DNA from: an uncultured Prevotella sp.
GTDB taxonomy: Bacteria > Bacteroidota > Bacteroidia > Bacteroidales > Bacteroidaceae
DNA: 55,193 nucleotides
Reading direction: 5' to 3'
NCBI GenBank assembly: GCA_900318395.1
Contig: ONKL01000019.1
Span: forward strand, 1 to 55,193
Shown: in pieces, positions 1 to 55,193 of the stretch
Layout: each line of letters opens with the position of its first letter
How positions within the stretch are numbered: position 1 is the first letter of the stretch
Program-made: the position numbers and the translations under genes
Notes under the pieces: generated by a model
What the model saw: only the letters and a program-made list of their open reading frames with translations
Database searches by the model: none
Told to the model about the DNA's origin: nothing

Positions 1-53
1 TACAAAATCATGACCGCATGTCCTAAACTTATACGATGTTTAACATCGGACAT
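1..53 (-). CDS. Possible first codons of a leftward gene (partial)
   Basis: A minus-strand ATG at 53-51 opens a frame that stays open to the window edge (17 codons, beginning MSDVKHRISLGHAVMIL). It lies about 18 bp downstream of where a transcript from the minus-strand promoter at 78-86 would start, which is the usual short leader here. The mix of basic then hydrophobic residues would suit a membrane anchor, but no family can be named from so little. The same bases form a nested inverted repeat (18-23 with 48-53, and 35-40 with 42-47), so an RNA leader is an alternative reading. Confidence 0.35.
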   Translation of the reverse strand, partial: MSDVKHRISLGHAVMIL

Positions 54-77
54 TTAGAACATAATCTATAATCTGGT

Positions 78-86
78 GCAAAGGTA
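78..86 (-). promoter_or_regulatory. Bacteroidota -7 box, leftward
   Basis: TACCTTTGC on the minus strand fits the Bacteroidota TAnnTTTG consensus and would drive the leftward frame starting at 53. Confidence 0.5.
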
Positions 87-120
87 AGAGGTCTTTGATC
101 TGCTCCCCAAAGATAAGAAT

Positions 121-156
121 AAGAAACGGAAGTCAGCGGCTTCCGTTTCTTTGTGT
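121..156 (+). terminator. Intrinsic terminator
   Basis: A perfect 12-bp stem (AAGAAACGGAAG at 121-132 with its complement at 140-151) and a 7-nt loop are followed by a short T-rich tail. Nothing upstream on the plus strand inside the window is clearly terminated by it, so the transcript probably starts outside. It also isolates the promoter at 207. Confidence 0.65.
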
Positions 157-206
157 CTGGTTTTGAAATTAATCGCCAAATCTTTGGAACTTAATAAAAA
201 ATATCC

Positions 207-215
207 TATCTTTGC
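207..215 (+). promoter_or_regulatory. Promoter of the DUF3791 gene
   Basis: TATCTTTGC at 207-215 has TTTGG at 183-187 about 20 bp upstream, matching the Bacteroidota -7/-33 pair. It sits 27 bp before the ATG at 242 and overlaps the TTG at 212, which rules out the TTG as a start. Confidence 0.7.
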
Positions 216-241
216 AGCGGATAAATGAAAGTTATTATAGA

Positions 242-466
242 ATGGGATACAGTAATCACGACAAGACGGAATGGGTGCTCATTTTCGTATTGGAATTCGG
301 ACGCCACTTCGGACTAACGCTCAAGCAGGCGTTTAACTACTTGAGCCGTTTCGGCGGAATCGCATTTGTTGACGAGCATTACGGTTACTGCCACACCCAG
401 TCGTTTCAGTCAATGATTACCGACATAGCCGAATATTGCCATAGGAAAGGAGGCGCGCTCTTATGA
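242..466 (+). CDS. DUF3791 family protein
   Basis: A 74-residue protein starting MGYSNHDKTEWVLIFVLEFG. The pattern (an opening aromatic/acidic helix, then a phrase like GLTLKQAFNYLSRFGGI, then HTQSFQSMITDI and a closing ExC segment) is that of DUF3791, a small Bacteroidales/Firmicutes family. DUF3791 genes typically sit directly before a DUF3990 gene, and here a DUF3990 start follows with a 4-bp ATGA overlap at 463. That partner is truncated, so this gene is probably an orphan survivor. The start at 242 was chosen because a TTG 30 bp earlier lies inside the promoter. The pair is often found on accessory DNA and resembles a toxin/partner arrangement, but no function is proven. Confidence 0.7.
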   Translation: MGYSNHDKTEWVLIFVLEFGRHFGLTLKQAFNYLSRFGGIAFVDEHYGYCHTQSFQSMITDIAEYCHRKGGALL

Positions 467-624
467 TTCTTTATCACGGCACGAATGTAGTCTTTGATGG
501 GATAGACCTCACGAAGTCTAAGCCCAACAAGTGGGCGCAAAGGGGTCAGGAACTACTGCGCCCCAGGCTGCGCTTGTTGCCTCCCGCAAGATGGAGCCTG
601 CGTGGGAAAAAACAGCCGGGCTGA
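463..624 (+). pseudogene. Truncated DUF3990 gene
   Basis: The ATG at 463 overlaps the DUF3791 stop. The first 23 codons read MILYHGTNVVFDGIDLTKSK followed by PNK, the normal N-terminus of DUF3990 (a family with an ADP-ribosyltransferase-like YHG start). Family members continue with a DFGxGFYLT segment. Here homology stops near 532 and the frame runs through unrelated, arginine- and proline-rich residues to a TGA at 622-624. The rest of the roughly 150-residue domain is missing. Junction material at 533-545 joins it to a different gene fragment, so this is a deletion scar. Confidence 0.6.
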
Positions 625-707
625 AATTTCAGCTCGGGTCTTACAAGGATGCAAACGGGCAGTTTCGCCCCTGCTATTCGCTGACCAAAGATACACTTTT
701 TTTCTGA
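543..707 (+). pseudogene. Fragment of a Rha-like phage regulatory protein
   Basis: A frame from 543 to the TGA at 705-707 has no usable start. It includes the stretch SYKDANGQFRPCYSLTKD (about 642-692), which resembles the Rha/antirepressor segment where family members read roughly Y-x-D-x-x-G-(Q/R)-x-R-P-x-Y-x-(L/M)-T-(K/R)-D followed by GF. Here GF is replaced by TLFF and a stop. Both ends of the family are absent. It is fused directly to the broken DUF3990 gene, so the two were probably joined by one deletion. The family call rests on a short motif. Confidence 0.45.
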
Positions 708-756
708 TATATGCGTTCTGATACGATCTTTTTTTGGTACTTACGAATATTATATT

Positions 757-765
757 TATCTTTGC
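757..765 (+). promoter_or_regulatory. Promoter of the CDF transporter / GH3 pair
   Basis: TATCTTTGC at 757-765 with TTTGG at 733-737. The ATG at 775 is only about 10 bp past the box, so the message is nearly leaderless. The GH3 gene 20 bp after the transporter probably shares it. Confidence 0.65.
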
Positions 766-774
766 ACCGAAAGT

Positions 775-1671
775 ATGGAACGGAATAAGGAAATATACGA
801 GGTAACCCTTATCGGAGGGGTGGTCAACGTGGTGCTGCTCGTCTTTAAGTTTGTGGCTGGCATCCTGGGGCATAGTGCTGCGATGGTGGCTGATGCCGTA
901 CACTCGCTGTCTGACTTTGTCACCGATATTATTGTGCTGGTGTTCGTCCGTATCAGCAGCAAGCCTGAGGACAAGTCGCACGACTATGGGCATGGGAAGT
1001 ATGAGACGCTGGCGATGACCATCATCGGCATGGCTCTGCTCGTCGTGGCCATTGGCATCGTGTATAGTGGTATAGAAAAGATTATGGTATGGGCGAGAGG
1101 TGGGCTCTTGGAGGCACCAGGCATGCTGGCACTCTGGGCAGCCCTGCTGTCGGTAGTCCTGAAAGAAGGTGTCTATCATTATTCGATGGTGAAGGCAAAG
1201 GCGCTGAACTCTCAGGCTCTGGAGGCCAATGCCTGGCATCATCGCAGTGATGCCCTCTCGTCGATAGGTACAGCCGTCGGTATCGGCGGTGCCATCCTGC
1301 TGGGCCAGCGATGGACGGTGCTCGATCCTGTGGCATCAGTCATCGTAGGTCTGTTTATTGTGAAGGTGGCCATCTACTTGTTGCGTGATGGTATCGGCGA
1401 CCTGATGGAGCATTCTCTGCCCGACGAGGTGGAAGACGAGATCCTCAGGCTGGCTGCTTCGGTGAATGGTGTCACAAAGCCCCATGAGTTGCGTACACGC
1501 CGCATCGGCAACCACTATGCCATCGAGCTGCATATTCTGATGGATGGAGATATCCCCCTGCGCGAGGCCCATGAAAAAGCCTCAGAAGTGGAAGACCTCC
1601 TGAGGCGTCAGTATGGGGATGAGACCCATGTAGCGGTGCATGTAGAGCCAACAACGGAATACAAAAGTTAA
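775..1671 (+). CDS. Cation diffusion facilitator (CDF) family transporter
   Basis: A 298-residue proton-coupled divalent metal exporter (Zn/Fe/Cd/Mn type) of the inner membrane. Helix-2 aspartates D47 and D51 (SLSDFVTD) and helix-5 H155 and D159 (HHRSDALSS) form the usual transport site, and SHDYGHGKYE (68-77) is the conserved cytoplasmic loop. The last ~90 residues form the ferredoxin-like cytoplasmic dimerisation domain with the usual histidines (IELHILMDGD, HVAVHVEP). The length is normal for FieF-like CDFs. It is followed 20 bp later by a GH3 gene in the same direction, probably co-transcribed but functionally unrelated. The metal cannot be told from sequence. Confidence 0.92.
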   Translation: MERNKEIYEVTLIGGVVNVVLLVFKFVAGILGHSAAMVADAVHSLSDFVTDIIVLVFVRISSKPEDKSHDYGHGKYETLAMTIIGMALLVVAIGIVYSGIEKIMVWARGGLLEAPGMLALWAALLSVVLKEGVYHYSMVKAKALNSQALEANAWHHRSDALSSIGTAVGIGGAILLGQRWTVLDPVASVIVGLFIVKVAIYLLRDGIGDLMEHSLPDEVEDEILRLAASVNGVTKPHELRTRRIGNHYAIELHILMDGDIPLREAHEKASEVEDLLRRQYGDETHVAVHVEPTTEYKS

Positions 1672-1691
1672 ACCACTTAATAAGGTATCGT

Positions 1692-4010
1692 ATGAAGAAG
1701 TTATCCTTTTCGATGATGACTGTCCTCGCTATGGCGGGGATGGCATTGGCAGGTTGCACAGGTCAGAAATGGTCGGAGCAACAGGTTGATTCATTCATGT
1801 TGGTCACTCAGAAGGGTGCCCCTTCTCTGGGTTATTCGCCACAATCTGGGGTGAAGCTGTTGACAGTCGATGGCTTTGCCTTCAAAGACCTGAACCGCAA
1901 CGACTCGCTCGATGCCTATGAGGACTGGCGGCTCCCTGCCGAGGAGCGCGCTGCCGACCTCGCTTCACAACTTTCCATCGAGGAGATTGCAGGACTGATG
2001 CTATACAGCAGTCATCAGGCGGTGCCGATGATTGAGAGTATGGGCTTCGGAGTCTCTACTTATGGTGGCAAATCCTACGAGGAGAGTGGTGCCAAGCCGT
2101 CAGACCTGAGCGACGATCAGAAGAAATTCCTTGCCGATGATCATCTGCGCGCAGTCTTGGTGACACGCGTGGAGAGTCCTGCCGATGCTGCTGTGTGGAA
2201 CAACAATATGCAGGCTTTCGTCGAGGGGCTCGATCATGGTATCCCTGCCAACACCAGTTCAGACCCCCGTCATGAGGCTCGTGCTACCACAGAGTATAAC
2301 GCTGGGGCAGGCGGACAGATCTCCCTCTGGCCTACCTCCCTCGGACTGGCTGCCACCTTCGATCCCCAGTTGATGTATCGTTTCGGTGAGATAGCCTCTG
2401 ACGAATACCGTGCACTGGGTATCGCCACAGCCCTTTCACCACAGGTGGATATCGCCACCGATCCCCGATGGTCGCGCTTCAGCGGCACCTTCGGTGAGGA
2501 TCCACAGCTTGCTACCGATATGGCGCGCGCCTATTGTGATGCCTTCCAGACCACACCCGAGACCAAGGGCTGGGGCATGAAGAGTGTCAACGCGATGGTG
2601 AAGCACTGGTATGGCTACGGTGCCCAGGAGGGTGGCCGTGACTCGCACTACGCCTCAGGCAAGTATGCCGTCTATCCTGGCAATAACCTCGCCATGCACA
2701 AGCGCTCGTTCGTAGAGGGTGCCTTCAACCTTGAAGGCGGGACGAAGATGGCCTCGGCAGTCATGCCCATCTACAGCATCCTCTGGAATCAGGATCCCTC
2801 AGGCGAGAACGTGGGAGGCAGCTACAGCCAGTGGCTTATCCAACAACAACTGCGCGACGAGGCGAAGTTTGAAGGTGTTGTCTGTACAGACTGGGGTATC
2901 ACCAAGGATATGAAAGTGCTTGATAGTCCGCGTGGCGGTAAGCCCTGGGGCATGGAGACCTTCAACGAAGCAGAGCGTCATTACAAGATTCTGCAGGCTG
3001 GCGTCGATCAGTATGGTGGCAACAATGAGATAGGTCCCGTCATTGAGGCTTATCAGATGTGGGCCAAGGAACAGGGTGAGGAGAGTGCCCGCCAGCGCTT
3101 CGAGCTGTCAGCCCGTCGACTGCTGCTCAACGTGTTCCGTGTGGGTCTCTTCGAGAATCCTTATCTTGATCCCGCTGAAACCTCAAAGATTGTGGGCAAG
3201 CCTGAATACATGAAGGAGGGCTACGAGGCACAGCTGAAGTCTGTTGTCATGCTCAAGAACCATGCTAACAGTGTGCTGCCTGTGAAGGACCGCAAGAAGG
3301 TCTTCGTGCCCAAGCGCCACTTCCCTGCTATCCCAGGTGCCTGGGGCGGTATCTCCGAAGAGAAGATCGTCGAACCCATCAGCCTCGACCTTGTCAAGAA
3401 GTACTTCGATGTCGTGGATTCGCCTGATAAGGCCGACTTCGCCATCTGTCTTATCGAAGAACCCAGCACGGGTTTTGGCTTCAGCTACGATGATGTGAAG
3501 CGGGGCGGTAATGGTTATCTGCCCTTCAGTCTGCAGTACGAGGATTACACCGCCCGTGATGCCCGTGCTATCAGCATTGCAGGTGGCGACCCCATGGAGA
3601 AGACAACGAACCGCAGTTTCCGAGGCAAGACCGTCAAGGCCTATAACCGCGATGACATGGTGCTCGTGACGGCCACGAAGAAGGCGATGGGAGAGAAGCC
3701 CGTTATTGTCATTCTTGAGACAGGGCGCCCTGTGGTTCTCTCTGAGATCGAGCCTTCTGCCGATGCCATCCTTGTGTCATTCAACGTGCAGCATCAGGCC
3801 CTGCTCGACATCATCAGCGGTAAGACAGAGCCCTCGGCCTTGCTCCCCATGCAGATGCCTGCAGACATGAAGACCGTCGAGGAGCAGCAAGAGGACGTGC
3901 CGCGCGACATGCGCTGCTATCAGGATGCCGACGGCCACACCTATGACTTCGCCTTCGGGCTTAATTGGAGCGGCGTCATCAACGACGACCGAGTGAAGAA
4001 GTACAAGTAA
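1692..4010 (+). CDS. GH3 beta-glycosidase, lipoprotein
   Basis: A 772-residue glycoside hydrolase of family 3, probably a beta-glucosidase or beta-xylosidase working at the cell envelope. The N-terminus (MKKLSFSMMTVLAMAGMALA, then GC) is a lipoprotein signal with a lipobox cysteine. The TIM-barrel domain carries SPQVDIATDPRWSR and VKHWYGYGAQ, and the nucleophile is expected at D400 in VVCTDWG. The alpha/beta sandwich domain follows (SVVMLKNHANSVLPV). It lacks the C-terminal FnIII-like domain seen in the other two GH3 proteins here and has the calcium-loop-like DLNRNDSLDAYEDW near residues 61-74. It converges on the esterase at 4069, with a shared terminator between them. Confidence 0.93.
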   Translation: MKKLSFSMMTVLAMAGMALAGCTGQKWSEQQVDSFMLVTQKGAPSLGYSPQSGVKLLTVDGFAFKDLNRNDSLDAYEDWRLPAEERAADLASQLSIEEIAGLMLYSSHQAVPMIESMGFGVSTYGGKSYEESGAKPSDLSDDQKKFLADDHLRAVLVTRVESPADAAVWNNNMQAFVEGLDHGIPANTSSDPRHEARATTEYNAGAGGQISLWPTSLGLAATFDPQLMYRFGEIASDEYRALGIATALSPQVDIATDPRWSRFSGTFGEDPQLATDMARAYCDAFQTTPETKGWGMKSVNAMVKHWYGYGAQEGGRDSHYASGKYAVYPGNNLAMHKRSFVEGAFNLEGGTKMASAVMPIYSILWNQDPSGENVGGSYSQWLIQQQLRDEAKFEGVVCTDWGITKDMKVLDSPRGGKPWGMETFNEAERHYKILQAGVDQYGGNNEIGPVIEAYQMWAKEQGEESARQRFELSARRLLLNVFRVGLFENPYLDPAETSKIVGKPEYMKEGYEAQLKSVVMLKNHANSVLPVKDRKKVFVPKRHFPAIPGAWGGISEEKIVEPISLDLVKKYFDVVDSPDKADFAICLIEEPSTGFGFSYDDVKRGGNGYLPFSLQYEDYTARDARAISIAGGDPMEKTTNRSFRGKTVKAYNRDDMVLVTATKKAMGEKPVIVILETGRPVVLSEIEPSADAILVSFNVQHQALLDIISGKTEPSALLPMQMPADMKTVEEQQEDVPRDMRCYQDADGHTYDFAFGLNWSGVINDDRVKKYK

Positions 4011-4031
4011 TCTAAAAAGCCCTTCAAGAAA

Positions 4032-4066
4032 AATCCCCGCTCAAAGGTTGGGCGGGGATTAATTTG
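4032..4066. terminator. Bidirectional terminator between convergent GH3 and CE1 genes
   Basis: AATCCCCGC (4032-4040) pairs with GCGGGGATT (4052-4060). An A-run lies on the left and a T-rich run on the right, so it can end transcripts from both sides. Confidence 0.85.
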
Positions 4067-4068
4067 TC

Positions 4069-5322
<1,254 letters not shown>

Positions 5323-7662
5323 TTACCTTTTTAATAAGTTGAGTTTTACATTAGGCTGCATCACGTTGTGTACTTTCTTCGTCCATGCCTTCACCTTGGC
5401 AGTGGCCTGGGCTTCAACGTCGCTTGCAGAAGAGCAGATCATGAAAGTATACAGACCTGCATCGGTCTTCCAGGCAGAAGCCTTCTCGTTGAACGATGCC
5501 AAATCCTCAGTCTTCACCTGCATGGCGACGGTCTCTGTCTCGCCTGGCTTCAGGCACTTGGTCTTCGCATAGTTGCGCAGTTCCTTTTCGGGCTTGTTCA
5601 GTTTCTTGCTGTTGGGAGCAGCTACGAAAAGCTCTACCACATTGCGCCCTGCACACTTACCTGTATTCTTCACATCTATCTTAACGGTATAGACACCATT
5701 TGCCTCACTGACACTCATGTTCTCGTAAGCGAAGGTGGTGTAACTGAGTCCGAAGCCAAAGGGGTAGGCAACAGGCTTGCCGAATGAGTCGAAGTAACGG
5801 TAACCAACGTAGATGTCCTCCTCATAATTGGTATAGTCGATATTGGCCTGTGGCTGGCGCTCCTTTGGCGCCTGATCCTTGTTGTAGCCCCACATGAACA
5901 TGGCACCCAGCGTCTTGTCGTCGACATTGGCGGGGAAATTCTTGTCAGCGTAGGCATCGCCATATTTGATCTGGAAGGTCATGGGCAGCTTACCACTGGG
6001 GTTCACCTTGCCTGAGAGGACATCAGCTACACTGAAACCACTCTCCTGGCCTCCCTGCCATGTGCAGACGAGGGCATCGACTTGATCCTGCCAAGAAGCG
6101 ACATCGATGGGACTGCAGATGTCGAGCAACACGACAACCTGCTTGCCCTTGGCGTGATAAGCCTCGCTGACAGCCTTGATGAGCTGAGCCTCTCCTTCCT
6201 TCAGGTAGAAATCGCTCTCGCTGCGATCGGCAGCCTCTCCGCTCTTGCGGCCCAGTGAGATGATGGCTACGTCGGAGCCCTCGATGGCGGCATTGAGCTC
6301 TTCACTCGTGAACTGCTTCTCGTCAGCACGTGCCGGGGGCATCAGTGAGAAGGGGGGGCGACCGTTAGGGAAGAGGCGCTTCTCCTCAGCTGCGAGGTGC
6401 TTGGTATAGGTGGCGATAAGGGGTTTGTAGACTTCATAGCCTGCAGAGCGCATACCCTCGATAATCGATACGGTGTAGTGACCTACAGATGTGCCGCCGA
6501 AGCCAGAACCACCAGAAATCCAGTCGTAGGAGGTACAGCCGAAGAGAGCCACTCGCTTGCCTGTCAGCGGCAGGATACCACTATTCTTCAGCAGCACGAT
6601 ACCGTCGGCACCTACCTCGCGGACGGTCTGGGCATGAGCTTTCAGATCGGGTTCGTTGCTATATTTGTAGTTTTTGAAGTTGTGAGTCTTGATGACGTAT
6701 TCCAGGATGCGCTTCACGTTGGCATCGAGCACTTCCATAGGCAGTTTGCCATTCTTGGCAGCCTCGAGGATGGCCTGATACTGCTTGTCCTGTCCAGGCT
6801 GGAGCATGTCGTTACCTGCCAGCATGGCAGCTACGGCATCGTCGCCAGCGTTCCAGTCGGATACATACATACCCTTCCACCCCCACTCATCGCGTACGAT
6901 GGTTGTGAGCAGTTCGTAATTCTGTACGGCATAAGGACCGTTCAACTTATTATATGAGGTCATGATAGTCCAGGGATTGCTCTCCTTTACCATCAGCTCG
7001 AATGCCTTCAGGTAGATTTCACGGAGGGCTCGCTGCGACACCTGTGAAATGTTATTGTTACGGTTCGTCTCCTGATTGTTGGCTACAAAGTGCTTAGGAC
7101 AAGCAGCTGTACCCTCGCTCTGCACACCATTGACATAACCAGCGGCAATGGTGCCTGAGAGGTAAGGATCTTCAGAGTAATACTCGTGGTTACGTCCGCA
7201 CAGCGGATTGCGGATAAGGTTCATGGCAGGTGACAGGATCCAGTCGAGTCCGAACTCGCGTACCTCGTTGCCGATGCCTTGGCCTATCTTGAAGGCAGCC
7301 TCACGATCCCAGGTAGAAGCGAGGGTTGGCGATGCTACGAAGTCGGTGGGGTAATAGTCGTTATGATCCCACGCACGTGTCGCGTTCATGCGCAAACCTT
7401 GCTGAGAGTCGGCACAATAGGTCTCGGGGATACCAAGGCGATCCAAGGAGAAGGTGCTGCCTGCAGTTCCCGGGAACTTGGCATCATCGTTGAAATGCAT
7501 ACCGCGCCCCAGGACCATGTGGCACTTCTCTTCGATTGTCATGGCCTTCACGACCTCATCAATATTTCCTGCCTGCAGCTGCTGGGCAGATGAACAAAGG
7601 CTGTAGCTGCATAACGCAGCTACAACAACAACCATTAATCTATACTTATGAATCGAAAACAT
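5323..7662 (-). CDS. GH3 beta-glycosidase, secreted
   Basis: About 779 residues from the ATG at 7662. That start gives a clean signal peptide (MFSIHKYRLMVVVVAALCSY ... SSAQQ), whereas an upstream in-frame start at 7737 would run back into the preceding gene. Order: GH3 TIM barrel (nucleophile D269 in YVSDWNAGDD, KHFVANNQE upstream), alpha/beta sandwich, then a C-terminal FnIII-like domain (YKPFGFGLSYTTF-type motif, here YPFGFGLSYTTF, through GRNVVELFVAAP). A likely beta-glucosidase or beta-xylosidase acting on oligosaccharides in the periplasm. It follows the GH3 at 7686 by 23 bp and precedes the CE1 gene by 12 bp. It is paralogous to that GH3 but carries an ordinary signal peptide rather than a lipobox. 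Confidence 0.92.
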   Translation of the reverse strand: MFSIHKYRLMVVVVAALCSYSLCSSAQQLQAGNIDEVVKAMTIEEKCHMVLGRGMHFNDDAKFPGTAGSTFSLDRLGIPETYCADSQQGLRMNATRAWDHNDYYPTDFVASPTLASTWDREAAFKIGQGIGNEVREFGLDWILSPAMNLIRNPLCGRNHEYYSEDPYLSGTIAAGYVNGVQSEGTAACPKHFVANNQETNRNNNISQVSQRALREIYLKAFELMVKESNPWTIMTSYNKLNGPYAVQNYELLTTIVRDEWGWKGMYVSDWNAGDDAVAAMLAGNDMLQPGQDKQYQAILEAAKNGKLPMEVLDANVKRILEYVIKTHNFKNYKYSNEPDLKAHAQTVREVGADGIVLLKNSGILPLTGKRVALFGCTSYDWISGGSGFGGTSVGHYTVSIIEGMRSAGYEVYKPLIATYTKHLAAEEKRLFPNGRPPFSLMPPARADEKQFTSEELNAAIEGSDVAIISLGRKSGEAADRSESDFYLKEGEAQLIKAVSEAYHAKGKQVVVLLDICSPIDVASWQDQVDALVCTWQGGQESGFSVADVLSGKVNPSGKLPMTFQIKYGDAYADKNFPANVDDKTLGAMFMWGYNKDQAPKERQPQANIDYTNYEEDIYVGYRYFDSFGKPVAYPFGFGLSYTTFAYENMSVSEANGVYTVKIDVKNTGKCAGRNVVELFVAAPNSKKLNKPEKELRNYAKTKCLKPGETETVAMQVKTEDLASFNEKASAWKTDAGLYTFMICSSASDVEAQATAKVKAWTKKVHNVMQPNVKLNLLKR

Positions 7663-7685
7663 ACACTTTTTGTCTTTTAGGATTA

Positions 7686-10043
7686 TTACCTTTTCAGAAG
7701 ATTCAGCGGAGCCTGGGGCTTCATGACATCGTTGCACTTGGTCTGCTGGGCTGAGACAGTAGCAGAGAGGGTAGTCTTGATATCCTGTGAAGAGGCTCCA
7801 ATGAGGAACTGATAGTCACCCTCGGCAACCACCCATGAAGAAGAGGCCTCATCGAACGAAGCGAGGTCGGCTGTGTTCACCTTGAGGGTGATAGTCTCAC
7901 TCTTACCAGGCTTCAGGCTCTGGGTCTTGGCAAAGGCTTTCAACTCCTTAACAGGCTTGTTGGCAGCCTTGCTGTCGGGGGCAGCGATGTAGAGCTCTAC
8001 CACTTCCTTACCCTCGCGATCTCCAGTGTTCTTAATGGTTACGCTTACTTCATAGGCACCGTCTTTCTCTGCTATCTTGGCATCACTGTATTCAAACGAA
8101 GTGTAAGAGAGACCAAAGCCGAAGGGATAGCTAACGGGTACATTGAAGCTATCGAAGTAACGGTAGCCTACGTAGATATCTTCCTCGTAGTTGGTGTAAT
8201 CCACATTCTTCACATCGCCCTTCTTACCCTGGTTCAGCATGTCGATGCGCGGATCCTCGTCGATGGGGAAGTTCTTTGAAGAATAAGCATCAGTGAACTT
8301 CACAGGCCAGCTCATGGTGAACTTACCTGAAGGCGACTGTTTGCCACTGAGTACGTCGACAACGCTATTGCCGCCCTCCTGACCAGCCTGCCAAGCACAA
8401 AGAATAGCATCGGGCAGATTATCCCATGAGGCAGTCTCGATGACACCACCGATATTCAGCAGCACCACCACCTGCTTGCCTGCCTTGTGATAAACTTCAC
8501 AAACCTGTTCGATGAGCTTGCGTTCTGAATCGCTGAGGTTGAAGTTGGCAACGTTACGATCGAGGAACTCACCAGAGAGGCGACCTAAAGTGATGACTGC
8601 TACATCTGCCTTGGCAGCCTGAGCAGTAAGTTCATCAGCAGTGAAGAGCTTCTCTGCGGGCAGAGGCTGTGGCAGGAAGCGTGCGAGCATAGCTGTCTTG
8701 GGATCCTTCTTAGCCTTGGCCTCAAGCTCATCGGCAGCCTTTTTCTTGGCATCGGAGATGTAGTTCTCATAGCTCTGCTTCAGTTCTTCTGATACGGTGT
8801 AGCCTCCATTCTTCATACCATCGAGCAGAGATATCACGTAAGCATGGTTAACATTACCAGAACCAGTACCACCAGCGATGAAATCATAAGAAGTGTTTCC
8901 ATAGAGTGCGACATTCTTCACGCCCTCAGCGAAAGGCAGGGCCTTCTCATTCTTCATCAGTACCATACCCTCGGCTGCAGATTGGCGGGTTACTTCAGCA
9001 TGTGCCTTCAGGTCGGGCTTGTTGGAATATTGATAACCCTGGTAGCGGGGGCTCTTCTCTACCAGATTGAGGATGCGGGCTACGTTGCGGTCGAGGTCGG
9101 CCTCTGCCAGTTTTCCACTCTTCACGCCTGCCACGATGCTATCGAACTGCTCCTTCTTACCAGGCTGGAGCATATCGTTGCCAGCCCACATCTGAATGGC
9201 ACCGTCCTTGCCACCGAACCAGTCGGTCATCACTGTGCCTTCGTAGCCCCACTCGTCGCGCAGGATGGTCTGCACCAGATCCTTGCTCTCTGAAGTGTAA
9301 ATGCCATTGATGTAGTTATAAGAGGTCATCACCGTCCAAGGCTTGCTCTCCTTGATGGCTATTTCAAAGCCCTTCAGGTAAATCTCGCGGAGGGCGCGCT
9401 GGGAGATGCGTGCATCATTGTTCATACGATTGGTCTCCTGATTGTTGGCTGCAAAGTGCTTGATGCTGGTGCCCACATCGTTCTTCTGTACGCCAGTGAT
9501 ATAGGCAGCAGCGGTCTTACCTGCCACAACAGGATCCTCTGAGTAGTATTCGAAGTTACGACCACAGAGCGGGTTACGCATGATGTTGAGGGCAGGAGCC
9601 AACAGTACGTCGGCACCATACTCCTTTACTTCTTCGCCGATGGCCTGTCCAACCTCCTCTATCAGTTGGGTGTTCCAAGTAGAGGCGAGCAGGGTACCAA
9701 TGGGGAAGTGTGTGCAATAGTAGGTTGCAGAGTCGCCCTCACGAGTGGGGTCGATGCGGAGTCCGGCAGGGCCATCAGCCAAAACGATAGCAGGGATTCC
9801 CAGAGAATCGAGAGGGTAGGTGGTACCAGCAGCACCAGGCACGAGATTCTTAGTGGCACCAATCACGGCGTCGTCGCCAGAGAACCCTGCCATACCTGTA
9901 CCAATCACAAAGTGAGCCTTGTCTTCGAGTGACATCTGTGCCATTGTCTCTTCCTGATTAATCATCTTCTTGTTGGCAACCTTATCAGTAGCAGTACAGC
10001 CCATCAGGAGGGCAGCTGCTGCAAGAAATAGAGATTTGTTCAT
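7686..10043 (-). CDS. GH3 beta-glycosidase, lipoprotein
   Basis: A 785-residue GH3 enzyme. The N-terminus MNKSLFLAAAALLMGC is a lipoprotein signal with the cysteine at 16, so it is probably membrane-anchored. The TIM barrel has KHFAANNQETNR and the nucleophile D274 in TVMTDWFGG. The second domain contains a lysine- and alanine-rich helical insertion (about residues 405-440, AKKKAADELEAKAKKDP). The C-terminal FnIII-like domain begins around YPFGFGLSYTSF. It sits between an esterase and a second GH3 in the polysaccharide operon. Together the two GH3s probably trim beta-linked glucose or xylose from oligosaccharides imported through SusC. Confidence 0.93.
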   Translation of the reverse strand: MNKSLFLAAAALLMGCTATDKVANKKMINQEETMAQMSLEDKAHFVIGTGMAGFSGDDAVIGATKNLVPGAAGTTYPLDSLGIPAIVLADGPAGLRIDPTREGDSATYYCTHFPIGTLLASTWNTQLIEEVGQAIGEEVKEYGADVLLAPALNIMRNPLCGRNFEYYSEDPVVAGKTAAAYITGVQKNDVGTSIKHFAANNQETNRMNNDARISQRALREIYLKGFEIAIKESKPWTVMTSYNYINGIYTSESKDLVQTILRDEWGYEGTVMTDWFGGKDGAIQMWAGNDMLQPGKKEQFDSIVAGVKSGKLAEADLDRNVARILNLVEKSPRYQGYQYSNKPDLKAHAEVTRQSAAEGMVLMKNEKALPFAEGVKNVALYGNTSYDFIAGGTGSGNVNHAYVISLLDGMKNGGYTVSEELKQSYENYISDAKKKAADELEAKAKKDPKTAMLARFLPQPLPAEKLFTADELTAQAAKADVAVITLGRLSGEFLDRNVANFNLSDSERKLIEQVCEVYHKAGKQVVVLLNIGGVIETASWDNLPDAILCAWQAGQEGGNSVVDVLSGKQSPSGKFTMSWPVKFTDAYSSKNFPIDEDPRIDMLNQGKKGDVKNVDYTNYEEDIYVGYRYFDSFNVPVSYPFGFGLSYTSFEYSDAKIAEKDGAYEVSVTIKNTGDREGKEVVELYIAAPDSKAANKPVKELKAFAKTQSLKPGKSETITLKVNTADLASFDEASSSWVVAEGDYQFLIGASSQDIKTTLSATVSAQQTKCNDVMKPQAPLNLLKR

Positions 10044-10058
10044 AGATTTAATATTTTT

Positions 10059-10123
10059 GCAACGGACTACACGACTGATACGACTTTTATGATATTAAGT
10101 CCTTGAGTCCTATAGTCCGTTGC
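10059..10123. repeat. 65-nt intercistronic inverted repeat
   Basis: GCAACGGACTA (10059-10069) and its perfect complement (10113-10123) flank a 43-nt loop filled with repeats of GTCC/GAC words spaced about 8 nt. It occupies almost the entire gap between the esterase and the GH3 in the operon. It has no U-tract on the minus strand, so it is more likely an mRNA-stabilising hairpin or interspersed repeat than a terminator. Confidence 0.65.
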
Positions 10124-10130
10124 TAATTAA

Positions 10131-11360
<1,230 letters not shown>

Positions 11361-11369
11361 TTATTCAAT

Positions 11370-11407
11370 GGTGCAAAAATACAAATTATTTTCCATATCT
11401 TTGCACC
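11370..11407. promoter_or_regulatory. Back-to-back promoter boxes forming an inverted repeat
   Basis: GGTGCAAAAATA at 11370-11381 and TATCTTTGCACC at 11396-11407 are near-perfect inverted copies (one mismatch over 12). On the minus strand the first copy reads TATTTTTGC, a -7 box 30 bp ahead of the CE1 start. On the plus strand the second reads TATCTTTGC and would fire antisense into susD. The symmetry could instead be an RNA hairpin in the susD-CE1 gap. Confidence 0.5.
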
Positions 11408-11422
11408 ATTTTTAGTTAAAAA

Positions 11423-12988
11423 TTACCATCCAGCATTTTGTTCCATGTTAGGATTCAGTTCGAGTTCTTTCAGAGGAATGGGCAGGAGGGCGTTACGATC
11501 CTGGAAACCATACTTGGTGTTCTGCCAGTTCCATTGTACATCGCTGCCAGTGAAAGCAGGAACTTGCTTGCCTTGTTCAGCCATAGCAGTCTTGGCATCT
11601 CCCCAACGTACAAGGTCTTGATAGCGTACACCCTCGTTACAAAGCTCCAAGCGCTTTTCCATCTTGATGTCATCGAGTGATACAGAAGTGAGAGGTGCCT
11701 CTTTGGCACGTGTACGAATTTGATTGATATAGTCGAGAGCCTTAGAGGTGTTGCCTGCCTGGAGGTTGGCCTCAGCAGCCAGCAGCAATACCTCTGCGTA
11801 GCGCATGACCCTGAGGTTGATGAATTGACCTACCTGAAAATATGACATGTCTGCGGCACAGTCTTCTTTAAAAGCCTGGTTCTTCCAGAAAAAGTATCCC
11901 TCGCTACCATATACGCTGGCACCGGGCTGAATATCTACGCCATAGGCTCTGAGCTGGTCGATATTCCAGATGGTCTTGTTCTTGCGGTAGCCGTCTTCAC
12001 CCTCCCACTTTGTGAAGGCATCGTAGAGCGACTTGCGGGGATTGATGAAGCCGTAGTTACCGAGTGCGAGCGTAGCGAGTGCTTCACCTTCGTAGTTGAG
12101 CACACTGGTACGCCAGCCCTGCATGATGTAAACCATGTCGAAGGTGTTCCACAGCTGCTCAGGGTCGTTGCGCTTCTGGAGTTCGAAGACCGACTCACAG
12201 TTGTTGTTGGCTGCAGCATGGAACAGAGCGTCGTACTCGCCAGGGAAGAGGGCATATTTGTTAGAGTTGATCACGTTGTCGAGCATAGATGCTGCCTCGC
12301 TGTTCTTGCCCTGGAAGAGGTAAGCCTTGCCCAGCAGAGCCTGTGCAAACTCTTTGGTGGCACGGATACCTGTTTCTGCATCGTTGGCATCATTCTTGGA
12401 AGGCAGTGTACCACTGTTGATAGCTTCTGTGAGGTCTTTCTCTACAATAGCCCAGAGTTCTTCAGGAGTACTGTTGCTCTGCTGATACTCATCTGGAGTC
12501 AGGAGATGGTCTACCACAGGCGCAGTACCAAAGAGGGTTACGAGCTCGAAATGTCCGAGTGCACGAAACACCTTTGCCTCGTTGACGGCACGCTTCATGA
12601 CTGCACTCTCACCCTCAGTCTTGTCGATGAGGAGGTTTGCCTTGTAAATGATGCCATAAAAGCCTTTGTAGAGGCTCTCGATCATCCCGTGGTTAGAGTC
12701 GAAGCTGTACTCATTGAGTTTCTCCATCTCCCCATTGTCGCCACGCTGGCCACCACCACACCAGAGATCGTCGGAGAGAAGGTTCTTAACGAAGAACCAG
12801 TTGTAATATGCGGACTTCACCTCCAGATAGAGTGAAGCTGTACCCGTCATGACGTTATCGTCTGTGGTGTAGTATGTGTCCATGCTACCCATGTTGCCGT
12901 GCTTCTCGATGTCGAGTTCGCTGTTACAGCTGACGGTCATCAGCGACATCATACCCAGCAATGCGATATATAATATGTTCTTTTTCAT
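11423..12988 (-). CDS. SusD-like nutrient-binding outer-membrane lipoprotein
   Basis: 521 residues with a lipoprotein signal (MKKNILYIALLGMMSLMTVS, then C21). The SusD/RagB organisation is visible: an N-terminal SusD-like TPR region, and a C-terminal RagB/SusD part with RVMRYAEVLLLAAEANLQAG and LDYINQIRTRA, ending with the usual RNALLPIPLKELELNPNMEQNAGW-type tail. It forms the surface lid that captures glycans over the SusC porin. It follows SusC by 38 bp. It is distant from starch SusD, so the ligand cannot be read off directly; the GH9, GH3 and CE1 partners suggest a beta-glucan or decorated xylan. Confidence 0.95.
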   Translation of the reverse strand: MKKNILYIALLGMMSLMTVSCNSELDIEKHGNMGSMDTYYTTDDNVMTGTASLYLEVKSAYYNWFFVKNLLSDDLWCGGGQRGDNGEMEKLNEYSFDSNHGMIESLYKGFYGIIYKANLLIDKTEGESAVMKRAVNEAKVFRALGHFELVTLFGTAPVVDHLLTPDEYQQSNSTPEELWAIVEKDLTEAINSGTLPSKNDANDAETGIRATKEFAQALLGKAYLFQGKNSEAASMLDNVINSNKYALFPGEYDALFHAAANNNCESVFELQKRNDPEQLWNTFDMVYIMQGWRTSVLNYEGEALATLALGNYGFINPRKSLYDAFTKWEGEDGYRKNKTIWNIDQLRAYGVDIQPGASVYGSEGYFFWKNQAFKEDCAADMSYFQVGQFINLRVMRYAEVLLLAAEANLQAGNTSKALDYINQIRTRAKEAPLTSVSLDDIKMEKRLELCNEGVRYQDLVRWGDAKTAMAEQGKQVPAFTGSDVQWNWQNTKYGFQDRNALLPIPLKELELNPNMEQNAGW

Positions 12989-13002
12989 AACTTTTTTCTT
13001 TT

Positions 13003-13026
13003 TACTCTTTTACTTTTTTACCTTTA
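13003..13026 (-). repeat. A-rich octamer run between susC and susD
   Basis: On the minus strand the gap reads as GTAAAAAA-like octamers repeated three to four times. The same pattern recurs at 29318-29342 after cobT. Confidence 0.4.
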
Positions 13027-16000
13027 TTAGAACTCGATGTTGAAACCAAGCACAACTTTCTTAGATGTAGGATAAGCACCCTTGTCGACACCCATACCAG
13101 TGGTAGAGTTGGAAGAAGCCTCAGGATCGAAGCCTGGATACTTTGTGAGGGTGAAGAAGTCATCGAGCGATACATAGAGGCGTGTGTGGGTGATGCCAAT
13201 CTTCTTGAGCAGGTTCTTTGGCAGGGTGTATCCCAGCTGGATCTGCTTGAACTTGAAGTAAGAGCCGTCATAGATCATGGCGCTGGAGTCTACATATTTG
13301 TCGATGTCATTGGCACCTGCACGGGGCTTAGAGCCGTTATGGTTAGAGGGTGTCCAACGGTCGTCGAACATCACTTCCTTCATCTTGTTAGAAGTAGCGT
13401 AGTCAGGACGGTTGATACAGTTGAAGATCTTGTTGCCATAAGAGCCAGTACCGAATACGGTGAGGTCGAAGCCCTTGTAGGCAGCAGTGAGGGTGATACC
13501 GTAGGTGAATTTGGGAATCGCGTTGCCGATATCGGTCAGGTCATCGTTGTTTACCACGCCATCGCCATTGATGTCCTTAAACATGGGGTCGCCAGTCTCG
13601 GAATTGATACCTGCGAACTCGAAGCCACGGAAGTAGTAGACGGGATAGTCCTTCTCGAAGTAGGTGATGGTGTAAGTGTGGAAGGTGCTACCAGCCAGAC
13701 GGGTGAGCGACGGATCGAGGTAGGTTACCTTATTTGTCAGTGTAGAGAGGTTACCACGGATGCCATAGCTGAAGTCGCCAATATTGTCGCGCCAGCCAAG
13801 GTCGATCTCGATACCCTTGTTCTCCACGTTACCAGCATTGATAGGTGAGGTGGCACCACCGATGATCAGCGATGGTGTGGTGTTCCATACCAGCAGATCC
13901 TTGGTCTTCTTGATGAAGTAGTCGAAGCCGAAGGTCAGACGTCCACCCAGAAGGATGCCATCGAGACCGAAGTTCAGCTGCTCAGAGGTCTCCCACTTCA
14001 GGTCTTCGTTACCCATAGAGGTAGGTGCTGCACCTGATGTATATATATTGCCAGGAACAAAGGCGTAGATACCGCTGAGGGCGATGTCTGTACTATAGCT
14101 ATAGCCACTGAGTGCAGAGAGGCTACCATTCTGACCCCAAGATGCACGGAACTTCAAACTGTCGAACCAATTTTTGATGCCACTGAAGAACTTCTCTTCG
14201 CTGATAGTCCAACCAGCAGATACTGCAGGGAAGTAACCCCAGCGTGTCTTCTTTGAGAGTTTGGAGAGGTCGGCGGCATCAGCACGGAGTGAAGCTTGTA
14301 ACATGTAACGACCAAGATAGTCGTAGCCTACACGTCCAAAGTATGAGTACTTGGTGTTGTCGGTGGTCTCACCGCTGAGGCTCTTGGTAGCTGATGCGTT
14401 TGCGTAGTTCAGATAGTAGAACAGTGGATCGTTTTTCTTCAGGGCATCCTCGCCGTTGGCTTCAACACCTGCAGTCACGAAGTCGTATGAGTTCTTCTGG
14501 AACGACATACCGACCATGGCACTTACGGTGTGAGCGTCAGCGAAGGTCTTCATGAAGTTGGCAAAGTTTTCCCACTGGTAGTAGATCGTGGTAGAAGAGG
14601 TGTTGCTCTGGTTCACAAAGTCACGGCTCTGAACAGCGTTACCATAGAATGGCAGAGAAGTGTTCGAGTTACGAGTACCGTTCAGGCGATAGCCGAAGCG
14701 TGAGGTAATCGTTACGTAGGGGATGAGGGTGAAGTCACCATAGATAGATCCTGTAACGTTGTAGCCCTGGTTCTTGTTCAGACCATTGTCGCGCATAATC
14801 AGCGGGTTATACTGTTCACCGTTGTAGAACTTGCTGACGCCGAAGTAGTTGCCATTCTCGTCAGTCAGGAAGGTCTTGCCCATAGCTTGCAGCCCCTGCA
14901 GGTCAGCAGGCAGTGTAGTGCCATAGTTCTCAGGAGTCAACGGATCCATCATCATTACAGAAGTCAACATTGAGCCGTACTCGTTATTCGTAGATACCTG
15001 GCGCACGTCGTATTTCTCAATTTGGTTTGTGGTACCCACCTTTAACCAGTCCTTTACCTTATATTCACCATTGATGGTAGCAGTCAGACGCTTGTACATG
15101 TCAGCGTCACCTTTCACGATACCATTGTTTTTCAAGTAAGAGAGAGCCAGATAGTAGTTGCCGCGCTCGTTACCACCTGTGAACGAGAGATTGTGCTTCT
15201 GCATGTGACCATGGTTGAAGGCAACATCAGTCCACTTGGTATCTGTTCTGCCGTCCCAGTTCATATTGATGAAGTCCTGTGTGAAGAGGTTACCCTCCAG
15301 CATGTACTGTTGGTACTCCTGAGCATTCAGCATGGTGGGAACCTTGGCGAGGGTCTCGTCAATCCACTGGAAGTCATAGGCAATCTTACCCATGCCAGCC
15401 TTACCCTTCTTAGTAGTGATCAGTACCACACCGTTACCAGCCTCTGCACCGTAGATGGCTGCCGAGGCAGCGTCCTTCAGGATTTCCATAGAGGCGATGG
15501 TTGCAGGGTCGATACCACTGATATCACTCAGACGTACACCGTCGACTACATAGAGAGGCTCAGAACTTACATTAGAGGAATAACCGCGCACACGTACGGT
15601 AGGTGAACTGCCTGGAGCTGCAGAGGTAGAGATGACCTGTACACCAGAAGTCTTACCTTGCAGGGCTTGTTGTGCATTCGAGATGGTACGGTTCTCAATA
15701 TCCTCAGGCTTTACCTGTGAGATAGCACCTGTCACCGAGCTCTTCTTCTGTATACCATAACCTACGACAACCACTTCGTCAAGCACCTTGTTGTCAGGCT
15801 GCATCTTGATGGTCATGCCGTCTTTTGCTGGGAGTTCCTGTGCCTGGTAGCCGATGTACGAGGCCACGATGGTCTGGCCTGCGTTTACCTTAATTATAAA
15901 GTTACCATCGAAGTCAGTGATCGTAGCGTTAGACGAATTAGCCTTGTCAACGATTGTTGCACCGATAACGGGTTCACCGTTCTCGTCGATCACAGAGCCC

Positions 16001-16074
16001 TTGATTCCTTGGGCAAACGATGCAGCGCACATTATCAGCGCGGCCAGCATCACAAGTAATCTTCTTTGTTTCAT
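13027..16074 (-). CDS. SusC-like TonB-dependent outer-membrane transporter
   Basis: 1015 residues with a signal peptide (MKQRRLLVMLAALIMCAASF/AQ), a carboxypeptidase-D-like N-terminal domain (GSVIDENGEPVIGATI, about 25-100), a TonB-dependent plug (LDEVVVVGYG, the SusC signature, then VRGYSSNVSSEPLYVVDGVR) and a 22-strand barrel ending in VLGFNIEF with a terminal aromatic. It imports oligosaccharides across the outer membrane together with SusD. It is the first gene of the operon SusC-SusD-CE1-GH3-GH3-CE1, with its own promoter at 16130-16138. It is divergent from the hybrid two-component regulator, the usual layout of a regulated polysaccharide utilisation locus. Confidence 0.97.
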   Translation of the reverse strand: MKQRRLLVMLAALIMCAASFAQGIKGSVIDENGEPVIGATIVDKANSSNATITDFDGNFIIKVNAGQTIVASYIGYQAQELPAKDGMTIKMQPDNKVLDEVVVVGYGIQKKSSVTGAISQVKPEDIENRTISNAQQALQGKTSGVQVISTSAAPGSSPTVRVRGYSSNVSSEPLYVVDGVRLSDISGIDPATIASMEILKDAASAAIYGAEAGNGVVLITTKKGKAGMGKIAYDFQWIDETLAKVPTMLNAQEYQQYMLEGNLFTQDFINMNWDGRTDTKWTDVAFNHGHMQKHNLSFTGGNERGNYYLALSYLKNNGIVKGDADMYKRLTATINGEYKVKDWLKVGTTNQIEKYDVRQVSTNNEYGSMLTSVMMMDPLTPENYGTTLPADLQGLQAMGKTFLTDENGNYFGVSKFYNGEQYNPLIMRDNGLNKNQGYNVTGSIYGDFTLIPYVTITSRFGYRLNGTRNSNTSLPFYGNAVQSRDFVNQSNTSSTTIYYQWENFANFMKTFADAHTVSAMVGMSFQKNSYDFVTAGVEANGEDALKKNDPLFYYLNYANASATKSLSGETTDNTKYSYFGRVGYDYLGRYMLQASLRADAADLSKLSKKTRWGYFPAVSAGWTISEEKFFSGIKNWFDSLKFRASWGQNGSLSALSGYSYSTDIALSGIYAFVPGNIYTSGAAPTSMGNEDLKWETSEQLNFGLDGILLGGRLTFGFDYFIKKTKDLLVWNTTPSLIIGGATSPINAGNVENKGIEIDLGWRDNIGDFSYGIRGNLSTLTNKVTYLDPSLTRLAGSTFHTYTITYFEKDYPVYYFRGFEFAGINSETGDPMFKDINGDGVVNNDDLTDIGNAIPKFTYGITLTAAYKGFDLTVFGTGSYGNKIFNCINRPDYATSNKMKEVMFDDRWTPSNHNGSKPRAGANDIDKYVDSSAMIYDGSYFKFKQIQLGYTLPKNLLKKIGITHTRLYVSLDDFFTLTKYPGFDPEASSNSTTGMGVDKGAYPTSKKVVLGFNIEF

Positions 16075-16129
16075 TTGTAATTGTTTGAGTTAAATTGTTA
16101 GATATCGAAATTAAATTGTTTATTCGGCT

Positions 16130-16138
16130 GCAAAGGTA
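16130..16138 (-). promoter_or_regulatory. susC operon promoter
   Basis: TACCTTTGC on the minus strand, about 55 bp before the susC ATG. The phased GTT array at 16169-16246 lies immediately upstream, where an activator would bind. Confidence 0.65.
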
Positions 16139-16168
16139 TGTAAAATAGAATAAGGTGCCATTCTGATG

Positions 16169-16246
16169 TGTTCATTCGTTTTTCATTAGTGTTCAAAAGT
16201 GTTTTCGAGTGTTTCGATTTGTTCAAATATTGTTCAATTCGTTAAA
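16169..16246. promoter_or_regulatory. Helically phased TGTTCA/GTT array, candidate regulator binding region
   Basis: TGTTCA occurs at 16169, 16190, 16220 and 16231, with variants TGTTTT at 16200, TGTTTC at 16210 and CGTTAA at 16240. From 16190 on the words fall every 9-11 bp, one DNA turn. The array lies between the -7 boxes of susC (16130) and of the hybrid regulator (16296). Direct AraC-type half-sites on one helix face are a plausible reading; the binding itself is inferred. Confidence 0.5.
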
Positions 16247-16295
16247 ATCAGTACAGTACAGCATGCTCTTTTTGCGTATTTTTTACTTTTTTCTG

Positions 16296-16304
16296 TATCT
16301 TTGC
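16296..16304 (+). promoter_or_regulatory. Promoter of the hybrid two-component regulator
   Basis: TATCTTTGC with TTTG at 16271-16274, 18 bp before the ATG at 16322. Confidence 0.65.
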
Positions 16305-16321
16305 ACCAAAATACTACAACT

Positions 16322-19300
16322 ATGGCTCAAAGAAAACCGATCATGATGGCAGCAGCTAGTATCATCCTAGCTCTGATGATGCTCTCGTGCCAGCAAGAGG
16401 GGAGGTCCGATAACAAGATTGATAAGGACGAGGAGCATGGGCTCGTATTAGCCCAGGAGCTGTCGAACAGTCGTGTGCAGTGCATCGCCGAAGATGCCTC
16501 CGGACAATTATGGATTGGCACCTTCCGTGGTCTGAACCGTTACGACGGACATGAATACCATCAGTACTTCTGTGCTGATGATACGATGGGGCTGCCTGAT
16601 AACCAGATTAAAGATATCCTTTGCGATAGCAAGGGCCGTCTCTGGGTGGCCACTGTGAATGGTATCTGCCGCTATACCCGTATGGACTGCTTCGAGCGTG
16701 TCGGTGCGAAGACAACGAATCAGAACATTCAAAAACTCCTGGAGGATAAGCGCGGACGTGTGTATGCTTACAATGGTACCGAAGTGATGCTTTATGACGA
16801 TGGTCTCAAAGCTTTCCACCCCGTCATTAGCCGTCAGTTAGCCCACCAGCATTGGACATGGGGAAACTGCATCATCGATGCTGCAGATGATATCCTGATC
16901 ACCGAGAGCCACCGACTGTTACTCTATGACGGCACTACGTTTAGACAGAAACAAGAGTTCCCTATCGATGGTGACCGTGTGTTCTACTATTCCGAGATGC
17001 TCTCTAACGGGCTGATGATTCTCTCGGGTTACGGTCATATCTTCCTCTTCGATACGAAGGCACGGCGAATGGTTCCCATTGACCCTGGAATTGAGGCGCA
17101 ACTCACAGCCAACAACAGCATCATTCAGGCATCACGGCTTCTGGCAAATAACACCATCCTGCTCAGCACCTCGAAAAACGGTGTCTTCGAGCTGAACCTT
17201 CTGGCGAAGGAACTGACAGCCCTCCCTGTGGGGACTGGTCTCGTGACACAGATTTTCCAGGATTCACGTCAGAATATCTGGATGGGTACCTACGACAAAG
17301 GAGTTATTGCCGATTATTACTATAAGGAGAAGTTCGGAGGCAGCGACAATTACCTGAACCGTGTCATCGACCATTCTTCAGTTCTCGCTGTAGCTATGGA
17401 CCGTCAGCAGAATCTTTGGATCTCCACACTCCTCAAGGGGCTCTTCGTCTATCATTGTGAATCTCAGCAGGCAGAGGCGATACCTTTGGAAGGACTGCCT
17501 GCTGGTGAACAGAAAAATGCTCTTACCCATATCTTCTGCGATCGCGACGGCTTCTTGTGGCTCTCCACGGGCAGCATGGTGCTGAAGTGCCGCTATGACG
17601 GCTCACGACTGGCAATACTCAGTCAGACGCCCGCACTCGGGGTGATGGATTTCGAACAGGGTGACAACGGCACTGTCTGGGCTTCTACCAGCAGTAACGA
17701 CATCGTAGGATTCCCAGACGGTGGTGAACCTTTCACGAAACAAGCCTTCAATGCCGATTTCTGTTTTATCCCCTCGCTGCTGAGACTCAACGACGGTCAG
17801 ATTCTCATCTCTGCCTTCTACCAGAATATTCTCAAGATGAACCCACAGACGGGTAAGCTCTCAGAACTTAAGATTCCCTCGATGGCACAATGCATACGTC
17901 GTAGTGTCTATATCCCTACTGATATGATTCAAGACTCCAAGGGTGATGTCTGGATAGGTACGGTGAGCAACGGTTTGCTGCGACTCGACCTGAAGAAGAA
18001 CGAGATGACACGCATCGCAGGACTCTCCTGCTCCGATGTGGGGAGTATCGAGGAAGATTGTCAGAGCAATATCTGGGTGGCCACGATGAAAGGCCTGAAT
18101 CGATGGGATAGGAAGACGGGGCGTATCACCTCGCTTTATAAGGCTGATGGTATTGGCGGTGACGAATTTGCCGATCGTGCCTCGTGCCAGTTGCCTAATG
18201 GCAGTCTGGTCTTTGGCAGTACCGATGGTATCACCATGTTCAATCCTGCCGATATAGACACTCTCAGGCAGATTCCCCTTAAATTCTGCCATCTGAAGAT
18301 CCACAACCAGCTGGTGCGACCTTCTGCCGATAGTCCTATCGAGGCCATGCTCGACAGTTGCCAGGAAGTGCGCCTCCGTCATGATGAGAATAGCTTCAGC
18401 ATCTCTTATACGGCACTCGACTTCGGCGAGTATGAGCGTGTACATTATTATTATAAGCTCGACGGTTTCGATCGCGACTGGATTGATGCGGGCATCAACC
18501 ATTCTGCCAGCTATGCTAATCTGCCATCAGGTCACTACACCTTCCGCGTGAAGACCACCGATACAGCCAGCGACGAGAACTCCTCAGACGAACGTACCCT
18601 GAGCATCAATGTCGCTCCCTCACCTGCTAATGCTTGGTGGGCATGGCTCATCTATATATCTCTTGCCTCTGCCCTTGCCTGGTATCTCTATCGCAATGCC
18701 CGCCGTGTGGTAAAAGCCCGTCGTGCTGCTTATCAGGCACAGATGGAGAAAGAGCAGGAGCTGCGCACCAACCAGATGAACATGAGTTTCTTTGCAAATA
18801 TCGCCCATGAGTTCCGTACACCGCTCACGATGGTTTCTGGTCCTGTGGGGCAGCTTGTGCGCAGTGGTAACCTTTCTGCTGAGGATCGCTCACTGCTCAG
18901 CGTTGCCCAACGTAGCATCCAGCGTATGTTTAAACTCGTTAATCAGCTTATGGACTTCAATAAGCTTGAGAACGACACGTTGCGCCTCTATGTGGAGCAG
19001 ATTGATGTGGTGAAGGCGATGAACGATATCTGTGACACTTTTGAATATAATGCCCGCGAGAAAGGCATTAGTATCTTGCGCATAGGTATGGAAGACTCAC
19101 TACAGGCATGGACCGATGGTGATAAACTCGAGAAGATTGTCTCGAATCTGCTCTCTAATGCCTTGAAGTTCACACCCCTTGGTGGACGTATCGATGTTTC
19201 CCTTGATGTGGCAGATGGGCAGGTGAAAGTCTGTGTGGCTGATACGGGCAAGGGTATCCCCGAGGGGCAGCGTGAGAATATCTTCAAGCGCTATTACCAG

Positions 19301-20329
19301 CTCGACAACCAGACGAAGGCTATCCTTAACTATGGCACAGGCATAGGCCTTTATTATGCCCGTCGCCTTGCTGAACTCCATCATGGCTCTCTCACTGTAG
19401 ACAATCGCAAGGAGGGCACAGGGGCTGTCTTCACACTTGTCTATCCCATGTCAGAAACAGCTTATACTGAAGCTGAGCGACGCCCATTGTCAAACGAAGG
19501 TGTGGCAGACTACCGCGTTATCGATACCCCTGTAGTCCAACAGACAGAGCACAAGTCACAAGAAACGAATGATGCACGTCCGACGATTCTTATTGTCGAT
19601 GACGACACAGATATCATCAACTATATGCGCCTGCTATTCTTCCAGGACTACCACATCATCACCTGCCTCGATGCAGAGACAGCCCTCGAAGAGATGCGTG
19701 CTGAGGAGCCCAATATTGTCCTCAGCGATGTGGCCATGCCAGGTAAGGACGGCTACCAGCTTTGTCAAGAGATCAAACAGGATATTCAGCTTAGCCATAT
19801 CCCCGTCATCCTCGTGACGGCGAAGATCACTGCCGAGAATCAGGTCGAGGGTCTCAACGTGGGAGCCGATGCCTATGTCACTAAGCCTTTCGACCCTGCC
19901 GTTCTCTCTGCTCTCATCCAATCGCAACTTAAAAATCGTGAGCGTGTGCGCAAGTTGCTTACCAAGGCAACCACTACTGAGGAGGAAGGTGTTGACAATG
20001 CACTCTCCGCTCAGGATAAGCATTTCATGGAGGAACTTTATAAACTCATGGAAGAAGAACTTTCGAATTCAGAACTCGATGTGACCCGTATCACGAAGAT
20101 GCTTTATATCTCGCGTACTAAACTCTATTATAAGATCAAGGGACTGACGGGCGAGACTCCTTCCAACTTCTTCCGCACTTACAAGCTCAATCGCGCAGCA
20201 GAACTTCTGATGAGTGGGCGCTATACCATCTCGGAAATTGCCGACCTCTGTGGTTTCAGCACCCAGAGCCACTTCTCCGTTGTCTTCAAGAAGCAGTTCG
20301 GCGTCACCCCCTCCGAATATAAAGGCTGA
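16322..20329 (+). CDS. Hybrid two-component system (HTCS) sensor-regulator of the polysaccharide locus
   Basis: 1335 residues from the ATG at 16322. An earlier in-frame ATG at 16199 was rejected because it lies upstream of the promoter. A signal peptide with a lipobox-like LMMLSC precedes a periplasmic sensor made of two seven-bladed propellers (repeats such as DASGQLWIGTFRGLNRYDG), a Y_Y_Y domain (YYYKLDGFDRDW) and a transmembrane helix (WWAWLIYISLASALAWYLY). The cytoplasmic half has a histidine kinase with H829 in AHEFRTPL, an ATPase domain (DTGKGIPEG), a receiver with D1136 in LSDVAMPG, and an AraC-type DNA-binding domain ending near VFKKQFGVTPSEYKG. It senses an oligosaccharide and activates the divergent susC operon. 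All catalytic landmarks are intact. Confidence 0.96.
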   Translation: MAQRKPIMMAAASIILALMMLSCQQEGRSDNKIDKDEEHGLVLAQELSNSRVQCIAEDASGQLWIGTFRGLNRYDGHEYHQYFCADDTMGLPDNQIKDILCDSKGRLWVATVNGICRYTRMDCFERVGAKTTNQNIQKLLEDKRGRVYAYNGTEVMLYDDGLKAFHPVISRQLAHQHWTWGNCIIDAADDILITESHRLLLYDGTTFRQKQEFPIDGDRVFYYSEMLSNGLMILSGYGHIFLFDTKARRMVPIDPGIEAQLTANNSIIQASRLLANNTILLSTSKNGVFELNLLAKELTALPVGTGLVTQIFQDSRQNIWMGTYDKGVIADYYYKEKFGGSDNYLNRVIDHSSVLAVAMDRQQNLWISTLLKGLFVYHCESQQAEAIPLEGLPAGEQKNALTHIFCDRDGFLWLSTGSMVLKCRYDGSRLAILSQTPALGVMDFEQGDNGTVWASTSSNDIVGFPDGGEPFTKQAFNADFCFIPSLLRLNDGQILISAFYQNILKMNPQTGKLSELKIPSMAQCIRRSVYIPTDMIQDSKGDVWIGTVSNGLLRLDLKKNEMTRIAGLSCSDVGSIEEDCQSNIWVATMKGLNRWDRKTGRITSLYKADGIGGDEFADRASCQLPNGSLVFGSTDGITMFNPADIDTLRQIPLKFCHLKIHNQLVRPSADSPIEAMLDSCQEVRLRHDENSFSISYTALDFGEYERVHYYYKLDGFDRDWIDAGINHSASYANLPSGHYTFRVKTTDTASDENSSDERTLSINVAPSPANAWWAWLIYISLASALAWYLYRNARRVVKARRAAYQAQMEKEQELRTNQMNMSFFANIAHEFRTPLTMVSGPVGQLVRSGNLSAEDRSLLSVAQRSIQRMFKLVNQLMDFNKLENDTLRLYVEQIDVVKAMNDICDTFEYNAREKGISILRIGMEDSLQAWTDGDKLEKIVSNLLSNALKFTPLGGRIDVSLDVADGQVKVCVADTGKGIPEGQRENIFKRYYQLDNQTKAILNYGTGIGLYYARRLAELHHGSLTVDNRKEGTGAVFTLVYPMSETAYTEAERRPLSNEGVADYRVIDTPVVQQTEHKSQETNDARPTILIVDDDTDIINYMRLLFFQDYHIITCLDAETALEEMRAEEPNIVLSDVAMPGKDGYQLCQEIKQDIQLSHIPVILVTAKITAENQVEGLNVGADAYVTKPFDPAVLSALIQSQLKNRERVRKLLTKATTTEEEGVDNALSAQDKHFMEELYKLMEEELSNSELDVTRITKMLYISRTKLYYKIKGLTGETPSNFFRTYKLNRAAELLMSGRYTISEIADLCGFSTQSHFSVVFKKQFGVTPSEYKG

Positions 20330-20353
20330 CTCCACATCCCCCACAATATCAAC

Positions 20354-20390
20354 AATAATCCCCGCTCAGTAATGGGCGGGGATTATGGAT
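20354..20390. terminator. Bidirectional terminator between HTCS and GH9 genes
   Basis: ATAATCCCCGC (20355-20365) pairs perfectly with its complement at 20376-20386. The stem sequence is almost the same as that of the terminator at 4032-4066. Confidence 0.85.
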
Positions 20391-20408
20391 AATGCTTGTA
20401 ATCAGGAT

Positions 20409-22784
20409 TTATCTGATGGCGTAGAGGTAGCCGAGGAGGGCCATCTTGCCTCTCATGGTCTCGCGGGGTGTGAACTCACCGTTGACCCAGAAGTAGCGCT
20501 GGTTGAAATATGATTCCTGGCGAGGCCATGTGGTGGATACTTTTCCTTCTTCTACGCTCCACTCCGGATAGCAGTACTTGAGGATGACGCGGGCATCGCC
20601 GCCGTTGTGGCCTGGCGACCATGTCTCGGTGCCGTTGAAGGGTGTCTGTCCTGGATGGCTCTCAGGAGCACCATCGTTGCGCCCTGTGGTATAGCAGTCG
20701 GTGATATGGCGCTGCCCAAGGCCCGTCATCTCTACGATGTTACCCGGATTACGGCCCATGGCCCAGCTGGCTTCGGTGTACATGACGTGCTCAAGATCCC
20801 TCTTGGTAGCCTTGTCAGCCATGTAGTGGGCGAGCATGACGAGCTGCAGGTTCTGTGACACCTGCCAACGGCTGTCGTTGGCACTGCGGCGCGAGGGGCG
20901 CTGGGCCATGTTGGCGATGTTATACTCCAACGCCTGTGCATTGATGCTGGTCTTGAGGTTCTGATAGAGCGCTGTATGGTGGCGAGGGTGCGTACAGGTA
21001 AGGTAGGCTGCTGCCGCCCAGATCTGGCAATAAGGTATGAGCTCCTTGTTCTGCTCGTGCATGACACCCACACCGAAGAAGCCGTGACGACCCTTGCTGA
21101 AGAGGGGCGACTGTGCATCCTTGATCATGCTTTCCTGTGCAAAGATATCCTCCCAGGCCTTGTCGCCCGTGAGGTTATAGAGGTAGGCAGCTGCCTGCTG
21201 GCGGAAGTCGCGACCACGCATCTGCATGCTGCCGATGTCCTGCAGGTCGTCGAGCTGTGTCCACTCCTGTTTCTCTGCATAGCGGAAGGCCTTGATGGCC
21301 TCGTCGGTATAGTACTGGCGCAGTGAGTCGTTGCCCTGTAGGCGGAAGGCCTCGGCGATGATGGCACAGTTGGCGGCATTGGCCCATGCAGCCATCGTGG
21401 TACAGCCTGCCTGATACATGACGCTCCAGCCTGCATCGGGGTTGGTGACTCCCTGTGAATAACCTTCTCCATCGCGGATCGAGAGGAAGAAGTCTACCTC
21501 GTTACGGGCTTCGTCGATGATATCGGGGATGCCGTTGCCACTCTCGCGGATGCCAAGGTTATCGTCTGACAGACGGCCACCAGAGAGGATATAGGGCAGG
21601 AGCATGTCGTAGATGTTGCTCACATGTGCGAGATGGCGGTCCCAGTCGAAGGCATCAGAGTGACCACCTTTCACCTCGACGTTCACGGGGTTGCCAGGCA
21701 GGCGATGCTGCCAGAAGCGTGACTCGAGGGCTGGTTTGAAGTGAGGCTCGTCCCACACATCGGTATGCAGGTCGCGCCACTCCTGACAGAAGGGATGGAA
21801 GTCAGTCTTATAGACGGTGAGACCTTTGGGATCAGTCTCAGGGATAAACTGTGGCTGACGGGGAATAGGCCATACGTGCTCAGGATCCTTGGGCTCGCCT
21901 AAGCGCATGTAGTAATAGCCACGGACAGAGTAGCGGAAGGGCTGGTAGTAGACATCTGCCGCGATGTCGAAGTCCATCGAGCAGCCTACATCCTCCACTA
22001 CGAGACGGTAACGGCCAGGGGTGGTACCTCGGAAGTCGATGTTCCACACATCGGTACCTACGAGATTCTTGCCGCCTGCCTCCTGATCGGCAGCCGAAGC
22101 CTTCTTCCAGAACTTCACCTTGCCGACATTCTGCTTCTTCTTGGTATTGACATTATAGAGGTACACCTTGCTGCCTTCCCAACTGCTGTAGTCGCGCTGT
22201 CCGCCATCGCCCATCCACTGATAGAGGTCGGCGGCATGATCCTGTTCTGCAGGAGAATAGCCGATGATGTTGACGTGGATGGCCTCAGACTGCGCATTCC
22301 ATACATCGAAGCACACACTGGCTGACTCCTGATCGGCTCCGATGCCCTTGGGGATGCTCACGGTGTAGGTATAGCCCTGGCGCATGGCCTGTGGCAGTTG
22401 CAGGAAGAGCCAGTGGTCGTTCTCGCTGGTCAGCGTGTGATCGGTATTCATGGGCTTCGACTTGCGCCATACGTTGACAGGCTGTGCATCGGCAAAGGTC
22501 TTGTCGTCGCTGGAACTGATCTGCCAGAGGGCAACCTGACGGGCTACATCGCCATTGAGCCGCTCTCCGAAGACGAGCAGTGTGTCATCGCCTTCAGCGA
22601 AGGAATGGCCGAGGTAGGCGCTGGGACCTGTGCCGTTGTCGCGGTAATGCACCTCACCGTCGCGGAAATGGAGCATGAGGTACTGTTTGTCAATCACATG
22701 GATACCCAGAAAGCGGGTGGCATGGGCTGGAAGGACCGTGATCAGCATCAGTCCTGACAGCAGTGTGGTCATTAGTTTTCTCAT
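20409..22784 (-). CDS. GH9 endoglucanase-type glycoside hydrolase
   Basis: 791 residues. The signal peptide ends near VLPAHA/TRF. An N-terminal Ig-like domain (CelD_N type, about 150-290, ending VEDVGCSMDFDIAADVYY) leads into an (alpha/alpha)6 barrel. Landmarks are VKGGHSDAFDWDRH, DNLGIRESGNGIPDIIDEARNEVDF, the C-terminal MGRNPGNIVEMTGLGQRHI segment and a glutamate in WVNGEFTPRE as the expected proton donor. Family members hydrolyse beta-1,4-glucans, mixed-linkage glucan or glucomannan. It has its own minus-strand promoter (22829) and is not in the susC operon, but it lies beside the regulator and probably supplies the initial backbone cuts for the locus. Confidence 0.88.
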   Translation of the reverse strand: MRKLMTTLLSGLMLITVLPAHATRFLGIHVIDKQYLMLHFRDGEVHYRDNGTGPSAYLGHSFAEGDDTLLVFGERLNGDVARQVALWQISSSDDKTFADAQPVNVWRKSKPMNTDHTLTSENDHWLFLQLPQAMRQGYTYTVSIPKGIGADQESASVCFDVWNAQSEAIHVNIIGYSPAEQDHAADLYQWMGDGGQRDYSSWEGSKVYLYNVNTKKKQNVGKVKFWKKASAADQEAGGKNLVGTDVWNIDFRGTTPGRYRLVVEDVGCSMDFDIAADVYYQPFRYSVRGYYYMRLGEPKDPEHVWPIPRQPQFIPETDPKGLTVYKTDFHPFCQEWRDLHTDVWDEPHFKPALESRFWQHRLPGNPVNVEVKGGHSDAFDWDRHLAHVSNIYDMLLPYILSGGRLSDDNLGIRESGNGIPDIIDEARNEVDFFLSIRDGEGYSQGVTNPDAGWSVMYQAGCTTMAAWANAANCAIIAEAFRLQGNDSLRQYYTDEAIKAFRYAEKQEWTQLDDLQDIGSMQMRGRDFRQQAAAYLYNLTGDKAWEDIFAQESMIKDAQSPLFSKGRHGFFGVGVMHEQNKELIPYCQIWAAAAYLTCTHPRHHTALYQNLKTSINAQALEYNIANMAQRPSRRSANDSRWQVSQNLQLVMLAHYMADKATKRDLEHVMYTEASWAMGRNPGNIVEMTGLGQRHITDCYTTGRNDGAPESHPGQTPFNGTETWSPGHNGGDARVILKYCYPEWSVEEGKVSTTWPRQESYFNQRYFWVNGEFTPRETMRGKMALLGYLYAIR

Positions 22785-22828
22785 TGTTGTATATCAGTTT
22801 AATTTACGTTCAGTAATAGTCAGGCGCT

Positions 22829-22837
22829 ACAAAGGTA
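22829..22837 (-). promoter_or_regulatory. Promoter of the GH9 gene
   Basis: TACCTTTGT on the minus strand, 45 bp before the GH9 ATG; one base off the usual final C. Confidence 0.55.
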
Positions 22838-22849
22838 CAACAAAGAAAT

Positions 22850-22905
22850 GAAAAGTGAACAACGAAAAGTGAAAAATTATGAATTATTAATTGTGGATTC
22901 TGAAT
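22850..22905 (+). repeat. Loose heptamer array between divergent promoters
   Basis: Eight consecutive 7-bp units resembling GAAAAGT, GAAAAAT, TATGAAT and TATTAAT fill the gap between the GH9 promoter and the promoter at 22913. The same 7-bp periodicity recurs at 26196, 30677 and 35677. Confidence 0.45.
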
Positions 22906-22912
22906 ATTTTCG

Positions 22913-22921
22913 TATCTTTGC
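22913..22921 (+). promoter_or_regulatory. Promoter of the phosphatase-cobamide operon
   Basis: TATCTTTGC, 31 bp before the ATG at 22952. No cobalamin-riboswitch-sized leader fits between them. Confidence 0.7.
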
Positions 22922-22951
22922 ACTCAGTAAACGATCAATCGACACCTGAAT

Positions 22952-24940
22952 ATGAAACAGACAAAACTTTGGACGCTCGTGATGATGCTCCTGCTCCTGC
23001 TCACAATGGCATGTGGGAACGGGGATCAGAAAGAGCAAAGCGTAGCAGCAGAGAAACTTTTGGAGCGTGCCCAGAAGGCAAATGACTATGAGCGGCTGAT
23101 GCAGTTGGCCGACAGTTTGGAGAAGGCGAGAGTGCTGACGGCTGAAAAGGCCTTCTACTGGCTGGGCTATGCCAGTGACAGACTGAACAAGAAGCGCATG
23201 GCAGAGTTCTACTGGAAAGCCTCGCTCGAGGCTGCAGAGAAGAATGGTAAGGATGCCGATATGGAAGCCTACGCCAAGAGCGCCAGCCGTCTGGCAAACC
23301 TGTTGACGGTGCGTGGCGACTACGAGGGCGTCCTGAAGGGAGCCATTCCGGCTGCCCTCAAGCAGGAGGAGCTGAAGTGCGACACCACCAGCGATTACGT
23401 GAACCTGCTGATCTATATCGGCTGTTGCCAGGCAGGTCTCGGACAGACAAGCGATTCTACAAGCGATGGCTTCGAGCGTGCCTACCATAAGCACCTGGAA
23501 TCCATCGAGAACCACCGTTCAGATGCATCGTATAAGAACGCCATCGCCGGACTGATCAATATCTCTTATGCCTGTCTGACCATCAAGAAATATCAGGAGG
23601 CACAGAAGTGGATTGAGCGTTTCGGCGAGTTGCTCAAGGATTATGAGCAGCGCCCTGATCATAGTATCATCTATACCGACAAGCAGGTGGCGCGCTTTAA
23701 TATCTATCAGGCTCTGGCCTACGAGGGACTGGAAAAGAAAGAGGAGGCTGCCAAGGCCTTCGATGCCTTCCTGACCACCGAATACAGCAAGACCCCTGAG
23801 GGACGTATCGCAGCCAACGAATACCTGATGGCTGCCCAGCGATGGGACGAGGCTGCCAACAACTACCGCAGTCTGGACGCGCTGATGGGAGAGGGCTCGA
23901 CCAACACGATGATGGACGATATCGAGAACCTCCTGCTGAAGAAGTATCAGGCAAACCTCATTGCAGGTCGGAAGGATTCGGCGATGGCTGTGAGCAAGGC
24001 TATCAGCGACTTGCTGGAGCCTGCCTTCAAACAGATGAGGCAGCTCGACAAAGAAGAGCAGGCCACCATTGTGGCAAACGTAGAGAGACTGTCGGAGCAG
24101 CAGGCACAGCTCGAGAGCAGGAACCGTCTTACCTGGTATGTTCTCTTCGCCCTGCTCTTCCTCGTATTCATCGGCTATATCATGTACCGCCGCTACGTAG
24201 GTCATCAGCTGATGGTGGCACACCGCCAGCTGAAGGAGGCATACAATCAGGTGGAGGCGAATACGGCTACCAAGGAGCGCACAGCCCTGGAGCAGGAGAT
24301 AGCAGGCAGCATCCAGCAGACCCTGCTGCCCACAACCTTGCCTCGACGTAAGGATGTGCAGGCATTTGCTACGGTGATACCTGGCAAGATGCAGGGAAGT
24401 GGCCTCTGCGACACGATGATTCGCGACGAGAAGTTGTACTTCTTTGCAGCTGACGCTGTGGGCGAGGGTGCCCAGGCATCGGCACTGACGGCTATCATGA
24501 AGGCGCAGTTCCGTATGGCTGCAGCCTATGAAGAGGAACCCGAGAACATCATAACCACCATGAAGGCGGCTTACGACAAGGTTGTGAAGTGCTTCGTTGG
24601 TGTGCTCGATCTGGCTACTGGCAGTCTGAAAATCAGTCAGGAGGACTATCACCTGCCACTGGTGATGAATGAGGATGTGAAGCGTCTGACAGATGAGGAA
24701 CACCTGCAGTCAGGCAGTCTGATTCTTCTCTATACCGATGGTCTGACCAACGCTGTGAATGGCGAGGGTAAGAAGTTCGGTGAGAAGCGGATGATGGGCG
24801 AGGCGCTGCAGGCAGTGAAAATAAATGCCGCACCAAAGCCGTTTGTCGACACCATGACGGAGGCCGTGAAGCGCTTTACTGGTGATATAGCGCAGCAAGA
24901 CGACATCATCATGCTCGCCATCAGATATACAAAAGGCTAA
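22952..24940 (+). CDS. TPR lipoprotein with SpoIIE/RsbU-type phosphatase domain
   Basis: 662 residues: a lipobox (LTMAC, C21), a TPR-rich periplasmic region (about 30-385), one transmembrane helix (WYVLFALLFLVFIGYIMYRRY, about 393-413), a coiled linker (QLKEAYNQVEANTATKERTALE) and a PP2C-like SpoIIE domain. The domain keeps IQQTLLPTTLP, AADAVGEGAQASAL, YTDGLTNAVN and QQDDIIMLAIRY. The usual metal-binding GGDxYD is replaced by QGSGLCDTM, so one manganese ligand may be lost. It would signal from the periplasm to a cytoplasmic phosphoprotein. It ends 3 bp before cobB and is probably co-transcribed with the cobamide genes. Substrate and trigger are unknown. Confidence 0.82.
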   Translation: MKQTKLWTLVMMLLLLLTMACGNGDQKEQSVAAEKLLERAQKANDYERLMQLADSLEKARVLTAEKAFYWLGYASDRLNKKRMAEFYWKASLEAAEKNGKDADMEAYAKSASRLANLLTVRGDYEGVLKGAIPAALKQEELKCDTTSDYVNLLIYIGCCQAGLGQTSDSTSDGFERAYHKHLESIENHRSDASYKNAIAGLINISYACLTIKKYQEAQKWIERFGELLKDYEQRPDHSIIYTDKQVARFNIYQALAYEGLEKKEEAAKAFDAFLTTEYSKTPEGRIAANEYLMAAQRWDEAANNYRSLDALMGEGSTNTMMDDIENLLLKKYQANLIAGRKDSAMAVSKAISDLLEPAFKQMRQLDKEEQATIVANVERLSEQQAQLESRNRLTWYVLFALLFLVFIGYIMYRRYVGHQLMVAHRQLKEAYNQVEANTATKERTALEQEIAGSIQQTLLPTTLPRRKDVQAFATVIPGKMQGSGLCDTMIRDEKLYFFAADAVGEGAQASALTAIMKAQFRMAAAYEEEPENIITTMKAAYDKVVKCFVGVLDLATGSLKISQEDYHLPLVMNEDVKRLTDEEHLQSGSLILLYTDGLTNAVNGEGKKFGEKRMMGEALQAVKINAAPKPFVDTMTEAVKRFTGDIAQQDDIIMLAIRYTKG

Positions 24941-24943
24941 GGC

Positions 24944-26209
24944 ATGAAGGCAGCATTCATGATGGCGGCTCCTACCAGCGGCTCAGGCAAGACGACGATT
25001 GCCCGTGGCCTGATGGCGCTGTATGCAAGGAAAGGCTATCGTGTGCAACCCTTCAAGTGCGGCCCCGATTATATTGATACGAAATTCCACGAGGCGGTGT
25101 GCGGGCATCCCAGCATCAACCTTGATACCTTCATGGCTACGAAGGCGCATGTGGTCAGCCTCTTCTGCCGTTACAGCGCAGAGGCTGATGTGGCCATCGT
25201 AGAGGGTATGATGGGACTTTTCGACGGCTACGACCGCGACAAAGGCTCATCGGCAGAGATTGCCCAGACACTGGATATCCCTGTGGTGCTGATTGTCGAT
25301 GCCAAATCGGCTGCCTACTCGATGGCGCCGTTGATATCAGGATTCGTGAACTTCCGAAAAGATATCCGTTTCGCGGGTGTCATATTTAATAAGGTGGGGT
25401 CTTCACGGCATTACCAGATGTTACAACAGGTGTGCGACGACCTGGGCATCGCCTGTCTGGGATACCTGCCCAAGGATGCAGCCCTCGAACAAGGCTCGCG
25501 CTACTTGGGGCTCGATTTCTCGGAAAAGACAGAGAACAACCGCCTTTTAGAACTGTTGGAAACCCATGTCGATTGGCAGACCCTACTCCAGTCTTGTATT
25601 CCCACGGTGGGAAATCATTCTTCCCACGGTGGGAACAATATCTTCCCAAGGAGGGAAAAGTCAGTCCTGATCGCCCGTAATGCCGAGAGCTTCTCTTTCC
25701 TCTATCAGGAAACCATCGACAGTTATGCCGATGTCAGGTTTTTCGACCCTGAGACGGAGGTTCCCGATTTCAGCGGCGTCGATCTCCTGCTGTTGCCTGG
25801 GGGCTATCCTGAGAAGCATCTTGAGGCTCTGGTCAAGGCTGAGGCCACGCGGCAGGCTATCAGGGATTATGCCGAGCGTGGCGGTAGGGTTGAGGCCGAG
25901 TGTGGCGGTATGATGTATCTCTGTCAGGCAATAGTCACTGACGAGGGGTCTTATCCGATGTGTGGTGTGCTGCCTTATACCATTACGGCACGGCAGGCAG
26001 ATCGCAGACTCTCGCTGGGTTATCGCCTTTTTGAGCTCGATGGCAAGGAATATCGGGGTCATGAGTTCCATTATACCCAGTTTTTGGGCGACGTGCCCGA
26101 AAGTGTCGCGCAGGTCTATAATGCCAAGGGTGAACCTGTGGCCACGCCTGTATTCAGATATCAGAATGTCTTAGCAAGCTATACGCACCTTTATGGAGTT
26201 AAGAGTTAA
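24944..26209 (+). CDS. cobB: Cobyrinate a,c-diamide synthase
   Basis: 421 residues (CbiA/CobB). ATP- and glutamine-dependent amidation of the a and c carboxylates of (hydrogeno)cobyrinate. The N-terminal dethiobiotin-synthetase-like domain has the P-loop PTSGSGKTT and KCGPDYIDTKFH. The C-terminal class I amidotransferase domain has LLLLPGGYPE and the nucleophile cysteine in AECGGMMYLCQ. Whether it is the anaerobic (CbiA) or aerobic (CobB) form cannot be told here. The linker, residues about 219-238, is encoded by three 22-bp palindromic units (25599-25657), which is unusual. Its last codons and stop come from a heptamer repeat (26196-26244) shared with the start of cobQ. Confidence 0.94.
   Translation: MKAAFMMAAPTSGSGKTTIARGLMALYARKGYRVQPFKCGPDYIDTKFHEAVCGHPSINLDTFMATKAHVVSLFCRYSAEADVAIVEGMMGLFDGYDRDKGSSAEIAQTLDIPVVLIVDAKSAAYSMAPLISGFVNFRKDIRFAGVIFNKVGSSRHYQMLQQVCDDLGIACLGYLPKDAALEQGSRYLGLDFSEKTENNRLLELLETHVDWQTLLQSCIPTVGNHSSHGGNNIFPRREKSVLIARNAESFSFLYQETIDSYADVRFFDPETEVPDFSGVDLLLLPGGYPEKHLEALVKAEATRQAIRDYAERGGRVEAECGGMMYLCQAIVTDEGSYPMCGVLPYTITARQADRRLSLGYRLFELDGKEYRGHEFHYTQFLGDVPESVAQVYNAKGEPVATPVFRYQNVLASYTHLYGVKS
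25599..25664 (+). repeat. Three 22-bp palindromic units inside cobB
   Basis: TTCCCACGGTGGGAA at 25599-25613 and 25621-25635, and TTCCCAAGGAGGGAA at 25643-25657, each followed by 7 bp of unrelated sequence. The period is exactly 22 bp. Each 15-mer has 7-bp inverted arms; the third carries changes in the centre of the arms. Confidence 0.8.
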
Positions 26210-26244
26210 GAATTAAGAGTTAAGAAATAGGAGTGAAGAGTGAG
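26196..26244 (+). repeat. Heptamer array spanning cobB stop and cobQ start
   Basis: Seven consecutive 7-bp units (GAGTTAA three times, GAATTAA, GAAATAG, GAGTGAA, GAGTGAG). The cobB stop (26207-26209) and the GTG of cobQ (26233) both lie inside it. Confidence 0.8.
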
Positions 26245-27729
26245 AAGTTACATCCTTTGATGTTCGCGGGAACGGGTAGCGATGTTGGTAAGAGCATCGT
26301 CGCTGCGGCCTTCTGTCGTATCTTCCGACAGGACGGCTACCACCCTGCACCCTTCAAGGCACAAAATATGGCGCTCAACTCCTATGCTACGCCTGAGGGG
26401 CTGGAGATAGGGCGCGCCCAGGCTGTTCAGGCTGAGGCTGCGGGCATCGCCTGTCATACGGATATGAACCCCCTGCTGCTGAAGCCTCAGAGCGATCATA
26501 CCTCACAGGTGGTGCTCAACGGCAAGCCCATCGGCAGCAAGAACGCCTATGATTATTGGCGGCGCGGTGCCTCCGACATTGATTTCAGGCGTGAGGCGTG
26601 CGATGCCTTCGACCGTCTGGCAGCCCGCTATAACCCCATCGTGATGGAAGGGGCAGGCAGCATCTCGGAGATCAATCTCAGGGATACCGACCTCGTGAAC
26701 CTCCCGATGGCGCGCCATGCGAAGGCAGATGTCATCCTTGTGGGCGATATCGATCGTGGGGGTGTCTTCGCCTCCGTCTATGGCAGCATCGCCCTGCAAA
26801 CACCCGAAGACCGCCAGCTCATCAAGGGCATCATCATCAATAAGTTCCGTGGCGACCTGCGACTCTTCGAGGAGGGCAGGCGGATGCTCGAGGATATCTG
26901 CGGTGTTCCCGTGCTGGGCATCATCCCTTATTTCAAGGATATCCATATCGAGGAGGAAGACAGTGTGGCACTCGCTCAGAAGTCTATGCAGCTGGAGCGT
27001 GGTAAGGTGAACATCGCCGTAGTGATGCTGCAGCACCTCTCGAACTATACCGACTTCGATGCCCTTGAGCAGGATCCGCGCGTACATCTATTCTATACCA
27101 ACAATGTCGAGGATATCCGCAAGGCAGATATCATCATCCTTCCAGGATCGAAGTCTACACTCCACGATCTCTATGAGCTGCGGCGCAACGGGGTGGCACA
27201 GGCCATCGTGAGAGCCCATCGCGAGGGTGCCTCCGTGCTCGGCATCTGTGGCGGTTATCAGCTGATGGGGGTAGAGGTGTGCGATCCTGATCATGTGGAG
27301 GGCGACATCGAGCGCCTGCCTGGACTCGGACTCCTGCCTGTAGCCACCACGATGAGTGGCGAGAAACTGACGCGTCAGGTCACTTTCCGCCCGTCGTGGG
27401 GCGGCGACGAGATGCATGGCTACGAGATCCACATGGGCGAGACCCGTCCCTTCGGCGAGGCGAAGGCTGCGCCACTGGCAATGATCAGCGGCGGCAGGGC
27501 AGATGGCTATCTGGTCGATAATAAGTGTATGGGCACTTATATCCACGGCATCCTCGACAACAGTGCCTTCGTCGACTTCCTCCTGCAGCCTTATGCGGAT
27601 AAGATACAGCAGGCAGATCAGCCCTTCGACTATCAGGCATATAAGGAAGAACAATACGACCGCTTGGCAGATCATGTGCGCCGCCATGTCGATATAGAAC
27701 GCATCTACAAAATACTCACCCAACAATGA
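26233..27729 (+). CDS. cobQ: Cobyric acid synthase
   Basis: 498 residues (CobQ/CbiP): amidates the b, d, e and g side chains of adenosylcobyrinate diamide. The P-loop FAGTGSDVGKS, the metal/ATP segment FKAQNMALNSY and the C-terminal amidotransferase (nucleophile cysteine in LGICGGYQLMG, histidine in TYIHGILDN) are all present at normal length. The GTG at 26233 was chosen because the only later ATG (26260) lies within the conserved PLMFAGTG start. AGGAG at 26229-26233 could serve as ribosome-binding signal. Initiation occurs inside the heptamer repeat, so its translation may vary with repeat number. Its stop overlaps the ATG of cobU by 4 bp. Confidence 0.94.
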   Translation: MKSEKLHPLMFAGTGSDVGKSIVAAAFCRIFRQDGYHPAPFKAQNMALNSYATPEGLEIGRAQAVQAEAAGIACHTDMNPLLLKPQSDHTSQVVLNGKPIGSKNAYDYWRRGASDIDFRREACDAFDRLAARYNPIVMEGAGSISEINLRDTDLVNLPMARHAKADVILVGDIDRGGVFASVYGSIALQTPEDRQLIKGIIINKFRGDLRLFEEGRRMLEDICGVPVLGIIPYFKDIHIEEEDSVALAQKSMQLERGKVNIAVVMLQHLSNYTDFDALEQDPRVHLFYTNNVEDIRKADIIILPGSKSTLHDLYELRRNGVAQAIVRAHREGASVLGICGGYQLMGVEVCDPDHVEGDIERLPGLGLLPVATTMSGEKLTRQVTFRPSWGGDEMHGYEIHMGETRPFGEAKAAPLAMISGGRADGYLVDNKCMGTYIHGILDNSAFVDFLLQPYADKIQQADQPFDYQAYKEEQYDRLADHVRRHVDIERIYKILTQQ

Positions 27730-28244
27730 CACGCAGAATCATACTGATAACAGGCGGACAGCGCTCTGGCAAGAGCGAAGAGGCAGAGCGCCTCGCCCTG
27801 AGTCTCGCTGCCAATCCCGTCTATCTGGCTACGGCTCATGTCTGGGACGATGAGTTCCGTCAGCGCGTGCGCCTCCATCAGGAGCGCCGAGGACCGCAGT
27901 GGACGAACATCGAGGAGGAGAAAGCACTGAGCCGTCATGATGTCAGTGGGCGTGTGGTGGTCATCGACTGCGTCACGTTGTGGCTGACCAATTATTTCTT
28001 TGAGGCTGAGGGTGCCGATGTGAAGGATATTCTCGCTCTAGTTAAGGCCGAGTTCGACCGTTTTACGGCCCAGGAAGCCACGTTTATCTTCGTGACCAAC
28101 GAGATCGGCTGTGGTGGTGTCAGCGAGAATGCGCTCCAGCGGCGGTTTACGGATCTGCAAGGTTGGATGAATCAGTACATCGCCCAACAAGCTGATGAGG
28201 TCGTTCTCATGGTCTCTGGCATACCAGTAAAGGTAAAAAGTTAA
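27726..28244 (+). CDS. cobU: Adenosylcobinamide kinase / adenosylcobinamide-phosphate guanylyltransferase
   Basis: 172 residues (CobU/CobP). It phosphorylates adenosylcobinamide, then transfers GMP to make AdoCbi-GDP, the precursor of nucleotide-loop assembly. The P-loop is ITGGQRSGKSEEAER. VYLATAHVWDDEFRQRVRLH holds the family's guanylate-acceptor histidine region, and VIDCVTLWLTNYF and FVTNEIGCGGVSEN complete the signature. The start overlaps the cobQ stop (ATGA), implying coupled translation. The downstream 35-bp gap to cobT contains an interspersed repeat. Confidence 0.93.
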   Translation: MTRRIILITGGQRSGKSEEAERLALSLAANPVYLATAHVWDDEFRQRVRLHQERRGPQWTNIEEEKALSRHDVSGRVVVIDCVTLWLTNYFFEAEGADVKDILALVKAEFDRFTAQEATFIFVTNEIGCGGVSENALQRRFTDLQGWMNQYIAQQADEVVLMVSGIPVKVKS

Positions 28245-28250
28245 ATGAAG

Positions 28251-28275
28251 CCGTGTAAATCAGTGTAATCCGTGC
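28251..28275 (+). repeat. Interspersed repeat, copy 1
   Basis: A 25-bp sequence built of GTGTAA and CCGTG words. It matches, on the opposite strand and with one difference, the copy at 30404-30429. Confidence 0.7.
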
Positions 28276-28279
28276 CAAA

Positions 28280-29317
28280 ATGAAGAATTTCTCAATAATC
28301 CCCGTCGATCATTCGCTTCGTGAGGCGATTCAACAGAAGATCGACAATCTGAATAAGCCCAAGGGCTCCTTAGGGCGCTTGGAGGAGTTAGCCATGCAGA
28401 TCTGTCTGGTGCAGCAGACACTCTCACCCAGTCTGTCACATCCATGTCATCTGCTCTTGGGGGGCGATCATGGTATCGAGCGCGAGGGTGTCAGTGTGTC
28501 GCCCCGTGAGGTCACTTGGCAGCAGATGGTCAACTTCACCCGTGGCGGAGGCGGCGTCAATATGTTCTGCCGCCAGCATGGTTTCGATCTGAAGATTGTC
28601 GATGTAGGTGTCGACTACGACCTCTCTCAAGTGCCAGGCATCATCGATCGTAAGATAGCGCGTGGCACGCGCAACTTCCTCCATGAGGCTGCGATGAGCG
28701 AGGCTGAGTTCGATCGTGCCATAGAGATTGGTGCAGAGCTTGTCGACGATTGTGTGGCCAGTGGTTGTCAGGTGCTTTGTATCGGAGAGATGGGCATCGC
28801 CAATACCTCGCCATCAAGTATCTGGATGAGTCTGTTTGGGGATATTCCTTTGAAGGATTGTATTGGCGCAGGTGCAGGACTTAACCATGATGGCATCAGA
28901 CATAAGTACGAAGTCCTTTCGAAGGCTATGGAGAGATTTACCTCGCGGGGGGACACCCGCGAGGTGCTGCGCTACTTCGGCGGTTTCGAGATGATTACCG
29001 CCATCGGGGCGATGCTCAGGGCAGCCGAACAGCGGCTGGTGATACTCGTCGATGGCTTTATCATGACTGCCTGTGCCCTCGGCGCCTGCCGTCTGTATCC
29101 TCAGGCGCAGGATTATATGATCTTCACCCATTGCGGCGATGAGAGCGGCCACAAGATGATGCTCGATATCCTCGATGCCAAGCCGTTGCTCCATCTCGGA
29201 CTTCGCCTGGGCGAGGGTACGGGAGCCCTCTGCGCCTTCCCCATCGTCGACAGTGCCGTGAGGATGGTTCGCGAGATGAACAACTTCGACAACGCGAAGA
29301 TCACGAAGTACTTTTAA
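28280..29317 (+). CDS. cobT: Nicotinate-nucleotide--dimethylbenzimidazole phosphoribosyltransferase
   Basis: 345 residues. It makes the alpha-ribazole phosphate (or other lower-ligand nucleotide) that becomes the lower loop of the cobamide. Visible signatures are LNKPKGSLGRLEELA, LLGGDHGIEREGVS, CIGEMGIANTSPSS, GAGAGLNHDGIRHK and the catalytic glutamate near LGLRLGEGTGALCAFP. Length is normal. It is the last cobamide gene on this strand. cobS, cobC and cbiB are not in the window, so the nucleotide-loop pathway is completed elsewhere. An A-rich octamer run and the convergent glycosyltransferase follow. Confidence 0.95.
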   Translation: MKNFSIIPVDHSLREAIQQKIDNLNKPKGSLGRLEELAMQICLVQQTLSPSLSHPCHLLLGGDHGIEREGVSVSPREVTWQQMVNFTRGGGGVNMFCRQHGFDLKIVDVGVDYDLSQVPGIIDRKIARGTRNFLHEAAMSEAEFDRAIEIGAELVDDCVASGCQVLCIGEMGIANTSPSSIWMSLFGDIPLKDCIGAGAGLNHDGIRHKYEVLSKAMERFTSRGDTREVLRYFGGFEMITAIGAMLRAAEQRLVILVDGFIMTACALGACRLYPQAQDYMIFTHCGDESGHKMMLDILDAKPLLHLGLRLGEGTGALCAFPIVDSAVRMVREMNNFDNAKITKYF

Positions 29318-29342
29318 AGGTAAAAAAGTAAAAAGGTAAAAT
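29318..29342 (+). repeat. A-rich octamer run after cobT
   Basis: GTAAAAAA-type octamers, about three copies, between the convergent stops of cobT and the glycosyltransferase. No clear hairpin terminator is visible here. Confidence 0.4.
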
Positions 29343-30367
29343 CAGCGATGCTTCTCTGTTCCCGTCCATTTGCGGATGCGACGGGCGAAGGACTTTGCGA
29401 TATGCGCGAAGTTGCCATAGCGCAGGTTCAGCAGCAGTTCCTCGATAGAGTTCTCGACCTTGATCCACGGATGGTTCCACGCATTGGCGCGATAGAGCCG
29501 TTCCAGATAGGCTTTGTTCTCTTCGACGCCCTGCGGGTGCTTCAGGGGGAATGCAAGTTCGTGGCGCTGCATGGTGAACATCCTGCGGATGCGGTGAGGC
29601 GTGGTCTTCAGTTCTGCCGAGAAGTGGGTAGAGTCGGCCATCAGTCCGATGTTATTGATCTGATTCTGCTGGGGCATGATGGCCAGACAGTCGTTGAGCA
29701 GCATGTCGCTCCAGTAGATGGTCTCGAAGTAAGCCTTGCCGCTCTGGCTGTGGTCGCGGAACATCTGCAGCATGTCTTTCCTCAGGTTCCGCTCTTTGGT
29801 CACGCGCTCCAGTTTCTTCATAGCCTTCGGATCACGGATAAAGTCGTAATCAGGATCCCATCGCACTGCCACCCTGCGCCATGAAGCCCAGCCCCAGATG
29901 CTGAAAGCTGAGGTGAAGAAGTAGCTGTCGCTGCAGTCAGGAGTCACCTCGTCGATGTTGAAGCCCGCTATCATCGAGATGCGCTCATCGTGCTCATAAC
30001 GGTCGAGCATCTCCTTGCAGAAGGGGAAGAACGACTGCGAGGGTACCACATCATCTTCGAGCACGATCACCTTGTCGGCTATCGAGAAGGCCCATTGGTG
30101 AGACAGGAAGCCCGAAGGGTCGCAACCCTGATTATGATCGAGATACTGGCGATGCACCTCGCACTCCCAGTCGATATGCGCGTCGCTGACTATCTCGCGA
30201 CACGCCTCGATGCCAGCCATATCCCCCTCGCCGCGAGGACCGTCCTGATAGAGCAGAAGCTTCGAGGGCCGTGCCTGGCGCACGGCGTCGAACACCTGTC
30301 TGAAGGTGTCGCTGCGCGTAAAGAACAGCAGCAATACGGCGATATCTGTCTTGGCGGGATACTTCAT
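29342..30367 (-). CDS. Glycosyltransferase family 2-like protein
   Basis: About 341 residues from the ATG at 30367. A GTG 18 bp earlier was rejected because it coincides with the expected transcription start. The GT-A fold is suggested by AVLLLFFTRSDTF, the acidic LEDDVVPSQSF (metal-binding DxD-like, about residue 105) and an SAFSIWGWASWRR acceptor-side motif typical of nucleotide-diphospho-sugar transferases in Bacteroidales surface-glycan loci. The sugar and acceptor are unknown. It is divergent from the cytidylyltransferase-PLP fusion, with about 90 bp between the two starts, and probably belongs to the same envelope-glycan locus. No membrane segment is seen. Confidence 0.8.
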   Translation of the reverse strand: MKYPAKTDIAVLLLFFTRSDTFRQVFDAVRQARPSKLLLYQDGPRGEGDMAGIEACREIVSDAHIDWECEVHRQYLDHNQGCDPSGFLSHQWAFSIADKVIVLEDDVVPSQSFFPFCKEMLDRYEHDERISMIAGFNIDEVTPDCSDSYFFTSAFSIWGWASWRRVAVRWDPDYDFIRDPKAMKKLERVTKERNLRKDMLQMFRDHSQSGKAYFETIYWSDMLLNDCLAIMPQQNQINNIGLMADSTHFSAELKTTPHRIRRMFTMQRHELAFPLKHPQGVEENKAYLERLYRANAWNHPWIKVENSIEELLLNLRYGNFAHIAKSFARRIRKWTGTEKHR

Positions 30368-30386
30368 AGGAATGTATAATTTCACT

Positions 30387-30395
30387 GCAAAGATA
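30387..30395 (-). promoter_or_regulatory. Promoter of the glycosyltransferase gene
   Basis: TATCTTTGC on the minus strand, 20 bp before the ATG at 30367. Confidence 0.65.
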
Positions 30396-30403
30396 CATTT
30401 TTT

Positions 30404-30429
30404 TGCACGGATTACACAGATTTACACGG
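30404..30429 (-). repeat. Interspersed repeat, copy 2
   Basis: Inverted copy of the element at 28251-28275, lying precisely between the divergent promoters at 30387 and 30438. Confidence 0.7.
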
Positions 30430-30437
30430 ATTTTTTA

Positions 30438-30446
30438 TATTTTTGC
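30438..30446 (+). promoter_or_regulatory. Promoter of the cytidylyltransferase-PLP fusion
   Basis: TATTTTTGC, 23 bp before the ATG at 30469. Confidence 0.6.
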
Positions 30447-30468
30447 AGCAAAATAAAGCAATTAGCGT

Positions 30469-32334
30469 ATGCAAGCAATCATCTTGGCGGCTGGAATGGG
30501 TCGCAGATTAGGAGAACTGACGAAGGAGAACACGAAGTGTATGGTACCCGTGAACGGCGTGCGACTCATCGACCGCCTCTTGCGACAATTGTCCACACTC
30601 CCCCTCACCCGCATCATCATCGTAATAGGCTATAAAGGAAAAGAGCTGAAGGAATATATCCAATCCACCTTCCTCGTTCCACATTCCACATTCCACATTC
30701 CACATTCCACACTCCACATCGACTTTGTCGAAAACCCCATCTACGACAAGACCAACAACATCTACTCGCTCTCGATGGTCAAGGAGCAGCTCCAGCAGGA
30801 CGATACCCTCCTGATAGAGAGCGACCTCATCTTCAGCGACCGCCTCTTCCCCATGATCCTCGAGAACCCCTATCCCAATCTCGCCCTCGTGGCAAAGTAC
30901 GAGTCGTGGATGGACGGTACGATGGTGCGCCTCGATGAAGACCAGTATATCGTGAACTTCATCTCGAAGCAGGCCTTCGACTATGCCGATGTCGATAGTT
31001 ATTATAAAACGGTGAACATCTATAAGTTCAGTCGCGAGTTCCTCCAGCAGCAGTATGTGCCTTTCCTCGATGCCTACACCAAGGCCGTGGGCAACAATGA
31101 GTACTACGAGAACGTGCTGCGCATCATCTCCCTGCTGAACAGTCATAACATGAAGGCGCTGCCCATCGGGAACGAGAAATGGTATGAGATCGACGACAAG
31201 CAGGATCTCGATATCGCCGAGGCCCTCTTTGCCGACGATCAGGACGTCATCCGTAAATATTATGGTCGCTATGGCGGTTTCTGGCGATTCCCCCAGATGC
31301 TCGATTTCTGCTATTTGGTGAATCCCTACTTCCCCTCCAAGCGCATGAAGGACGAGCTGCGCAGCAATTTCGATACCCTGCTGACGGAGTACCCCTCGGG
31401 CATGAAGGTCAACACCCTCATCGCCAGCAAGAGCTTCGGCGTGAGCGAACCCTATATCGTGCCAGGCAACGGAGCTGCCGAGCTTATCAAGGTGCTCATG
31501 GAAGGCATGGATGGTAAAGTCGGCTTCATCCGCCCCTCATTCGAGGAATACCCCAATCGTTACGACCCTTCGCAGCAGGTCACCTTCGTACCCTCCAACG
31601 AGGACTATCGCTATACTGCCGACGATCTGATGGCCTACTTCGGCGATGCAGACATCAAGTCCCTCCTACTCATCAATCCCGATAACCCCTCAGGCAACTT
31701 CATCCCCAAGGCCGATGTGCTGAGGCTGGCACAGTGGTGCGAGGAGCGTGCCATCCGTCTGGTGGTCGATGAGAGCTTTGTGGACTTTAGTGATACGAGG
31801 AGTGTGGAGTGTGGAGTGAGGAGTGACAACTCCCTGCTCTCTGATGTCATTCTCGAGTCTTATCCCCACATGGCCGTTATGAAGAGCATCTCCAAGAGCT
31901 TTGGTGTGCCAGGCCTCCGTCTCGGCATCCTCGCTTCTGCCGATACAGAACTGATTGCGCGGATCAAGAAAGAGGTTTCCATCTGGAACCTCAACTCGTT
32001 TGCCGAGTTCTTCATGCAGATCTACAACAAGCACGAGAGCGACTACCTGAAGGCGTGCGACAAGTTCCTGGCAGAGCGCGACAGCTTCGAACAACATCTG
32101 CGCTCGGTGCCCTTCCTCCGTGTGATGCCCTCGCAGGCCAATTATTTCCTCTGTGAGGTGCTGCCACCTTATACGGCCACTGAGATTGTCATCCACATGC
32201 TCCGTCAGCACAACATCCTGACGCGCGACTGCAGCAAGAAGCCCGGACTCGACCCCACCAAGCAATACATGCGCATCGCCGTGCGCAATCATGAAGACAA
32301 CATGCGGCTTATTGAAGGACTGAGGAAGATGTAA
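30469..32334 (+). CDS. Bifunctional cytidylyltransferase (LicC-like) and PLP-dependent aminotransferase/decarboxylase
   Basis: 621 residues in two domains. Residues 1-255 are a LicC/NTP-transferase domain: AIILAAGMGRRLGELT, KCMVPVNG, DFVENPIYDKTNNIYSL and IESDLIFSD. Residues ~260-621 are a fold-type I PLP enzyme of the HisC/CobD class: VPGNGAAELI, NPDNPSGNF, VVDESFVDF and the PLP lysine in SISKSFGVPGLRLG. Such a fusion could form an amino-alcohol phosphate and activate it with CTP for transfer by a LicD enzyme such as the one at 34076. Residues ~70-84 are encoded by a 7-bp tandem repeat, and a shorter one lies near residues 443-452. The opine-dehydrogenase-like gene starts 18 bp downstream. 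The chemistry is inferred; the domain calls are firm. Confidence 0.88.
   Translation: MQAIILAAGMGRRLGELTKENTKCMVPVNGVRLIDRLLRQLSTLPLTRIIIVIGYKGKELKEYIQSTFLVPHSTFHIPHSTLHIDFVENPIYDKTNNIYSLSMVKEQLQQDDTLLIESDLIFSDRLFPMILENPYPNLALVAKYESWMDGTMVRLDEDQYIVNFISKQAFDYADVDSYYKTVNIYKFSREFLQQQYVPFLDAYTKAVGNNEYYENVLRIISLLNSHNMKALPIGNEKWYEIDDKQDLDIAEALFADDQDVIRKYYGRYGGFWRFPQMLDFCYLVNPYFPSKRMKDELRSNFDTLLTEYPSGMKVNTLIASKSFGVSEPYIVPGNGAAELIKVLMEGMDGKVGFIRPSFEEYPNRYDPSQQVTFVPSNEDYRYTADDLMAYFGDADIKSLLLINPDNPSGNFIPKADVLRLAQWCEERAIRLVVDESFVDFSDTRSVECGVRSDNSLLSDVILESYPHMAVMKSISKSFGVPGLRLGILASADTELIARIKKEVSIWNLNSFAEFFMQIYNKHESDYLKACDKFLAERDSFEQHLRSVPFLRVMPSQANYFLCEVLPPYTATEIVIHMLRQHNILTRDCSKKPGLDPTKQYMRIAVRNHEDNMRLIEGLRKM
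30677..30717 (+). repeat. In-frame heptamer array in the cytidylyltransferase domain
   Basis: About six 7-bp units (a partial GTTCCA, four CATTCCA, one CACTCCA) encoding a peptide of the type HSTFHIP. The total keeps the frame. Confidence 0.85.
31797..31824 (+). repeat. Heptamer array in the PLP domain
   Basis: GAGGAGT, GTGGAGT, GTGGAGT, GAGGAGT: the same family as the other arrays, in the opposite orientation relative to the gene. It encodes about ten residues within a surface loop after the VVDES motif. Confidence 0.7.
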
Positions 32335-32352
32335 TAATGTAAAAATTGGGAA

Positions 32353-33378
32353 ATGAGGATTTGTATTTGTGGAGGTGGTAATCTGGGGCATGTGGTAGCT
32401 GGGTTTCTGGCAGCCCATGCCGATGCTGAGGTGTCGTTGTTGACACGTCATCCAGAACGATGGCAACAGCAGCTCTCCATCTCTACCCCTGAGGGCGCGA
32501 CGCTTCAGGGCCGCCTTTCCCGCATATCCTCCAATCCTCAGGAGGTTGTCCGTCAGGCTGATATCGTGCTGCTCTGCCTGCCAGGATTCTCCATCCGTGA
32601 GGAACTGCAGCTCATCAGCCCCTACCTCTCGCCACAGACAGCCGTCGGCAGCATCGTTTGCAGCACAGGATTCTTCTTCGAGGCATTCAAGATCCTGCCC
32701 CCACAGACACCCCTGTTCGGATTCCAGCGCGTACCCTTTATCTCGCGGATCAACGAATATGGACGCTCCGCCAACCTGTTGGGCTACAAGCCCAGCCTCC
32801 ATATCGCCATCGAGCAGACAGATCGCAAAGAGGCGCTGTGCGCCACGATGCAGCAGCTGTTCCGCGTGCCAGTCCTGCTGTTGAAGAGCTATTATGAAGT
32901 AAGTCTGACTAACAGCAACCCGCTGCTCCATCCTGCTCGCCTCTATACCCTCTGGAGCCACTGGCACGAAGGCATCGTCTATCCCGAGGAAAGCCTGTTC
33001 TACGAGCAGTGGACGGATGAGGCATCAGCACTGTTGATACAGATGGACGAAGAGTTCCAGCAGTTACTCTGCGCCCTGCCAGTCACCAAAGGCAGCATCC
33101 CCACGATCCTCGACTATTACGAGAGCACCGATGCTCCCTCGCTGACGCGCAAGCTGCGTTCTATCCAGGCATTCAAGGGCATCAAGGCCCCCATGAAGAA
33201 GGCTGCTGGCGGCTATGTGCCCGACTTCGGCAGTCGCTATTTCACAGAAGATTTCCCCTATGGCCTGCAGATCATTCAGCATCAGGCCCGAGAGCACCAT
33301 GTCGCAACCCCCGTCATCGACCGCGTCCTGTCCTGGGGATTGCCTCAAGTTGCAAAATTTGCCCCCGATGCGACATGA
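32353..33378 (+). CDS. Octopine/opine dehydrogenase-like NAD(P)-dependent oxidoreductase
   Basis: 341 residues. The N-terminal Rossmann domain starts MRICICGGGNLGHVVAGF and includes ADIVLLCLPGFSIREEL. The C-terminal all-helical domain carries SNPLLHPARLYTLW, the family's catalytic-histidine region. Opine dehydrogenases reductively couple an amino group to a 2-oxo acid; ketopantoate-reductase-like activities are related. It is 18 bp downstream of the cytidylyltransferase-PLP fusion and surely in the same operon, so its amine substrate may be the product of that enzyme. Substrates are not determinable from sequence. The gene ends inside a region of TGCGACA/TGTCGCA inverted words (33368-33428). 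Confidence 0.82.
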   Translation: MRICICGGGNLGHVVAGFLAAHADAEVSLLTRHPERWQQQLSISTPEGATLQGRLSRISSNPQEVVRQADIVLLCLPGFSIREELQLISPYLSPQTAVGSIVCSTGFFFEAFKILPPQTPLFGFQRVPFISRINEYGRSANLLGYKPSLHIAIEQTDRKEALCATMQQLFRVPVLLLKSYYEVSLTNSNPLLHPARLYTLWSHWHEGIVYPEESLFYEQWTDEASALLIQMDEEFQQLLCALPVTKGSIPTILDYYESTDAPSLTRKLRSIQAFKGIKAPMKKAAGGYVPDFGSRYFTEDFPYGLQIIQHQAREHHVATPVIDRVLSWGLPQVAKFAPDAT

Positions 33379-33428
33379 GCTAACCGTCATGAGGGCTTTT
33401 TGTCGCATATAGTTGCAGCTGTCGCAAC
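33368..33428 (+). promoter_or_regulatory. TGTCGCA inverted pair plus direct copy (site A)
   Basis: ATGCGACA (33368-33375) and TGTCGCAT (33401-33408) form an inverted pair, and a third copy, CTGTCGCAAC, lies at 33419-33428. The third copy begins exactly 60 bp before the -7 box at 33479. The same arrangement is seen at 45198-45258. Confidence 0.55.
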
Positions 33429-33478
33429 AACCTCAGCAGAAAAACCATCAAAAACATTTTTATCTTCCGAAATCATCG

Positions 33479-33487
33479 TATCTTTGC
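33479..33487 (+). promoter_or_regulatory. Promoter of the small membrane protein gene
   Basis: TATCTTTGC, about 73 bp before the ATG at 33560. Confidence 0.65.
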
Positions 33488-33559
33488 ATTGTCGAAAGGA
33501 AACTGACGACAACAGAGATCAATAATAATAAAAGTCCAACAATAGAAAAATATAAGGTT

Positions 33560-33760
33560 ATGATGAAGAAGTTTTTATTCTTAGAGGCAGCGTTGATTTG
33601 TTCACTTATTGCGTTATTTTTTTCATCCGCATCAATGACAAAGAATTACACACGCGTCATGGTGGAAAATGATACACAGGTGGGCATCAATAACGCCATG
33701 CAGCTGACCCCAGCCTCTCATGCCTTATATGCGATAGGCCAAAACTACCCAGAGCCTTAA
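33560..33760 (+). CDS. Small membrane-anchored or secreted protein of unknown function
   Basis: 66 residues beginning MMKKFLFLEAALICSLIALF. One hydrophobic segment (residues 4-23) could be a signal peptide or an anchor, and is followed by a polar tail ending PASHALYAIGQNYPEP. The ATG at 33560 (or 33563) was chosen over the in-frame start at 33413, which lies upstream of the promoter. It stands alone with its own promoter and a good terminator at 33788-33825. No family is recognised. Its upstream region shares architecture with that of the tssD pseudogene at 45373. Confidence 0.6.
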   Translation: MMKKFLFLEAALICSLIALFFSSASMTKNYTRVMVENDTQVGINNAMQLTPASHALYAIGQNYPEP

Positions 33761-33787
33761 GGATATTAAGAGAGTCTTATTTCTCAT

Positions 33788-33825
33788 TAAGAGCCATTTG
33801 TCACACTGATAAGTGGCTCTTATTT
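33788..33825 (+). terminator. Intrinsic terminator
   Basis: TAAGAGCCA (33788-33796) pairs with TGGCTCTTA (33814-33822), followed by TTTG. Confidence 0.75.
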
Positions 33826-33968
33826 GTTCAAAAGGACAATACGACACGAAGGAACAAAAAGACTACCATTTTGAGATAAATACTTTTATTGATAATTATA
33901 TATATAATTTAATATAGGATGAATGGTTAAATTATTGTATGCTCGTGTCGTATTGTCTTATTGAACAA
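33824..33968. repeat. 145-bp element with 26-bp terminal inverted repeats
   Basis: The left arm (33824-33849) and right arm (33943-33968) are inverted copies matching at 24 of 26 positions, both containing GACAATACGACACGA. The 93-bp interior is extremely AT-rich and has no gene. It lies between the terminator at 33788 and the licD promoter. The layout resembles a MITE or a recombination site; target duplications are not obvious. Confidence 0.75.
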
Positions 33969-34051
33969 TTTTTCAAAAGACATTATCCGAGGCCTGCGGG
34001 TCTCATGCTCGAAAAATGCCAAATAAATTTGGTTTTTCGCTCACTAAATCG

Positions 34052-34060
34052 TACCTTTGC
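34052..34060 (+). promoter_or_regulatory. Promoter of the licD-like gene
   Basis: TACCTTTGC, 15 bp before the ATG at 34076 and only 3 bp before another ATG at 34064. Confidence 0.6.
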
Positions 34061-34075
34061 AGCATGGTGACGGAA

Positions 34076-34867
34076 ATGAAAGAAGAATTGCGTAGGAGGT
34101 TTAATCCGGAGGGCTCGATGCTGCGTAGGCAGCAGATGAGAATGCTGGAGATTTTGTTGGAGGTGGACAGGATATGCAAGAAGCATGATATCCCTTACTG
34201 GCTCAGTAGTGGCACACTGATTGGAGCGATGCGCCACGACGGGTTTATACCCTGGGATGACGATCTCGACATTGAGATGCTGCGCTCTGACTACCTGCGA
34301 CTGATGGAGGTGCTGCCCAAGGAACTGCCTGACTGGCTCGCGCTGCAGAACCACGAGACGGACCCGAACTACTTCTACTTCTACGCCAAGGTGCGCGACC
34401 GCCGTTCACGGATGCTGGAGCAGAACGGCTACGACCGTCTTTGGAAGGAACAGGGTATCTATATCGACATCTTCCCGATGGAGAAGCATCCTATCTGGCT
34501 GCACAAGTTGACGGAGAAGACGGTAGGACACATGTATAAGATCTGGCGCACGAGCACAGACGACGCCAAGGCCATCAAGCAGGTGCGACGTATCTTCGAT
34601 CTCAATAATAAGGTGATCTTCCCTTTCCTCCGCCTTTTCACTCCACACTCATCCCTCCTCACTTCCGCCATGGGTATCCCTTTCCATAATCCCCGGTATA
34701 TGGACGAGATATTCCCGCTGACGACACATGTGTTTGAGGGCTATCAGCTGCCTGTGCCTGGTCATGCCGATGCCCATCTGAGACATATCTTCGGGGATTA
34801 TATGCAGTTGCCTAACCTCGAGAAGTTAGCTTTGCACGTAGGAAAGCTTGAATTTCTTTCAGAATGA
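34076..34867 (+). CDS. LicD family phosphotransferase
   Basis: About 263 residues from the ATG at 34076; the start at 34064 would fall before the likely transcription start. The LicD core is clear: ILLEVDRICKKHDIPYWLSS, GTLIGAMRHDGFIPWDDDLD with its acidic cluster, and GIYIDIFPME. LicD proteins move phosphocholine or a related phospho-amino-alcohol from a CDP-linked donor onto a cell-surface glycan. The CDP donor could come from the fusion enzyme at 30469. Part of the sequence near 34639-34666 is a degenerate heptamer array (CACTCCA-like). Its 3' end overlaps that of the convergent flippase gene by 56 bp. Confidence 0.88.
   Translation: MKEELRRRFNPEGSMLRRQQMRMLEILLEVDRICKKHDIPYWLSSGTLIGAMRHDGFIPWDDDLDIEMLRSDYLRLMEVLPKELPDWLALQNHETDPNYFYFYAKVRDRRSRMLEQNGYDRLWKEQGIYIDIFPMEKHPIWLHKLTEKTVGHMYKIWRTSTDDAKAIKQVRRIFDLNNKVIFPFLRLFTPHSSLLTSAMGIPFHNPRYMDEIFPLTTHVFEGYQLPVPGHADAHLRHIFGDYMQLPNLEKLALHVGKLEFLSE
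34639..34666 (+). repeat. Degenerate heptamer array in the licD-like gene
   Basis: Four 7-bp units (CACTCCA, CACTCAT, CCCTCCT, CACTTCC), encoding about nine residues beginning TPHSSLLTS. Confidence 0.5.
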
Positions 34868-36374
34868 CAACTCCAGAAAGGCGCATCACGCCGTAATAGA
34901 GCGTGGCTGCGATGAAAACTCTGCTCAGCAGCAGGAGCCAGAGCCTCAGGTAATCGTCTGTCATCCGTAAACTGTCAACTGTAAACTCTGTCACCACTCT
35001 CGTGACAATCATCACGGCTGCGGCGGCGAGGGCAAAGGGCAGGATGTCTTTCAGGAAATGGAGCAGGCGGTAGTGCATCAGGCGACGGACGAATTGATGC
35101 CAGACGAACATCCATAGAATATTTAATACGGTGTAGGCGATGACCATCACGTAGATGCCTTCGCGCCAGAGACTGACCATCAGGACTATCTGGAGGACAC
35201 CCAGAGCGATCGTGCTCCACAGGTAGATGTCGCTGCGGTGCTGGCTGATGATGGAGTCGGTGAGCAGGGTGGAGAGGGGCATGAAGGCGCCACAGAGGCA
35301 GAGCAGGGGCAGCAGGGAGGCTGAGAAGGCCCACTTCTGCCCGATGGCCAGGACGATGAACTCGTGGGAGACGAGGCCGAGACCGAAAAGCAGTGGGAAG
35401 GAGATGAAGGCCGTGAAACGCACCATCTTACGGAGGACTGCCAGTTGACGCTCACGCTCATCGCACAGTCCTACAAGTACCGTCTGATCCACCTGTTTCA
35501 GCATATTCCCCACCAAAAGGAAACACTTGGAGCTCCACTGGTAGGCCTGGTTGTAATGGCCTGTGTTGGTCTCGCCATAGTAGCGGCCTAAGAGCAGGTT
35601 CATGATGTTGTTGTTCAGCTGGGTGAATATGGCGGAGAGCATGATGCGCACGCTGAAGGGGAAGATCTTTTTTAAAGGAGTGAAAAGTGTGGAATGTGGA
35701 GTGTGGAATGTGGAATGTGGAATGTGGAATGTGGAATGTGGAGTGTGGAGTGAGGAGTGAGGAGTGTGGAGTGAGGAATGTATGGTGGGGCGCCAGGGGC
35801 TGAAGTACCATAGCAGCAGGGTGTTGATGGCGATGTAGAGCAGATACTGCGTGGCGAGGGCCCAGTAGCCGAAGCCGAAGGCTGCCAGTATGACGCTGAC
35901 GATGCTCGACGTGAGTGTGGCCGTCATGCCGCACTGGGCTATCTGCTTGATCTGCATCTGCTTCGTGAGATAGGCTGATTGCGCCATGCCGAAGCTGGAG
36001 AATACGAACCCGAGGAACACATAGCGGCTCAGGGGGATAAGTTTTGGCTGGTGATAGTAGTCGGCTATCAGCGGTGCTGAGAAGAAGAGCACTGCATAGA
36101 TGGCGATGCCTGCCAGGATGTTGAACCAGAATACGGCATTATAGTCGTCGTGGGTGGGCGACTTCAGATTGATCAGTCCCGTCTTGAACCCGCTTGACTG
36201 CAGCTCGTTGGCGATGACAGAGAAGACTGCCAGCATGGCCGTCATGCCATAGTCTGAGGGATCGAGCAGACGTCCGAGGATGATGCCAAAGGCAAGTCCG
36301 AGCAACTGCTGCACGCCGTTGTTCATCCCGCCCCAGAAGAGGCCTTTCGCTGTCTTCTCCTTCAGAGATTCCAT
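34812..36374 (-). CDS. Wzx-type oligosaccharide flippase
   Basis: About 520 residues from the ATG at 36374 (MESLKEKTAKGLFWGGMNNG). An upstream in-frame start at 36416 lies before the promoter. It is a MOP-superfamily polysaccharide transporter with about 12-14 helices, for example GLAFGIILGRLLDPSDYGM and PFALAAAAVMIVTRVV, that moves undecaprenyl-linked glycans across the inner membrane. A 35-residue insertion (about 198-232), rich in histidine, serine, threonine and proline, is encoded by fifteen 7-bp repeats and sits in a loop between helices. It is transcribed toward licD and overlaps it by 56 bp at the 3' ends. Confidence 0.9.
   Translation of the reverse strand: MESLKEKTAKGLFWGGMNNGVQQLLGLAFGIILGRLLDPSDYGMTAMLAVFSVIANELQSSGFKTGLINLKSPTHDDYNAVFWFNILAGIAIYAVLFFSAPLIADYYHQPKLIPLSRYVFLGFVFSSFGMAQSAYLTKQMQIKQIAQCGMTATLTSSIVSVILAAFGFGYWALATQYLLYIAINTLLLWYFSPWRPTIHSSLHTPHSSLHTPHSTFHIPHSTFHTPHSTLFTPLKKIFPFSVRIMLSAIFTQLNNNIMNLLLGRYYGETNTGHYNQAYQWSSKCFLLVGNMLKQVDQTVLVGLCDERERQLAVLRKMVRFTAFISFPLLFGLGLVSHEFIVLAIGQKWAFSASLLPLLCLCGAFMPLSTLLTDSIISQHRSDIYLWSTIALGVLQIVLMVSLWREGIYVMVIAYTVLNILWMFVWHQFVRRLMHYRLLHFLKDILPFALAAAAVMIVTRVVTEFTVDSLRMTDDYLRLWLLLLSRVFIAATLYYGVMRLSGVVILKEIQAFLRAKLTSRG
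35677..35781 (+). repeat. Fifteen-unit heptamer array inside the flippase gene
   Basis: Fifteen consecutive 7-bp units, mostly GGAATGT, GGAGTGT and GGAGTGA. The 105-bp total is exactly 35 codons, so the frame is kept. In the gene's sense direction the units read as CATTCCA/CACTCCA types, as in the cytidylyltransferase gene. Confidence 0.9.
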
Positions 36375-36386
36375 GTCGTTTTGGTT

Positions 36387-36395
36387 GCAAAGGTA
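36387..36395 (-). promoter_or_regulatory. Promoter of the flippase gene
   Basis: TACCTTTGC on the minus strand, 13 bp before the ATG at 36374. Confidence 0.6.
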
Positions 36396-36457
36396 ATATT
36401 TTTCTCTGATAATCACAAATATTTAACTCCAATTAGCCTCTGACAGAAAGATTTCTT

Positions 36458-36817
36458 TTGATATATTTGGAGGTTTCAGCCAGTCAGACATCCTATAACA
36501 TCGACCTTGAGCAGTACGCCAAGAGCCGCACCATTTACATGTTATATGATATTTCCAGGATCTTACAAAACATGGAAGACGTGGCCGCAGCCTACTTGGA
36601 GGAGGCTATAGAGGCTGCCAGACAGACCGTCAGCCATCATGAGATGCCAGCTCGCTGCATCCTGAACATCGGTGGTGAATACACATTCGGTCCTGTCACC
36701 ATCGGCCTGGATATCCACAATCTCCTAGGTACCAGCTACAACCGCAGCGGAATGAACACGACACTCATCCCCCAGCAAGGCTGTTGGTTCATGGGCAGCA
36801 TCACCGTCCGTTTGTAA
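36458..36817 (+). pseudogene. C-terminal remnant of a TonB-dependent receptor
   Basis: A 119-codon frame with no convincing start or promoter. The last ~55 residues (LNIGGEYTFGPVTIGLDIHN, then LLGTSYNRSG and a terminal GSITVRL) are a typical TonB-receptor beta-barrel end, with a conserved N-L-L/F-x-x-x-Y turn. The first half (SASQTSYNIDLEQYAKSRTI and on) looks like further barrel or linker sequence that has been shuffled. The plug domain and most of the barrel, about 600 residues, are gone. It ends 10 bp before the convergent metG stop. Confidence 0.7.
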
Positions 36818-36827
36818 ACGCCTGAAT

Positions 36828-38894
36828 TTATCCTACCTGACTACCTGGCTTCACATCCTTGGTAGTAGTCACTACGCTGAGGCTCTCGTCTGCATCGACG
36901 GCTGAGAGGATCATACCCTGACTCTCGATACCCATCATCTGGCGGGGTGCGAAGTTGGCCACGAAGAGGATGCGCTTGCCGATAAGTTCTTCGGGATTCT
37001 CATAGAAGGCTGCGATACCTGAGCAGATGGTGCGATCTTTGCCTGAGCCATCGTCGATGGTGAACTGCAGGAGTTTCTTCGACTTCTTTACCTTCTGGCA
37101 ATCCTTCACGAGCCCTACACGGATATCGAGCTTCTCGAACTCCTCGAAGCTGACGGTATCCTTGATAGGAGCGGCCTTGTAGGCAGCAGCCTCGTTGGCC
37201 TTCTTGGTAGCCTCGAGCTTGTCGAGCTGCTTCTGGATCACCTCGTCCTCAATTTTCTCAAAGAGGAGTGAGGGCTCACCCAGCTGATGGCCAGCCTTCA
37301 GAAGGTCTGTGCTTCCTAACTGCTCCCACTCGAAGCTTTCGATATTAAGCATCTCGCGAAGTTTTTTGCTGCTGAATGGCAGGAATGGCTCGAAAGCGAT
37401 GGCGAGGTTGGCTGTCAGCTGCAAGCAGATGTTCAGAATCGTCTCGCAACGCTTGGGATCTGTCTTCCAGACCTTCCAAGGCTCACACTCTGTGATATAG
37501 CGGTTGCCGATGCGGGCGAGGTTCATAGCCTCAAACTGGGCATCACGGAACTTAAACTGTTCCAGCAGAGCCTCAACCTTAGCCTTTACATCCTTAAACT
37601 CCTCAAGAGCCTGCTTATCTACATCCTGTAGTTCGCCGCAAGCAGGAACGACACCATTCCAATACTTCTTGGTAAGCTGTAGTGCACGGTTTACAAAGTT
37701 ACCGTAAACAGCAACCAACTCATTGTTATTGCGATCCTGGAAGTCCTTCCAAGTGAAATTGTTGTCTTTGGTCTCAGGAGCATTTGCAGTAAGCACATAG
37801 CGCAGCACATCCTGTTTGCCAGGCATGTCTACCAGATACTCGTGGAGCCATACAGCCCAGTTGCGAGAGGTAGAGATCTTGTCGTTCTCAAGGTTCAGGA
37901 ACTCGTTGGCAGGCACATTGTCAGGCATGATATACTTGCCGTGAGCCTTCATCATCACAGGGAAGATGATGCAGTGGAACACGATGTTGTCCTTACCGAT
38001 GAAGTGAACCAGGCGTGTATCCTCATCCTGCCACCACTTCTCCCAGTTGCCCCATTTCTCAGGTTCACGCTCGCAGAGCTCCTTGGTGTTTGATACATAG
38101 CCGATGGGTGCGTCGAACCATACGTAGAGTACCTTGCCCTCAGCATCTTTGACGGGTACTGGAATACCCCAGTCCAAGTCGCGTGTCATCGCACGAGGCT
38201 GCAGATCCATATCGAGCCAAGACTTGCACTGGCCATATACATTGGGGCGCCACTCTTTATGCTCCTCCAGAATCCACTGCTTCAACCAGTCCTGATACTC
38301 GTTCAGGGGCAGATACCAGTTCTTGGTCTTCTTCAGCACAGGTGTAGAACCAGAGATGGTCGACTTCGGATTGATCAGCTCTGTGGGCGAGAGGTCGCGT
38401 CCGCACTTCTCGCACTGGTCGCCGTAAGCTCCCTCGTTGTGGCAATAAGGGCACTCGCCAGTGACATAGCGGTCAGCGAGGAACTGCTTAGCCTCCTCGT
38501 CGTAGAGTTGTTCGGTGGTCTCCTCTGTCAGCTTGCCCTCATCGTAGAGTTTGCGGAACCAATCAGCAGCAAACTTGTGATGGGTATCTGAGGTTGTGCG
38601 GCTATAGATATCAAACGAGATACCAAACTCCTCGAACGAATCCTTGATCATTTTATGATAACGGTCTACAACATCCTGAGGTGTGATGCCCTCCTTACGG
38701 GCACGGACTGTGATGGGCACACCATGCTCATCCGAACCTCCGATAAACAACACCTCGCGCTTCTTCAGACGAAGATAGCGCACATAAATATCAGCAGGTA
38801 CATACACACCAGCCAGGTGGCCGATATGTACGCCGCCATTAGCGTAGGGTAGCGCCGACGTCACTGTCGTGCGCTTAAAAGTCTTGTTTTCCAT
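36828..38894 (-). CDS. metG: Methionyl-tRNA synthetase
   Basis: 688 residues, full-length. HIGH-type signature [16 protein letters not shown], a zinc-binding knuckle [17 protein letters not shown], the anticodon-binding domain, and a KMSKS-equivalent written [11 protein letters not shown], as in other Bacteroidota. The C-terminal ~110 residues are a tRNA-binding (EMAP/Trbp111-like) domain ([17 protein letters not shown]). It charges tRNA-Met in the cytoplasm. It is monocistronic, with its own promoter at 38925-38933. Confidence 0.97.
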
Positions 38895-38924
38895 TCTTGT
38901 AAATACGTATTTATTATTTTGGCT

Positions 38925-38933
38925 GCAAAATTA
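38925..38933 (-). promoter_or_regulatory. metG promoter
   Basis: TAATTTTGC on the minus strand, about 30 bp before the metG ATG. Confidence 0.6.
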
Positions 38934-39006
38934 GTAATAATCCACTGAAAAACCAAATTAAATACATAAAATATCTAAAACTGTCGATTGATTCGGATTT
39001 TTTCAG

Positions 39007-39015
39007 TAATTTTGC
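39007..39015 (+). promoter_or_regulatory. Promoter of the GH127-fhs-GH51 operon
   Basis: TAATTTTGC, 31 bp before the ATG at 39047. Confidence 0.6.
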
Positions 39016-39046
39016 AGACATAAGTAACTTTATAAACTATTCGAAG

Positions 39047-41428
39047 ATGAAACTACGCGTTTTCTCCCTATCCTTTCTGATGCTGACGGCCATAGCGGCC
39101 GTGGCTCAGGATCGGCTCTATGCCGATGAGTTTCCCCTTGGTGATGTCACCCTGCTCGACGGTCCTCTGAAGAAGGCCCGCGACCTGAACATCAAGACTT
39201 TGCTACAGTATGACTGCGACCGCCTGCTGGCTCCTTACCTGAAGGAAGCTGGATTAACGCCTAAGGGCAAGTCGTATCCTAACTGGGATGGTCTGGACGG
39301 ACATGTTGGTGGACACTATCTGACGGCGATGGCCATCAATGCGGCTACTGGTGATGTGGAGTGCCAGAAACGGATGGACTATTTTATCAGCGAATTGCAG
39401 GCCTGTGCTGATGCCAATGCCAAGAACCACCCTGCTTGGGGCAAAGGCTACGTGGGCGGTGTGCCTGGCAGCGATCGCGTTTGGGGTGATTTCAAGAAGG
39501 GTGACTTCGGTGCTTACTATGGCGCGTGGGTACCTTTTTATAATATCCATAAGATGTATGCTGGACTCCGGGATGCTTGGGCGTATTGCGGCAACGAACA
39601 AGCCAAGCAGCTTTTCCTAGGCTTCTGCGACTGGGCTATCGACCTGACAGCAGGCCTTAGCGATGCTCAGATGGAGCGAGCACTTGATACGGAGCATGGC
39701 GGTATGAATGAGGTGCTGGCAGATGCTTACGCTATCACTGGAGAGCAGAAGTATCTCGATGTGGCACGCCGATTCTCACACCGCCGTCTGCTTAATCCGC
39801 TGATGCAGCGTCGCGACTGTCTGGACAATATGCATGCTAACACCCAGGTGCCCAAGGTTATCGGCTTTGAGCGTATTGCCGAACTTGGTGGCGACGAGGC
39901 TTACCATACTGCAGGAGCCTATTTTTGGGATATCGTGACTGGTGAGCGCTCTCTGGCCTTTGGTGGTAACAGTCGTCGTGAGCACTTCCCCAGCAAGGAG
40001 GCTTGTCAGGATTTTGTGCAGGATATCGACGGCCCGGAGAGTTGTAATACCAATAACATGATGAAGTTGACTGAGGATCTGCACCGTCGCAATCCAGAGG
40101 CACGCTTTGCCGATTTCTATGAGTTAGCGATGTTCAACCATATCCTCTCCACTCAGCATCCTGAGCATGGCGGTTATGTGTACTTTACTTCAGCCCGTCC
40201 ACGCCATTATCGCAACTACTCTGCGCCTAACGAGGCGATGTGGTGCTGCGTTGGTACTGGTATGGAGAATCACGGCAAGTATGGTCAGTTTGTTTATACC
40301 CGCCATAAGGATGCCTTGTTTGTAAACCTCTTCGTCGCATCAGAGTTGAACTGGAAGGAGAAGGGCATTCAGCTTCGTCAGGAAACCAACTTCCCCTATA
40401 GCGAGAGCAGCAAGATTACCATCAGTCAGGGTAAAGGCCAGTTTGCCCTGCAGGTGCGCTATCCTGGTTGGGTAAAGCCTGGACAGTTCTCCGTGAGAGT
40501 GAACGGTCAGCCTGTCAGCATCGTCACAGGTCCTTCATCTTATGTCACCATCGATCGTCAGTGGAAGAAGGGTGATGTGGTCGATATCCTGTTCCCCATG
40601 CACAACAGTGTGAAGTATATGCCGAACCTCTCGCAGTATATCGCCCTGATGCATGGTCCCATCATGTTGGCCATGAAGACGGGCACAGAGGACTTGGCTA
40701 TGTTGATAGCCGACGACAGCCGATTCGGGCAGTTAGCCGTAGGCAAGAAGTTACCAATCGACCAGGCTCCTATCCTGATCAATAACGATATTGAGAGCAT
40801 CGCCAATCAGTTGCAGCCTATTGACGGCAAGCCACTCCACTTCACCATCTCTACCAAGATGGTTCATGAGATCCGCAACGAGCTGATGCCTTTCTTCGAG
40901 CTTCACGATGCACGCTATATGATGTACTGGCTGGCACTTTCGGAGGATAGCTATAAAGGCTATCTCGACAATCTGGCCAAGCAGGAGCAGGAACGCCAGG
41001 CACTTGAGAATCGCACGACGGATAAGGTACAGCCTGGCGAGCAGCAGCCTGAGAGCGACCACTTCATGGAAACAGACGACTCGTTTGTGGGTAACACCAA
41101 CGATGTGTTCTTCCGTGATGCCCGCGATGGACATTATTTCAGTTATCTGATGCAGACTGGTGGAAAGACAGATATTAGCCTGCGCCTGAAGTATTGGGGC
41201 GTAGGCGAGTGGAAGAGCCATGAGTTTGATATCTTCGTCGATGATGTGCTCGTGACATCAGTGAACAACACAGGCAAATACCGTATCTCTAAATTTGTAT
41301 ATGAGACCTATCCCATCCCCGCCGATGCCCTGAAAGGCAAGAAGCAGGTACACGTGAAGTTCGTGGCCAAGCCCAAGAAGCAGATTGGTGAAATATATGA
41401 AGTGAGATTGGTGACAATGAACGAATAA
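39047..41428 (+). CDS. GH127-family (DUF1680) beta-L-arabinofuranosidase-type hydrolase
   Basis: 793 residues with a signal peptide ([22 protein letters not shown]). The (alpha/alpha)6 barrel shows [26 protein letters not shown] and the zinc/catalytic set expected for the family: E331 and C333 in PESCNTNNM, and the Cys pair C400-C401 in MWCCVGTG, where one cysteine is the nucleophile. A C-terminal extension of ~130 residues (from about [13 protein letters not shown]) forms a beta-sandwich of the DUF4986/DUF6805-like kind. It releases beta-L-arabinofuranose from arabinosylated glycans or glycoproteins. It starts an operon with fhs (13 bp) and a GH51 arabinofuranosidase. Confidence 0.88.
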
Positions 41429-41441
41429 TGCATTTCTATCA

Positions 41442-43121
41442 ATGAAGACAGATATACAGATTGCACGTGAATGCAAACTTGATCACATCAGTGAAATAGC
41501 CTCCCGACTTGGTATCCCTACAGATGAGATTGATCCCTATGGACGATACATGGCCAAGGTGCCTATCTCGCTGATTGACGAGAAAAAAGTGAGTAAGAGT
41601 AAGCTGATTCTGGTAACAGCTATCAGCCCCACGAAAGCAGGTATCGGTAAGACCACCGTCAGTATTGGTCTGACCTTGGGACTGAATAAGATAGGCAAGA
41701 ATGCGGCTGTAGCCTTGCGTGAACCCTCGTTAGGTCCATGCTTCGGCATGAAGGGAGGTGCGGCAGGCGGTGGCTATTCCCAGGTGCTGCCTATGGAGAA
41801 GATCAACCTCCACTTTACTGGTGATTTTCATGCTGTCACATCAGCCCATAATACGATCAGTGCCATGCTCGACAACTACATCTACCAGCATCGCAAAGAA
41901 GGTTTCTCGCTCCGTGAGATCTTCTGGAAACGTGTGCTCGATGTGAACGATCGTGCTTTGCGCAATGTGGTGACGGGGCTTCGTGGCGACGGTGTTGTCT
42001 CTGAGACGGGCTTCGATATTACCCCTGCCTCGGAACTGATGGCAATCCTTTGTCTGGCTACTAGCGAGAAGGATTTGCAGCGTCGCATCGAAAACATCGT
42101 GTTGGGTATTACTGCCGACGGCAAGCTCTTCAAGGTCAAGGATCTTGGGGTTGCTGGAGCCATCACCGTGCTGATGCGCGATGCGCTCAACCCCAATCTG
42201 GTGCAGACCACAGAACATACACCAGCTTATATACATGGTGGACCTTTTGCCAATATCGCCCACGGATGCTCCAGTGTGGTCGCCACGAAGATGGCGATGA
42301 CCTTCAGTGACTATGTGGTGACAGAGGCGGGTTTTGGAGCCGATCTGGGGGCTGAGAAGTTCTTCGACATCAAGTGCCGCAAGACGGGACTCCAACCTCG
42401 ATTGGTGGTCATTGTAGCCACTACACAGGGTTTGAAGATGCATGGCGGCGTGGCTCTCGAACACATCAAGGAGCCTCATGCCAAAGGACTGACGGAAGGT
42501 CTGAAGAACCTTAACCGCCACATCCGTAACATGCAGGGCTTTGGACAGCCTGTTGTCGTCACCCTCAATCGTCACGACACTGATTTGGCAGAGGAGATTG
42601 ATATTGTCCGTAAGAACTGCGAGGATCTGGGAGTGGGCTTCGCTGTGAACGAGGCTTTCCTGAAAGGTGGCGAGGGTGCTACAGAACTGGCTCAGACCGT
42701 TGTCGATACTATCGAGCGCCAGAAACCGTTACCTATCCGTTTCACCTACAAGGAGGCGGACTGTCTGGAAGACAAGATCGAGAAGGTGTGCAAGGGCATC
42801 TATGGTGCTGCCGCTGTGGAGTACAGCAAGACGGCGAAGAAGAAACTCGAGGATCTGCGTCTCACCTTTACCGACGAGGACGGCGCCATTGCCCATTACC
42901 CCGTCTGCATTGCCAAGACGCAGTTCTCGTTCTCTGCCGATTCCACGCGATATGGCTCCCCTGAGGGCTTTACCATCCGTATCCGTGATGTCATCCTTAA
43001 CTGTGGCAGTGAGATGATTGTGGCCATTGCGGGCGATATGCTCCGTATGCCAGGTCTGCCTAAGAGTCCGCAGGCCGAGCGTATCACCATCGAAAACGGT
43101 GAGATAGAAGGACTTTCCTAG
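41442..43121 (+). CDS. fhs: Formate--tetrahydrofolate ligase
   Basis: 559 residues, typical length. It makes 10-formyl-THF from formate, ATP and THF. Conserved blocks are [53 protein letters not shown] and [19 protein letters not shown]. The ATP-binding loop reads [16 protein letters not shown] instead of the usual TPTPAGEGKTTT. It lies 13 bp after GH127 and 32 bp before GH51 on the same strand, so it is in an arabinose-glycan operon although it belongs to one-carbon metabolism. The core residues look intact. Confidence 0.95.
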
Positions 43122-43153
43122 ACGATATAAATTTAAAACCTAATTGTCAAGAT

Positions 43154-45169
43154 ATGAATAAACGAACAATTTTCGCTGCCCTTTTCGCGGCAGCCACGAT
43201 GGGCCTCAGTGCCCAGAAGCCAATGACTGCCCCTGCGGGCGGCAAGGCAATCAGTGATGAACTGATAGGTATCTTCTTTGAAGATATCAATAATTCGGCA
43301 GACGGTGGTCTCTATGCCGAATTGGTACAGAATGGCTCCTTCGAGTTCTCACCCGTTGAGCGCGACGGATGGGGTCCAGGTACTGCCTGGCGCTTGAGTC
43401 GCCCAGGTCACTCTACTGGATGGATGGAACCACGTATGGACAACAGTATCCATCCTAACAATCCTACTTACATGCGTCTTCACATCGAGCGTGTCAAGGA
43501 GTATTACGACTATACGGGCTGGAAGGGCTTTGGTCTGCAGAACGATGGTTTCGACGGTATCTCAGTAAAGGCTGGCGAGAAGTACGACTTCTCTGCCTTC
43601 TTGCGTAACTTTGGTGATGCCAAGAAGGTGCGTGTGGCTCTCGTAGAGCAGTTGCCAGGATGGCCTCCCAAGGATCCGAAGCTCTTGGCAGAGGCTGTCA
43701 TCGACGTGACGGATAATGGATGGAAGAAATATGAGGCTGTATTGACGCCTGATTCCACCTGCCGGAAAGCTTCCCTGATGATGCTCGTGCTGAATGTGGG
43801 CGACCTCGATGTCGACATGGTGTCGCTGATGCCTGAGAATACTTATAAGGGACATGGCCTGCGCAAGGATCTGGCTCAGGCACTTGCCGATCTTCAGCCA
43901 AAGTTCTTGCGCTTCCCTGGCGGATGCGTGGTTCATGGTGGTGGCGACGGCTTCTGGAATACTTATCGCTGGAAGACAACCATCGGCCCCAAGGAGCAGC
44001 GCAAGCAGATGAAGAATACCTGGGGTTATCACCAGAGCATGAGTCTAGGCTATTTCGAGTACTTCCAGTTCTGCGAGGACCTCGGTATGGAGCCTGTGCC
44101 CATTCTGCCTGCTGGCGTGAGCTGTCAGGGTGCCAACGGAGGTTGGAACATGTGGCCTACGCAAGCTCAGGATGCTTGTCCGATGGAAGCGATGGACGAG
44201 TGGGTAGCTGAGGCCATCGACCTCATCGAGTGGGCTAATGGCGACCCTGCTACCAATAAATGGGCGAAGATGCGTGCAGATCAGGGCCACCCCAAACCCT
44301 TCAATCTGAAGTATCTCGGCATCGGAAACGAGGAGAAGATCTCTCCTGAGTTCATCGAGCGCTTTAAATATATATATGAACGCGTGACGAAGGCTTATCC
44401 GGAGATTGTCATCGTGGGTACTGCCGGACCTGGTTCTCATGCAGGCAATCCCGACTATGAGGCTGGCTGGAAACTTGCCAACGAGCTTGGAATGCCTATC
44501 CTCGACGAGCACTATTATGAGCAGAACGACTACTTCCTGAACAAACGCCAGTATGATAATTATCCCCGTGGCGGAAATACCAAAGTGTACCTGGGCGAGT
44601 ATGCGGCAAAGGACAAGAAACTGATCGATGCCCTTGCCGAGGGCCTCTATCTGCTTCATGTAGAGCGCAATGCCGATGTGGTCAGCATGACCAGCTATGC
44701 TCCGCTCTTTGCCCGCAAGGATGGCACCCAGTGGAATCCTGATATGATCTACTACGACAATGAGCGTCCGTTCCTCACCTGCAGCTACTATGTGCAGCAG
44801 CTCTTCGGACAGTCTTCGGGCAACTACTACTACGGCGACTGTGTGAAGTTCGAAGGCGATGCGCCCGATGCTTGTCAGCCTATGGAGAATGTGCATTATG
44901 GTCAGAGTGTTGTCCTCAACACCAAGACACGCCAGCTCTTCGTGAAACTCTGTAATGCCAGTGGTGAGGCGAAGAAGGCCAACATCGACCTGAGCCGCTT
45001 CGGCCTGAAGAAGCTTGCCACCAAGACGGTGCTCTCTGGCAATGCTGATGACGAGAACAATTACGAAGCTCAGCCTATTGCTCCAAAGACAGAGCAGATC
45101 AAGGCTCAGAAGAAGTTCTCTGTCGACTTGGCTCCCTATAGCTTTGTCATGCTGAAGTACGCTCTATAG
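43154..45169 (+). CDS. GH51 alpha-L-arabinofuranosidase
   Basis: 671 residues with a signal peptide ending near GLSA/QKP. An N-terminal carbohydrate-binding-like beta domain (about 30-230) precedes the TIM barrel. The expected acid/base is E393 in GIGNEEK and the nucleophile E482 in VYLGEYAAKD; LRFPGGCVVHGG is the barrel entry signature. The C-terminal beta-sandwich ends VDLAPYSFVMLKYAL. It removes alpha-L-arabinofuranose from arabinan or arabinoxylan. With GH127 upstream, the operon can address both alpha and beta arabinofuranosides. A strong hairpin at 45198 follows. Confidence 0.95.
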   Translation: MNKRTIFAALFAAATMGLSAQKPMTAPAGGKAISDELIGIFFEDINNSADGGLYAELVQNGSFEFSPVERDGWGPGTAWRLSRPGHSTGWMEPRMDNSIHPNNPTYMRLHIERVKEYYDYTGWKGFGLQNDGFDGISVKAGEKYDFSAFLRNFGDAKKVRVALVEQLPGWPPKDPKLLAEAVIDVTDNGWKKYEAVLTPDSTCRKASLMMLVLNVGDLDVDMVSLMPENTYKGHGLRKDLAQALADLQPKFLRFPGGCVVHGGGDGFWNTYRWKTTIGPKEQRKQMKNTWGYHQSMSLGYFEYFQFCEDLGMEPVPILPAGVSCQGANGGWNMWPTQAQDACPMEAMDEWVAEAIDLIEWANGDPATNKWAKMRADQGHPKPFNLKYLGIGNEEKISPEFIERFKYIYERVTKAYPEIVIVGTAGPGSHAGNPDYEAGWKLANELGMPILDEHYYEQNDYFLNKRQYDNYPRGGNTKVYLGEYAAKDKKLIDALAEGLYLLHVERNADVVSMTSYAPLFARKDGTQWNPDMIYYDNERPFLTCSYYVQQLFGQSSGNYYYGDCVKFEGDAPDACQPMENVHYGQSVVLNTKTRQLFVKLCNASGEAKKANIDLSRFGLKKLATKTVLSGNADDENNYEAQPIAPKTEQIKAQKKFSVDLAPYSFVMLKYAL

Positions 45170-45197
45170 TATTCCTGAATACACTTTTATAGACCCT

Positions 45198-45249
45198 ATT
45201 GCGACAGATTTTTGGCTCGTGTGCCAAGTCTGTCGCAATATCGTTTTTC
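45198..45249 (+). terminator. Nested hairpin terminator after GH51; also TGTCGCA site B
   Basis: ATTGCGACAGA (45198-45208) pairs perfectly with 45229-45239. Inside, TTGGC (45212-45216) pairs with GCCAA (45223-45227). A T5 run follows at 45243-45248. A further copy, CTGTCGCCAC, lies at 45249-45258, exactly 60 bp before the -7 box at 45309, as at site A (33368-33428). It may serve both as terminator and as regulatory site. Confidence 0.7.
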
Positions 45250-45308
45250 TGTCGCCACAACTCATGAAGATATTCCTGAAAAAACTTGGAATGAGGTGTT
45301 TTTCGTCG

Positions 45309-45317
45309 TACCTTTGC
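45309..45317 (+). promoter_or_regulatory. Promoter of the tssD pseudogene
   Basis: TACCTTTGC, 56 bp before the ATG at 45373. Confidence 0.6.
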
Positions 45318-45372
45318 AACATCAAAAGTAAAAAACAGTATTAACAATTAAAAAATAAGAAAGGGAATAGAT

Positions 45373-45661
45373 ATGGCAGAGAATGTAACACCAGTAGTTC
45401 TGAAGGTAAAGGATTTCGCAGAGCGCGAGGTCATGTTGGTAGACTACAAGTTCAATCAGGCAACTGATACAGAAGGTCAGGTAGCAGGTATCGTACGTGG
45501 CGGACAGATCACCATCCATGAAGACCATCAAGGGTACAGGCTGCTACTGCATACATTTCAAGGAGTATTGGGCAGACGGCGAGGAGCACTACGAGGAAAT
45601 AACCCTCAGCTGCCAGAAGCTCGAGAACGGCCCAGTAGGCTACGAGAATCCTTGGAAGTAA
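45373..45661 (+). pseudogene. tssD: T6SS tube protein TssD (Hcp-like), internally deleted
   Basis: The start (MAENVTPVVLKVKDFAEREV, then NQATDTEGQVAGIVRGGQIT) is the N-terminus of the Bacteroidota TssD family. After about 52 codons homology jumps to another frame, where KTIKGTGCYCIHFKEYWADG and EEITLSCQKLENGP lead to the normal C-terminal NPWK and a TAA at 45659-45661. About 35-40 codons of the middle are missing and the frame is shifted at about 45522-45526. Intact members are ~130 residues. No other T6SS gene is in the window. A promoter and terminator still bracket it. Confidence 0.8.
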
Positions 45662-45674
45662 CCCCCTCCCCCCC

Positions 45675-45715
45675 AAAAAAAAGCACCTCTGGTATGATAC
45701 TAGAGGTGCTTTTGG
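45675..45715. terminator. Bidirectional terminator
   Basis: GCACCTCT (45683-45690) pairs with AGAGGTGC (45702-45709). An A8 run lies on the left and TTTT on the right, so it serves the tssD remnant and the convergent gene at 45736. An unusual C-rich run (45662-45674) precedes it. Confidence 0.85.
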
Positions 45716-45735
45716 GTCATGTAATAAGTAAAATC

Positions 45736-46161
45736 TTATCTGAGATTGAAGAATGGGAAGAAGTACATTACTGCCACGCGGCGTACATCAGTCATCTGCT
45801 CAGCCCTGCCGATGATTGAGCCGTTCTTGCGGATGTCGCCGTTCTTCTCAACGCGGCCCACGATGGATCCGCTGATACGAACATCGTTATTCTGCTCTAC
45901 TCTGCCGATGATTGAGCCGTTCTTACGGATATCGCCGTTCTTCTCAATCCTTCCTACGATAGAACCTCCCACACGGATGTCACCATTGGCCTCGAAACGG
46001 CCTACGATAGAACCTCCGATACGCACATCACCGTTGGACTCGATCTTTCCAACGATGCTACCACCCAGGCGCAGATTGTCGCCCAGCGCATTGGTATGCA
46101 CTGTGAGCAACAGGACTACAGCCATTACCAGTCTTAAAAAGCTTGATTTCTTCATTGTCAT
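45736..46161 (-). CDS. Secreted protein made of 15-residue beta repeats
   Basis: 141 residues. A signal peptide (KKSSFLRLVMAVVLLLTVHT, then NALG) is followed by six repeats of 15 residues of the form (G/N)GSI(V/I)G(R/K)xExNGD(I/V)R, from about 30 to 120, and a short hydrophobic end MYFFPFFNLR. The regular glycine, isoleucine and charged positions suggest a beta-solenoid or beta-roll. ATGs at 46161 and 46155 are both possible. It starts 6 bp after the end of the gene at 46168 and is probably co-transcribed with it. Function unknown; it may be a structural or adhesin-like surface protein. Confidence 0.72.
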   Translation of the reverse strand: MTMKKSSFLRLVMAVVLLLTVHTNALGDNLRLGGSIVGKIESNGDVRIGGSIVGRFEANGDIRVGGSIVGRIEKNGDIRKNGSIIGRVEQNNDVRISGSIVGRVEKNGDIRKNGSIIGRAEQMTDVRRVAVMYFFPFFNLR

Positions 46162-46167
46162 TAAAGT

Positions 46168-47061
46168 TTATTTGGTTATTTTGAAAGCAACATGCTTGTC
46201 GTAAAGAGTGGCATAAAGAGTCTTGTCTTCACCTATAGCAAACCAAGAGGCTGCTGAGGGTATCCAGTATTCACGGGTCTTGACACCTGTGTAACGGTTC
46301 AGCACATAGATATAATCGGGAATCCCTGAGCCACCTAATCCACAGATGATGGAATTATCGACAATCAGGAAGTTGGAGGAATTCACCGTGCGCGGCTTAC
46401 TCATCCAGAGCGTCTTGTCTGTATTGATATCGACGGCCACAAGATAGTCGCCTTGAGAATCCTTGTCTGGGGCAGTAGAAATGCACTCCGAGAAATAGAG
46501 CACACCATCCTTTACGACTGCCCACTCTATGCTTTGGAAAAGACTGTCCTTGGGCGTGATGGTCAGATTTCGTGTGTTATACACTTTCTTCACTTCTTTC
46601 GAAGGATCGAGGAGCATGATCAGATGCGGGTCTCTGCCACGACAGGAAATATCCTGCTCAGTCTTACCCCAAGGTAAAAGTTCGTCGCTCGGAGTCCTGC
46701 CATAGATAGCCACAGGGAAGTCGCCATCGGTAAACACATCATTCAGTGCCCATTTGCCGTCATAGACGGCAGGTACACCTTCGGGTATCTTAAAATCTGT
46801 GTCATCCCAGCCAAGGGTCGGATGTCCGATGATATTACCCAACTTAAGGGAAGGCAGCGCGAGCGAGGTATAGTTTGCCAAGGGCGTTGAAAACTTGGTG
46901 CGCGCCAATTGCAGTGTCTGGCTCTTTCCTGCAGGAGCCTTCGCGAGTGTCTTGCCATTGAAGTCAAGTGCTTCAATCAGCTTGATCTCTGTCTGAAAAT
47001 CCTGAGCAGCTGTAATCAGTGTCAGGAACAGGAATGGAATAAGGAATAAGGTCTTCTTCAT
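46168..47061 (-). CDS. Secreted protein of unknown function, propeller-like
   Basis: 297 residues with a signal peptide (MKKTLFLIPFLFLTLITA/AQD). The body has repeated beta-rich segments such as IEWAVVKDGVLYFSECIS, LVAVDINTDKTLWMSK, NFLIVDNSIICGLGGSG and YIYVLNRYTGVKTREYWI, and ends AIGEDKTLYATLYDKHVAFK. These look like PQQ/WD-type propeller blades, about four or five of them. No catalytic residues can be named. It is the first gene of a two-gene unit with the repeat protein at 45736 and has its own promoter at 47086-47094. Confidence 0.65.
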   Translation of the reverse strand: MKKTLFLIPFLFLTLITAAQDFQTEIKLIEALDFNGKTLAKAPAGKSQTLQLARTKFSTPLANYTSLALPSLKLGNIIGHPTLGWDDTDFKIPEGVPAVYDGKWALNDVFTDGDFPVAIYGRTPSDELLPWGKTEQDISCRGRDPHLIMLLDPSKEVKKVYNTRNLTITPKDSLFQSIEWAVVKDGVLYFSECISTAPDKDSQGDYLVAVDINTDKTLWMSKPRTVNSSNFLIVDNSIICGLGGSGIPDYIYVLNRYTGVKTREYWIPSAASWFAIGEDKTLYATLYDKHVAFKITK

Positions 47062-47085
47062 TTTTTTATCTCATTGTAATCGCTT

Positions 47086-47094
47086 GCAAATTTA
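47086..47094 (-). promoter_or_regulatory. Promoter of the 46168-47061 gene
   Basis: TAAATTTGC on the minus strand, 25 bp before the ATG. Confidence 0.5.
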
Positions 47095-47287
47095 AGCAAT
47101 ATTTCTGAAATAAACAAATGTTTTGGGAATATAATGTATACTACTTTCTGAGATAGGTATCTAAGGAAGACGGCTTCATTTCGTTAAAACAACCTTCTCT
47201 TACTGGGAATTACCAGTAATTCGCAGCCATAATCAGTGAACACTAATTAGAGTCGCTTCGACACACAAAAACAATGTAACTAATATC

Positions 47288-47763
47288 TATCATCTCTCCC
47301 ATAATTTCTTGAAAGCCCTTTATACAAAAGGGAAAGAGCATGGGAGAGATGTTTTGAATCCCTCCCATATCCCTCCCATATCTCTCCCATCATCTCTCCC
47401 TTGTGGCTCATGCAACCCTTAGCGGTGCTATCTCCCCGATGTCTTTCTTCTCCATATACTTCTGGTTCAGCTGCTGAATACGAGCCACCTCATCGTTGTT
47501 GAACAAATTCTGAATGAGGGTTATTGGCCGTTTTTTGCTGCTATACCAAGAAAAACTTGCTGCCTAACTATGCCGCAAATTTTCCCTAGTATGGGAACAA
47601 ATTGGCTCTATCTTGGCGACTCTCCGAACTGTACGAATATTTCAAAAAGATAGGTGTAATTATGTGAGAGATTATGGGAGGGATATGGGAGGGATCTCAG
47701 ACATCCCTCCCGTTCTGGATTCCCTTTCTATAAAGGCATTTCCGAAGAAAATGGGAGGGATGG
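47288..47763. repeat. Inverted composite repeat (about 110-bp arms) around a gene fragment
   Basis: The left arm has a hairpin (CATCTCTCCCAT at 47291-47302, complement at 47340-47351) followed by an 11-bp tandem array (ATCCCTCCCAT twice, ATCTCTCCCAT, 47358-47390). The right arm repeats the same plan in inverse: an 11-bp array (47662-47695) and a hairpin (CATCCCTCCC at 47702-47711 with GGGAGGGATG at 47753-47762). The hairpin stems differ between arms by matched changes that preserve pairing. The loops also align (CCTTTATA and AAAGGGAA words). The rest of the gene-free stretch 47062-48081 is AT-rich apart from the GC-rich patch at 47806-47960. Confidence 0.75.
47408..47563 (-). pseudogene. C-terminal gene fragment inside the composite repeat
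   Basis: A minus-strand frame with no start reads ASFSWYSSKKRPITLIQNLF, then NNDEVARIQQLNQKYMEKKD and IGEIAPLRVA before a TGA at 47410-47408. It is preceded by an in-frame stop. It has the coding texture of a real C-terminus (a charged amphipathic helix), but I do not recognise the family. Its position between the two inverted arms suggests it is what is left of the cargo of an element. Confidence 0.45.
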
Positions 47764-47805
47764 AGACTTTTTCGTGATGAAACATCAGATAATCATCGAA
47801 CAGTA

Positions 47806-47960
47806 ACCTCAAGGCTGACGAGAACGTACCTCGCCACCCACGATCCGTAAGCTCGTCGCCAGTCGTAGCCGACCTGATCGATGATCGTTCTCGCGTCCCT
47901 TTGGTAGCGAGCGGCAAAGCCGAGCGGCCGACCTCGTCGGCTTTCCGATAAGCCCATCTT
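47806..47960. other. GC-rich patch with inverted words
   Basis: A sharply GC-rich stretch in an AT-rich gene-poor region. GACGAGAACG near 47818 recurs inverted near 47887 as CGTTCTCG, and GCCGAC/GTCGGC form a short hairpin near 47930-47943. A short minus-strand frame (47793-47954) covers it but has no recognisable family. It could be a structured RNA or foreign remnant. Confidence 0.35.
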
Positions 47961-48081
47961 ATTTCCCAATACTCGGCACTTATTTCCTAGCAATAGCAAC
48001 TTTTTATGCTATTTTTCAACAAAAAAAACGTATTTAACTTTTATAAACATGACGCAGGTTCTTCTGCACCATAGTGAAACA

Positions 48082-48531
48082 CTATATTAATGCGTTTACG
48101 GTCTCATGTGACTTCTTACGGCTTCTTCTTATCTTTGTTTCTGCCTTTTCTCTTAATTGTAAAGATAAAGGGTGACTTTGTATTGGACTATACATGATAT
48201 AATACTTGTCTTTCCTAAATGAGATCAGCCCAATACCATACTTTTCGAAAAGATTAATGTGATTAAATGCTTTATCAGCAGTTTCTTCTGGAAGCACGAC
48301 ATATGAGTAATCAGAAAAACTCCTATATCGAAAAGCTTGTATCATAGCCCCTCTCCAATTCTTGAGCTTAAGTTCGAAGGAGACGACCTTTATGCCTGTA
48401 TCAAGTTTTGAGAAGCACACGTAATCAGGGATGCCAAAGAGTCCTTGCCATTCCTTAAAATATGTATTGCCTATTGTAGATTTGATATATTTCTCAAAAT
48501 CAACAGACATTAAATCTTCTGATGTGTACAT
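48082..48531 (-). CDS. Putative PD-(D/E)XK nuclease
   Basis: 149 residues. The nuclease core is visible: P35-D36 in FGIPDYVCF, E53-x-K55 in SFELKLKNW, and a following helix with Q65 (AMIQAFRYRSFSDYSYVVLP), the order and spacing of restriction-endonuclease-like folds. The C-terminal ~35 residues are basic (REKAETKIRRSRKKSHE). It would cleave nucleic acid in the cytoplasm. The ATG overlaps the stop of the 392-residue gene by one base, so it is the last gene of a kinase-unknown-nuclease operon. The exact family is not recognised; the catalytic triad is the basis of the call. Confidence 0.7.
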   Translation of the reverse strand: MYTSEDLMSVDFEKYIKSTIGNTYFKEWQGLFGIPDYVCFSKLDTGIKVVSFELKLKNWRGAMIQAFRYRSFSDYSYVVLPEETADKAFNHINLFEKYGIGLISFRKDKYYIMYSPIQSHPLSLQLREKAETKIRRSRKKSHETVNALI

Positions 48532-49709
48532 TATAGTGTTTTTTTATATGCATTTAACACATTATACCAAATTGGAAGATGAGAACCATCACTATCTCCA
48601 TCAAGAAGTACAGAATCTTCAATAATCTTATAGTTTGATACTGCTGTTTTTATCACATCCTTCAGATATTCAATACGTGTGAGCTGATCATTTGGCAGAG
48701 ATTTAATCTGTCTTGTGAACACTTCAAAATAATGTTTGTATATCTCAGACTTTGCAAAATGCCAACTATAAGGTTGACCTCTGAACTCACCCAAGCTAAA
48801 CATAAGAGGCTTATACTGAGTATCATCAAAAAACTTGTCGTAGTCACTTACAAGGGACTTCATGGATTCTATGTAATTATAATCCATCCATTGCAACAAC
48901 TTGGAACTATATAATCTTGCGTTTGGAGCCCTCATTTGTTTACTTTCAGTTGTCTCAAAACGAGAGATCTTGAACATTCTCAAGTTCTCATAGGAACCAA
49001 TAGTTACAGAGTCAGGCATTGCAGCACTAAATAATAAACCCTCAGTATTGCAATAACCTATATGAACTTCGAGTTCGTTTTTTTTGAGAATCTCGATAAA
49101 GAACATTACATTCTTCAAATATTCAAAATCTTTTATCTGTTTTGAATTGTAATTGTTTTCGAAGATTAAATAAAAGCCTGTTATTTCCGAAAAACTTGTC
49201 ATCCAGTTCAGCAATTCGTCACGCTTTGCTTCATCTTCTATCATAATTTGTTTCACAAGAACAGTCAAGAGAAAAGGTTTTGTGATACTTTTCTTTGCCT
49301 TATTGTCCAAAAAAGGGTACACAAAGTTTTCGGATAGATTCTCCAAATACCTAGTTGGCAAAGCATCTACGTAACGAGTTGGTATAACAATATATCTAAA
49401 ATCTGCATTTAACTGATAATCGACACATAGCTCTGCCAATTGGTCATTATTTACATCCAAATCTACAGTAGAAAAATCACTCTTTATGTTGCCTGGAAAG
49501 AATGGATAAGTGACATTAGATGATTTTTCAATGTTCAAAAGATAAAACTGAGGATCCAAGAATGATATCTGACGTAAGTCTGCTGGTAAGGCTAACAACT
49601 TGTCAGACTCCATATTAATTGGAGAGAAAATCAATCCATCACCGATACCCTCTTTTTGGCAATCAATGTTCCATTTATCGCGGAAACCCATTTGATGAAA
49701 TACATTCAT
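48531..49709 (-). CDS. Protein of unknown function in kinase-nuclease operon
   Basis: 392 residues, no signal peptide and no membrane segment. The N-terminus is MNVFHQMGFRDKWNIDCQKE. The middle has alternating strands and helices (FLLTVLVKQIMIEDEAKRDE, ITGFYLIFENNY, NVMFFIEILKKNELEVHIGY, then CNTEGLLFSAAMPDSVTIGS), a rhythm suggestive of a TIM barrel such as tRNA-guanine-transglycosylase relatives, but no diagnostic motif of that family is present. The gene starts 4 bp after the kinase stop and ends at the nuclease start, so the three are translated together. It may be the effector or sensor the other two act with. I do not recognise a family. Confidence 0.7.
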   Translation of the reverse strand: MNVFHQMGFRDKWNIDCQKEGIGDGLIFSPINMESDKLLALPADLRQISFLDPQFYLLNIEKSSNVTYPFFPGNIKSDFSTVDLDVNNDQLAELCVDYQLNADFRYIVIPTRYVDALPTRYLENLSENFVYPFLDNKAKKSITKPFLLTVLVKQIMIEDEAKRDELLNWMTSFSEITGFYLIFENNYNSKQIKDFEYLKNVMFFIEILKKNELEVHIGYCNTEGLLFSAAMPDSVTIGSYENLRMFKISRFETTESKQMRAPNARLYSSKLLQWMDYNYIESMKSLVSDYDKFFDDTQYKPLMFSLGEFRGQPYSWHFAKSEIYKHYFEVFTRQIKSLPNDQLTRIEYLKDVIKTAVSNYKIIEDSVLLDGDSDGSHLPIWYNVLNAYKKTL

Positions 49710-49713
49710 ACGC

Positions 49714-50520
49714 TTAAAGTGAGTTTATTAGGTTTCGAAGTTGTTTGACTGTACGTGGTCTCATATATGGTTGTACACATAACAAGTGCTTTGCCAATGC
49801 TACAACCGATGCATCTTCTGGGATTGTAGAAGTATGAGTAGCATACTTACCTGCCATAAGATTGTCAAATAGCATTCCACTTCCAACAATAGTAGGATCA
49901 AAGGGATGGCATTTCAAGTAAAGCTCCAAAGCAATAATACCCAAAGCATAAAAATCAGTTCGAGGATCAATCATAGATTTTTCATTTCGCAACTGTTCGG
50001 GAGAAGCATATAAGGGCGTACAAGGACCCATATTCTGAAGTGTATTGGTTATTGATTCCATATCAAGAAATCTTGCTATACCAAAATCTATGATACAAGG
50101 AGTTCCATCGGGCCGAATTAATATATTCTCAGGCTTAAGATCTCTGTGTACAACATTCTTTGACCAAACAATTTCCAATCCTGCAATTAACTGAAGCAAT
50201 AAGTCTTTTATACTGTTCCAGTCATTATAGTTTGACATTACATCTCTCAACGTTTCTCCTTCAATACGCTCCTCTATGACAGTCATAGTCATAGTCTTCA
50301 TGTCAAAATTCGACCCATAGTTCTTTGGAAAATATGGCGAGTTTAAGCTACATAGAAAATTAACCTCACGCATAATACGCCGCAATGAGGCAGTGCTATT
50401 GATTTGCGCATCTTTGATAACGACTCTTAACTTAGGATCATTCTTACATACAGCAGAATAAACGACCTTTTGGCCACCTTTTGCTATCTGCGTATCTATA
50501 TCAAACTCGTTTCTCTCCAT
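49714..50520 (-). CDS. Serine/threonine protein kinase (Hanks type)
   Basis: 268 residues, essentially only a kinase domain. A divergent glycine loop (AKGGQKVVYSA), K36 in VVIKDAQ, E52, the catalytic HRDLKPEN (125-132), IDFGIAR (144-150) with the metal-binding aspartate, and TPLYASPEQL as the activation segment are all intact. There is no transmembrane helix or PASTA domain, so it is soluble. It is the first gene of the operon, ahead of an unknown 392-residue protein and a nuclease. Small soluble kinases next to nucleases are common in phage-defence islands, which is the inferred context here. Its leader carries two hairpins (50573-50603). Confidence 0.9.
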   Translation of the reverse strand: MERNEFDIDTQIAKGGQKVVYSAVCKNDPKLRVVIKDAQINSTASLRRIMREVNFLCSLNSPYFPKNYGSNFDMKTMTMTVIEERIEGETLRDVMSNYNDWNSIKDLLLQLIAGLEIVWSKNVVHRDLKPENILIRPDGTPCIIDFGIARFLDMESITNTLQNMGPCTPLYASPEQLRNEKSMIDPRTDFYALGIIALELYLKCHPFDPTIVGSGMLFDNLMAGKYATHTSTIPEDASVVALAKHLLCVQPYMRPRTVKQLRNLINSL

Positions 50521-50572
50521 ATTTTAAAAATTGAAGATTACATAAATTGATGTCAAATAGATAAGGCTTGTT

Positions 50573-50603
50573 GCCATTTTTTAATGGCGAGATTCCAAAT
50601 CTC
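50573..50603 (-). promoter_or_regulatory. Two hairpins in the kinase leader
   Basis: GCCATT (50573-50578) pairs with AATGGC (50583-50588), and GAGATT (50589-50594) with AATCTC (50598-50603). They lie back to back in the roughly 90-nt untranslated leader. Confidence 0.5.
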
Positions 50604-50618
50604 ACTACAAAACACTTT

Positions 50619-50627
50619 GCAAAGATA
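50619..50627 (-). promoter_or_regulatory. Promoter of the kinase-unknown-nuclease operon
   Basis: TATCTTTGC on the minus strand, about 100 bp before the kinase ATG, divergent from the promoter at 50744. Confidence 0.65.
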
Positions 50628-50743
50628 CAACTTTTTTTCGAGAATTTGGCATAAAACCACCGTTTTACGCGTAATTTAAGCAAATTTTATCTAAAAACAC
50701 ATCTATTAGAGAGTATAAATTGCGATATTTGAGGATTTTTATG

Positions 50744-50752
50744 TATCTTTGC
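50744..50752 (+). promoter_or_regulatory. Promoter of the structured RNA
   Basis: TATCTTTGC on the plus strand; transcription would begin near 50759, about 40 nt before the long hairpin. Confidence 0.65.
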
Positions 50753-50758
50753 AACGCA

Positions 50759-50940
50759 TATTGGCGACATGCCATCTTTGCAAGACATATTGCTCACATC
50801 CTGCCAAATTACCACACCGAAAGGATAAAAAGAGCAAACACCAATCATCGTGAAGTCGCGCCTTAGGCGCAGACTTCCCCGTAGATGATTGGAGGCTGTG
50901 GTAAGCCTGGCAGGATTATGGTGGCGGTCTGCGCCATTTC
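50759..50940 (+). ncRNA. Candidate structured RNA with a 119-nt hairpin
   Basis: Five nested perfect stems: 50798-50806 with 50908-50916 (9 bp), 50811-50816 with 50897-50902 (6 bp), 50841-50849 with 50884-50892 (9 bp), 50852-50857 with 50872-50877 (6 bp), and 50858-50862 with 50866-50870 (5 bp, loop TTA). A second small hairpin (TGGCG/CGCCA, near 50922-50936) and TTTCT follow and could end the RNA. There is no reading frame in it. It lies between the kinase operon and the LRR gene at 51010. It is either an independent RNA or the long leader of that gene. Confidence 0.55.
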
Positions 50941-51189
50941 TATGATTGAAAAGTCAATGAATAACAGATGTCGTGTTTTAATTATTTAAATCTTAAGCTA
51001 TACATAAATATGAATAGAAAGAACTTTTTAATCGTGTTTATTCTTCTAATGGTTGGCACGGATGTTAGAGGAGAACAAGTAACAGCTGTAATCAATGGAT
51101 TGCGTTATTTGTTAAATGATGGCAATGCTCAAGTTGCAAGACAAGATAAATCTTTATCTGGTGATATAGTTATTCCAGAAAAGGTATCT

Positions 51190-51288
51190 TTTGGAGGTAA
51201 CGACTATATCGTAAACAGTATTGTTTATCCGTCAAATACGGCAACTTATGGAGGTCATACATCCATATCTGCCGAGGGTGGAGCTTTT
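51190..51288 (+). repeat. 99-bp direct repeat, copy 1
   Basis: Identical base for base to 51894-51992. It encodes FGGNDYIVNSIVYPSNTATY and the following residues to GGAF. It ends in a run of five Ts (51285-51289), where the reading frame is lost. Confidence 0.9.
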
Positions 51289-51893
51289 TCATCGGATGCT
51301 CCGAACTACAGAAGGTGATTCTTCCAGAAACATTGACATCTATTGGCTTTGGATGTTTTGCATACTGCTCATCATTAACAGACATTGTTCTTCCTTCAAA
51401 TGTGAGTAGTGTGTCGGAGTGGGCTCTTGGTGGATGTACAAGCCTTAAGACGATCAACATACCCGAGAATCTCACTACTCTTTCACGGGCGGTCTTCTAC
51501 AACAGCGGATTGGAGGAAATTACTATTCCGGCAACTGTCCGTCAAATGGTAGAAGGGTGTCTATCAACAAGCACCCTGAAAAAAGTTACAATCTATGTTA
51601 GGGACATAACAGGAATTAGTTATACAGAATCATGTTTTGGAAATGTCAACAATACGGATTTGTATGTTCCTGAGGGCTCCAAGTACATTTACCAAGAGTA
51701 TTATCCTTGGAGAGAATTCAAAAGCATTGTGGAGTTTGATGACGGTCATGTTGGCGAACCAATCAACCCATTGGAAATGATGATTACTGTTGATGGGTTA
51801 AGGTACAAGATTACCGATGATGGGTTTGCACAGGTAGGGCAGCAAGATAATTCCACTTTATCTGGGGATATAATTATTCCGGAAAAGATATCC

Positions 51894-51992
51894 TTTGGAG
51901 GTAACGACTATATCGTAAACAGTATTGTTTATCCGTCAAATACGGCAACTTATGGAGGTCATACATCCATATCTGCCGAGGGTGGAGCTTTT
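51894..51992 (+). repeat. 99-bp direct repeat, copy 2
   Basis: Second identical copy, 704 bp downstream of the first. It ends in four Ts, where the frame is lost again. Confidence 0.9.
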
Positions 51993-53736
51993 ATCCTCAT
52001 GTGCATTCTCTGGTTGTTCTTCATTAAGTACTTTGACCATACCCAATAGTGTTACCACTATCGGCGAGAGGGCTTTCAGTAGGTGCAGTAGTCTTACGTC
52101 GGTGGTGATTCCCAACAAGATTGAAACGATAAATGAATACACATTTAGTGAATGCTATAACCTAACTTCATTATCGCTACCTGAAAGTGTTACAACAATC
52201 AAAGGTCATGCTTTCGATGGTTGTTCAAAACTTGAAAGTCTGATTATCCCCTCAAAGGTGGAATATATCTATCAGCAAGCATTTGCTAATTGCGGCAATC
52301 TGCAAAGTGTAAAGTCACTGGCTGAGACCCCTCCATTCCTCTACGACAATTCATTCTCGAACTACGAGATTCCTCTCTATGTCCCAGAAGGAGCGCGTGA
52401 AGCTTATCAGGGGAAAGAACCTTGGAACAAGTTCAAGGAGATACTCTCAGGTGCAGACACCAAGTACACACTGACCTACAAGGTTGACGGCGAGGTTTAT
52501 ACAATGTATAAATTGTTGGAAGGTGCAGCGATCACCCCAGAGCCTGCTCCCACGAAGGAGGGTTATGAGTTCTCAGGCTGGAGCACGATTCCTGCAACGA
52601 TGCCTGCAGAGGATGTGACCATCACTGGTACGTTCACGCTGCTTACTGATGAGGATGAAATCACTATCAAGGAAATCGGCAAGACGACTTGGTGTAGCAA
52701 GTATGATCTCGACTTTACGAACGTGGCGGGCATCAAGGCTTATACGGCTACTGGGTATGATGATATTTCAAAAACCATCTGGCTGACTCGCGTGATGGAG
52801 GTGCCTGCGGGTACTGGCTTTTTGGTGAAAGGTGATCCTGGTACTTATAAGATTCCTCATTCTGAAGTGCAGTCTGCTTATGCAAACTGGTTCGTTGGCA
52901 ATCTTGGTGATGCTATCAAGATTGTAGAGACTGACGGCGACAAGGTGAACTATTACCTCAGTGGTGACGGCACCTTCAAGAGTGTGAATAAGACTGCGAA
53001 CATCGGTACCAACAAGTGTTACCTGCAGTTGCCAAGAACGTTCGAAGCTGCAGTAACTGGTGCCACTCAGACGGTAAAGGTTGGTTCGATTGGCAAGGCT
53101 TCGTTTGCTGCTCCTGTCGATTTGGACTTCACGAATGTATCAGGTTTGAAGGCCTTCACGGCTACAGGCTATGATAAGAGCACGAAGACGATCTGGCTGA
53201 CGCGTGTGATGAAGGTCCAGAAGGGTGAGGGAGTGCTGCTGAAGGGCGATCCCGATAATTACGAGATACCTTCTGTCGCCGTTCAGAGCAGTTATGAGAA
53301 CATGTTCGTAGGCAACACGAGTGGTGATGAAATTCAGGTTCAGGAGACATCTGAAGATGGCAGTCAGACGAACTATTACCTCAGTGGTAAAGACGGTTCG
53401 TTCGTCAGTGTGAACGGCTTTGCTAAAATTGGCAACAACAAGTGCTACTTGGCATTGCCGACCTCGATGGTAGCCGTTTCCTCTACCCGTAGTGCAGAGG
53501 ATGATTACAAGTTCGAGGAGCCTGAGGTGATTAAGTTACCCATCGAGTTCAAGAGCATCGGCTCCGAAGGTGACGGCACGACAGGCGTTAAAGAAGTGAA
53601 AAGTGGAGAAGCGAAAGGTGATGAGTGGTATACCCTCCAAGGCCAGCGTGTCGCTAAGCCAGGTAAGGGGCTATACATCAGGAATGGAAAGAAGGTCGTG
53701 ATAAAGTAACCTCCACACCTTATTAATATTAAAACT

Positions 53737-53766
53737 CCCGAAATGCTTGGTCGTTTCGGGATTTTT
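53737..53766 (+). terminator. Intrinsic terminator after the first LRR gene
   Basis: CCCGAAA (53737-53743) pairs with TTTCGGG (53754-53760), then ATTTTT. Confidence 0.85.
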
Positions 53767-53769
53767 GCT

Positions 53770-53778
53770 TAATTTTGC
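53770..53778 (+). promoter_or_regulatory. Promoter of the second LRR gene
   Basis: TAATTTTGC, directly after the terminator and 35 bp before the ATG at 53814. Confidence 0.6.
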
Positions 53779-53813
53779 CAACAGAAATTAAAAACTTAAA
53801 ACAAATAAACGTC

Positions 53814-54911
53814 ATGAAGAAATTCTACTTGTTATTCTTAATAATGCTCCTGCCACTGGTGGCAAGTGCACAGGGTGTGGAGATTGATGGTATTTGTTAC
53901 AATCTGAACGCAGAGAACAAAACAGCGGAAGTTACGAGGAATCCTAACTATTATTTTGGCGAAGTGGCAATTCCAGAGTCAGTCACTTATGAGGAAGTAG
54001 CTTATAGCGTGACTTCCATTGGTGAATATGCTTTCAGTGGTTGCAAGAACTTATCTTCCGTGACAATTCCCAATAGCGTTACTTCCATTCTATTTGGTGC
54101 TTTCGAAGATTGTACCGGCCTTACATCTATCACCATCCCCAACAGCGTGACTTCTGTTCGCTTTCACGCTTTTGAAGGAACAGTATGGTATGATAATCAA
54201 CCTGACGGGTTAGTATATGCTGGTTCGTGTGTATATAAATATAAAGGTGAAATGCCTAATAATACTACTGTTTCAATAAAAGAAGGAACGACCTGTATTA
54301 CAGATGGTGCTTTTGATTATTGCAACGGCCTTACGTCTATCACAATCCCTAATAGCTTAACTTTTATTGGTAATGCTGCTTTTAATGGTTGCAGCGGCCT
54401 GACCTCAGTGACCATTCCAAACAGTGTGGCTTCCATTGGCAGTCAAGCTTTCATGGGTTGCAGCGGCCTGACCTCTGTGACCATCTCCAACAGCGTGACT
54501 TCCATTGGTGGTCAAGCTTTCATGGGTTGCAGCAGCCTGACCTCGATAGGTGTAGATGCTGATAATACGTATTACGATTCACGTGATAACTGTAATGCTA
54601 TTATTGAGACAGCGAGCAATACCCTTATAGTTGGTTGTAAAACGACGGCCATCCCCAATAGCGTGACTTCCATTGGTAATGCTGCTTTTTATGGTTGCAG
54701 CGGCCTGACCTCAGTGACCATTCCAAACAGTGTAACTTCCATTGGCGATGGTGCTTTTAGGGATTGCAGCGGCTTGACCTCTGTGGTCATCCCCAACAGC
54801 GTGACTTCCATTGGCAGCTATGCTTTCTTAGGTTGCAGCGGTCTGACATCTGTGACCATCCCCAACAGCGTGACTTCCATTGAATATAGTGCTTTCTTGG
54901 AATGTATCTAA
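53814..54911 (+). CDS. BspA-like leucine-rich-repeat protein, probably truncated
   Basis: 365 residues from the ATG at 53814; the frame is open to 53775, but that lies at the promoter. A signal peptide (MKKFYLLFLIMLLPLVASA/QG) precedes about eight LRR_5 repeats of 23 residues with the core GCSGLTSVTIPNSVTSIG. A beta insertion sits near 255-295 (VDADNTYYDSRDNCNAIIET). BspA-type proteins are surface-exposed and often mediate adhesion. The protein stops abruptly inside a repeat (YSAFLECI) with no C-terminal sorting domain like that at 53640-53709, so the 3' part was probably lost. The near-identical 69-bp DNA repeats would favour such deletions. Confidence 0.82.
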   Translation: MKKFYLLFLIMLLPLVASAQGVEIDGICYNLNAENKTAEVTRNPNYYFGEVAIPESVTYEEVAYSVTSIGEYAFSGCKNLSSVTIPNSVTSILFGAFEDCTGLTSITIPNSVTSVRFHAFEGTVWYDNQPDGLVYAGSCVYKYKGEMPNNTTVSIKEGTTCITDGAFDYCNGLTSITIPNSLTFIGNAAFNGCSGLTSVTIPNSVASIGSQAFMGCSGLTSVTISNSVTSIGGQAFMGCSSLTSIGVDADNTYYDSRDNCNAIIETASNTLIVGCKTTAIPNSVTSIGNAAFYGCSGLTSVTIPNSVTSIGDGAFRDCSGLTSVVIPNSVTSIGSYAFLGCSGLTSVTIPNSVTSIEYSAFLECI

Positions 54912-55027
54912 ACGGGTATAAACAACCAGGAATATCTAATACTAACTGCGCATAAAGCGCTCATTTTCAATAACTTTTGATTTTTAACACTTGATGGCTG
55001 GAATTTGGTAGTAACCGAATTTCAGTT

Positions 55028-55036
55028 TATTTTTGC
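55028..55036 (+). promoter_or_regulatory. Promoter-like box near the window end
   Basis: TATTTTTGC at 55028-55036. A frame without a clear start runs from here to the window edge and contains GTTGACAA-type words (near 55096 and 55173). No family is recognised. Confidence 0.4.
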
Positions 55037-55193
55037 AACGTATTTCTACCGCGAGGAATTTACGAGGCCTGAAAATCGTCATTCTGTGGACTCGGTTGAC
55101 AATGGGTTACGACGGGGTGCAAATGGTGACAAAACAGGACGGACGGATTCGGAGAGAGTTACGAAGCGGACAGAGTTGACAAATGGCGACAAT

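Follow-up and report, generated by a model that had tools for sequence, protein, structure and literature searches.

A family of RNA leaders in Prevotella and other Bacteroidales with two conserved pairings, a candidate transcription attenuator

The long hairpin encoded near the end of contig ONKL01000019.1 from an uncultured Prevotella sp. (the window, the whole stretch of 55,193 nt) is one copy of a widespread and conserved family of RNA leaders, for which Rfam has no match. The copies are 5' leaders located between a promoter and a gene on the same strand, mostly a gene for a secreted protein. Two conserved pairings share the 3' strand of the hairpin apex and, on steric grounds, should exclude each other. 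As judged from its sequence, the leader is probably a cis-acting transcription attenuator with competing folds, a reading to which we assign a probability of roughly 0.6.

The leader in the window and its family

The earlier note had described a promoter, a nearly continuous 119-nt hairpin and a small terminal hairpin. The promoter and the long hairpin were borne out: the −7 box TATCTTTG is located at 50744–50751, and the arms span exactly 119 nt (50798–50916) around the apex GCGCC-TTA-GGCGC (Table 1). The continuity was not, as a one-sided 25-nt bulge (50816–50840), which contains the conserved motif GAGCAA, interrupts the 5' side between stems 2 and 3. The small terminal hairpin (GGCGGTCTGCGCC) is found in the window copy, but what the copies keep is complementarity between the terminal strand and the 3' side of the apex. 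The segment 50744–50940 folds with −75.7 kcal/mol, a value that none of 200 dinucleotide shuffles reaches (mean −52.7 kcal/mol, sd 4.4; z = −5.17). This score, together with the covariation of both pairings, rules out a chance hairpin. The intergenic region is shared with the kinase operon, as the earlier note had it, and a divergent promoter-like box of that operon was seen there by eye.

Table 1. Coordinates of the leader and its gene in the window
Feature	Position	Strand	Basis or remark
Bacteroides-type promoter, TTG (50720) and TATCTTTG (50744–50751)	50720–50751	+	−33 part by eye
Small 5' hairpin TGGC..GCCA near transcript start	50762–50774	+	By eye; differs among copies
Conserved element	50790–50938	+	Match of covariance model R1, 140.5 bits
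5' hairpin P1, TTGCTC 50790–50795 with GAGCAA 50832–50837	50790–50837	+	Fold of 5' part, pairing counts
P1 extension, ATCCT with AGGAT	50798–50802/50822–50826	+	P1 competes with arm A
Long hairpin, overall	50798–50916	+	Fold, self-versus-cross pairing, covariation
Long hairpin, arm A	50798–50806/50908–50916	+	
Long hairpin, arm B	50809–50815/50898–50904	+	
Long hairpin, arm C	50841–50849/50884–50892	+	
Long hairpin, apex	50852–50862/50866–50877	+	
Alternative terminator-like hairpin, 50866–50883 with 50917–50935	50866–50935	+	Fold, covariation
Small hairpin AGGC..GCCT inside terminator-like hairpin	50893–50908	+	
U-tract position	50936–50943	+	Weak in window copy (ATTTCTAT)
BspA-type LRR gene behind leader	51010–53709	+	Split over three reading frames; start resembles a signal peptide

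The window copy is the sole covariance-model match in its own genome, in which further blastn matches are short (best E 0.1). With blastn, 13 of 149 genomes match, own genome included, and the others are 69–88% identical. The RNAalifold consensus of a 16-copy alignment contains 16 pairs, of which 13 show compensatory changes, and the covariance model was built from this alignment. The model matches 152 of 299 genomes of the genus (E ≤ 0.01). In the family sample it matches 109 of 301 genomes, from 15 of 30 genera, and in the order sample 18 of 295 genomes, from 14 of 184 genera (both E ≤ 0.001); in the phylum sample it matches 2 of 296 genomes (E ≤ 1e-4). The own genome is counted each time. 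Scoring in these samples was limited to the top ten candidates of each genome, which makes the copy numbers (1–8) lower bounds.

A DNA-pattern search of a contig collection returned at least 120 stretches, and the covariance model confirmed 60 of the 68 that were rescanned, one of the 60 being cut by a contig end. Titles of the confirmed stretches are mostly Prevotella, Prevotellaceae, Bacteroidaceae or Bacteroidales, many are from ruminants, and Lachnospiraceae is the title of one stretch (L296). Among the eight unconfirmed stretches, seven are titled as other groups. None of 4227 Rfam models matches over the element in the window, in 14 loci or in 16 more. All Rfam matches are located outside the element, which rules out a known Rfam family. 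A PK-repZ match at 45675–45795 (+) of the window is below the gathering score (E 0.12) and probably due to chance. Phage and plasmid records gave no match in a blastn search with the window copy, a search limited by the highly variable stems, and viral contigs gave none with one narrow pattern, of a kind that caught just 35 of 153 copies. At locus L011, positions 1501–1549 are 88% identical to the promoter-proximal 49 nt of the window copy and are followed by different sequence that lacks the element.

Three weak or partial matches (L096:4934, L242 and L298:786) were left out before a set of 239 copies was assembled. A cut at <85% identity, which removes places present twice among the loci, left 128 non-redundant copies.

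These copies define the position of the element. Of 126 copies, 119 have a TAnnTTTG box no more than 110 nt upstream, usually at −39/−40, compared with three boxes, reported as a bare count, in a control stretch 300–410 nt upstream. Of the 128 copies, 111 are followed on the same strand by an ORF (80 aa or longer) whose start is within 350 nt, with a median gap of 75 nt, and several of the 17 copies that lack one are near contig ends. Between the element and the start codon, at most 110 nt after the element, 50 of 126 copies contain a hairpin-like motif, TTAGTGC...TATTAAC. A conserved leader peptide was rejected, since an ATG ORF of at least 8 codons is closed inside the leader in only 43 of 128 copies.

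The downstream proteins look secreted in 93 of 111 cases; of 432 other ORFs at these loci, 129 do (Fisher p = 2.5e-25). The classification is by a crude signal-peptide heuristic, and some control ORFs may be spurious. A Pfam scan of 110 of the 111 (L217 left out, proteins cut at 480 codons) identified 54 families, of which LRR_5 comes first with 11 members. No metabolic theme or coherent pathway is apparent among these 110 proteins, and secretion is their common trait. A reverse transcriptase, which a retron msr-msd would have next to it, is absent from the 25 listed of the 54 families, a count that refers to the downstream side.

Thus, the copies occupy leaders and are not a repeat found at many unrelated places, and the leader position across copies supports the suggestion that the window copy leads the LRR gene. 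So does its closest homologue, L195, where the start of the LRR gene is kept (93 aa, 95.7% identical). At L195, of which 1.5 kb on each side was covered, the three kinase-operon proteins have no match. Both frame breaks of the LRR gene in the window come after the same repeated motif, ISAEGGAF.

Pairings of the long hairpin, the terminal strand and the 5' part

The pairings were analysed in alignment A4, which comprises 78 copies fetched after model building (75 distinct rows). A4 was fitted to the long-hairpin structure, so its counts for the long hairpin lean towards that structure. Pairing is kept in 99.4% of the cells of arms A and B and the apex. Both-side changes occur in 17 of 20 pairs versus 14.3 in shuffles (2 of 500), and covariation is 0.811 versus 0.247 in shuffles and at most 0.133 in slid versions. 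One of the five covariation measures, the number of further pair types, is no better than in shuffles (46 versus 45.8; 294 of 500).

In a self-versus-cross test on the 128 copies, each 5' strand was paired with the 3' strand of its own copy or with those of other copies. The z values are −44 for arm A, −25 for arm B, −43 for arm C and −13 for the apex. Over eight helices they range from −5.2 to −44, versus −1.0, −1.3 and +0.5 for three control strand pairs; relatedness inflates the values, and the control pairs are equally exposed to it. The arms are hypervariable in sequence among copies, and the stems are conserved as pairings, with compensatory change.

The 3' strand of the apex, together with the adjoining CCATA, is complementary as well to the strand TATGG..GTCTGCGC, which immediately follows arm A. 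This terminal strand abuts arm A in the window copy, and is a few bases away at most in other copies. The terminal helix and the inner AGGC:GCCT hairpin, both absent from the search model, are paired in 96.5% of A4 cells, versus 25–47% for slid versions. Both-side changes occur in 12 of 17 pairs versus 5.8 in shuffles, and 0 of 500 shuffles do as well on any one of the five measures. The self-versus-cross z values are −9.2 for the helix of apex 3' strand and terminal strand and −11 for AGGC:GCCT. All four tested apex bases are able to pair with both partners in 68 of 75 distinct rows, and triple-consistent changes linking the three apex strands are seen in only 5 cells. We infer that the terminal strand should not reach the apex while arms A–C are closed, and the two pairings are therefore taken as mutually exclusive.

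In the window copy, the sequence from 50866 to the end of the element folds into a near-perfect hairpin (−38.9 kcal/mol). When folding starts at the 3' strand of the apex, the corresponding helix forms in 127 of 128 copies. The 8 bases that follow include six or more T in 99 of 123 copies, and five in the window copy (ATTTCTAT). A G+C-rich hairpin with a U-tract directly behind is thus a trait of the family, with a weak U-tract in the window copy, and by its sequence this hairpin resembles a transcription stop signal.

The 5' end of the element, TTGCTC, pairs with the GAGCAA of the bulge, with 6 of 6 pairs possible in 99 of 128 copies. Replaced pairs include TAGCTC/GAGCTA, TTACTC/GAGTAA and TGGCTC/GAGCCG. 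The z value of −9.5 for this pairing is optimistic, since the partner was chosen as the best match; the extension into arm A has the lowest support of all helices (z = −5.2). A pseudoknot, in which TTGCTC and GAGCAA would pair within the long hairpin, is sterically implausible, considering the short linkers and the 16 intervening base pairs. The pairing is instead read as a separate 5' hairpin, P1, which constitutes a third alternative fold. Consistent with this reading, the 5' part folded alone forms P1 in 123 of 128 copies. Conserved unpaired bases of the 5' part include AA after TTGCTC, GAA between arms A and B, and ACCTCG after arm B.

Folding energies favour the long hairpin. The whole element folds into it in 114 of 128 copies, and its mean energy is −57.7 kcal/mol versus −44.0 kcal/mol for P1 plus terminator-like hairpin; the long fold is lower in 128 of 128 copies, with a mean difference of 13.7 kcal/mol. 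Compared on its own with the hairpin of arm C and apex (−25.5 kcal/mol), the terminator-like hairpin (−30.7 kcal/mol) is the more stable in 117 of 128 copies. Once the 5' part is removed, however, the complete 3' part still folds with a closed apex in 117 of 128 copies, and with the terminator helix in 8. Thus, equilibrium energies alone do not give a terminated state, and a simple rule by which holding arms A and B leads to the terminator was dropped. Kinetics, a factor or a pseudoknot fold would be needed to open the apex; the last, with arm C closed and the terminal strand on the apex, is beyond the scope of RNAfold.

Nine weakly matching, divergent loci come from the order sample (L221–L229, 29–48 bits). 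One of them, L225, resembles coding sequence and was left out of folding. The lowest-energy fold is a long hairpin in seven of the other eight, and P1 plus terminator-like hairpin in L222. A helix of 6–9 pairs between apex and end is found in six of the eight (L221, L222, L223, L227, L228 and L229), while L224 contains a local hairpin followed by seven T and L226 lacks an apex-to-end helix. Runs of six or seven T are found in several of these relatives.

Histories of arms, flanks and whole elements

In 30 pairs of copies, identity is at least 80% both in the 5' flank (45 nt) and in the 3' flank (60 nt). Gene bodies (150–600 nt region) are at least 85% identical in 9 of the 30 pairs, and arm A is identical in all nine. 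In 13 of the 30 pairs the gene bodies are unrelated (alignment identity 0.56–0.60), and arm A identity in 12 of these is 0.44–0.56 in seven, 0.78–0.89 in three and 1.0 in two; the remaining pair, L024/L160, was left out because its value of 0.11 is a register artefact. For instance, L110 and L289 are identical in the 5' flank, 92% identical in the 3' flank and 44% identical in arm A. As the pairs were picked by flank similarity, these values indicate different histories of arms and flanks and do not give a mutation rate.

Whole elements recur as well. Of 162 compared pairs, 25 match only within the element ±15 nt, although both counts include places entered under two ids, at least three among the 25 and some among the 162. 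L024 and L296 are 99.4% identical inside the element and have unrelated flanks. Recombination between the conserved ends combined with selection for pairing would explain the exchange, and mobility would too.

Avoidance of identical arms within a genome, as expected for insulation, is not supported by 150 copies from 94 genomes. Identical arm A occurs in 0 of 85 within-genome pairs, with 1.08 expected (p = 0.32), and identical arm B in 12 pairs versus 6.6 expected, so that it is shared rather more often.

Loci L178 and L181 are 99.6% identical around the leader and have a 2.67-kb difference that starts just inside the gene behind it. Insertion of a cassette behind the leader was considered here and discarded, as a deletion explains the difference equally well. 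No integron-type site was seen by eye.

Attenuation, rival explanations and significance

The two exclusive pairings suggest a switch. In the ON state, the long hairpin, namely arms A, B and C with the apex, would lock the apex 3' strand, and polymerase would read into the gene. In the OFF state, P1 would prevent closure of the long hairpin by holding the 5' halves of arms A and B; the terminal strand would then take the apex 3' strand, and the resulting hairpin and U-tract would end transcription. Termination by the hairpin, the role of P1 as the sensing part and the assignment of the ON state are predictions of this model. Because the predicted energies alone keep the apex closed, a factor or the kinetics of transcription probably helps the terminal strand. 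The closed apex that the 3' part keeps in most copies counts against the attenuator reading. So do the weak U-tract of the window copy, the one covariation measure of the long hairpin that is no better than in shuffles, the choice of the P1 partner as the best match, the small number of triple-consistent changes, the lack of a coherent pathway downstream, and the 17 of 128 copies that lack a same-strand ORF within 350 nt.

The element is reminiscent of intrinsic-terminator attenuators and the expression platforms of OFF riboswitches, with a promoter-proximal leader, mutually exclusive antiterminator-like and terminator-like hairpins, a U-tract and a gene downstream. Unlike in these systems, neither a known aptamer nor a conserved leader peptide was detected here, the putative antiterminator is a 119-nt hairpin with stems that differ by copy, and up to 8 copies per genome precede unrelated, mostly secreted proteins. 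T-box leaders and protein-dependent antitermination leaders work by competition between terminator and antiterminator, a feature that the element appears to have in common with them. In contrast to T-box leaders, the element has no T-box match in the Rfam scans, and no specifier or protein-site motif was identified here.

DUF805 RNA (Rfam RF03081, cis-regulatory) is likewise a multi-copy leader element of Bacteroidales, but it is a separate 68-nt family, without a match in the window genome or in genomes G007, G062 and G237. At L228, a DUF805 RNA (1386–1454, −; 79 bits) is located between the divergent candidate attenuator and the start codon, directly downstream of the former. Inspection of ten DUF805 loci by eye identified the candidate attenuator upstream in one (L363, the same place as L228), and the DUF805 leader of L370, also by eye, contains sequence like both ends of the candidate attenuator without its middle.

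Fremin and Bhatt (2021; PMC8040213) report palindromic terminator-like candidate RNAs, mostly from Bacteroidetes, for example HMP2_4205 of 132 bp. By description, which is the level of this comparison, these candidates are similar to the element in length, in their occurrence in Bacteroidetes and in predicted Rho-independent terminators. Our literature search, which covered that paper in part, returned no account of the leader, and the leader may be among its anonymous candidates.

A classical metabolite riboswitch would be a special case of the attenuator, concerning its sensing part only, and the two probabilities overlap. The conserved unpaired bases of the 5' part (AA, GAA and ACCTCG) and the presence of leaders in multiple copies argue for it. 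The 54 Pfam families among 110 downstream proteins, which lack a metabolic theme, the hypervariable arms and the absence of an Rfam aptamer over the element argue against it, and we consider this case unlikely, though worth keeping in mind.

Alternatively, the terminator-like hairpin could end a trans-acting transcript of ~190 nt, a small RNA of its own for which the place before genes would be secondary. Its own promoter, the compact structure and the U-tract fit such an RNA. The constant, tight spot before a same-strand gene (111 of 128 copies, median gap 75 nt) does not, and a plain terminated small RNA would not need the conserved alternative pairing of the apex, which makes this explanation improbable. 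Similarly improbable is an effect of the leader on translation or mRNA stability, in which the second pairing would reshape the message without ending transcription. The leader position, the hairpin-like motif that 50 of 126 copies contain before the start codon and the weak U-tract of the window copy would agree with such an action, but in 99 of 123 copies the helix is directly followed by a U-tract, and several divergent relatives contain runs of six or seven T.

The element could also be a small mobile DNA repeat, whose hairpin serves transposition, and the 25 of 162 pairs that match only within the element ±15 nt, L024/L296 among them, would be expected from such a repeat. A kept promoter upstream, a kept gene downstream, two competing pairings that are also kept, and the absence of matches in phage or plasmid records make this very improbable. 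The proposal of the earlier note that the hairpin is a guide or antitoxin-like RNA of the kinase module draws on the intergenic region shared in the window, and deserves virtually no credence, since a tblastn search of 358 other loci (many with 1.5–5 kb of flank, some overlapping) with the three operon proteins found a single match, a generic kinase at L286 (27.7% identical). Two proteins of the kinase operon, at 48082–49709 (−) of the window, have no Pfam or PADLOC match, and the operon kinase matches the PD-T4-6 and Mad6 models over the kinase domain only.

Beyond attenuation itself, the stems might be exchangeable, gene-specific addresses. A genome would then contain several switches of one design, and a trans partner, RNA or protein, would read the arms and choose surface proteins. 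The idea derives from the promoter, leader and signal peptide that are common to families of surface proteins, from arms that differ from gene to gene with compensation, and from whole elements that recur as units between unrelated flanks. We regard it as speculative and quite improbable.

The leader looks like a large class of regulatory RNA, absent from Rfam, in bacteria that are highly abundant in gut and rumen. It is placed mainly before secreted proteins, foremost BspA-type repeat proteins, and to our knowledge little has been established about the regulation of such proteins. The preserved pairing, the differing histories of arms and flanks, and the exchange of whole elements form an unusual combination that calls for explanation. 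The two pairings yield clear predictions for in vitro transcription, and the covariance model can be used on metatranscriptomes.
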